The notes beneath the pieces are model-generated. The model had not been told where the DNA came from. It searched no databases and saw nothing but the letters and a program-made list of their open reading frames with translations. Positions 1-34,483 of a stretch of 34,483 nucleotides of DNA are shown in pieces. Source of the stretch: Candidatus Magasanikiibacteriota bacterium (lineage in GTDB: Bacteria > Patescibacteriota > Patescibacteriia > Magasanikbacterales > UBA922); contig PBBY01000011.1 of the NCBI GenBank assembly GCA_002716765.1, forward strand, positions 1 through 34,483, in the 5' to 3' direction. The translations under genes were made by a program, and so were the position numbers. Position 1 is the stretch's first letter. Each line of letters starts with the position of its first letter.

Positions 1-2
1 AA

Positions 3-38
3 GCATTTAAAGAATTTATAAAAAAACAGGCTAAATAA
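3..38 (+). CDS. C-terminal tail of an upstream gene (partial)
   Basis: Frame 3 reads AFKEFIKKQAK and then a TAA stop at 36-38. The frame enters from the left edge, and the stop lies inside a terminator hairpin, as expected for the end of a gene. Only 12 codons are visible, so no product can be named; frame 1 also reaches a stop within 21 bases. Confidence 0.35.
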   Translation, partial: AFKEFIKKQAK

Positions 39-51
39 GGTCTGTTTTTTT
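20..51. terminator. Bidirectional intrinsic terminator
   Basis: A run of seven A, CAGGC, an 8-base loop, GTCTG and seven T form a stem of about 12 bp (one G-T pair) with T tracts in both directions. It would end the upstream gene on the plus strand and the small minus-strand ORF at 99-242. Confidence 0.75.
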
Positions 52-98
52 GATCACATCTAAAAAGAAGTGCGTAGAGAACATTAATCAAAAATATG

Positions 99-242
99 CT
101 ATACGCTCCTTATCTCTCTTAGCGTAACCACTAAAGAAATGATGGACCAGTAATGCGCAATGATCCACATTTGATTGCTGGATGTAAACATCATTATAAA
201 AAGAAATGTGACTACTCCCAAATAAAGACGCCAGATTCTCAT
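99..242 (-). CDS. Candidate small membrane protein, 47 aa
   Basis: This is a short minus-strand ORF inside an otherwise empty stretch of about 330 bases. I start it at the ATG at 242 rather than the TTG of the ORF track, because GGGAG lies 6-7 bases upstream, like the SDs of the other accessory genes in the window. The protein would have two hydrophobic segments (LYLGVVTFLFIMMF near residues 7-20 and IIAHYWSIISLVVTL near 27-41) and a basic C-terminus. The bidirectional terminator at 20-51 lies downstream. I recognise no family, and it could be a chance ORF. Confidence 0.35.
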   Translation of the reverse strand: MRIWRLYLGVVTFLFIMMFTSSNQMWIIAHYWSIISLVVTLREIRSV

Positions 243-325
243 ATGTGCTCCCAAATAAGAAAAAGAACAATGCTGGCCGTATTCTAGCAATTATTTTTGA
301 TTTCGTCTAATTTTTTATAATTGAA

Positions 326-354
326 TTGAAAATCTTAAGATTCCATGCTATAGT
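326..354 (+). promoter_or_regulatory. asnS promoter
   Basis: TTGAAA at 326-331 and TATAGT at 349-354 are 17 bases apart. The start point should lie near 361, giving a leader of only about 18 bases with no SD before the ATG at 379. Confidence 0.6.
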
Positions 355-378
355 TTTATCATTATAGCTAATAATTAT

Positions 379-1671
379 ATGCAACATTATATTAATGATA
401 TTATAAAATTTGTGGATAAAGAAGTGACTATTAAGGGTTGGGTACATAATATGCGCTCTTCTGGTTCGATCGCATTTATAGAGGTTCGTGATGGAAGCGG
501 ATTTATTCAAGCTATTGTGTCAAAAAGTGAAGTCGAAGAAGGTGTGTGGGAGTCTGTTCAAAAACTCACTCAAGAGAGCGCAATTGAGGTGTTGGGTAAT
601 GTTAGTACTCATCCAAAAAAGGAAGGTGAATATGAACTACAGGTAGTGAGTCTTTCTGTTGTTCAAATTGCAGAAGAATATCCAATAGCAAAAAAAGAGC
701 ATGGGCCAGATTTTTTACTCGATAATAGACATTTGTGGCTGCGAAGTAAAAAGCAGTGGGCAATTCAACGAATTCGTGATGTTATTATCTCTTCAACGTA
801 CGGTTTTTTTCATGATCGTGGATTTACTAAAATCGATACACCAATTTTTACACCAAATGCATGTGAAGGTGCAACTGAATTATTTTCTATAGAATATTTT
901 GATGAAGGAAGTGTGTATTTAACACAATCCGGACAATTATATTTAGAAGCCGCTATTATGTCTGTTGGGAAAGCGTTCGATTTTGGTCCGGTGTTTCGTG
1001 CAGAAAAAAGTAAAACCAGAAAACATCTTACTGAATTTTGGATGATGAATGCAGAGATGGCTTTTGCAGAGCATGCAGAAAATATGGATGTGCAAGAAAA
1101 ACTTGTGCAATATATTGTGGCATCTTGTCTTGAAAAATGCACAAAAGAATTGCGTATTTTAGAAAGAGATGTTACACCACTTCAGGCCATTGCGCAACCA
1201 TTTTCTCGGTTAACATACGCCGAAGCGGTGGAACAATTGCAAAAACGTGGCTCAAATATTACATTTGGCGATGATCTTGGCGCAGAAGATGAAGAGTTGT
1301 TGACAAAAGATTCAGCCGTACCAATATTTATTCATAAATGGCCAAAATCCATGAAGCCATTTTATATGAAGCAAGACCCAGAAAATCCAGAATTGGTCTT
1401 GAATAATGATCTTATTGGTATAGAAAATGCCGGAGAATTAATTGGTGGTTCGCAAAGAGAAGATAATTATGATACGCTTGCAGAAGAAATTAAAAAAGAT
1501 GGTTTAGAGGGGCCAGAGTATGAGTGGTATTTGGATTTGCGTAAATATGGTTCGGTACCACATTCGGGATTTGGATTAGGATTAGAGCGCGTGGTCCGGT
1601 GGATCAGTGGTACGCAACATATTCGTGAAACGATTCCATTTCCACGAATGATTAATCGCGTAAAACCATAA
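379..1671 (+). CDS. asnS: Asparaginyl-tRNA synthetase
   Basis: The enzyme charges tRNA-Asn with asparagine (class IIb aminoacyl-tRNA synthetase, cytoplasm). An N-terminal OB-fold anticodon-binding domain occupies about residues 1-105 (TIKGWVHNMRSSG). The catalytic domain has the AsnRS signature EGATELF near 164-169, motif 2 in GPVFRAEKSKTRKHLTEFW (203-221) and motif 3 in GFGLGLERVVRW near the C-terminus. At 430 aa it is the usual length for bacterial AsnRS. The FRAEKSKTRKH form of motif 2 separates it from AspRS, which has its own gene here (aspS). Having AsnRS means Asn-tRNA can be made directly, without a GatCAB amidotransferase. The next gene starts 2 bases after the stop, so the two are co-transcribed. 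Confidence 0.95.
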   Translation: MQHYINDIIKFVDKEVTIKGWVHNMRSSGSIAFIEVRDGSGFIQAIVSKSEVEEGVWESVQKLTQESAIEVLGNVSTHPKKEGEYELQVVSLSVVQIAEEYPIAKKEHGPDFLLDNRHLWLRSKKQWAIQRIRDVIISSTYGFFHDRGFTKIDTPIFTPNACEGATELFSIEYFDEGSVYLTQSGQLYLEAAIMSVGKAFDFGPVFRAEKSKTRKHLTEFWMMNAEMAFAEHAENMDVQEKLVQYIVASCLEKCTKELRILERDVTPLQAIAQPFSRLTYAEAVEQLQKRGSNITFGDDLGAEDEELLTKDSAVPIFIHKWPKSMKPFYMKQDPENPELVLNNDLIGIENAGELIGGSQREDNYDTLAEEIKKDGLEGPEYEWYLDLRKYGSVPHSGFGLGLERVVRWISGTQHIRETIPFPRMINRVKP

Positions 1672-1673
1672 GT

Positions 1674-2675
1674 ATGGGAAAAAAGAATAAACAAAAGAAG
1701 CGAAAGAAAAAGAATTTACCAAAAGAATTACCAGAAAAATTTGTAGAAAGACTCACAAATATTGTGGGTTCTTCTACTTTAACGCGCGTCATGAAAACGT
1801 TTGTAGATAAACCAACCACATTTCGAGTAAACACGATTAACGCAAAAAAGAAAGAAGTGGGTGCGGCACTAAAAGAGCATAATTATAAAACAAAACATGT
1901 TTCTTGGTATGATCATGCCTATATTTTGCAAAACCAAACAAAGCGTGGACTTACCGAGTTAGAGATATATAAAGAAGGAAAAATATACATTCAAAGTCTG
2001 GCAAGCATGGTGCCACCGCTTATTCTTGATCCAAAACCAGGAGAAAAAGTGCTCGATCTTACCGCAGCTCCAGGAAGTAAAACCAGTCAAATTGCCGCGC
2101 TTATGGAAAAGCGTGGAGAATTGGTGGCAAATGAATTAAACAAAGTTCGGTTTTTTCGTTTGCAACATAATATGCAACATTTGGGTGTATTAGATCCACA
2201 AAATGATTGGGAGTTTATTATGCGCATGGAAGATGGATCGGCGTTGTGCAAAGAATATGAAAATTATTTTGATAAAATTTTGGTAGACGCACCTTGTAGC
2301 GGAGAAGCGCGGTTTATAGATGGGTATCCAAAAAGTTATGGTTATTGGTCCGAGCATAAAATAAAACAAGTTGCGTACCGGCAACACAAACTGCTTATGG
2401 CTGCGTGGTTTGCGCTAAAGCCAGGCGGTGTTTTAGTGTACTCAACGTGCACCATGGCGCCAGAAGAAAATGAAGCACGAATTAGTAAATTGGTTGAACG
2501 GTTTGGCGAAGAAGTGGTGGTAGAAAAAATAACATTACCGCAGGTTGAGAGTATTCCACCAAGTGTAGAATGGAAAGGGAAGGTATACCACAAAGACGTG
2601 GCGAAAACATTTCGTATGTTACCAACAACTGAGGTAGAAGGGTTTTATGTTGCGCGTTTACGGAAAGTTGCTTGA
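1674..2675 (+). CDS. NOL1/NOP2/Sun-family RNA (cytosine-5) methyltransferase
   Basis: An S-adenosylmethionine-dependent enzyme that methylates C5 of a cytosine in RNA, most likely rRNA (RsmB/RsmF relatives) or possibly tRNA. The SAM-binding motif DLTAAPGSKTSQIA is at about 128-141. The two family cysteines are present: C208 in DAPCSG and C259 in YSTCT, the pair used for nucleophilic attack and product release. A strongly basic N-terminus (KKNKQKKRKKK) may help bind RNA. It lacks the NusB-like N-terminal domain of RsmB and the long C-terminal extension of E. coli RsmF, giving a compact 333 aa. The exact target base cannot be told from sequence. It sits 2 bases downstream of asnS in one operon. 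Confidence 0.88.
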   Translation: MGKKNKQKKRKKKNLPKELPEKFVERLTNIVGSSTLTRVMKTFVDKPTTFRVNTINAKKKEVGAALKEHNYKTKHVSWYDHAYILQNQTKRGLTELEIYKEGKIYIQSLASMVPPLILDPKPGEKVLDLTAAPGSKTSQIAALMEKRGELVANELNKVRFFRLQHNMQHLGVLDPQNDWEFIMRMEDGSALCKEYENYFDKILVDAPCSGEARFIDGYPKSYGYWSEHKIKQVAYRQHKLLMAAWFALKPGGVLVYSTCTMAPEENEARISKLVERFGEEVVVEKITLPQVESIPPSVEWKGKVYHKDVAKTFRMLPTTEVEGFYVARLRKVA

Positions 2676-2841
2676 CACATTCTTAAGTAAATAAAAACCT
2701 CATAAAAAAGGAGTAAGAGTGTTGAGGCAGATAAGGGGTCTTCATCGAAATAAGCGTATCTATCACTGCCCACCTAACACGTATTAGTGTAATAACAGTT
2801 GCTAAAATTGCTCGATAGAAGGGGTGTGTATATCTATCTAT
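2676..2841. other. Intergenic region between convergent genes
   Basis: This 166-base gap has no recognised RNA gene. It holds a weak hairpin (CCTCA ... TGAGG, about 2698-2726) with AAAAAAGGAG in the loop, followed by a short frame GTG at 2719 to TAG at 2787 (22 codons) placed 5 bases after that GGAG. It also has a small ACAC/GTGT hairpin near 2777-2796. This could be a tiny gene or a decayed accessory gene. Confidence 0.3.
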
Positions 2842-4599
2842 TTATTCTTTTAAATAGCCACCGCTTTGCTTTTTCCACATGGAAGCGTATACACCTTTTT
2901 TCTTTAGTAGCGTTTTGTGATTACCATCTTCTATAATCTTTCCTTTCTCTAGTACAATAATTCTATCCATTGCAAGTAATGTTGAAAGTCTATGAGCAAT
3001 AGCAATAACAGTTTTGTCTTTCATTAAGGTTTGGAATGCGTCTTGGATAAGGGTTTCACTTTCTGAATCAAGCGCACTTGTTGCCTCATCGAGTATTAAA
3101 ATAGGGGCGTTTTTTATTACAGCGCGCGCTATGGCAATACGTTGTTTCTGACCACCGCTTAAGGTTACACCACGTTCTCCAACAACCGTGTCATATTTTT
3201 TTGGTAGTTTTTGTATAAATTCATGTGCATGAGCAATTTTTGCTGCACCAAGAACTGCTTTTTTTGTCGTATTAAATCCATAGGAAATATTTTCATAAAT
3301 TGATCTATTAAACATTTCTGGTTCTTGAGTAACCGTGGACATGTGCTGTCTTAAGCTATTTTGTGTAATATCTTGTATATTTTTTTTATCAATTACAATT
3401 TCTCCTTTTTGTATATCATAAAGACGAAGCAAGAGTTTGAGTAATGTGGTTTTTCCGGCACCGCTATGGCCGACAATTCCTACTTTTTGGTTTTCTGGAA
3501 TATGGAGATTCAGGTTTTTAAACACATATACACCATTGTATTTAAAAGAGACGGAATTAAACTGAATATCTCCGTGGAGGAGTGGGGTATTTTGAGCACC
3601 TTTTTTGTCTATAATATCATGTGGTTTTAACAGTGTTTCAAGACCTTCTTCGAGTTGTCCATATTGGTCAAAAAATAAATCTATACTTTCTGCAATACCA
3701 ATCATGGCACCACGAATACTTGCGGTAATACCAAAAAACATAATAACATCACCAAAGGTAATAATGCTATTTTGCCACAAAAAGAGTGAGTAAAAAAGTA
3801 CCACCGCAAGCATTACACCTTGAAGAACATTGTTTATTAGATTCATTTGGGTTTTATACCCGTATAATGTAATATTAGTATGCAACCGCTGTTTGCTGAC
3901 ATTTCGTATGCGCTGTAACTCATCTTTTTCTTTGGAAAATATTTTTACTAAGGTAATATTAGAAATAAAATCAACGACTTGTCCAGTGAAGTCAGATTTA
4001 ATTTGCGCATGTTTTTTTGACAATTGCTTAATTCTTTTTAAAAGTGCAAGATTAACCGGAACAAAAACAAATAACCAAGAAAGCATAAGGAGGGCTATAC
4101 TTATATTTGCACTAAATGCCAAAATAATGGCCACAATAAGGCGCAAAAATACCGGCCAAAACATGTTCATGAGTTGAAAAAACAATCCGACCGAAGTATC
4201 TGCATTGTTTATTTTATTTGCAAGATTTCCAGAAAAATGTTTACTAAAATAGGCATTTGAGTGTTGTGCAATATGTTTATGCACGGTAGTCCTTACGCTA
4301 TGACCCATATTTGCTCGCGCTTTTGTACTTGCCAATCCTTTTATCCAAATAAACACATATGAAAGTAGTATAATCGCAATATATAATACAGCATACCACC
4401 AAACTATACTTGTGTCTGCACCTATTCCAGGAGTGATGACGGTTGCAGCATCTACAATTTGTTTCATAATATATGGCAGCACACCACGAAGAATAGTGGC
4501 GAGCGTAATACACACAAAAGCAAGACCTATTTTTTTCCATTGGGTTTTACTAATGCGCAATGCTAGGAGTATGGGATTTGGGAGCCTTTCTTTTAACAT
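2842..4599 (-). CDS. ABC exporter, fused membrane and ATPase domains
   Basis: A half-transporter of the MsbA/LmrA type (type IV ABC exporter) that probably works as a homodimer in the cytoplasmic membrane to export a lipid, peptide or drug. The N-terminal half has about six membrane segments (for example IGLAFVCITLATILRGVLPY and VFLRLIVAIILAFS). The C-terminal half has Walker A GHSGAGKTT, signature LSGGQKQR, Walker B ILILDEATSALD and the switch histidine in AIAHRLS. I start it at the internal ATG at 4599 (MLKERLPNP). The ATG of the longest ORF (4629) lies inside an extended -10 box, so it should not be in the message. The substrate cannot be deduced; the gene diverges from aspS. Confidence 0.9.
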   Translation of the reverse strand: MLKERLPNPILLALRISKTQWKKIGLAFVCITLATILRGVLPYIMKQIVDAATVITPGIGADTSIVWWYAVLYIAIILLSYVFIWIKGLASTKARANMGHSVRTTVHKHIAQHSNAYFSKHFSGNLANKINNADTSVGLFFQLMNMFWPVFLRLIVAIILAFSANISIALLMLSWLFVFVPVNLALLKRIKQLSKKHAQIKSDFTGQVVDFISNITLVKIFSKEKDELQRIRNVSKQRLHTNITLYGYKTQMNLINNVLQGVMLAVVLFYSLFLWQNSIITFGDVIMFFGITASIRGAMIGIAESIDLFFDQYGQLEEGLETLLKPHDIIDKKGAQNTPLLHGDIQFNSVSFKYNGVYVFKNLNLHIPENQKVGIVGHSGAGKTTLLKLLLRLYDIQKGEIVIDKKNIQDITQNSLRQHMSTVTQEPEMFNRSIYENISYGFNTTKKAVLGAAKIAHAHEFIQKLPKKYDTVVGERGVTLSGGQKQRIAIARAVIKNAPILILDEATSALDSESETLIQDAFQTLMKDKTVIAIAHRLSTLLAMDRIIVLEKGKIIEDGNHKTLLKKKGVYASMWKKQSGGYLKE

Positions 4600-4619
4600 A
4601 AAATAATTTTGTATAGAGT

Positions 4620-4628
4620 AGTATACCA
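4620..4628 (-). promoter_or_regulatory. Extended -10 promoter of the ABC exporter
   Basis: On the minus strand the sequence reads TGGTATACT, a TGn-TATACT extended -10 box with no good -35. The start point would fall near 4613, about 14 bases before the ATG at 4599. This is the reason for rejecting the upstream ATG at 4629. Confidence 0.55.
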
Positions 4629-4691
4629 TTTTTTATCATAAAAAAAAATGAAGAATATAGAAATATACATATGTTTTTTATATATATCAGG

Positions 4692-4720
4692 TTGCAAAAA
4701 CAACATAAACTTGATACGCT
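4692..4720 (+). promoter_or_regulatory. aspS promoter (TTGCAA-17-TACGCT)
   Basis: TTGCAA at 4692-4697 and TACGCT at 4715-4720 are 17 bases apart, closely resembling the relA promoter (TTGCAA-17-TACGAT). An alternative, TTGATA-17-AATAAT (4711-4739), would place the start point at the ATG itself. The leader has no SD in either case. Confidence 0.45.
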
Positions 4721-4745
4721 AGATAAGTAAATTAATAATAATTGT

Positions 4746-6515
4746 ATGTTTAGAACACACACCTGTGGAGAACTCACTTCGGCGCATGCGGACAATGTGG
4801 TAACGCTTTCCGGATGGGTACACAAACACCGTAATTTTGGCGGATTAGTTTTTTTGGATTTGCGCGATAGATATGGTTTAACACAAATAGTGTGTAACCC
4901 AGATAATATCTCTGATTTTAGTATTGTAGAATCACTAAAATATGAACATATTATTAAGGTGGTAGGAAAAGTGATGCCAAGAGATGAAAAAAATATTAAT
5001 GCAGAGCTGGCAACAGGGAGTATAGAAGTTCATGCAACTGAGATTAGTATTTTAAGTAATACCAAACCATTACCATTTGAAATTTTTGATGCAAAAAAAG
5101 GCGAAGAAGACGAGGAATTACGATTGAGGTATAGGTTTTTAGAGTTACGAAGAAAAAAGCTACAAGACACTATTGTTTTTCGAGCAAAAGTAGAAGCGCA
5201 TATTCGCCAGTTTATGAATCAGAATGATTTTATAGATATTGCAACGCCAATTTTAACAGTGAGTTCACCAGAAGGGTCACGAGATTATTTGGTGCCAAGC
5301 AGAATTCATCCGGGAAAATTTTATGCATTACCGCAAGCACCGCAACAATACAAACAATTACTTATGGTTGCTGGATTTGATAGGTACTACCAAATAGCAC
5401 CGTGTATGCGAGACGAAGATCCACGAGCAGACAGAGCACCAGGAGAATTTTATCAACTGGATTGTGAAACAAGTTTTATGACCTCCGAGGAGTTTTTTAC
5501 TCTTATGGAACCATTGTGGATAGAATTAACCGAGCAGGTTGCAGAAAAAAAAGTACAACAAAAACCATTTCCTAGAATTCCGTATAAAGAGTGTATAGAA
5601 AAGTATGGTTCGGATAAGCCAGATTTGCGGTTTGGTATGGAAATTCAAGATATTACCGAGTTGGCAAAAGCGGGGGAGTTTGCGGTATTTCACAATGCCG
5701 ACGTTATACGCGCGCTGGTTGTTCCTGGTGGTGCTGCGTATTCCAGAAAAGATATTGATGGCAAATTTACAGAAGCAGCAAAACAAGGAAATGGAAAAGG
5801 ATTACCGTGGATAAAAGTAGTAAATGGCGCCGCAGAAGGTGGTATTGCAAAATTCTTTTCTGCAGAGCAATTACGCGAACTTATTGCAAAAGTAAATGCA
5901 GAAGATAATAGTATTATATTTTTTGGTGCCGACACATGGGAAAAAAGTGCCACAGCACTTGGTTGTGTCAGAAGTTTGGCTGGAGATATTTTGGACTTAA
6001 AAGATCCAAACGTCGTGGCTTGGGCGTGGATAGTCGACTTCCCTATGTTTGAATGGGACGAGCAAAACGAAAAAATAGATTTTGGTCACAATCCATTTTC
6101 TATGCCAAAAGGTGGGCTTGAGGTGCTCAATACAAAAGACCCGCTCGACATTATTGCTGATCAGTATGACATTGTGGCCAATGGTCTAGAGTTAAGTTCT
6201 GGTGCAGTCAGAAATAAAGATCCAGAAATAATGTATAAAGCATTTGAAATAGCTGGGTATACCAAAGAACAGGTTGATGAAAAGTTTGGTCACATGATTC
6301 AAGCCTTTGAATTTGGCGCGCCACCACACTGTGGGTTTGCTCCAGGAATTGAGCGGATTGTTATGGTGCTTACCAATGAGGCGAGTATTCGCAATGTCGT
6401 GGCATTTCCAAAAAACCAAAAAGCAGAAGAGCCAATGATGGGAAGCCCTTCAGAAGTAGCAGAAGAGCAATTAAAAGAATTGCATCTTCAAATAAAAAAA
6501 GAAAAAAACACGTAA
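4746..6515 (+). CDS. aspS: Aspartyl-tRNA synthetase, bacterial type
   Basis: A class IIb synthetase that charges tRNA-Asp. At 589 aa it has the full bacterial layout: OB-fold anticodon domain (about 1-105, TLSGWVHKHRNFGGLVFLDLRDR), catalytic core with motif 2 (YQIAPCMRDEDPRADRAPGEF, about 215-235), the bacterial GAD insertion (about 285-415), and motif 3 GFAPGIERIVMVL followed by the family end signature PMMGSPSEV. The residue matching E. coli Leu30, one of the positions linked to tRNA-Asp/Asn discrimination, is Phe here. With asnS nearby, a discriminating enzyme is the simpler reading, but sequence alone does not prove it. The gene has its own promoter and a clear terminator, so it is monocistronic. 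Confidence 0.97.
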   Translation: MFRTHTCGELTSAHADNVVTLSGWVHKHRNFGGLVFLDLRDRYGLTQIVCNPDNISDFSIVESLKYEHIIKVVGKVMPRDEKNINAELATGSIEVHATEISILSNTKPLPFEIFDAKKGEEDEELRLRYRFLELRRKKLQDTIVFRAKVEAHIRQFMNQNDFIDIATPILTVSSPEGSRDYLVPSRIHPGKFYALPQAPQQYKQLLMVAGFDRYYQIAPCMRDEDPRADRAPGEFYQLDCETSFMTSEEFFTLMEPLWIELTEQVAEKKVQQKPFPRIPYKECIEKYGSDKPDLRFGMEIQDITELAKAGEFAVFHNADVIRALVVPGGAAYSRKDIDGKFTEAAKQGNGKGLPWIKVVNGAAEGGIAKFFSAEQLRELIAKVNAEDNSIIFFGADTWEKSATALGCVRSLAGDILDLKDPNVVAWAWIVDFPMFEWDEQNEKIDFGHNPFSMPKGGLEVLNTKDPLDIIADQYDIVANGLELSSGAVRNKDPEIMYKAFEIAGYTKEQVDEKFGHMIQAFEFGAPPHCGFAPGIERIVMVLTNEASIRNVVAFPKNQKAEEPMMGSPSEVAEEQLKELHLQIKKEKNT

Positions 6516-6519
6516 AAAA

Positions 6520-6547
6520 AAGAACCTGTCGTAATGACAGGTTTTTG
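6520..6547. terminator. Bidirectional terminator between aspS and the lytic transglycosylase gene
   Basis: AACCTGTC (6523-6530), a 5-base loop and GACAGGTT (6536-6543) form an 8-bp stem. T residues follow on the plus strand and a run of eight T on the minus strand, so it serves both convergent genes. Confidence 0.85.
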
Positions 6548-6583
6548 GTTAAAAGAAAGAAAGATGATATTTGAGTTATTCCA

Positions 6584-7324
6584 CTATTCCGCTTTTTTTG
6601 CGTAAAGTGGTTTTTGACCAAATACCCCCATATAGAGGATTTCTATTCTTTTCGCTCGATTTTTATGGCGCTCTGCCAGCTTTGAGAGGTTTTTTTGCAA
6701 CCTCTTAAGCTCTTTATCCAACGATTCGAGCTCTTCCTGAAGTGCTAATAACTTCTTCTTAGGTGTGATATTTTCGACCAAACCTAGAATCCTTTTAGCA
6801 TAGGAATACGACACCACCCCGACTTTGCAATCACGCTTCTTACCGGAGTTGTACCGAATCAGGGTGCGACACAGACTCCTTTTGTTTTTTTGGTAATAGG
6901 TGCCAAATGCCAGTAGTCCAGCCCCTATTTTGTCGCAACGAGGTTTATTACACCATAAGTGTGGCATAACCTGCATTGGGCCAATGGCACCTTTTGGTGA
7001 AACTAGACCCGCTCTAAACTGGCTTTCGCGATAGGCAATTGCGATTGACGCAAGAGTCAGTTTATTTTTGTTTTTTTCAAATCGAAAAAAGTGCAAGGCC
7101 TTTCTTGCGATTTTTTTGCAAAGCCTTACTTTCTTCGGGAAACTTCTACGAAGTTTCCTTTTGAAAGAGGGTGAGCGATACATTTTTCGCCCATTTGGCT
7201 CCTCTGTCAGAATTCTGTCGACAAGAGACTTACATGCCTCCTCGATCTGTCCGCGGTTTAGCGGTTCCTCAGTGGACGGTTGGATAAAAAGTGTGGCTGA
7301 TGCCAAAAGTAATAAAGCGAACAT
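6584..7324 (-). CDS. Secreted lytic transglycosylase (SLT domain) with C-terminal coiled coil
   Basis: It probably cleaves the MurNAc-GlcNAc bond of peptidoglycan outside the cytoplasmic membrane. An N-terminal hydrophobic stretch (MFALLLLASATLFIQ) looks like a signal peptide or anchor. The SLT domain spans about 85-185: the catalytic glutamate is E100 in AYRESQF, followed by GAIGPMQVMP (113-121) and TLIRYNSG (154-161). Six cysteines (31, 69, 125, 130, 152, 166) suggest disulfides. Residues 185-225 form a basic coiled coil not usual for the family. The start has the SD AGAAGGG 5 bases before ATG and a perfect TTGACA promoter, unlike nearby core genes. Codon use looks richer in G and C. Confidence 0.85.
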   Translation of the reverse strand: MFALLLLASATLFIQPSTEEPLNRGQIEEACKSLVDRILTEEPNGRKMYRSPSFKRKLRRSFPKKVRLCKKIARKALHFFRFEKNKNKLTLASIAIAYRESQFRAGLVSPKGAIGPMQVMPHLWCNKPRCDKIGAGLLAFGTYYQKNKRSLCRTLIRYNSGKKRDCKVGVVSYSYAKRILGLVENITPKKKLLALQEELESLDKELKRLQKNLSKLAERHKNRAKRIEILYMGVFGQKPLYAKKAE

Positions 7325-7366
7325 GAAAACCCTTCTTTTTTTGGTTGTGTAAAGTAGCGAGTGTTC

Positions 7367-7395
7367 ACTTTACCATATTTTATTGCTTTTGTCAA
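7367..7395 (-). promoter_or_regulatory. Lytic transglycosylase promoter
   Basis: On the minus strand TTGACA (7395-7390) and TAAAGT (7372-7367) are exactly 17 bases apart. The -35 overlaps the TTGTCA of the divergent promoter on the plus strand, so the two may compete. Confidence 0.8.
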
Positions 7396-7416
7396 GTTAA
7401 TTTGGTAAAATACTAT
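7389..7416 (+). promoter_or_regulatory. Promoter of the glycosyltransferase-scpAB operon
   Basis: TTGTCA at 7389-7394 is followed after 16 bases by TACTAT (7411-7416). An overlapping extended -10, TGGTAAAAT (7403-7411), is an equally good reading. The ATG at 7431 follows within about 15-20 bases and has no SD. Confidence 0.5.
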
Positions 7417-7430
7417 GATAATGAACAACT

Positions 7431-9149
7431 ATGGAGAGTATTTTTACTATTACTGACTTACGGCTTATATTGCTTGCAAAACTCTGTTTTTTTGCTTTTT
7501 TAGCTTGTAGCATACTTTTGCTATATAAACGGCCTAAAAATGGGCTTTTTGTGCTTATTACAGGGGTTTTTAGTGGATTAGCCTATTACTTTTTGGTAAA
7601 AGGGACGGTACTACCGTTTTTTGGGTTAAAGGGAGATGAAATAACCATTGCGGCAATGTATCAGACATTTACGCATATTGGCATGCTGAGTGATTTTGCG
7701 TATCATGCTTTACCACCATTTTATCCACCATTATTTTTTCAAAGCTTTGCTTTTTTGGGTAAGCTGTTTTCTTGGAATGGAGTGCAAACCGCCAAATTTG
7801 CTTCATTTATTACCATAACATTTTTCCCATTGCTTATATATTATGTGCAAAAATGGTTTTGGCAATCAAGAAATAGTACTAATTCTTCTTTATCAAATAC
7901 TGTTTTTTGGACCATGTCTTCTGTATTATTTTGTGTTGCAGTTGGGTGGAGTGCAGTGATAATAAAACCATATGAATTAGTAAGTGCCGTACTTACTATT
8001 TTGTGGACTATTGGGTTGGTTTACGATATATCAGAAAAAACACTGACACAAAAAAGAATGGTTTGGTATGGTATAATCGGCGGCATACTTTTTATGCTAT
8101 TTTATTTCTGGTTTTTTCTTGCGGCAATTGGCGTAACATTATTTCATCTCTTTTCTCGTTCTCGCACGGTTATTACAACGTATTTCCAATACGCAATAAT
8201 CGCGGCAATAATGCTTCTTGTTAGTGCACCATTTTGGTTTCCTTTGGCAAAAAGTTATAGTCATTTTGGTTCAGAAAATTGGCAATTGGGTTTTTTTGTT
8301 ATAGATTGGATTGCGACGCACGGACCTTTTATTACTAGTGGTGTTGTTGGAATAATTCTTGTACTTGGTTTTGTAAGTATTATTTTCTACAGACATACTA
8401 CTATTTGTCGAGCATTATTATGTCTTTTTGCGGCTGGATATGTGTGGCAAATAATGGGAATGATGACTATTGTATTATTTTCTTCACCACTACAAGAATC
8501 AAAAGGATTTTTATTTTGGAATAGAAGTATTTTGGTGTTTGGGTTTGCGTATGGTGTACAAATGGCTTGGAAATATGCACAACAGCGCATAACTTTTGTC
8601 ACCTGGAAAAAAACAGCGTGTATTATTGGATTATGCATATTGGCAACACAATTATTTTTCGGGACATTTTTAGATGATCCCGAAGTCCAAAAGGTGCGAG
8701 TAAGAGCACAAACCATTCGGCATGGTGTGCCAGAACTCATTGCTTTTTTACAAGATTCGCCAATCACAAAAGATGCGTCGGTTTTGTCTTCTGGTATTCC
8801 AGAATTATATGCATTTCTTTCACTCAATAATACGGTGTATTTTAATCAGCATAATTCACATCCAGCCGCTAGATTTTCTGATCGCTTGGGATTTGTTCGT
8901 ACGCTTTCGTATCAAAAAGAGAGTCGTGCATTATATGATATACTAAACACGAGCGCATATAAGCCAACACGTTTTATATTTTGGAAAGGTGTCTCAGAAT
9001 ATTATCCACTATATTTTGTATTAGATAATTTTCCACATAAAATGAAAGAAATGGAAGTATTGCTTCCGCGAACATTGTTTACTGCGCCATTTTTTGATAT
9101 GGTATATGAAAACAATCACTTTATTGTGTATGATCTACGCGCACTATGA
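7431..9149 (+). CDS. GT-C fold membrane glycosyltransferase, AftA-like
   Basis: A polytopic protein with roughly ten or more membrane segments in the first 410 residues and a soluble, presumably extracytoplasmic C-terminal domain (about 415-572). The first large outer loop holds GLKGDEITIAA, an acidic motif where GT-C enzymes keep their catalytic aspartate, and then ALPPFYPPLFF. The PPFYPP element resembles actinobacterial arabinofuranosyltransferase AftA (GT85), which uses a polyprenyl-phosphate sugar donor. By analogy it would add a sugar to a cell-surface glycan; the sugar and acceptor are unknown. It opens a five-gene operon and overlaps scpA by 4 bases (ATGA). The link to AftA is from memory of motifs, not a search. 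Confidence 0.6.
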   Translation: MESIFTITDLRLILLAKLCFFAFLACSILLLYKRPKNGLFVLITGVFSGLAYYFLVKGTVLPFFGLKGDEITIAAMYQTFTHIGMLSDFAYHALPPFYPPLFFQSFAFLGKLFSWNGVQTAKFASFITITFFPLLIYYVQKWFWQSRNSTNSSLSNTVFWTMSSVLFCVAVGWSAVIIKPYELVSAVLTILWTIGLVYDISEKTLTQKRMVWYGIIGGILFMLFYFWFFLAAIGVTLFHLFSRSRTVITTYFQYAIIAAIMLLVSAPFWFPLAKSYSHFGSENWQLGFFVIDWIATHGPFITSGVVGIILVLGFVSIIFYRHTTICRALLCLFAAGYVWQIMGMMTIVLFSSPLQESKGFLFWNRSILVFGFAYGVQMAWKYAQQRITFVTWKKTACIIGLCILATQLFFGTFLDDPEVQKVRVRAQTIRHGVPELIAFLQDSPITKDASVLSSGIPELYAFLSLNNTVYFNQHNSHPAARFSDRLGFVRTLSYQKESRALYDILNTSAYKPTRFIFWKGVSEYYPLYFVLDNFPHKMKEMEVLLPRTLFTAPFFDMVYENNHFIVYDLRAL

Positions 9150-9847
9150 CTCTTACGTTAAAATTACAACAATTTTCTGGCCCGCTCGATGTACTACTTG
9201 CCTTAATAGAAGACAAAAGAATGCCTATTACTGATTTGTCTATTTCTGCAGTAACCGAACAATATTTACAACATGTTGAACAATTAGATGCAATTAATCC
9301 AGAAGAATTGGCAGATTTTTTGGGTATTGCCACAAAACTCGTATTATATAAGTCTAAACTTTTGTTACCACAGTTTTTTCCAGAAGAAGAGGAGGATGAG
9401 GAATCATTGCAAGAGCAATTGCGGCGGTATAAGCTGTTTGTTGATGTAAGTAAGCATGTTTCTATGTTATGGACAAAGCAGCGTTATAGTGTTTTTAGAG
9501 TAGAGCCACCAAAAAAACAGCATGAATTTGTTCCACCACAAAAAACAACACAAGACACAATGCACAAAAGCATGGTACAATTACTTCGTCGATTGGCACC
9601 ACGCAAACCATTGCCACAAGTTACCATGCACAAGACAATCTCGGTAAAAGAAAAGATTCAAACCATTCGGCAATTATTAAAAAAAGTCAAAACGGTACAT
9701 TTTCATGACGTTGTCTCATCAAAAAAGAATAAGAGTGAAATTATTATTGGGTTTTTGGCTGTTTTAGAGTTAGTGAAGCAGCAACATGTTGCACTATCTC
9801 AAAACACCTCGTTTTCTAATATTGTTATTTCTCCAATAAAGCAGTAA
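9146..9847 (+). CDS. scpA: Segregation and condensation protein A
   Basis: The kleisin subunit of the SMC-ScpAB condensin, bridging the SMC heads and binding ScpB during chromosome compaction and segregation. The family start is clear (LQQFSGPLDVLLALIEDKRMPITDLSIS), followed by NPEELADFLGIATKLVLYKSKLLLP (about 51-75), the helix that contacts the SMC neck. An acidic linker (EEEEDEE, about 80-86) follows, and the C-terminal winged helix (about 165-225) binds the SMC cap. At 233 aa it is near normal length. The ATG overlaps the stop of the glycosyltransferase gene, showing translational coupling. No smc gene lies in this window. Confidence 0.92.
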   Translation: MTLTLKLQQFSGPLDVLLALIEDKRMPITDLSISAVTEQYLQHVEQLDAINPEELADFLGIATKLVLYKSKLLLPQFFPEEEEDEESLQEQLRRYKLFVDVSKHVSMLWTKQRYSVFRVEPPKKQHEFVPPQKTTQDTMHKSMVQLLRRLAPRKPLPQVTMHKTISVKEKIQTIRQLLKKVKTVHFHDVVSSKKNKSEIIIGFLAVLELVKQQHVALSQNTSFSNIVISPIKQ

Positions 9848-9875
9848 TATAATAGTATAGATATAATCAGTTTGT

Positions 9876-10412
9876 ATGTCACTTATTCCACAAATAGAAG
9901 CAATACTGTTCGTCGCATCAAAACCAGTTCGTATAAAAGATATTGCAAAATCACTAAAACAATCAGAAAATCATATTTTGGAGGCTTTTGAAACAATACA
10001 GGCAAAATACAACCATGATGAATCGGGGATTCATATTATTGTTCAGGAGGATATGGTGCAAATGGCAACCAATCCGGATTGCGCCACTTCTATTGAAGGA
10101 TTTACCAAATATGAGATTGCCGGAGAACTTACCAAGGCACAGCTAGAATCACTAACTGTTATTGCCTATATTGGTCCAGTTTCACGACCAGAATTAGAGG
10201 AAATCAGAGGAGTAAATTGTGCGGTTATTATACGAAATTTACTTGTTCGCGGATTAATAGAAGAGCAAAAAAGGGAAGAAGACTTATTGCACACGTATAC
10301 ACTTTCGATGCAAGCATTGGCGCATCTTGGGGTAAGTTCTGTAGAAGATTTGCCAGAATACACCACCATGAATCAACATGAATATATTTTATCCACAAAA
10401 ACAACATCATAA
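9876..10412 (+). CDS. scpB: Segregation and condensation protein B
   Basis: A partner of ScpA in the SMC complex; it acts as a dimer. Two winged-helix domains are visible: MSLIPQIEAILFVASKPVRIKDIAKSL at the start, and QLESLTVIAYIGPVSRPELEEIRGV (about 90-114), which is the diagnostic ScpB segment. The C-terminus (to 178 aa) is short, as is usual. The gene follows scpA by 28 bases and precedes the carboxypeptidase gene by 2 bases, so it is within the operon. No SD precedes the ATG. Confidence 0.93.
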   Translation: MSLIPQIEAILFVASKPVRIKDIAKSLKQSENHILEAFETIQAKYNHDESGIHIIVQEDMVQMATNPDCATSIEGFTKYEIAGELTKAQLESLTVIAYIGPVSRPELEEIRGVNCAVIIRNLLVRGLIEEQKREEDLLHTYTLSMQALAHLGVSSVEDLPEYTTMNQHEYILSTKTTS

Positions 10413-10414
10413 AT

Positions 10415-11449
10415 ATGCACGGGTTTATTGTAGAAAAAACAAAAACACATCACTCATTCGTAAAAAAAATAGCCATTAATCTAAGTATTGCTGTGGTACT
10501 GCTTTCTGGGTTTGGTTTGTACACATACGGCACCAAAACACTCGACACAAGCTTGGTTTCTGCTAAAAAATTACTCCCATTTTCTGTAGATATTGCAACG
10601 CCGGTGCAAGGAGGAGATATTATAATTGCGCCACCAAAAATTACGCCACCAAAATTACCAATACTACAAGGTGAATTACCATTGCAAGAAAATATTGCAG
10701 CAAAAGGTGTTATTGTAAAAGATGTAGAAACCGGCATGGTTTTGTATCACAAAAATGAATATACGCCACACCCAATTGCAAGTATTACCAAACTTATGAG
10801 TGCGTTGGTATTATTAGAACATGACATTGATTGGGATAGTACGGCAGTTGTTCCGCCAGACACCATTATCGACACACATATGTATGCCGGAGACACCTAT
10901 TCTTTACAAGAATTGTGGACGTCTATGCTGGTTGGTTCCTCCAATAAAGCAGTTATTTCATTAATTGATGCAACACATTGGACACGCGAAATGTTTATTG
11001 CCAGAATGAATGAGCGGGCAAATGAACTGGGTATGGGAGATACCATTTTTACCGACCCAACCGGATTGGACGAAGGAAATAAATCTACGCCAGCAGATAT
11101 TGTAATGCTGGTAGAAGAGGCGTTGCGTTACGAAAAAATACGAGAAGGATTGCTTACGAAAGACATAACACTTTTTTCCGAAGAAAGACAGAAAAAACAC
11201 CATATGTGGAGCACGAATTGGTTGTTGTTAGGTTGGATTCCACATGACTTTGCTGTACTTTATGGTGGAAAAACCGGATATATTGGTGCTTCGGGATATA
11301 ATTTTACTATGCAAGTTGCCGACACAAAAGATCATAAAGTAAATGTGGTGGTTTTTGGAGCACCTTCACATGAGGCACGTTTTACTGTAGCAAGAGATAT
11401 TGCGGCCGATGTATTTGCGCAATATATTTGGCCAGACGAACAACAATAA
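10415..11449 (+). CDS. D-alanyl-D-alanine carboxypeptidase (peptidase S11)
   Basis: A penicillin-binding protein of the DacA/PBP5 type that trims the terminal D-Ala of peptidoglycan stem peptides or acts as an endopeptidase. One N-terminal membrane segment (INLSIAVVLLSGFGLYTYG, about 21-39) anchors it with the catalytic domain outside. The catalytic motifs are all present: SxxK as S123-ITK126, SxN as S175-SN177 and KTG at 286-288. A proline-rich linker (PPKITPPKLP) separates anchor and enzyme. It lacks the C-terminal beta domain and amphipathic helix of PBP5. Being in one operon with scpAB couples wall maturation to chromosome segregation genes, at least in transcription. Confidence 0.93.
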   Translation: MHGFIVEKTKTHHSFVKKIAINLSIAVVLLSGFGLYTYGTKTLDTSLVSAKKLLPFSVDIATPVQGGDIIIAPPKITPPKLPILQGELPLQENIAAKGVIVKDVETGMVLYHKNEYTPHPIASITKLMSALVLLEHDIDWDSTAVVPPDTIIDTHMYAGDTYSLQELWTSMLVGSSNKAVISLIDATHWTREMFIARMNERANELGMGDTIFTDPTGLDEGNKSTPADIVMLVEEALRYEKIREGLLTKDITLFSEERQKKHHMWSTNWLLLGWIPHDFAVLYGGKTGYIGASGYNFTMQVADTKDHKVNVVVFGAPSHEARFTVARDIAADVFAQYIWPDEQQ

Positions 11450-11450
11450 T

Positions 11451-11942
11451 ATGTTTGGAATTCATCCTATTTCTTGGTTTTCTGCTTTGCCAAATGAACT
11501 GGCAGTCTTTTTACTTTCTATGATTCCTGTAACCGAATTACGAGCAGCTATTCCTATTGGAATAGAAATGTATGGTCTTTCGCCGGTAAATACGTGGATT
11601 CTTGCGGTTGTGGGAAATGCAGTTCCTGCTGCAATATTACTATGTTGCATGCCATACATTCATGATTTTATTATAGAAAAAAAAGTATTAGGAAAATTAT
11701 TAACCACTCAACTTCGTAAAGCAGAAAAAAAGTTTTCTGGGAAATATGCAAAATATGGCGCATTGGGTTTGGTATTATTTGTCGGAATACCTCTACCACT
11801 TACCGGTGCCTGGACCGGTACTTTGGCAGCATTTGTGTTTAATATCCCATTTAAAAAATCATTTATACTTATTTTTGCCGGCATTTGTTTGGCGGCAACT
11901 ATTATGACGTTTATAACACTCTTTTTTGGACGAGTGGTATAA
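11451..11942 (+). CDS. Small multidrug export-family membrane protein
   Basis: A membrane protein of 163 aa with about four hydrophobic segments. The pattern SMIPVTELRAAIPIGIEMYGL and then GNAVPAAILL, with VGIPLPLTGAWTGTLAAF in the second half, matches the family annotated as putative small multidrug export protein (Pfam Sm_multidrug_ex), whose real substrate is not established. I start it at the ATG at 11451, one base after the dacA-type stop; the longer ORF from 11400 would overlap the carboxypeptidase gene by 50 bases. It is the last gene of the operon. Its final codons lie inside a 53-bp sequence that is repeated at 12733. Confidence 0.82.
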   Translation: MFGIHPISWFSALPNELAVFLLSMIPVTELRAAIPIGIEMYGLSPVNTWILAVVGNAVPAAILLCCMPYIHDFIIEKKVLGKLLTTQLRKAEKKFSGKYAKYGALGLVLFVGIPLPLTGAWTGTLAAFVFNIPFKKSFILIFAGICLAATIMTFITLFFGRVV

Positions 11943-11981
11943 TTATTGTATTTAAAAATGCCCCCATTATAGTGGCGGCAT
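11929..11981. repeat. 53-bp direct repeat, copy 1 (end of gene plus terminator)
   Basis: It matches 12733-12785 at 46 of 53 positions without gaps. It covers the last codons of the preceding plus-strand gene and a hairpin ATGCC ... GGCAT. Read on the minus strand the hairpin is followed by TTTTT, so it works as the terminator of the gene at 11989-12606. Confidence 0.85.
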
Positions 11982-11988
11982 AAAAAGG

Positions 11989-12606
11989 TCAAAAACAAGT
12001 GTTCGTTATTTGTCCTTCTTTAATTTTTCTGAGCAAGCCAAATCTTGCAAGATCGTGCTCAAAATCAAGAAGTTTTTCAAGCTTTGTTTGAACAGTTGTT
12101 TCCCATATCGTTTGCAAAAGCTGTGCGTGTAGTTCCTCTGTAAACTGAGTCTTTTCTAACCTCTCTTTCAGTTGCAAAAAATTTGTTTTCGCACATTTTA
12201 GATCTTGAAGGAGTTTCTTGTACTCTTCTTCTTTTACTGTTTCTGACCATTCTTGTATCTCTTTTAGTTTTCCCTTTATTAGGTAGATTAAAACTAGGTT
12301 TAGTGTGTGCGATAAAGGGTATGCTGGTATGTATCCAAAAATTACCACTATATACACCAATTTTATAAGCCTTTTTCTTTTTCGAGTTCTTGCAAGGTTG
12401 ATTCTTGCAAGGTTGAGAGATGCAAAAAAATACAAAAAAAACACTAGACAGATATTTGCAGATTGTACTTCTGGTAACAACATGGTTCTGTCCCAGGTGA
12501 ACAAAGCTGAGGTCGCCGCTAAAAGCAAAACCCCCGCGATTCCGATTCTAAACATTTTTTGTGATCTTGGTTTAGTGCCAAGAAACCAGAAAATAAAGTT
12601 TTTCAA
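11989..12606 (-). CDS. Unrecognised membrane protein with C-terminal helical domain, 205 aa
   Basis: No family is recognised. About four hydrophobic segments are visible in the first half (roughly 19-37, 50-66, 81-95, 97-111), and a highly charged helical or coiled-coil region runs from 112 to the end (LKEIQEWSETVKEEEYKKLL). The start is TTG at 12606, supported by AAAAGGG about 8 bases upstream and a TTGACA promoter behind it. The segment NLARINLARTR comes from a perfect 15-bp tandem duplication. The gene stands alone on the minus strand between the two 53-bp repeats, so it looks like an insertion or a duplication product. It is GC-richer than the operon before it. Confidence 0.7.
   Translation of the reverse strand: MKNFIFWFLGTKPRSQKMFRIGIAGVLLLAATSALFTWDRTMLLPEVQSANICLVFFLYFFASLNLARINLARTRKRKRLIKLVYIVVIFGYIPAYPLSHTLNLVLIYLIKGKLKEIQEWSETVKEEEYKKLLQDLKCAKTNFLQLKERLEKTQFTEELHAQLLQTIWETTVQTKLEKLLDFEHDLARFGLLRKIKEGQITNTCF
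12387..12416. repeat. 15-bp tandem duplication inside the 205-aa gene
   Basis: TTCTTGCAAGGTTGA occurs twice in direct succession without any mismatch (12387-12401 and 12402-12416). It keeps the frame and adds five residues next to a membrane segment. Confidence 0.95.
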
Positions 12607-12681
12607 AATAAATACCCTTTTGTAAAAAGAACGTATATATTACTGCACAAGGAATCTTGTAAATAAAGTAATATTAAGTCG

Positions 12682-12710
12682 AGCTTATCATGAATGGTAT
12701 AGTTTGTCAA
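12682..12710 (-). promoter_or_regulatory. Promoter of the 205-aa membrane protein gene
   Basis: TTGACA (12710-12705) and TAAGCT (12687-12682) are 17 bases apart on the minus strand. The leader is about 70 bases and includes a small ACAAG/CTTGT hairpin. Confidence 0.6.
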
Positions 12711-12732
12711 GTGCGTGCTTAGCATTATTTTT

Positions 12733-12785
12733 GATGAGTGGTATAATAGTTGTATTAAAAAATGCCTCCATTATAGCGGTGGCAT
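12733..12785. repeat. 53-bp direct repeat, copy 2
   Basis: The second copy of the 11929-11981 sequence, with seven substitutions. It has no coding role here. On the minus strand it forms the terminator (ATGCC ... GGCAT then TTTTTT) of the gene at 12817-13746. Confidence 0.85.
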
Positions 12786-12816
12786 TTGTGTGAGAAGTAA
12801 ACGAGCGTGATTGATT

Positions 12817-13746
12817 CTAGTCGAACTGTAGGAACGCTCGATTTTGTTCGACAGGATCTTGTGCGTTTTTATACATAAAAATCCCAATCGCAATGATCGC
12901 CACTCCTCCGGCGGTAATCCCAACCTCTGCCCAAGGAAACCGAGATTCTGGTAAAGGAATTTTTGGTGCCAAGAAAAGTGGTTGAATTCTGGTAAGATCC
13001 AGCACGCAGTTTGTTGTTTTTTGCGTAATGGACCTATTTGTACTGAACTGTTTAATACTACACCTTTGGTCTTCATCCCTTTTTTGGAGAGATATCTCGA
13101 AAGACCCTCTCGTGTTCGTATCTAGTCGGTATTTGCCAATCGGTACAACTATTGTTGTGGGCGACTTTCCCTTTCTATTAAGGTGTTTAACAGAATTAAG
13201 CGCTAACCTCTTTAACCTGGTGACTAGACGTCGCCTGTGTAATTTATATGACGTACCACCGTTTGTAATAATGGTTAATTCTCGGAACTGCTTTGTAAAA
13301 ATATCAATTGCCTCTCCTAACTTATTTTTTAATTTCCTATCAAGAGATGCTTCCTTCCTATCAAGAGATGCTTCCTTTGAGAGTTCTTTCATACTCTCTA
13401 CGATCTTGCTTGTTTTTAGCAGATTTCTCTGCATTCTGTAAGCTCGGTCAGTTGTTAAACTTTCTTCTGTGTGCCCCTTCCCAACCATCGTGCTTCTTAG
13501 CAACTCGAGTACATCAAATATTTTTAGTAAAATTTTTGCCCTGGTACTGATATTTGGTCGGCTCTCTAAGGCCTCGTTGTAACAGGCTAGTGAGTTTTTT
13601 GTAAATCCACCCGTCAAGTAGAGATCTCCTTGGTTTATGAGTTTTTGAGTGAGTCTTCTCGTATCTCCTTTTGTGTTTGGGATACACCCTGCAAAAGCAA
13701 AATGTGGAATTGGGAGTAGTGCAATGAGTAAAATTGTTATCCGCAC
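12817..13746 (-). CDS. Unrecognised exported helical protein with C-terminal membrane anchor, 309 aa
   Basis: No family is recognised. The N-terminus MRITILLIALLPIPHFAFAGC is a signal peptide; the cysteine after AFAG could also be a lipid site, though the box is not standard. A helical region with a TPR-like stretch (QGDLYLTGGFTKNSLACYNEAL, about 39-60) is followed by a basic coiled region, a small beta-rich part near 195-235 (TTIVVPIGKYRLDTNTRGSF), then one C-terminal membrane helix (VGITAGGVAIIAIGIFMY) and a short tail. The start is GTG with SD AAAGGA. A perfect 21-bp tandem duplication doubles EASLDRK. It is most likely an envelope-spanning or surface protein. Confidence 0.7.
   Translation of the reverse strand: MRITILLIALLPIPHFAFAGCIPNTKGDTRRLTQKLINQGDLYLTGGFTKNSLACYNEALESRPNISTRAKILLKIFDVLELLRSTMVGKGHTEESLTTDRAYRMQRNLLKTSKIVESMKELSKEASLDRKEASLDRKLKNKLGEAIDIFTKQFRELTIITNGGTSYKLHRRRLVTRLKRLALNSVKHLNRKGKSPTTIVVPIGKYRLDTNTRGSFEISLQKRDEDQRCSIKQFSTNRSITQKTTNCVLDLTRIQPLFLAPKIPLPESRFPWAEVGITAGGVAIIAIGIFMYKNAQDPVEQNRAFLQFD
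13336..13377. repeat. 21-bp tandem duplication inside the 309-aa gene
   Basis: The 21-base unit starting CCTATCAAGAGATG occurs twice in direct succession and is identical (13336-13356 and 13357-13377). It is in frame and must be recent, since no substitution separates the units. Confidence 0.95.
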
Positions 13747-13797
13747 GTATTAATCCTTTCTGAGTGTTTTAGATGTAATGAGCATTTTCTGGTAGCT

Positions 13798-13826
13798 ACA
13801 GTAGCATAATATATGATTTTTGTCAA
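13798..13826 (-). promoter_or_regulatory. Promoter of the 309-aa envelope protein gene
   Basis: TTGACA (13826-13821) and TACTGT (13803-13798) are 17 bases apart on the minus strand, and TGC precedes the -10 (extended type). Confidence 0.6.
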
Positions 13827-13854
13827 CTAGGGTCTTGGTTTTTTTATAAAAATT

Positions 13855-13889
13855 AAAAAACACCCAAAAACGGTGTTAATAGGTGTTTT
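13855..13889 (-). terminator. Terminator of tRNA-Leu
   Basis: On the minus strand AAAACACC, a 17-base loop and GGTGTTTT form a stem followed by more T. A second hairpin, TTCCACAA/TTGTGGAA, lies between it and the tRNA. Confidence 0.6.
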
Positions 13890-13927
13890 GCTAATTTTTC
13901 CACAATGTTACTGTTTGTGGAAGAATT

Positions 13928-14012
13928 TGGTGCCGTCGGAGAGAATCGAACTCTCACTCCCGAAGGAACACGATTTTGAGTCGTGCGCGTCTACCAGTTC
14001 CGCCACGACGGC
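13928..14012 (-). tRNA. tRNA-Leu (anticodon CAA)
   Basis: The acceptor stem GCCGTCG pairs with CGACGGC and is followed by A and an encoded CCA end. The anticodon stem CACGA/TCGTG holds the loop CTCAAAA, giving anticodon CAA for the UUG codon. A type II variable arm (TTCCTTCGGGA) and the T arm GAGAG-TTCGATT-CTCTC complete the fold. Leucine identity is supported by both anticodon and long variable arm. It is a single-gene unit with its own promoter and terminator. Confidence 0.96.
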
Positions 14013-14021
14013 ATGATATAG

Positions 14022-14050
14022 AGTATATAGAATATTGAGCTATTTGTCAA
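14022..14050 (-). promoter_or_regulatory. tRNA-Leu promoter
   Basis: A near-consensus promoter on the minus strand: TTGACA (14050-14045) and TATACT (14027-14022) with 17 bases between them, nine bases before the tRNA. Confidence 0.9.
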
Positions 14051-14063
14051 TTTAGGGTATACT
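14035..14063 (+). promoter_or_regulatory. parAB promoter
   Basis: TTGAGC (14035-14040) and TATACT (14058-14063) are 17 bases apart. It overlaps the tRNA-Leu promoter on the other strand, so polymerases could not load on both at once. The leader to the ATG at 14096 is about 26 bases without an SD. Confidence 0.65.
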
Positions 14064-14095
14064 ATAAATACTATTAATTTCTACGTAAATTTGTT

Positions 14096-14866
14096 ATGCC
14101 ACATATTATTGCTGTTGTTAATCAAAAAGGGGGAGTGGGGAAAACAACGACTTCTATAAACCTTGCTGCTGCGCTGTCTGAAATGGGAAAATTTGTCTTA
14201 TTAGTAGACATGGATCCACAAGGAAACGCCACAAGTGGTTTTGGTTTTGAAAGACACGAAATAGAACATGGAATTTACGAAGTATTGTCAAAACAAAAAC
14301 GTATACAGGATGTGGTGCATAATACATCTCACGAAGGATTGAGAATTGTGCCAAGTACGGCAAATTTGGCTGGTGCAAATATAGAACTTGTCGATGTAGA
14401 AAGACGAGAGTTTCAATTGCAAGACGTCTTGTCCGAAGCACGTCATGCATATGATTATATTATTATAGATTGTCCACCATCTTTGGGTTTGCTTACACTT
14501 AACTCACTAATTGCTTCGGACAGTATTGTAATTCCTGTTCAAGCCGAATATTATGCTTTGGAAGGTTTGGGACAATTACTACAAACCATTTCTTTGGTTC
14601 ACGAACACATAAAATCAGATATAGAAATTTTAGGTGCCGTACTTACCATGTACGACAAAAGAACACGACTTTCCGAAGATATTATGAAAGAGTTGTATCA
14701 ATATTTTCCAAATAATATTTTTCGTTCTGTTATTCCACGATCCGTTCGTTTGGCTGAAGCGCCAAGTTTTGGTAAGTCAATTTTTCATTATGACAAAAGA
14801 GGAAAAGCAGCAAAAGCGTATGCAAAACTAGGAAAAGAGGTTATAGAACGATCCAGAAACAGTTAA
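14096..14866 (+). CDS. parA: Chromosome-partitioning ATPase ParA (Soj)
   Basis: A deviant Walker-type ATPase that binds the nucleoid and drives origin segregation with ParB. The deviant Walker A motif KGGVGKTTTSINLA is at 11-24, Walker A' DMDPQGNATSG near 38-48, and Walker B IIDCPPSLGLLTLN near 123-136. At 256 aa, without an N-terminal helix-turn-helix, it is the short chromosomal type (Soj/ParA), not the long plasmid type. It is followed by parB after 16 bases. I found no parS-like palindrome in the window. Confidence 0.96.
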   Translation: MPHIIAVVNQKGGVGKTTTSINLAAALSEMGKFVLLVDMDPQGNATSGFGFERHEIEHGIYEVLSKQKRIQDVVHNTSHEGLRIVPSTANLAGANIELVDVERREFQLQDVLSEARHAYDYIIIDCPPSLGLLTLNSLIASDSIVIPVQAEYYALEGLGQLLQTISLVHEHIKSDIEILGAVLTMYDKRTRLSEDIMKELYQYFPNNIFRSVIPRSVRLAEAPSFGKSIFHYDKRGKAAKAYAKLGKEVIERSRNS

Positions 14867-14882
14867 TTTTTTATTCAACCTT

Positions 14883-15749
14883 ATGGCTTTAGGTAAAGGA
14901 TTAGGTTCGCTAATTCCACAAAAAACAGAAAATGTCGCACAAAAAAGTGTTGCACTTTCTCCAAAAACAGAAACTGCTTTAGAGCGTGTTTGGCATATTC
15001 CATTATCTGAAATTACAGCAAATCCAGAACAACCAAGAAAATATTTTTCGCATAAAGACTTAGAAGACTTAGTCGCATCAATTAAAAAACATGGTATTAT
15101 GCAGCCGGTTGTTGCTACCGAAAGAAGTGATGGTGGGTATGAGTTAATTGCCGGAGAACGCAGATTTCGTGCGGCAACTGTTGCAGGTTTGGCAACAATT
15201 CCAGCAATAGTTCGGCATGCAACCGATCAGGAAAAATTAGAACTTGCATTAATAGAAAATATTCAACGACAAAACCTTAATCCAATAGAAGAAGGGTTTT
15301 CCTTTAATCGATTAATAGAAGAGTTTGGGTTAACACAAGAAGAGGTGGCGCATCAAGTAGGAAAAAGTCGGTCAGCAGTTGCAAATACTATTCGTTTATT
15401 ACAATTACCCGAACCAATTCAAGAAGCGCTTATAGAAGGCACTATAACTGCCGGAAAAGCACGCGCGCTACTCAGTTTAAAAAGTGAAGATGAGCAAATG
15501 GCACTGTTTCATAGCATGATCGGAGAGGGGGTCACTACCAGAGATGTGGAGTCTGCTGTTGCAAGACGTGGGCCGCGATCACGAAAAGGCTCGGTGCGTC
15601 GAGATCCAAATATAGTATCGCAAGAGCAATTAGTAGAAGAACGACTTGGTTCCAAAGTCCGTATTTCCAAAAGAGGCCAAAAGGGGAGTATTACTATTCA
15701 GTTTTACTCAAAAGATGAGCTGGAACGATTAATACAAGAATTAACATAA
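14883..15749 (+). CDS. parB: Chromosome-partitioning protein ParB (Spo0J)
   Basis: A CTP-dependent DNA clamp that loads at parS and stimulates ParA. It begins with the family hallmark MALGKGLGSLIP. The ParB box I region NPEQPRKYF (about 47-55) and GERRFRAAT (about 91-99) form the nucleotide-binding domain, with ENIQRQNLNPIEE following. The helix-turn-helix is LTQEEVAHQVGKSRSAVANTIRLLQLP (about 149-175). A C-terminal dimerisation part runs to residue 288. The gene ends at a strong terminator shared with relA/spoT on the opposite strand. Confidence 0.96.
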   Translation: MALGKGLGSLIPQKTENVAQKSVALSPKTETALERVWHIPLSEITANPEQPRKYFSHKDLEDLVASIKKHGIMQPVVATERSDGGYELIAGERRFRAATVAGLATIPAIVRHATDQEKLELALIENIQRQNLNPIEEGFSFNRLIEEFGLTQEEVAHQVGKSRSAVANTIRLLQLPEPIQEALIEGTITAGKARALLSLKSEDEQMALFHSMIGEGVTTRDVESAVARRGPRSRKGSVRRDPNIVSQEQLVEERLGSKVRISKRGQKGSITIQFYSKDELERLIQELT

Positions 15750-15781
15750 AAAAATAGATACCAATTGGTATCTATTTTTTT
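15748..15781. terminator. Bidirectional terminator between parB and relA/spoT
   Basis: Seven A, TAGATACC-AATT-GGTATCTA and seven T make a perfect palindrome of over 15 bp per arm. The last codons and stop of relA/spoT lie within it. Confidence 0.92.
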
Positions 15782-17259
15782 GGTAATACTGCCTTAAGCC
15801 ACGCTGTAACTTTTTTCCTTTTTGTATGAGATTTAATCCGCTGTTTTGCGGTATGTGTTTTCACAAATTGTAACCAATCCTCATTTGGTCCTTTTCTGTT
15901 TTTGTCGGTTAAAATTTCTACCACATCTCCATTTTTAAGTGGTGTGTCCAAACTTTGCATAACATCGTTTATAATAACGCCAGTACATTTATTTCCTACC
16001 TCTGTGTGAATGTGGTACGCAAAATCAACAGCCGAGGCACTTTCTGGTAAATCAATTACATCGCCATTTGGGGTAAAAACAAAAATCCGTGTTTGTAAAA
16101 AGTTTACCTTTATTTCTTCTAAGTCAGATAACTTATTAAGCACCTCTTTTTGGATTGTGGCTAATTCTTTTGCCCACTGAATTTCTCTTTTTGGCATATG
16201 TGATCCTTTTTCGTCGTAATGCCAATGTGCGGCGATTCCAAATGTGGCCTCTTCGTGCATTTGTGGTGTACGAATTTGGAATTCGACAATTTGTCCGCTG
16301 TCGGCAAAAACTGTGGTGTGTAATGACTGGTACGCGTTTGGTTTGGGTTGAGAAATATAATCCTTTATGCGCCCTTTCATTGGTTTCCACATTTTATGCA
16401 AAATACCAAGTGCGGTATAGCAATCGGCAATGGTTGGAACCAGGATACGAATGGCAATAAGGTCGTATACCTTGTCTACATCATTACCTTTTTTTTGAAG
16501 TTTCTGAAAAAAACTATAGAGTTTCTTATTTCTACCAACAATTAGCACGTCAATTATACCAGCCTTTTGCAGCTCTTTTGCGGCAACATGCTGTACTTTT
16601 TTATAATACTGTTCTTTTCCGGTAATTCGTTCTTCGTGTATTTGTACAATTCTTTGATATTCTTTTGGGTATACATACTTAAACGATAAATCTTCGATAC
16701 GTGATTTCATTTCGTCCATACCAAGTCGTCCGGCAATTGGTGCATAAATTTCTAAGCTTTCTAGTGCAATGCGGTAGGCTTTTTGCTGTGGCAAAGAATC
16801 AAGTGTTTCTAGATTATGAATTCGATCAGCAAACTTAATAATCATAACTCGAATATCTTCGGCCATTGCCACAAACATTTTTCGCAAGTTTTCTATGTAT
16901 CGTTCAACGCCTCGGTATTTTAGTTTTCCTAATTTGGTAATACCGCTTACCAGTGATGCAACTTCTGCGCCAAAATTGTCTTCTATTTCTTGCAAGGTAA
17001 CAGTGGTGTCTTCTGGGACATCGTGTAATAAAGTGGCAATTACAATAATGGGATCTATTCGCATATATGCCAAAATATGTGCAGCGGCAAGCGGGTGAAT
17101 AATGTATGGTTCACCTGATTTTCTAAATTGACCTTCGTGTGCATTTTTGGCAAAGTCGTATGCCAAAGTAACCATATCTAAATCTGCCGATTTATCGTAG
17201 GTTTGAATCTGTTTGCACAGCGAAGTAATGGTTTCTTTGTTTGTTTTTTTGTTTTCCAT
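15772..17259 (-). CDS. RelA/SpoT-family (p)ppGpp synthetase/hydrolase, shortened
   Basis: It makes and degrades the alarmone (p)ppGpp. The HD hydrolase domain (about 25-180) has H55, H79-D80 in LLHDVPEDT and KFADRIHNLETL, so it looks active. The synthetase domain (about 235-350) has DLIAIRILV, the GRIKDYISQPKPNAYQSLHTTV block and FQIRTPQMHEEATFGIAAHW; the usual Glu in AExGIAAHW is Thr here. A TGS domain follows (IFVFTPNGDVIDLP, about 395-455). The protein ends at 495 aa, lacking the helical, zinc-finger and ACT/RRM domains by which long Rel enzymes read ribosome state. It has its own promoter and is nearly leaderless. Confidence 0.93.
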   Translation of the reverse strand: MENKKTNKETITSLCKQIQTYDKSADLDMVTLAYDFAKNAHEGQFRKSGEPYIIHPLAAAHILAYMRIDPIIVIATLLHDVPEDTTVTLQEIEDNFGAEVASLVSGITKLGKLKYRGVERYIENLRKMFVAMAEDIRVMIIKFADRIHNLETLDSLPQQKAYRIALESLEIYAPIAGRLGMDEMKSRIEDLSFKYVYPKEYQRIVQIHEERITGKEQYYKKVQHVAAKELQKAGIIDVLIVGRNKKLYSFFQKLQKKGNDVDKVYDLIAIRILVPTIADCYTALGILHKMWKPMKGRIKDYISQPKPNAYQSLHTTVFADSGQIVEFQIRTPQMHEEATFGIAAHWHYDEKGSHMPKREIQWAKELATIQKEVLNKLSDLEEIKVNFLQTRIFVFTPNGDVIDLPESASAVDFAYHIHTEVGNKCTGVIINDVMQSLDTPLKNGDVVEILTDKNRKGPNEDWLQFVKTHTAKQRIKSHTKRKKVTAWLKAVLPKK

Positions 17260-17268
17260 ATATGTTGT

Positions 17269-17297
17269 ATCGTACCGTATTTATTTGGTATTTGCAA
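17269..17297 (-). promoter_or_regulatory. relA/spoT promoter, nearly leaderless
   Basis: TTGCAA (17297-17292) and TACGAT (17274-17269) are 17 bases apart on the minus strand. Only nine bases separate the -10 box from the ATG at 17259, so the message should begin within a few bases of the start codon. Confidence 0.6.
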
Positions 17298-17328
17298 CTT
17301 TAATGGAAGATGCTTGTACAAGTAAAAC

Positions 17329-17352
17329 AAAAAATCCCCATTTGGGGATTTT
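17329..17352 (-). terminator. Terminator of rpmI-rplT
   Basis: AAAATCCCC-AAAT-GGGGATTTTTTG on the minus strand, just after the rplT stop. Confidence 0.92.
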
Positions 17353-17353
17353 G

Positions 17354-17698
17354 TTATTTTATGTGTTCTGCAATATGTTTAAATACTGCCGGTTTTTCTT
17401 TTGCGAGTGTCGCAAGCATTTTTCTGTTTAAACCAATCTGTTTTTTCTTTAAACCGCCAATAAACTTGCTAAAGCTTGTACCGTTTAAGCGAGCTCCGGC
17501 ATTAATTTGAATTTGCCAAAGTCTTCTAAAGGTTCGCTTTTTTACGCGTCTGTCTCGGTATGCATGCATTCCGGCACGGATGTCGGCTACTTTTGCAACC
17601 TTAAGTAAGTTTTTTCTTCCAGCGCCAAATCCTTTTACCCGCTTCATAAGAGAGCGACGCTTTTTCATGTGAATTTTTGATCGTTTTACTCGTGGCAT
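17354..17698 (-). CDS. rplT: 50S ribosomal protein L20
   Basis: An early-assembly protein of the large subunit that binds 23S rRNA and, in many bacteria, represses its own operon. At 114 aa it is the normal size. The sequence MPRVKRSKIHMKKRRSLMKRVKGFGAGRK is clear L20, as is the later block INAGARLNGTSFSKFIGGLKKKQIGLNRKMLA. It lies 21 bases after rpmI and ends at a strong terminator. No SD is visible. Confidence 0.97.
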   Translation of the reverse strand: MPRVKRSKIHMKKRRSLMKRVKGFGAGRKNLLKVAKVADIRAGMHAYRDRRVKKRTFRRLWQIQINAGARLNGTSFSKFIGGLKKKQIGLNRKMLATLAKEKPAVFKHIAEHIK

Positions 17699-17719
17699 AT
17701 AATATAGTTATAACTAAGA

Positions 17720-17917
17720 CTACGCATGTGGCATGGCGCGCACAATGGTCTTTTTACTTGCGTCTGAAATCTGTGAATCAGATCGCTTGTTTCTGGTTAC
17801 TTTTCCACTTTCACGACTATTAAAATGACCTTGTCCGCCAGTTCTTTTTATAATCTTTCCATTTTTTGTGATTTTAAATCGCTTTGAAGTGGATTTATGT
17901 GTTTTTATTTTTGGCAT
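17720..17917 (-). CDS. rpmI: 50S ribosomal protein L35
   Basis: A small large-subunit protein of 65 aa with the family start MPKIKTHKSTSKRFKIT. I start it at the ATG at 17917; the ORF track begins at a TTG two codons earlier, which the family does not support. It is the first gene of a two-gene transcript with rplT, behind its own near-consensus promoter and a structured leader of about 75 bases. Confidence 0.96.
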   Translation of the reverse strand: MPKIKTHKSTSKRFKITKNGKIIKRTGGQGHFNSRESGKVTRNKRSDSQISDASKKTIVRAMPHA

Positions 17918-17945
17918 ATACAATAATACTCTACAGAATAATGAG

Positions 17946-17981
17946 GTAAGCGGCGTTTGTACCAGGGAGAAGCGCCCTTAC
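17946..17981 (-). promoter_or_regulatory. Leader hairpin of rpmI-rplT, candidate L20 control site
   Basis: In the leader RNA, GTAAG-GGCG pairs with CGCC-G-CTTAC around an 18-base loop, with one bulged G. It is the only stable structure in this leader. L20 represses its own operon through leader RNA in E. coli and Bacillus, so a similar role here is plausible but not shown. Confidence 0.4.
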
Positions 17982-17993
17982 AACAGTGTGCAT

Positions 17994-18022
17994 AGTATAA
18001 AAGAATAGCGCGTATTTGTCAA
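17994..18022 (-). promoter_or_regulatory. rpmI-rplT promoter
   Basis: TTGACA (18022-18017) and TATACT (17999-17994) with a 17-base spacer on the minus strand. It lies just downstream of infC and lets the two ribosomal protein genes be expressed apart from infC. Confidence 0.9.
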
Positions 18023-18038
18023 GGGTGTGCCGTGTGTA

Positions 18039-18587
18039 TTAATATTTTGTAATAATAGCGGTTATTTTATTACCTTGCCGCTTGGTTTCTTGCTCGAATT
18101 TTACATTCATGTTCTCTGAAAGAAGTGCAAAGAAGTCTTCTACGACTTTGTATGCAAGCGGTGTTTTGTATCGTTCTGCACCACGCAATATAATTTCTAG
18201 TCGGACTTTGTCTCCGCGTGAAAGGAATTTTTCTGCTTGTTTTTTCTTTGTTTCTATGTCTCCTTTTCCGATACGCATAGAAAGTCTGACACCTTTTATA
18301 TCACTTATGTGGGTATTACTTCTTTGTTTTCGTACCTCTTTTTCTTTTTGGTATTTAAAGTGCTTAAAGTTTTTTAGTTGCGCAACCGGAGGATCTGATT
18401 TTGGGTTAATTTCTACCAAATCCAAATCTTCCTCTTTTGCCATGCGAAGTGCTTCGGAAAGTGAAAAAACACCAATATTACTTCCGTCATCGCCAAGTAG
18501 GCGCAATTGTTCTGCGGTAATTTTTTCATTCACATTATAATGAGGAATGAGTTTCTTTTTTGGTCGTTTTTTTCTGGAAATTCGCAT
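18039..18587 (-). CDS. infC: Translation initiation factor IF-3
   Basis: It binds the 30S subunit, keeps it free of 50S and checks the start codon and initiator tRNA. At 182 aa it is full length. The N-terminal domain has NEKITAEQLRLLGDDGSNIGVFSLSEALRMA (about 20-50) and DLVEINPKSDPPVAQLKNFKHFKYQ; the C-terminal domain has KGVRLSMRIGKGDIETKKKQAEKFL and a terminal beta strand GNKITAIITKY. A basic start (MRISRKKRPKKK) precedes it. The start is a normal ATG, not the rare AUU/AUC seen in enterobacteria. It begins only 26 bases after the tmRNA 3' end and no terminator separates them. Confidence 0.97.
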   Translation of the reverse strand: MRISRKKRPKKKLIPHYNVNEKITAEQLRLLGDDGSNIGVFSLSEALRMAKEEDLDLVEINPKSDPPVAQLKNFKHFKYQKEKEVRKQRSNTHISDIKGVRLSMRIGKGDIETKKKQAEKFLSRGDKVRLEIILRGAERYKTPLAYKVVEDFFALLSENMNVKFEQETKRQGNKITAIITKY

Positions 18588-18613
18588 AAATAAAAATAAG
18601 AGAAAATAAAATA

Positions 18614-19004
18614 TGGTGGAGATGCCGAGAATCGAACTCGGGTCTAGAGCGGGTTACAAATATGATCTACATGCATAGCCATTTTGTTTACCGACGTGTA
18701 TAGGAAAATGGCAAAATAGCACATCGGGTGTCTGTAATTATTTCAAATAGTCGCAACAGACGGTACGAATATCCTACACTCAATTGGTTTGTACCGCAAC
18801 GCATTATTGAGTATTATGCGCGCGATAGCGGTGGTTTTATGCCACTGCAGATGCGAGTGCTGGAGTGCTAAATGCAGAAGCAATAGCGCTCTTTACTCGG
18901 CTAACAATGTTTGCAATTGTCGTTGCGTCTTGGGTTTTGCGAGGACAAAACAACCTCGGTGCACATATGAATAACAGGTCCGTCTATCGAAGCCTGTCAT
19001 CCCC
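18614..19004 (-). ncRNA. ssrA: tmRNA (one-piece), with long 29-residue tag
   Basis: The acceptor stem GGGGATG (5' end at 19004) pairs with CATCTCC, followed by A and an encoded CCA (18614). The T arm CCGAG-TTCGATT-CTCGG is intact. Pseudoknot PK1 is clear: CGAGG-tt-GTTTTG-tc-CCTCG-CAAAAC. Eight bases later GCA (18926) is the resume codon, and the reading frame runs to TAA at 18837. The tag begins ATTIANIVSR and ends PALASAVA: 29 residues including the resume alanine, against about 10 in most bacteria, and ending in AVA rather than LAA. It is 24 bases downstream of smpB and probably processed from a joint transcript. Confidence 0.95.
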
Positions 19005-19028
19005 GTATAAGTTGTAGAGAATTGGGTG

Positions 19029-19481
19029 TTAGTCGGTATAGTTACCTTTTAAGGCTCTTGCTGTTTGTCTTTTTGCTTCTCGGCCTTTTATGGCTTCTCG
19101 TTTGTCGTGCTTTTTCTTTCCTTTTGCTACGCCGATTTCTACCTTAATTCTTCGGCCACTAGTATACACCGAAAGTGGTACAATTGTCAAGCCTTTTTCC
19201 TGGGATTTTGCGCGTAAATAAGCGATTTCTTTCTTTTTTAGTAGTAGTTTTCTTGTTCTGTTTGGATCATAATTTGGTAATGGTCCGGCATGTCTATATT
19301 TGCTAATATGTGCGTTTAATAAAAATGGTTCATCTTTATGAAACACCACATGCGCGCCAACCAGTTTTATACCACCATTTCTAATAGATTTTACTTCTTG
19401 GCCATCCAAAACCAAACCAGCCTCAACTTTTTTGAGGATTTCGTAATCAAACAAGGCTTTTTTGTTTTTTGCGTAAATCAT
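19029..19481 (-). CDS. smpB: tmRNA-binding protein SmpB
   Basis: It carries tmRNA into stalled ribosomes for trans-translation. The OB-fold body reads KKALFDYEILKKVEAGLVLDGQEVKSIRNGGIKLVGAHV (the EVKS..G block is diagnostic), and the C-terminal tail is basic (GKKKHDKREAIKGREAKRQTARAL), as needed to probe the mRNA channel. At 150 aa it is standard. Its gene lies directly before ssrA on the same strand. A weak promoter (TATACA-17-TAAACT, 19553-19525) sits upstream. Confidence 0.96.
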   Translation of the reverse strand: MIYAKNKKALFDYEILKKVEAGLVLDGQEVKSIRNGGIKLVGAHVVFHKDEPFLLNAHISKYRHAGPLPNYDPNRTRKLLLKKKEIAYLRAKSQEKGLTIVPLSVYTSGRRIKVEIGVAKGKKKHDKREAIKGREAKRQTARALKGNYTD

Positions 19482-19524
19482 ATGGTCTGGTATAGCGACT
19501 GGTATTTTTCTAGATATGTGGTAT

Positions 19525-19575
19525 AGTTTACTCTCCTCTTATCATATTGTATACTATATACACTATAAGAGTAAA
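19525..19575. promoter_or_regulatory. Divergent promoter region with an inverted repeat
   Basis: On the plus strand TTTACT (19527-19532) and TATACT (19550-19555) are 17 bases apart and would drive the gene at 19617. On the minus strand TATACA and TAAACT would drive smpB. An interrupted inverted repeat, TTTACTCtcCTCTTAT and ATAAGAGTAAA (19565-19575), brackets the plus-strand -10 box and could be an operator. Confidence 0.4.
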
Positions 19576-19616
19576 TAGCTTATCGACAAAGTCTGTTGGT
19601 GGCTTTTTATATAACT

Positions 19617-20402
19617 ATGAAAAATACAAGATATATTTGGCAGTACAGCATGGGAATCGGCACCGCACTTATTAGTGGGGCGGCGCTTTTTTTAATGCAG
19701 GCGTTTCCGGTAAATACTGTATTTTGGCCCGCGCTTTTTGTGTGGCTTGCTATTTTCTCTTTCATTTATTTTTTTACCAAATCACATTTAGATTGGAAAG
19801 TTGGTGTGTATTCACTTGCCATCACCTCCATTTTTGCACTAACGGGATTAATTGGTGTAATAGAAGTACCATTTGTACGAACCACTATTTCTGTGCTTGG
19901 TGCCTTATCACTTGGGTTACTGTATTCATTTGGTATAGAAGGAACGATCGTTACATGGTTAAGTAAAAAACCATTTATTCGGTTCATGATGATTTTTTGG
20001 GTATTTAATGCCTATGCATTAAGCACATTGTTTTTTGCTTTTCAAACATTTTTCCCCGGAACATTGTCATTTATTGTGTTACTGTTAGGCGGTGGCTGTA
20101 TGTATGGTGCAATTGCTCTTATGATTTGGCGTATGTATTTTTCTACCAGAATAGAACCACTATATGTTTGGGCTAGTTTAATGATATTTGTAACAATGGA
20201 ATGTTTGTGGGTTATTCATTTACTTCCTTTTGCGTATCCGGTGTTAGCTTTTTTTGCCACGTGGGTGTGGTATTTAATTCACTTGCTTGCCAGGTTTCAC
20301 TTTACCAAAAGAGATATTATTTGGAAAAAACAGCATAATTTCATTATTGCGAATATCATTTTATTTATCTTGATTTTATTATTTTTTGTAAAATGGGTTT
20401 AA
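19617..20402 (+). CDS. Unrecognised polytopic membrane protein, 261 aa
   Basis: No family is recognised. Almost the whole length is hydrophobic, with about eight or nine membrane segments (for example IGTALISGAALFLMQAF, VFWPALFVWLAIFSFIYFF, FIVLLLGGGCMYGAIALMIW and the last helix NFIIANIILFILILLFFV). Short basic loops with tryptophans lie between them. I start it at the ATG at 19617 because the longer ORF begins with a TTG lacking any SD. It is the first gene of an operon with the HtrA-like and Wzz-like proteins, gaps being 15 and 25 bases, which hints at a role in the envelope. Confidence 0.75.
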   Translation: MKNTRYIWQYSMGIGTALISGAALFLMQAFPVNTVFWPALFVWLAIFSFIYFFTKSHLDWKVGVYSLAITSIFALTGLIGVIEVPFVRTTISVLGALSLGLLYSFGIEGTIVTWLSKKPFIRFMMIFWVFNAYALSTLFFAFQTFFPGTLSFIVLLLGGGCMYGAIALMIWRMYFSTRIEPLYVWASLMIFVTMECLWVIHLLPFAYPVLAFFATWVWYLIHLLARFHFTKRDIIWKKQHNFIIANIILFILILLFFVKWV

Positions 20403-20417
20403 TCAGTTCAGTATTAT

Positions 20418-21530
20418 ATGAAACAAAGAAAAAAAATATTTCCACCACATTTACCAGCACGACCATTTCTGCGGCATAGAAATATGCGCAATCAAGTTCG
20501 ATCATTATATGTTGTGCTTATTTTGGTGTTTTCCGGTGTAACTGCTGCAGCTATTTCTTTAAGTATCATTGCGTGGGTTGTGCCAAATGGCTATTCTTAT
20601 CCCACGTCTTCGGATATTGTTATTCGCACACAACAGATTCAAACTAGTAATCAGCCAAGTTTTGAGCCACTTCTTGCACAGAAAGTAGAAAAACGAGAGA
20701 TACGATTATATAATGCAAAACAAAAAACAACCGACGGGTTTTATGCAGGTTCGGCATATATTGCCGATGCGGTATTACTTTCTGCTGGTGGTTGGGCTGT
20801 ATTTTATCCTACACATGCGGTACCACAAAAACGATTCATAGAAGCCGTAGATTACCAAGGGCAAGTATATACAGTCACCAATCTATTTCATGACAAAGTG
20901 AGTGGTTTTACGTTTATACAAATCGACGGAGATAATTTCCGTGGCGATTTGTCTTTTGCAGACGCGCAAGCGTTTTCTGGTAAAACAGCGCTAGTTGCCA
21001 GAGCAAAAGGAATAAATAATGCCATAGCTATAGATTCATTTATACAAAAAGACACACACAACACACTGCCTGTTTGGCAGCCACAATACATTCATACATT
21101 TATTGGCCAAGCAAAACCAGGAAATATGGTGTTTACATTGGATTCCGGAGAATTGGTTGGATTTGTTGGAAAAAATAATACCATTGTTCCAGCGTGGATG
21201 GTACAAAGTCAATTAAACGGGTTATTTGAAGACGGAAACACGGCATATACTATTTTAGATATTGGTGGATACGAAATAGATGGGTTTGTAGACGAAGACG
21301 AAGTGTTTCAGAAAAAAACCGGTTGGTATATAACAACATCTGCTACAAAAGCAACAACCAGCACATTGGGAATAGGTGACGTAATTGTAGAAATTAACAA
21401 AAAACCATTCTCCGCAATAGACGCAGCAGAACACATATTGCTTGGACCAAATCCATTACCGCTACGCATTATTCGTAATACAGAATATACAGATATTTTG
21501 GTAAACAAAACAACAAAAATAGTTCAATAA
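20418..21530 (+). CDS. Inactive HtrA-like membrane protein (degenerate trypsin-like fold plus PDZ)
   Basis: The order of parts is that of HtrA/DegP: a basic N-terminus, one membrane helix (about 29-55), a trypsin-like domain (about 95-255) and a C-terminal PDZ domain (about 300-365; LGIGDVIVEINKKPFSAIDAAEHIL). Aligned by eye, the histidine may survive (H133 in YPTHAV), but the aspartate site (TDLALL in HtrA) reads SGFTFI and the serine site (GNSGGPLV) reads GNMVFTLD at 235-242. Two of three catalytic residues are therefore gone, so I expect a folded non-protease, perhaps a binding or sensing protein outside the membrane. The frame is intact, so it is not a decaying pseudogene. Confidence 0.7.
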   Translation: MKQRKKIFPPHLPARPFLRHRNMRNQVRSLYVVLILVFSGVTAAAISLSIIAWVVPNGYSYPTSSDIVIRTQQIQTSNQPSFEPLLAQKVEKREIRLYNAKQKTTDGFYAGSAYIADAVLLSAGGWAVFYPTHAVPQKRFIEAVDYQGQVYTVTNLFHDKVSGFTFIQIDGDNFRGDLSFADAQAFSGKTALVARAKGINNAIAIDSFIQKDTHNTLPVWQPQYIHTFIGQAKPGNMVFTLDSGELVGFVGKNNTIVPAWMVQSQLNGLFEDGNTAYTILDIGGYEIDGFVDEDEVFQKKTGWYITTSATKATTSTLGIGDVIVEINKKPFSAIDAAEHILLGPNPLPLRIIRNTEYTDILVNKTTKIVQ

Positions 21531-21555
21531 TTTACTTTTTATTTAGCGCTACTTT

Positions 21556-22164
21556 ATGTTTATAAAAAAACACGGAAATGTCACAAAAAAAGACATACGT
21601 TTTATGTGCATGGTTGCACTTGGTTTTGGAATCGCTTCACTTATTGTTTCGTTGCTTTTACCACAAAAATATCGGGCAGATGCACAAGTATTTATTATTC
21701 CGTCTTCCGGGCATGGAACCGATCCGTATACCGCCATTAAATCAACAGAAAAAGTGGCAGAAAATATTGTCCATTTAGTAAAAACAGATGATTTTTATAA
21801 TAAAGTAATAGCTTCGGGAGTTGGATTAGACACGGCACAGTTTGACACGGTGTCGGTAAGAAAAAGACGAAAAGCATGGCAAAAAACAATAGACGCGCGT
21901 GTTATTTTTGGCACCGGCATTGTGCAAATTAGCACATATCATACCGATCAAGTCCAAGCAAAAGCATATGCCAGTGCTGCAGCAAATGCTTTGTCTACCA
22001 GAAGTATAGAATATGTTGGTCAATTTGTTGGTGTAAAATTAGTTAACAATCCAATCGTTTCTCGTTGGCCAGCCAGACCAAACTTGGTCGTAAATATTGT
22101 TATTGGTTTGCTTATTGGTTTATTGTATTCTGGTGTTTCTATTATAAGGAAAAAACATACATAA
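21556..22164 (+). CDS. Wzz-like chain-length determinant-type membrane protein
   Basis: It has the layout of polysaccharide co-polymerases: a membrane helix near the N-terminus (FMCMVALGFGIASLIVSLLLP, about 16-36), a mostly helical outer domain, a proline-containing stretch (NPIVSRWPARPN) and a second membrane helix (VVNIVIGLLIGLLYSGVSII) close to the C-terminus. QKYRADAQVFI after the first helix is typical of the Wzz family. At 202 aa it lacks the cytoplasmic tyrosine kinase found in fused forms. A role in surface glycan length or export is inferred; no polymerase gene (wzy) is seen in the window. Confidence 0.65.
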   Translation: MFIKKHGNVTKKDIRFMCMVALGFGIASLIVSLLLPQKYRADAQVFIIPSSGHGTDPYTAIKSTEKVAENIVHLVKTDDFYNKVIASGVGLDTAQFDTVSVRKRRKAWQKTIDARVIFGTGIVQISTYHTDQVQAKAYASAAANALSTRSIEYVGQFVGVKLVNNPIVSRWPARPNLVVNIVIGLLIGLLYSGVSIIRKKHT

Positions 22165-22191
22165 AATAGACTAAAATAATTATCTTATTTA

Positions 22192-22200
22192 TGGTATACT
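22192..22200 (+). promoter_or_regulatory. Extended -10 promoter of the 22229-27768 operon
   Basis: TGGTATACT (TGn-TATACT) lies 28 bases before the ATG at 22229, with no good -35. It is the same element used by the ABC exporter gene. Confidence 0.55.
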
Positions 22201-22228
22201 ATTACCATAATATTAATACGTCATTTTT

Positions 22229-22561
22229 ATGTCACAAAATACTATTTTAAACGTACTTTCTTCACCAAATGTATTTATAGAAAAACTTCTAGAAAAAAAG
22301 GGGATTACCAATTTAACACAAGATCAAAAAGATGTATATGTTCCAGAATTTGCTTCACTTTTAGAACAGCGAATAAGTTTTGCATTAATTCCAAAATTAG
22401 ACGAAAATCATAAAACACGTTTTGTTTCTTTGTTAGAAAACGAAAGCACAACAGCAGAAGAATGGAATCATTTTTGGCATGAAGCTGTGCCAAATTTTGA
22501 AGAAATGCTAAAAGAAGAGTTACGCATATTTTCCACAGACATGCTCAAAAGTTTTGAATAA
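22229..22561 (+). CDS. Unrecognised small acidic protein, 110 aa
   Basis: I do not recognise this family with confidence. The protein is soluble, helical and acidic, with a conserved-looking pattern of leucines (EKLLEKKGITNLTQDQKDVYVPEFASLLEQRI) and a tryptophan pair (EEWNHFWHEAVPNFEEML). No signal peptide or membrane helix is present. It opens a three-gene operon with a 71-aa coiled-coil protein and the 1650-aa repeat protein, so it may work with them. Confidence 0.75.
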   Translation: MSQNTILNVLSSPNVFIEKLLEKKGITNLTQDQKDVYVPEFASLLEQRISFALIPKLDENHKTRFVSLLENESTTAEEWNHFWHEAVPNFEEMLKEELRIFSTDMLKSFE

Positions 22562-22570
22562 AATTATTGT

Positions 22571-22786
22571 ATGCCAGATACTCCACAAACACAACAAACA
22601 GACGAAGTATCTACAAAAGACGAAAAAATACATGCTATGCTAGAAGAGATTCACCAAAAAAGACTTCTGCTAGAAAAAAAAGTATCACAATTAGAAAAGG
22701 ATCATTTTTTGTTATATAAAAAAACGGTAGAACAAAAAGATAAACAAGCGATTCATAGTATTTTACAGCATATTATAGATTCATAA
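22571..22786 (+). CDS. Unrecognised small coiled-coil protein, 71 aa
   Basis: The N-terminal 15 residues are polar and probably disordered (PDTPQTQQTDEVSTK), and the rest is one amphipathic coiled coil (MLEEIHQKRLLLEKKVSQLEK). No family is recognised. It starts 9 bases after the previous stop and has no SD, like the core genes. A role as a partner or adaptor of the giant protein encoded next is a guess from position. Confidence 0.65.
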   Translation: MPDTPQTQQTDEVSTKDEKIHAMLEEIHQKRLLLEKKVSQLEKDHFLLYKKTVEQKDKQAIHSILQHIIDS

Positions 22787-22815
22787 TACTTATTTTATTG
22801 TCATAATTTTAAAAT

Positions 22816-25800
22816 ATGCCAGAAGAAAGAAAAACAAAACTTCAAGAAAGGATGAAAAAATTAGAAAATGAACTTCAACAAACGGCGGAAAAATTAGAAA
22901 ATGAACTGGGTCAACCCGGCGAATTAGGTCTACTAAGTCAAGCACTGCAAACAGAGGCTGAAGGCGTTTTAAACTTAATAAGTAGATTAAACGCATTGAA
23001 AAAATCTATAGAAGGTGATAGTGGGGATGAAGTAAAAAAAATTGATGCCCTAGAGCGTGATATGGCTGACTTAGAAAGTCTTGTGATTGAGGCAAAAAAA
23101 AAGTTAACAAGCGAAGTGCGCACTAGTGAAGATTTGTCGGAAGATTTTGCACCTCAATCAGAAATAGAAAGATCTGGACAGACTGGGTTTGACCCAACCC
23201 AACTCATTATTTGGAAAAACTTGGATCCAACAGCCCGTATTATGCCTGGTGATTTAACTTCTGGTTATAAAGATTTTTCAACACGAGGTCAACAGTCACA
23301 CATACAAGTAGAAGGAATAGAGACTTTTTCTCAACAAGAACAAAACCTTATAGGGCCTCAACCTTTGGAAACAGAAACTATTTTCACAGAGGAAGAACTT
23401 GACTCCTTGTTAGCTGTGTTAGTTGATCCTGATTTAGACGATACATTACAAGAGTTGGGGCCTGGACCTTTTTCTGAAATTCTAGAATTTGTTCCAGTCG
23501 AGGTACAAGGATTACTTAATATGGGAGAAGATATACAAAAAGAACTTGAATCCAATCTAGACTTTGATAGTGCAAAAAATATATACAGAGAACAATTGAG
23601 TAATTTAAATATGGATTCTACGCTTGATGTTGTTGTGTCGTATGACCGCACACAAGAAGAAAAAGGAGAGCGCGGATCAGTGTATTTGGCACAAAAAGCT
23701 TTGGAAGAACTAAAAGAGTATATTGGAACAAAAATAGAAGAAGCCTTTGGCGAAATAGAAGGAAGAAGAGGTTTGCCAGATCTAAGCCGCATCAATTATG
23801 GTAATTATGAAAGATTTAAGACAGAAGTCCAACCATATGCTACATATCTTATAGTAAATAGTAATTTTATTCCAAAAGAATTAATACCAAGATATAAACA
23901 CATACAAGAAAAAATAGAAAGGTTACAACAAGAATTTACAGAAGCAGAAAACGCAAAAGAAGCGGCAGAAAAAATAAATGAATTTAAACAAAACATTGAA
24001 AGTAGAACCGAAGTTCCCAATAATATATTGGCATTAAGAAAACATGTAGAAGCGTGTCGTGACAATCGGTTTTTACAAGATGCTCTTGGGTATGAATTAA
24101 ATGACATTGATCAATTTTTAGACCGTTTAGAGCAGGAAAATAAACAAGAGCGATTAAGCAAATGGAATAAAGAAGAGTTTATAAAAGGAAAAATAATTTC
24201 ATTGCTAGAGTTTTGTAATAACCCATCTGTAAAGGTAAATAGATTTTTTAGCCTCAGTTTTGATAGAGATAGTGGAGTAAACGCTTCATACAATCTTGCA
24301 AATTATACAGATTCTGAAAGTAATCCCATTATTCAACAATCAGATGTAACTGCTGTATTAGAAAAACTGACAACAGTTGGTATTCTTAAAAAAGAACATG
24401 GCCGTTACAGCCTTCTAGAAAGACGTGATCCCGAAAAATTAAAAACCCATTACCAGCAGCTAGCTGTTCAAGAATTGCGTCAATATATCTTTCAGAATCC
24501 AGGGGAAAATACTATTACCTCTAATGTTTTAGCAGATAAGCTTTGTATTACGGAAGGCAATATATTAGGTTATGATATTACTAAGTATTTAACAAGTCAG
24601 AAACTTCTTCAAAAAATAAGAGGGCGAGACGGTGAATTTACTATTAAAAAACAAGAAATACAGAACAAACTTGATCAAGAATTTAGCAAAAGTAGTGTTA
24701 CGGAAATAATTGCAGAAAAAAGAGACGGTATTACCAATGCAAAATCAGTAAAAGATATTATAGATTGTTTTGGTGATAGCTTATACCGTGCAGAAATGCA
24801 GCATATAATGAAGGCTCTAATCACTATTGAAAAAACAAAAGACACGACAACGGATCAGCATGCCTTGCGTAGCTTAGAGTATATTCCAGAATTACACCAA
24901 AGAGTAAAAGAAATAATACAGAATGAAAGTGTGGTTTTGCGAGCAGAAAATCTAGAGGTTCTATTTAATATAACAAGAGATCTAGAAACAGGAATGAGTG
25001 AAGATGATTTAGAAAACAATCTCATTAATCTCCCAAAAGAACAAATAGATCAATTAGTAACAAAAAGTGGGCATAAAGATACACATCTTCGGGCTATACC
25101 AGAAATATACGGTATTCGGAAAACAACCTCAAGATTAATAGACATGCTTATAGAGCAAAAGAGGTCGGAAAGAGAAGCAAAAATACAAAGTGCGCAAGAT
25201 CTGTTAGACGTAAAGAAAAAGCTTGGGAAAACGAATATCGGTAATATATACAATGAAACTGGCGAAATTATTGTAGTGAAAAAGATGCGCGAAATAGTAG
25301 ACACATTAATAGACGCATCCGAAAGTGATGAATTAGAAACAGTAAGTCCTTTGCGCATTACAGCATTAGTCAAGACACTTCCAGAAGTATATGGTATTCA
25401 AGAAAAAGTAACAGAATTGTACATGAGAAAAAGAATAGAAAGTGTGGAAACCATATATGATTTACAAAAGGAAGTTGATTTGCAAATTGATTTAGAATTA
25501 TTTTCTGGCAATAACACTTCTTGGAAAAATGGTGTAAACATAACAGGAGAAAATGGTTTTTGGGATAGCATTAAATCATCTTTAGTAAACGGAGAAGATA
25601 TTGATTTTACCTATGAAGATGAAGATGGAATCACACATAAATTGGTAGATGGATTTGCAACAGATCATTTTGGGATTAATAACATATTAGAACGTTTAGC
25701 AAAAGAGCTTCAAGCTGATATAAAAACAAAAACGACCAATATTAACGAATCTAATAGTCTTGAGTCTTTGCAAGAAACAGTGAGTAGTTTTGGAGACATA

Positions 25801-27768
25801 GAAGATTTAGATTTTGTTTCTTGGTCTGCAGAAGACATTGAAAAAGCTTTTTTATGTATATTAGAAGCTACCAGTATTTCTATGGACACTGTTTGGGAAT
25901 CAACTGAAGAAGAAAGTTTGGTTCTACAAGAGAAAATAGAAGTTGAGAAAAACTTAAAAGATCTTCCAGATATGTATAACCTGCGAGAAAAAGCAAAAGA
26001 ATTATACTTCAAAAAAAGATTGGAAGTGGTAAAAAACTTTAGCGAATTACATGGTGAATTTGCGTATTTCGATTTTGTTGATTCACGACTTTTAGAAATA
26101 GAGGGAACTCAGGATCAAGGAATTAACAAATACACAGATACGCTAACACCGTTTTCTAACCACGTTTACCAATCGGTCGTAGACTTTAACCCTAAAAAAG
26201 CAAAAGAAGGGGAAACGGTGTTTGGGAGAATATTAAACGAAGAGGGGAATGAGGCTTTAGAAGGTATTTCTGAAGACTTTGATTTACGGAAAACAACAGA
26301 AAGATGTATTCCACAACAAGCAATCGAAAGCGCAAGAACAATGGCACAATTACATGCCATAATACATGAAATCGCGACAATGGTAGACGGTGATGACACC
26401 TTATCCGAAAGGTTTGGTTTGGGACAGTCTTCAGAAGAAAAAGAACAGTGGAAAGAGGCAGAAGAAGGTGCGCAAGAAATTGCAAAAAAACTAGATGACG
26501 GAATAGTTATGAATACCGATCACTTGTTTGTAGAAAAACTGCCAGATATATTTGGTATTAAAGACAAGGCGAAAGATTTTATTATAGAGTTTGTACAAAA
26601 TACAGCAGATATTTGCATACCTCTTATCCAAGTTTCGTCGTCATTTGACGAGCTGCGCAGCTTTTTAAAAGATGAGTATGGAGGGGGTGTATTTTATTCT
26701 ATAGAAAGAAAAAAGAAAACAATGAAAATGTTTTCTCTTCAGCCATTTATGGAGCGGATGAAAAAAACAGAAGATCGCGTAAAAAAAGGAGACGTACCAA
26801 CTGATGCAGAGTTAGAAGCAGATTTTGGTAAAATACCAGAACTAAAAAATAAAATTACAGAATTCATAGAAGAAAAGGCCCAAGACTTTAACGAGCATCA
26901 ACAAATGGTAAGAATAATCGGCGAACGAAAATTAGTAGACATTATGACAGAAGTTGTAGATGTGTTTGATTCAAAACATTGGAGTAGAAAAAAGTTAGGG
27001 GCCGCAAGAGAAAAAGCAAAGAATAAAATAAAGACTGTATTTGACACTCTGTCACCAGATCAGAAAAAAAGAGTGATCGATGAATATTGTTATGGTGCAG
27101 AAGAAATTTTTGATCCATTTGTAAAAGGCTGGAAAGAAAATAAAGCAGAAGCAGTCTATGGCGCGCTAGAAGAAATATTTTACGCTAATTTCATTTTAGA
27201 AGCAAAAAAAGATAAGAAAATAGAAAAAAATAGGAGATTGTCTGTTGGTAGTCGTGGCGATTCGGCCGGTGCAAGATCGGGAGTCGCATGGGGTGCAGGT
27301 ATTGCTTTTGCAGGAGTCTGCGCTTCTTGGCCAGTAACAGGCACTATTGCCGGAGCTCTTGTTGGGGCTAAAGTATTTTATTCCGCGGTACGCAAAGCTA
27401 AGGGTGACAAAAAAAAGTTTACCGAAGAAGTAAATAAGCACATTAGAAAAAAGAAGGAAGAAACGATTAGAACATTAAAAAGTGCAAAAGCCGGAAGAGG
27501 TGTTTATTCATCTGCACGAGTTGCCGAAGCATTGCATATTGCTTTAAATACTCATAGTCCTGATTTTAGGAAAGAACTTGTTGTCCATCAGCTACATTCT
27601 AAAGATTGGAATAAAGGCTTAGATGATGAAAGTCAACAAAATATACAGCTAGAACATGCAATAATAAACCTAAGAAGACAAAACACTGAATTGAGAGAGA
27701 GCGTAGATATAGAAAAGTTATTTTGGAAGCATAGCGAACAATTAGAGAGTGAAGAGCGATATGGCTAA
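22816..27768 (+). CDS. Giant repeat protein, 1650 aa, unknown function
   Basis: No family is recognised and there is no signal peptide, P-loop or obvious enzyme motif. From the N-terminus: coiled coil (about 1-110), acidic low-complexity region (about 115-250), helical region, two winged-helix-like modules (about 495-545, SDVTAVLEKLTTVGILKKEHGRYSL, and about 560-615), then a series of degenerate repeats of about 95 residues, each with a core like LPEVYGIQEKVTELYMRKRIE. Cores start near residues 690, 761, 855, 950, 1050, 1150, 1242 and 1340, with a weaker one near 357. A Gly/Ala-rich hydrophobic stretch (about 1485-1525) and a charged tail follow. It uses one sixth of the window, so it must matter to the cell. 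Confidence 0.85.
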   Translation: MPEERKTKLQERMKKLENELQQTAEKLENELGQPGELGLLSQALQTEAEGVLNLISRLNALKKSIEGDSGDEVKKIDALERDMADLESLVIEAKKKLTSEVRTSEDLSEDFAPQSEIERSGQTGFDPTQLIIWKNLDPTARIMPGDLTSGYKDFSTRGQQSHIQVEGIETFSQQEQNLIGPQPLETETIFTEEELDSLLAVLVDPDLDDTLQELGPGPFSEILEFVPVEVQGLLNMGEDIQKELESNLDFDSAKNIYREQLSNLNMDSTLDVVVSYDRTQEEKGERGSVYLAQKALEELKEYIGTKIEEAFGEIEGRRGLPDLSRINYGNYERFKTEVQPYATYLIVNSNFIPKELIPRYKHIQEKIERLQQEFTEAENAKEAAEKINEFKQNIESRTEVPNNILALRKHVEACRDNRFLQDALGYELNDIDQFLDRLEQENKQERLSKWNKEEFIKGKIISLLEFCNNPSVKVNRFFSLSFDRDSGVNASYNLANYTDSESNPIIQQSDVTAVLEKLTTVGILKKEHGRYSLLERRDPEKLKTHYQQLAVQELRQYIFQNPGENTITSNVLADKLCITEGNILGYDITKYLTSQKLLQKIRGRDGEFTIKKQEIQNKLDQEFSKSSVTEIIAEKRDGITNAKSVKDIIDCFGDSLYRAEMQHIMKALITIEKTKDTTTDQHALRSLEYIPELHQRVKEIIQNESVVLRAENLEVLFNITRDLETGMSEDDLENNLINLPKEQIDQLVTKSGHKDTHLRAIPEIYGIRKTTSRLIDMLIEQKRSEREAKIQSAQDLLDVKKKLGKTNIGNIYNETGEIIVVKKMREIVDTLIDASESDELETVSPLRITALVKTLPEVYGIQEKVTELYMRKRIESVETIYDLQKEVDLQIDLELFSGNNTSWKNGVNITGENGFWDSIKSSLVNGEDIDFTYEDEDGITHKLVDGFATDHFGINNILERLAKELQADIKTKTTNINESNSLESLQETVSSFGDIEDLDFVSWSAEDIEKAFLCILEATSISMDTVWESTEEESLVLQEKIEVEKNLKDLPDMYNLREKAKELYFKKRLEVVKNFSELHGEFAYFDFVDSRLLEIEGTQDQGINKYTDTLTPFSNHVYQSVVDFNPKKAKEGETVFGRILNEEGNEALEGISEDFDLRKTTERCIPQQAIESARTMAQLHAIIHEIATMVDGDDTLSERFGLGQSSEEKEQWKEAEEGAQEIAKKLDDGIVMNTDHLFVEKLPDIFGIKDKAKDFIIEFVQNTADICIPLIQVSSSFDELRSFLKDEYGGGVFYSIERKKKTMKMFSLQPFMERMKKTEDRVKKGDVPTDAELEADFGKIPELKNKITEFIEEKAQDFNEHQQMVRIIGERKLVDIMTEVVDVFDSKHWSRKKLGAAREKAKNKIKTVFDTLSPDQKKRVIDEYCYGAEEIFDPFVKGWKENKAEAVYGALEEIFYANFILEAKKDKKIEKNRRLSVGSRGDSAGARSGVAWGAGIAFAGVCASWPVTGTIAGALVGAKVFYSAVRKAKGDKKKFTEEVNKHIRKKKEETIRTLKSAKAGRGVYSSARVAEALHIALNTHSPDFRKELVVHQLHSKDWNKGLDDESQQNIQLEHAIINLRRQNTELRESVDIEKLFWKHSEQLESEERYG

Positions 27769-27775
27769 TAAAAAA

Positions 27776-27810
27776 ACAAAAAACTACCAAAATAAACCGG
27801 TGGTTTTTTG
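27776..27810 (+). terminator. Terminator of the giant-protein operon
   Basis: AAAAACTACC, a 10-base loop and GGTGGTTTTTT form a stem with one G-T pair, beginning just after the stop codon. Confidence 0.8.
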
Positions 27811-27823
27811 TTTGTGCCTTCCC

Positions 27824-27852
27824 TTGACAAAATGGCAAAATTATGCTAATAT
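27824..27852 (+). promoter_or_regulatory. Promoter of the 509-aa membrane protein gene
   Basis: TTGACA (27824-27829) and TAATAT (27847-27852) are 17 bases apart, with TGC before the -10 (extended type). It is a strong promoter, about 40 bases before the GTG start. Confidence 0.85.
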
Positions 27853-27894
27853 AACACGTTAATTGTTCATTCAAATAAAAAAAAGGAGACTCTC

Positions 27895-29424
27895 GTGAAC
27901 AGAAAATCAGATATTACCCAGGATCAGTGCATAGCAAAGAAGTGTGCGCATTTACTTTGTATAGTAATTTTAATGTGTGTGCTTGTGTTTTTGCCATTTT
28001 TGGTACAAGTCACCATCATTTCTTTGGTGCTTTTCGTAATACTTGTAGTATACAAAGGTATTACAAAAACATATCACCCAAAGGCATACGAAGTTGAAGC
28101 CGCAAGATTTGGTATCCACACTTTTGTGTTATTGGCGTCATTGTTCAGTTCGGTTCAGGTTTTAGACCATTACATCCTAAACCCACCGCCAGAACAAGAA
28201 GTTGTGGCCGTAAGTACTTCTGCTGATGATACTACTAAAGCGCCTACTATACCTTTAGCTTATACAGCTACCACACCTAAACCAGAAAGAAGAGTTGTGG
28301 CCTCTGCTAAACCACAAAGAAAGCGACAAGCTAGGAAGCAAGTGGTGAACAAAGAGTCGGTACAATCGGTTCGTGTGAAGTGTTATACTCTTCCTGTCAG
28401 TGTAAGAAGTGAAATTTACCTATATCTTATGGCAAAGTCAACACTTAAGATGTGGTTAAGAAAGGCACCAAGATACCTTTCGGGATTATCTGGTGAAAAA
28501 CGATTTGCGTTTGAGATCCTTATAGAAAAGCGCAAAGCAGAAATGCGTCAAATCGAAGAAGGGAGTTCTGTACGGGTTTTTAAGAGTATTAACATTGTTG
28601 AATCTGTTTTTCATATCCACCTCACAGACAATACACATACATCTTGCTTTGGGATAGAATTAAGTACAGGATCTCCTAAATCAACATACGCGACAGCACA
28701 GTATCATCTATCTAATAATAATCTTCACCACCTTTTCAACGGTGAAATAGAAGAGGAAATCCAACGAAGCAAAGATGCTATTGCGGCAAGACTTGCACAG
28801 CAAGAGGAAGAAAGGAAGCGCATAGCAGCTGCCGCAGCTCGTGAGAGAGAACTAGATAGACGGTATCCAAACCGCCACCAAATGACTGCGTTACTTGCGC
28901 AAATCAACCAAAAAGGCTCAGCCTCGGTTGGGGATTTGCTTCGGTCACTGCAGTTGGCTGGGTTGGGGAAGGATAGAAATTTGGTGAACCTGTATCGGTC
29001 TTATCAGTTTATCGCACTTCACGTACTTACACGCGCAGTAATAAAACGCACGTACCACGTAGCAAAAGTGCGACTTGGTTTGGTTGCAAATCGCATCAAA
29101 AGAGAGCGCACAGTCATTTCTAAAATACTTCTTGAGTCATTTACTCAAAAAGCAGAGAAGAAAAGGCGCATCAAGCAGTTTTTAAAGATCCTCTCTAACG
29201 CACAGATTGCTGCACCGCATCCTGGAGATGCTGGAACACGTACAGCTTTGTATACGTTTATATGGCGTCAAACCACAGAAGCTTCCCGTCAACATTTTGT
29301 GCATACTGCCAAAGCCCATGAAGCAAAAATTGGGTATTTGGGAGTATTCCTGACCGAAGCCGGATATCGTGAGAAGAGTGCTCTAAAATCGCAACAAGTA
29401 TATAACCAAATACTTGGACGCTAG
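27895..29424 (+). CDS. Unrecognised membrane protein, 509 aa
   Basis: No family is recognised. Three hydrophobic segments are near the N-terminus (about 17-35, 38-55, 72-92), followed by a Pro/Thr-rich linker (96-130), a strongly basic stretch (PQRKRQARKQ) and a large soluble part. The latter has a coiled coil (EEIQRSKDAIAARLAQQEEERKR, about 283-305) and a basic helical C-terminus. The start is GTG with a good SD (AAAAGGAG, six bases before). The gene has its own strong promoter and two hairpins after its stop, one showing AAGGAGG in its loop. Higher GC and different codon use from the giant gene before it suggest a separate origin. Confidence 0.75.
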   Translation: MNRKSDITQDQCIAKKCAHLLCIVILMCVLVFLPFLVQVTIISLVLFVILVVYKGITKTYHPKAYEVEAARFGIHTFVLLASLFSSVQVLDHYILNPPPEQEVVAVSTSADDTTKAPTIPLAYTATTPKPERRVVASAKPQRKRQARKQVVNKESVQSVRVKCYTLPVSVRSEIYLYLMAKSTLKMWLRKAPRYLSGLSGEKRFAFEILIEKRKAEMRQIEEGSSVRVFKSINIVESVFHIHLTDNTHTSCFGIELSTGSPKSTYATAQYHLSNNNLHHLFNGEIEEEIQRSKDAIAARLAQQEEERKRIAAAAARERELDRRYPNRHQMTALLAQINQKGSASVGDLLRSLQLAGLGKDRNLVNLYRSYQFIALHVLTRAVIKRTYHVAKVRLGLVANRIKRERTVISKILLESFTQKAEKKRRIKQFLKILSNAQIAAPHPGDAGTRTALYTFIWRQTTEASRQHFVHTAKAHEAKIGYLGVFLTEAGYREKSALKSQQVYNQILGR

Positions 29425-29434
29425 CTCATTTACC

Positions 29435-29457
29435 GTATCATTAAAAGGAGGTGATAC
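29435..29457 (+). promoter_or_regulatory. 3' UTR hairpin with SD sequence in the loop
   Basis: GTATCA (29435-29440) pairs with TGATAC (29452-29457). The 11-base loop TTAAAAGGAGG, together with the first bases of the second arm, gives AAAAGGAGGTGAT (29443-29455), a perfect match to the complement of the conserved 16S rRNA 3' end. No start codon follows at a usable distance; a terminator follows instead. Confidence 0.7.
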
Positions 29458-29462
29458 AAAAG

Positions 29463-29490
29463 CATCTTGTATTTTAGCAAGATGTTTTTT
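29463..29490 (+). terminator. Terminator of the 509-aa protein gene
   Basis: CATCTTG, an 8-base loop, CAAGATG and six T. Confidence 0.9.
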
Positions 29491-29516
29491 AATACAAATA
29501 AATTAAGATAAATAAA

Positions 29517-29540
29517 AGAACTCTGCGTTTACAGAGTTCT
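29517..29540 (-). terminator. Terminator of the 707-aa protein gene
   Basis: AGAACTCTG and CAGAGTTCT form a perfect 9-bp stem around a 6-base loop; on the minus strand TTTTATTT follows. Confidence 0.85.
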
Positions 29541-29542
29541 GT

Positions 29543-29569
29543 AAGAGACCCTCCTTGTCTCTTTTTTTT
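29543..29569. promoter_or_regulatory. Hairpin with AAGGAGG (minus) or CCTCCTT (plus) loop
   Basis: AAGAGAC and GTCTCTT form a 7-bp stem around a loop that is exactly CCTCCTT on the plus strand and AAGGAGG on the minus strand. A run of T follows on the plus strand, so it is also a backup terminator there. On the minus strand it lies in the 3' UTR of the 707-aa protein gene, before that gene's terminator. Confidence 0.8.
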
Positions 29570-29607
29570 GTGTTTAGCCTCAAACCCCTCAACCAAGCGT
29601 CAGTATT

Positions 29608-31731
29608 TTAGACCTCGCTTTGACTATCGTCATTACCTGTATTACCCGCACCAGGAGTTAACGGTTCAGATTGATCAGTCTGAACTTCGTCACCTTGGTT
29701 TGTATTTGGAAGTAAAACGGTTGCCTGATTAAGCAAATCTGCTGATACCGAAACATTTACACCATCTAACTGGTTTGTGTCTGGTTGTAAAGCAGGTGTA
29801 TCATTCAGGGACGAAACTACTTCTGGCGAAAGATCTGCAGCCTCTGATGCGTTGGTTGGTGCGATCGAATCTTCTCGATCAAGTAGACTTGTAGAGCCAT
29901 ACGAACCTTGGGAACTTCCAGCTGATAAGAATTCAAAATTAGTTGTTCCGCCCACGCTCTGTGAAAGAGGACTGTTTTGATCTTGTAAGCTTCGAGTATT
30001 CAAGGACACGTTTACTTTGATAGAATCAATAATACTCGTAACATCCTGCACTGTAGGAGCGTCACCATATCGACTGAGAAAGTCAGTTTTTCCGGCAACA
30101 GTAAGGTTGCGAATTAGTGCATCTTTCTCCGCCTCTAAACCTTGCAAATTATCAGCCCAAAATCCATTGATAGATTCTTGAACTCTGCTTTGTTTTTTGG
30201 TTCCAATAATAACATTTGCCAATTGGTGTAACTTATTACGGTACTCTGTCAGGAGTTCGGGGTATCGGTCCATGTCAGCTGCAACTTGTTCGATTCTCGC
30301 GCTCTTTGCTTCGACTAAAGCTGTTTTCGAGTCGGTTTCTAGCTGAGCTTCTTGTTGTGCTAAAAGTTGTAAACTTACCTTATGGCTCTCCTCCATTTTA
30401 GCGAGGGTTTCCCGCTGTTTTTCAAGAGTTTTCGTTTCGTTTGCAAGCCGTTGGGCTGCGTCAGCTTCTGCCTGGATTGCCGGAGTAGGATCTTTCCATT
30501 CCAAGGTGTCATACAGCTGATCTGGAAGTAAGTCTTTACCCACTTTTGTAGGGTTAGGACCATCTTCACTAGACCACTCGGGGAGAACAAGACCAACACG
30601 AGCTAACTGCATCTCAAATCCATTAAGCACTCGAAGAGGTGTCTTGACTTTATCATCCCATACGGCATCAACCTTTTCTTTCAGCTCTGCTTTCGTGAAG
30701 AATCTACCATCATCTTCATTTCTTGAGGTTATTAAATCCTTTCGCTGAGCAAAAAACAATGTGAGCGCGCTCGAGACTTTCCTCTTAAGGTTTGTGTGGA
30801 TTTTGCTTACTTCTGCTTTGTTAATAGCATAGTAAATATCCAACTCCTCATTACGAATCCAAAGTGCCAAGAGTGTGGCAAACCATAACAGGAAAACAAA
30901 AGTTCTGGTATTTTGAATTGCGCCAGCTTTCATTTCGTCTTGCTCTAAAACTCCCATCGCTTGTGTAGTAATCCAGTTTTTTCCAGTGATGGCATAACTG
31001 TCATACAAACTATCAAGAGATTGATCGGCAAGCCCCGCCTTTTTTGCTGCGACTAACGCATCTCTCTTTGCTTGTTTATCTGTAATCTCCTTGTTTATCG
31101 CAGCAATTGCTTCGGAAAATTCTTTTGACTTACTTTTGGTTTCTATTTTGTGTTTAGCAATATCTAGTCGGGTTTCCCGATTGCTTGCTGTCTCCACTTT
31201 GGTTAAACGCTTTCCTTTTGCAGGTGTTATTATTGTGGCATTAAGCGCGGTAAGTTCATCAGCCCTTTGTTTACCGTAGGTCTTTAACAGCTCTTGCTGT
31301 GTGCTTAACAACCTTTGCTTTTCGGCGACGAAAGTCTTAATTTCTTGCTCCACTTTTGCTTCAACCTGGGATTCCGCCTGTGTTAAGACAAGCGCTTTTG
31401 CCGCTTTGTCGATATCCTCTTGAAACCACGCATATGGAAACGAAAAGGTGACTGCGAACGCAACTGCGATATTTAGAAGCAGTGGTCCGAACACGGAACG
31501 CTTTTTGGGGAAGTGGTTTTGTAACGGTCCTTTTTGCACACCTTTGTCTGCTTTTAGCAAAGCAGTTTGCAGAATAAAGGCAAAAGGAAGTGTAAAAATT
31601 GCAAACAATACACTTGTGCTATAAGCGGCATATGCGGCGCTTATACTGCACGCAAGTATAAAGAAGAGTAAAATGTAACAGTATTTGGGTGCATTACACA
31701 CACCATTTGCAATAGAAAAAAGTTGTTTCAT
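29608..31731 (-). CDS. Membrane protein with DUF4407-like topology, 707 aa
   Basis: Layout: two membrane helices near the N-terminus (about 18-37, 39-58), a third (about 81-101, ending FPYAWFQEDID), a long basic/acidic coiled coil (105-235), a fourth helix (276-293), then a cytoplasmic or outer coiled-coil part and a Ser/Thr/Asn-rich acidic tail that is probably disordered (about 590-707). This order of helices and coil resembles DUF4407 proteins, but I see no decisive motif. I start it at the ATG at 31731: TAGGAG lies 8 bases upstream, whereas the ORF-track ATG at 31806 has no SD and lies close to the expected transcription start. It stands alone behind a TTGACA promoter. Confidence 0.72.
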   Translation of the reverse strand: MKQLFSIANGVCNAPKYCYILLFFILACSISAAYAAYSTSVLFAIFTLPFAFILQTALLKADKGVQKGPLQNHFPKKRSVFGPLLLNIAVAFAVTFSFPYAWFQEDIDKAAKALVLTQAESQVEAKVEQEIKTFVAEKQRLLSTQQELLKTYGKQRADELTALNATIITPAKGKRLTKVETASNRETRLDIAKHKIETKSKSKEFSEAIAAINKEITDKQAKRDALVAAKKAGLADQSLDSLYDSYAITGKNWITTQAMGVLEQDEMKAGAIQNTRTFVFLLWFATLLALWIRNEELDIYYAINKAEVSKIHTNLKRKVSSALTLFFAQRKDLITSRNEDDGRFFTKAELKEKVDAVWDDKVKTPLRVLNGFEMQLARVGLVLPEWSSEDGPNPTKVGKDLLPDQLYDTLEWKDPTPAIQAEADAAQRLANETKTLEKQRETLAKMEESHKVSLQLLAQQEAQLETDSKTALVEAKSARIEQVAADMDRYPELLTEYRNKLHQLANVIIGTKKQSRVQESINGFWADNLQGLEAEKDALIRNLTVAGKTDFLSRYGDAPTVQDVTSIIDSIKVNVSLNTRSLQDQNSPLSQSVGGTTNFEFLSAGSSQGSYGSTSLLDREDSIAPTNASEAADLSPEVVSSLNDTPALQPDTNQLDGVNVSVSADLLNQATVLLPNTNQGDEVQTDQSEPLTPGAGNTGNDDSQSEV

Positions 31732-31821
31732 GAGCGAAACTCCTATAGTTTTGGGGTTTGGCTGTAAAGAGCCGAAAAATGTTACGGTGCAAATCATTAT
31801 GCACACAAAAAGTAACCTCGT

Positions 31822-31850
31822 ATACTACCATTTTTTTGGTATTCTGTCAA
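31822..31850 (-). promoter_or_regulatory. Promoter of the 707-aa protein gene
   Basis: TTGACA (31850-31845) and TAGTAT (31827-31822) are 17 bases apart on the minus strand. The leader to the ATG at 31731 is about 85 bases. Confidence 0.8.
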
Positions 31851-31875
31851 GTATACAGCGTTCTAATATATTCGC

Positions 31876-31904
31876 TTGACAAATACTTGGTTTTGTGTTA
31901 TTGT
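31876..31904 (+). promoter_or_regulatory. Promoter of the zinc-finger/PKD protein gene
   Basis: TTGACA (31876-31881) and TATTGT (31899-31904) are 17 bases apart, with TGT before the -10. The TTG start of the long ORF in the track is this -35 box itself. Confidence 0.75.
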
Positions 31905-31981
31905 AATACGTTACTTATTTGACTTCAACACACAGAAAAAAAGAAGCGTATGTTCATGCTTTTCCAGAGGAAAGTGTGCAC

Positions 31982-32152
31982 ATGTCCTTCTTTTGTTGGG
32001 CAGCTGTCTTTGTTCTTTACAATCAAGAACACAAATCAAACAAAAACGACCAATTTGGTCAATTCTTCGTCTTAGAAAGAGAGAGAAAATTATGGCCCAA
32101 CCAACGTCAAAAATTACGACTGACAGTCTTTTCGTTAAGCCAGGTAAGGTGA
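31982..32152 (+). CDS. Candidate upstream ORF, 56 aa
   Basis: An ATG at 31982 follows GAGGAAA by eight bases, a better SD than that of the main gene. The product would begin with a hydrophobic stretch (MSFFCWAAVFVLYNQ) and continue basic and polar. It overlaps the start of the next gene by 61 bases in another frame, so translation of the two would be coupled. It could be a small protein, a regulatory uORF or chance. Confidence 0.25.
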   Translation: MSFFCWAAVFVLYNQEHKSNKNDQFGQFFVLERERKLWPNQRQKLRLTVFSLSQVR

Positions 32153-33294
32153 CCTTATCAGGTACTGATTCAACTTATGTTCACGGAACAGATGTTGTTA
32201 AGTATTCTTGTACAAAAAATCCTACTGGAAGTACTCCATTAACCTTCTCCCCAGATGACGCAAGCATTATCACACAGGTAACTTTTGTTGAGCCTGGAGA
32301 GTATAATATTGCGCTTAATTTGAAAGATACTAGTGGCACACCCTTAGAGGATACTGATAACATTACCGTCACAGTCCTGCCAAAACCTGTGGCAAATTTC
32401 ACCTTCACTTCAGAGGGTGCTAACGTCACTGAGATTGCGCAAGGCAAGAGTTTGAAGCTGACCGCTGTTGACGTGGATCATGTTGATAGTTATATGTTTT
32501 CTTGTGGCACCAATAGTTACTCAGGAAAAGATTGGACTATACCAAATGTTAATCTTAGTCCAGGATCCTATCCGTTTAAGCTTGTGGTAACGGACAAAGC
32601 TGGTCAAACGGCTGAAGTCACCAAAACCATAACGGTGGTACATAAAAACTGGGATTGCCCAATCGATACTTGTCCGACTTCTAATCCTCCTAGTTCTGGC
32701 AATTGTCATAATTGTGGCGCACCGCGATATCAACCTGCTCAACCTCAAGTTCTTCCAGCTTCACCAGCAGTAAATCCAGCAGTTCCTCAAAGCACTGGTT
32801 GGATTTGTCAGTGTGGTGTGTCTAATGCTGGTACTCAGAATACTTGTACTAGTTGTGGTACAGCTAAACCAGGCCCAACACCTGCTCAGCAGTCTACACC
32901 TCAACCGCAAGGGAGAAACGTGTCGCAACCAGAGAACACACCATATATGACTCGGGAAGAAACTTTAGAAGCGATTCAAGCCGCACAATCTAACCAAGAA
33001 ACTCAACTCTCGCAAAGTCAGAGAGATGGGGTTCCAAAGTCAAAACTCAACCCCTGGTTAGTCGGGTTTGGTCTTATCGTTTTGGTGGCTTTGGCTAGTG
33101 GCATCACCTATTATGTTGGTAAATCACCAGAGTCTGTGGCCAATACCATTAAGGGGTCTAACATAGAAAACCATAAGGGCAAAACTAAGGTACCTGAATT
33201 CAAAACACCTTTTCAGTATTGCGTAGAAATGGTGAAAGGCGAGGGAAAAACTGATTCTCAAGCTAAGACCACTTGCGAAGGTTTGTCTCTATAA
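32092..33294 (+). CDS. PKD/Ig-like domains plus two RanBP2-type zinc fingers and one membrane helix, 400 aa
   Basis: Two beta-sandwich domains of PKD/Ig type occupy about 10-97 (FVEPGEYNIALNLKDTSG) and 98-184 (LSPGSYPFKLVVTDKAGQ). Two zinc fingers follow: W187-x-C189-x4-C194-x3-N198-x6-C205-x2-C208 and W237-x-C239-x-C241-x3-N245-x6-C252-x2-C255, the spacing of RanBP2-type fingers. A Pro/Gln-rich linker, one membrane helix (321-342) and a 58-residue tail with two cysteines end the protein. No signal peptide is seen with the ATG at 32092, preferred because the longer ORF begins in the promoter. Zinc fingers suggest the N-terminal part is cytoplasmic, odd for PKD domains. The next gene starts 35 bases later. 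Confidence 0.75.
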   Translation: MAQPTSKITTDSLFVKPGKVTLSGTDSTYVHGTDVVKYSCTKNPTGSTPLTFSPDDASIITQVTFVEPGEYNIALNLKDTSGTPLEDTDNITVTVLPKPVANFTFTSEGANVTEIAQGKSLKLTAVDVDHVDSYMFSCGTNSYSGKDWTIPNVNLSPGSYPFKLVVTDKAGQTAEVTKTITVVHKNWDCPIDTCPTSNPPSSGNCHNCGAPRYQPAQPQVLPASPAVNPAVPQSTGWICQCGVSNAGTQNTCTSCGTAKPGPTPAQQSTPQPQGRNVSQPENTPYMTREETLEAIQAAQSNQETQLSQSQRDGVPKSKLNPWLVGFGLIVLVALASGITYYVGKSPESVANTIKGSNIENHKGKTKVPEFKTPFQYCVEMVKGEGKTDSQAKTTCEGLSL

Positions 33295-33329
33295 TATCAA
33301 CTCAATCAATCAACCAAAAGGAAAAAATC

Positions 33330-34220
33330 ATGGGAAAAATAATACTCCCGTTTGCTCTCATCCTCTTCACTCTAACCATTGGCGTTTCTTATGCACAGGC
33401 TGCCGAATATGTAGTGTGTCCCGACGGAACAGTTCAAGTAAAAGTGACTGTACCAAAGACCAACTGTTCTGGTGCAGCTACGCTTATAAAGCTAACTGCG
33501 GCACAGAAAATAGCAAGTAAAAGTGTTGCAAAGTGGTATCTTGAGATAAAAAAAGCACAAGGGCAGCAAAAGGCGATAATACTTCAAAGATTCTCTAACG
33601 CATTAAGTGGGTTAACCGGGTCCGTGGAAGCAGCGAAAGCTATTGCTGAAAAAGCTCAAAATCTCGCCACTCAAAACCAGCAAAAGCTTAGTCAGGTGGA
33701 AACAAAGCTCAATCGCGTGGGAATGGCAGATTGCGACCATGTGAGAGAGGATATAGCAAGGTACAAAAAGTGCCTTGCATTAGCCGATACAAAAAATAAT
33801 AGAGTTTATGAGTCTCATCAAAAGATGATGGGGCTTTATGGGATGCAGCTTAGGCAGAACCCCAATCTCTCAATGAACTTTTCCTGTAATGATGGTAAGG
33901 ATTGCGAAACAAACGTTGGTCCAACCCCAGCAAGCCCAATGCAGTTGTTGGCCAGAAGTTATCAGACACCACCACAACCCGTGGCACCAGCTGGTAGATA
34001 TTCCAAAACTCAATGGCTTGCGCCGGTTGGTTTAGGGCTTGTCGTTGGTGGAGGGTTCTGGTTAGGTCACCATCTCATGGCAGACACCGGCCGAACTCAA
34101 GTCGACTTTCAAAGAGAAAGAGTGCATTGGTCTGAGTCAGCAACGATCGGTTTAAGTGCCTTTGCCTTAACGGCTGTGGCAGGATATACCTATATGTTCA
34201 TTACAGACGACGACGACTAA
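33330..34220 (+). CDS. Unrecognised exported helical protein with C-terminal hydrophobic pair, 296 aa
   Basis: No family is recognised. A clean signal peptide (MGKIILPFALILFTLTIGVSYAQA) precedes a small cysteine-containing part (VVCPDGTVQVKVTVPKTNC), a coiled-coil region (about 55-135), a segment with more cysteines (CDHVREDIARYKKC), a Pro-rich spacer, two hydrophobic segments (LAPVGLGLVVGGGFWLGHH and ATIGLSAFALTAVAGYTYMF) and an acidic end (DDDD). I start it at 33330, where AAAAGGA lies nine bases before ATG; the ORF-track start would overlap the previous gene. It is probably co-transcribed with the zinc-finger/PKD gene and built to sit in or span the envelope. Confidence 0.75.
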   Translation: MGKIILPFALILFTLTIGVSYAQAAEYVVCPDGTVQVKVTVPKTNCSGAATLIKLTAAQKIASKSVAKWYLEIKKAQGQQKAIILQRFSNALSGLTGSVEAAKAIAEKAQNLATQNQQKLSQVETKLNRVGMADCDHVREDIARYKKCLALADTKNNRVYESHQKMMGLYGMQLRQNPNLSMNFSCNDGKDCETNVGPTPASPMQLLARSYQTPPQPVAPAGRYSKTQWLAPVGLGLVVGGGFWLGHHLMADTGRTQVDFQRERVHWSESATIGLSAFALTAVAGYTYMFITDDDD

Positions 34221-34255
34221 GTTTTCCCTATTTCAGATGTGTTCTTGATTTTTAT

Positions 34256-34281
34256 CCCCACAATTTAAGGAGGTCGTGGGG
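34256..34281 (+). promoter_or_regulatory. 3' UTR hairpin with SD sequence in the loop
   Basis: CCCCAC (34256-34261) and GTGGGG (34276-34281) form a GC-rich 6-bp stem. Its loop contains AAGGAGGT (34267-34274). The nearest ATG (34291) is 16 bases past the motif and on the far side of the stem, too far for normal initiation. Confidence 0.65.
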
Positions 34282-34321
34282 TTGTATTTATGGTCTTCAT
34301 CTTCACATGGAGGCTAGAAAT

Positions 34322-34351
34322 ATGATTATATGGTTAAACGTCGTTTCATAA
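34322..34351 (+). promoter_or_regulatory. Candidate leader peptide, 9 codons
   Basis: GGAGG lies 8 bases before an ATG that opens MIIWLNVVS and a stop. The stop lies in the first arm of a hairpin TCATAAAA/TTTTATGA (34347-34371), ahead of a new gene start at 34424. This resembles an attenuator layout, but the hairpin lacks a proper T run after it. Confidence 0.25.
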
Positions 34352-34423
34352 AAGAGATGGCTTTTTTATGAGATGAGGTTTTCTTGTCTCCTTGTTCATT
34401 AAAAAAGAGGAAAGAGAGTTTAC

Positions 34424-34483
34424 GTGAATCATAAAACTACAACAAGCAAAGGATTTGCAACAATGCATTTTTTAATTCTATTC
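34424..34483 (+). CDS. Start of a further envelope gene (partial, runs off the window)
   Basis: GTG at 34424 opens 20 codons to the window edge. GAGGAAAGAGAG lies upstream as a possible SD, as in the neighbouring accessory genes. The N-terminus is polar and basic (MNHKTTTSKGF), then hydrophobic (ATMHFLILF). The KGF followed by a hydrophobic stretch recalls type IV pilin-like leaders, although the usual Glu at position 5 is His here. The visible part is too short to assign a family. Confidence 0.45.
   Translation, partial: MNHKTTTSKGFATMHFLILF

Follow-up and report, generated by a model that had tools for sequence, protein, structure and literature searches.

Shine-Dalgarno-like hairpin loops at the 3′ ends of neighboring orphan genes in a Magasanikbacterales genome

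RESULTS

A hairpin with an SD-like loop lies between the 509-aa gene and its terminator

The window, the whole stretch of 34,483 nucleotides that was analyzed, belongs to a Candidatus Magasanikiibacteriota bacterium (own genome, G000). Two relatives recur in the comparisons below, one of the same genus (G001; 711 kb read) and one of the same family (G029; 800 kb read). Most of the left two thirds of the window has homologues in both, much of it in the same order. An orphan cluster begins near 22.2 kb. The large proteins encoded between positions 22229 and 34220 (1650, 509, 732, 472, and 315 aa) have only a few relatives or none; several are of membrane or secreted type, and the cluster adjoins conserved core genes. 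The features considered here are the following.

27895-29424, + strand: gene for a 509-aa orphan membrane-type protein, with a GTG start, its own Shine-Dalgarno (SD) sequence AAAAAAGGAGA, and stop codon TAG at 29422-29424
29435-29457, + strand: hairpin H1, stem GTATCA/TGATAC, loop TTAAAAGGAGG (sequence and fold prediction)
29444-29455, + strand: 12-nt match to the 16S tail, AAAGGAGGTGAT, inside H1 (comparison with the organism's own 16S)
29461-29490, + strand: T1, intrinsic terminator of the 509-aa gene, AGCATCTTG...CAAGATG and then TTTTTT
29517-29540, - strand: T2, intrinsic terminator of the convergent 732-aa gene, AGAACTCTG...CAGAGTTCT and then TTTATTT
29543-29563, - strand: hairpin H3, AAGAGAC-AAGGAGG-GTCTCTT, 2 nt before T2 (sequence and fold prediction)
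29608-31806, - strand: gene for a 732-aa orphan protein, convergent with the 509-aa gene
34256-34281, + strand: hairpin H4, CCCCAC-AATTTAAGGAGGTC-GTGGGG, 35 nt past the stop codon of the 315-aa gene

A Pfam search with the 509-aa protein gave no match, and neither this protein nor the 315-aa protein matched anything in 85 other genomes of the order. In the same 85 genomes, the 732-aa protein has one weak, partial match of 96 residues (genome G066); AAGGAGG was absent past the stop codon of this partial homologue in the stretch examined. Searches of genome_contigs with the 509-aa and 732-aa proteins gave no relatives, nor did a search of viral_contigs with the 509-aa protein; the genomes nearest the window's own may be excluded from these two collections.

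A preliminary description of this DNA had placed a GTATCA/TGATAC hairpin between the stop codon of the 509-aa gene and its terminator, and its sequence, coordinates, and fold were confirmed. H1 reads GTATCATTAAAAGGAGGTGATAC and begins about 10 nt past the TAG; the T1 hairpin, with its U6 tail, begins 3 nt past H1. The minimum-free-energy fold of positions 29380 to 29520 holds both H1 and the adjoining T1 (z = -3.7 versus 200 dinucleotide shuffles), with folding energies of -5.5 kcal/mol for H1 alone and -12.8 kcal/mol for T1. The best fold of H1 pairs the GG of the loop with UU as G-U pairs. With a stable structure immediately downstream of a stop codon (z = -3.7 for the region), H1 has one of the properties of a ribosome termination structure (RTS), and T1, T2, and H3 read on the + strand are each built like an intrinsic terminator, as a G+C-containing hairpin followed by a U-tract. 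Apart from tmRNA and a single tRNA, nothing in the window reached an Rfam gathering threshold, H1, H3, and H4 included. No second copy of H1 as a repeat or mobile element was found in the own genome beyond the 14-nt matches described below.

Inspection of the sequence found no ATG, GTG, or TTG 4 to 12 nt 3′ of H1, in agreement with the preliminary description; the nearest TTG is about 15 nt away, within T1. A small ORF with H1 as its SD, which if expressed would have counted against the preliminary description, was not found.

H1 matches the 16S tail as closely as do the longest SDs of the genome

The organism's own 16S rRNA gene lies on contig C7, and its 3′ tail reads ...GGATCACCTCCTTTCTGG. 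The AAAGGAGGTGAT of H1 is a perfect 12-nt complement to this tail; the fourth A falls outside the match, which is 12 nt rather than 13. The earlier claim that the loop displays the full complement of the tail needs correction in its placement as well: the loop exposes only the AAAGGAGG part, and TGAT sits in the 3′ arm of the stem. By chance, 0.12 exact 12-nt matches are expected in the genome and 0.011 in its noncoding DNA. Apart from the 16S gene itself, only two other matches of at least 12 nt occur in the fetched genome (869.8 of 886.3 kb). Both are true SDs of tandem pilin-like genes: GAAAGGAGGTGATactATG at C4:16928(-), a 13-nt match, and AAAGGAGGTGATattATG at C4:16292(-), a 12-nt match. 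The core sequence of H1 is therefore that of the organism's longest SDs, yet H1 has no start codon at 4 to 12 nt. H1 has 14 nt in common with each of the C4 SDs, largely because all of them are complementary to 16S.

By a permissive measure, most genes of the window have weak SD matches of 3 to 5 nt, and 3 of 25 reach 6 to 8 nt. The H1 match had been described as longer than any real SD in the window; genome-wide, the two C4 SDs are as long. The accompanying statement that core genes here have no SD at all was too strong. The C4 locus itself (about 15800 to 16930, - strand) is a tandem pair of similar secreted membrane proteins (MYLAMRLVKYKTII...), called pilin-like by appearance, with the longest SDs of the genome.

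Two neighboring genes have hairpins with the same loop

The 3′ end of the 732-aa gene mirrors the layout of H1 and T1: the stop codon is followed by 44 nt, H3, 2 nt, and T2. The stem of H3 is unrelated to that of H1, and no start codon lies 4 to 12 nt behind H3 on the - strand. Read on the + strand, H3(+), the same DNA is a second terminator in which a CCTCCTT loop is followed by a T-run, and this loop is complementary at every position to the AAGGAGG that H1 has in its loop. H4 stands directly 5′ of another stable hairpin. A TTG follows 8 nt 3′ of its AAGGAGG and opens a possible 11-codon ORF, so this AAGGAGG could be a real SD. The SD-like hairpin layout at the 732-aa gene and the third hairpin at the 315-aa gene are new here.

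AAGGAGG loops are concentrated in the orphan cluster

Gene calls from a simple longest-ORF scheme over 869.8 kb of the 886.3-kb genome were used to ask how often such loops occur. AAGGAGG is present 117 times, 67 of them in sense coding sequence; a stricter gene set leaves 31 noncoding copies, about half of which resemble ordinary SDs. The heptamer falls wholly within a hairpin loop in 8 of these 31 copies (background, 7.5%; binomial p = 0.002), whereas the 34 permutations of its letters average 0.53 such loops. The 428 3′-UTR stretches contain four AAGGAGG-loop hairpins at a stem score cutoff of 14, whereas 300 dinucleotide-shuffled sets average 0.003, and AAGGAGG stood in such a loop in 0.025% of shuffles of the intergenic region (- strand) and 0.03% of shuffles of the H4 region; these shuffles overstate the surprise because the tests were picked after H1 and H3 had been seen and because SD function raises the noncoding AAGGAGG count. 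Within that limit, the own genome shows the enrichment over dinucleotide shuffles for which the preliminary description had wished to search related genomes; taken together with the results from relatives below, the checks proposed there give a mixed answer. Three of the four hairpins (H1, H3, and H4) fall in the 5-kb orphan cluster, and this clustering on neighboring orphan genes is hard to dismiss.

SD-like sequences near 3′ ends are not a general feature of relatives

Counts of AGGAGG were compared with those of permuted hexamers in the own genome, G001, and G029. Before predicted terminators, AGGAGG occurs 5, 3, and 1 times (n = 299, 321, and 366, respectively), and permuted hexamers reach 5, 5, and 3; there is no enrichment 5′ of terminators in any of the three. 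After terminal stop codons, AGGAGG is the commonest of the permutations in the own genome (13 versus 11 for the next); in G001 it is one of the rarer ones (3) and in G029 it comes second (11 versus 13), with no clear enrichment in either relative. These counts speak against the interpretation in the preliminary description. A genome-wide rule of an SD-like sequence before terminators was rejected on the permuted-hexamer counts in three genomes. Terminators with anti-SD loops were likewise rejected as a class, very few with CTCCTT having been found; among the predicted terminators of the own genome, H3(+) alone has a loop that includes the whole of CTCCTT.

The search of relatives for the stem-loop, suggested in the preliminary description, was negative: 19 relatives were searched for the H1 hairpin with up to 3 mismatches allowed, and none had it. 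The stop-to-stop intergenic DNA is not conserved, its matches being short (about 30 nt) and confined to four relatives, and no usable orthologous locus for comparison of the stem was found in the order. The evidence says that SD-like 3′ hairpins are not a general system and that the present case is a local curiosity.

At the place in G029 that matches the orphan cluster (C1:106417-109172), AGGAGG overlaps the stop codon in each of two adjacent genes (107937 and 109172), and both genes are followed directly by a hairpin and then by a TTGACA-like sequence. This is a lead only, because AGGAGG near stop codons is not clearly enriched in that genome.

DISCUSSION

The leading explanation, to which we give somewhat less than an even chance, is that H1 with T1 and the mirrored H3 with T2 are ordinary 3′-end modules in which the SD-like loop contributes nothing and is coincidental. 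Each of the two convergent mRNAs would end in a short stem-loop and an intrinsic terminator stacked together; such a module probably helps to define and protect the 3′ end and to halt stray ribosomes that run past the stop codon. We infer that the stem does the work and the loop does not. The direct observations behind this explanation are the predicted folds, the positions of the elements, the missing start codon, and the absence of a general rule in relatives. Stable adjoining hairpins with U-tracts favor it, as do the complete explanation of H3 by its role as a + strand terminator that ends in a T-run, the lack of AGGAGG enrichment before terminators, and the absence of H1 from relatives. 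Three AAGGAGG-loop hairpins with unrelated stems within 5 kb count against it, together with the rarity of such loops in shuffles of those stretches, the 0.011 expected noncoding 12-nt matches and the excess of noncoding AAGGAGG in loops.

An ordinary 3′-end module has parallels. Stable structure just 3′ of stop codons is reported for 18 to 65% of genes in 128 bacterial genomes (PMC7518266). H1 resembles the RTS of that report, a stable stem-loop about 10 nt past the stop codon. The RTS is defined there by folding energy and by insulation from reinitiation on the following gene, whereas the next gene at H1 is convergent, and an SD-like loop, present in H1, is no part of the RTS as far as that report describes it (PMC7518266). 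H1 is also like the 3′-UTR stem-loops that precede intrinsic terminators in standing directly before a U-tract hairpin, and again the SD-like loop is the difference.

Display of an SD is the main alternative, though an unlikely one. The loops of H1, H3(-), and H4 would bind the 16S tail and so retain 30S subunits, unproductively, where the mRNAs of the orphan cluster end, as a local sink, a tether, or a shield of the 3′ end. The 12-nt complementarity of H1 and the recurrence of one loop on different stems at three neighboring genes argue for it. For H1, a simple opening-plus-duplex calculation predicts net pairing between -7.3 (core in loop) and -12.5 kcal/mol; the values are -10.1 for H3(-) and -8.0 for H4, compared with -7.2 for the SD of the 509-aa gene, so that by this model the pairing of the loops with the 16S tail could equal or surpass that of this SD. 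Against display stand the lack of a general rule in the own genome, G001, or G029, the lack of a conserved counterpart in relatives, the double use of H3 as a + strand terminator, and the possibility that H4 is a true SD. The more specific proposal, that the 3′ stem-loops of a lineage-specific, surface-type orphan gene cluster present an SD to free 30S subunits and hold ribosomes as a regulatory or protective device, we consider unlikely. If the loops do bind 30S, the 3′ ends of these mRNAs would bear an additional ribosome site that is unproductive, and such binding would be a new way of shielding or marking mRNA ends; if they do not, the locus is an example of a 12-nt SD match arising in a terminator-adjacent loop. 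A literature search on SD-like or decoy sequences and anti-SD UTR pairing, judged by titles and abstract openings, found no SD displayed in a 3′-UTR hairpin, which is weak evidence of novelty.

The complementary loops raise the prospect of RNA-RNA pairing, which we regard as distinctly improbable. The AAGGAGG loop of H1 would kiss the CCUCCUU loop of H3 in T1 read-through RNA, or H3(+) would cover an SD, on the same mRNA or a different one, as the anti-SD loops of regulatory RNAs do. Complementarity is perfect (7/7 nt), and the predicted energies are -10.6 kcal/mol for the loops alone and -16.8 for the SD of the 509-aa gene with H3(+) in an unconstrained duplex, but both values leave out the cost of stem opening and the geometry of the loops. 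T1 comes first, so the two loops would occur together only in read-through RNA, and anti-SD loops are not common in the terminators of the own genome, the sole CTCCTT loop of H3(+) being the case in favor. The icaR mRNA of Staphylococcus aureus undergoes 3′-5′ UTR pairing that acts through the SD. S. aureus small RNAs are reported to repress by pairing with SDs, and RsaI to act on the icaR 3′ UTR (PMC9266662). Judged by its sequence, the CCUCCUU loop of H3(+) might likewise cover an SD; unlike those RNAs, H3(+) has a putative target only, and such loops are uncommon in own-genome terminators.

The two remaining explanations are far less probable. That H4 starts the 11-codon TTG ORF and that H1 serves, or is a remnant of, an unrecognized small ORF would fit the TTG 8 nt past the H4 AAGGAGG and the 14 nt that H1 has in common with each C4 SD. 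H1 has no start at 4 to 12 nt, its nearest TTG is inside the terminator, and the C4 matches come largely from common complementarity to 16S, all of which makes this account very improbable. Least probable is recognition of the SD-like loop by an RNA-binding protein specific for GGA in hairpin loops. Such a GGA is the classic site of CsrA, and in this respect the hairpins resemble those bound by CsrA/RsmA. CsrA binding is unlikely because no CsrA gene was found in the own genome (about 90% complete), although two relatives have one. Hfq was not found in the own genome either, and a CsrA or Hfq site was accordingly rejected.

Other structured elements

Several other elements were recorded during the survey. 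On contig C22 of the own genome (L050:10330-10420), a 3′-UTR fold around GCAGGGAAAAGGAGGGGTCCTTGTAG has several stems and is followed by a hairpin; it contains an SD-like AAGGAGG with TTG-TAG (start-stop) 5 nt downstream. On contig C14 (L028, about 15590 to 15780, - strand), a structured element is present in two tandem copies with the core GTTCGACACGAACGTTGAGGTTAAGGAGGGGTACCTCGCGGCTCAAGCACCGAAC and differing outer stems. It has no Rfam match up to E = 1, and 286 genomes searched in the class gave one short match of 26 nt, in 1 other genome.

Two further elements occur in both the own genome and G001. Alike hairpins with TAGAGGAGGAG in the 3′ arm stand directly before the terminator CCATCTGTATT.CAGGTGGTTTTTTG on contig C13 of the own genome (about 21054 to 20940, - strand) and contig C51 of G001 (about 8235 to 8130, - strand); Rfam gave nothing at gathering level for the C13 copy. 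A bidirectional, terminator-like palindrome, AAAAACCGCA(C/T)CTCCTTAGGTGCGGTTTTT, is kept in both species (C13:28886-28915 in the own genome and C21, about 817 to 832, in G001) and has AAGGAG or CTCCTT near its tip.
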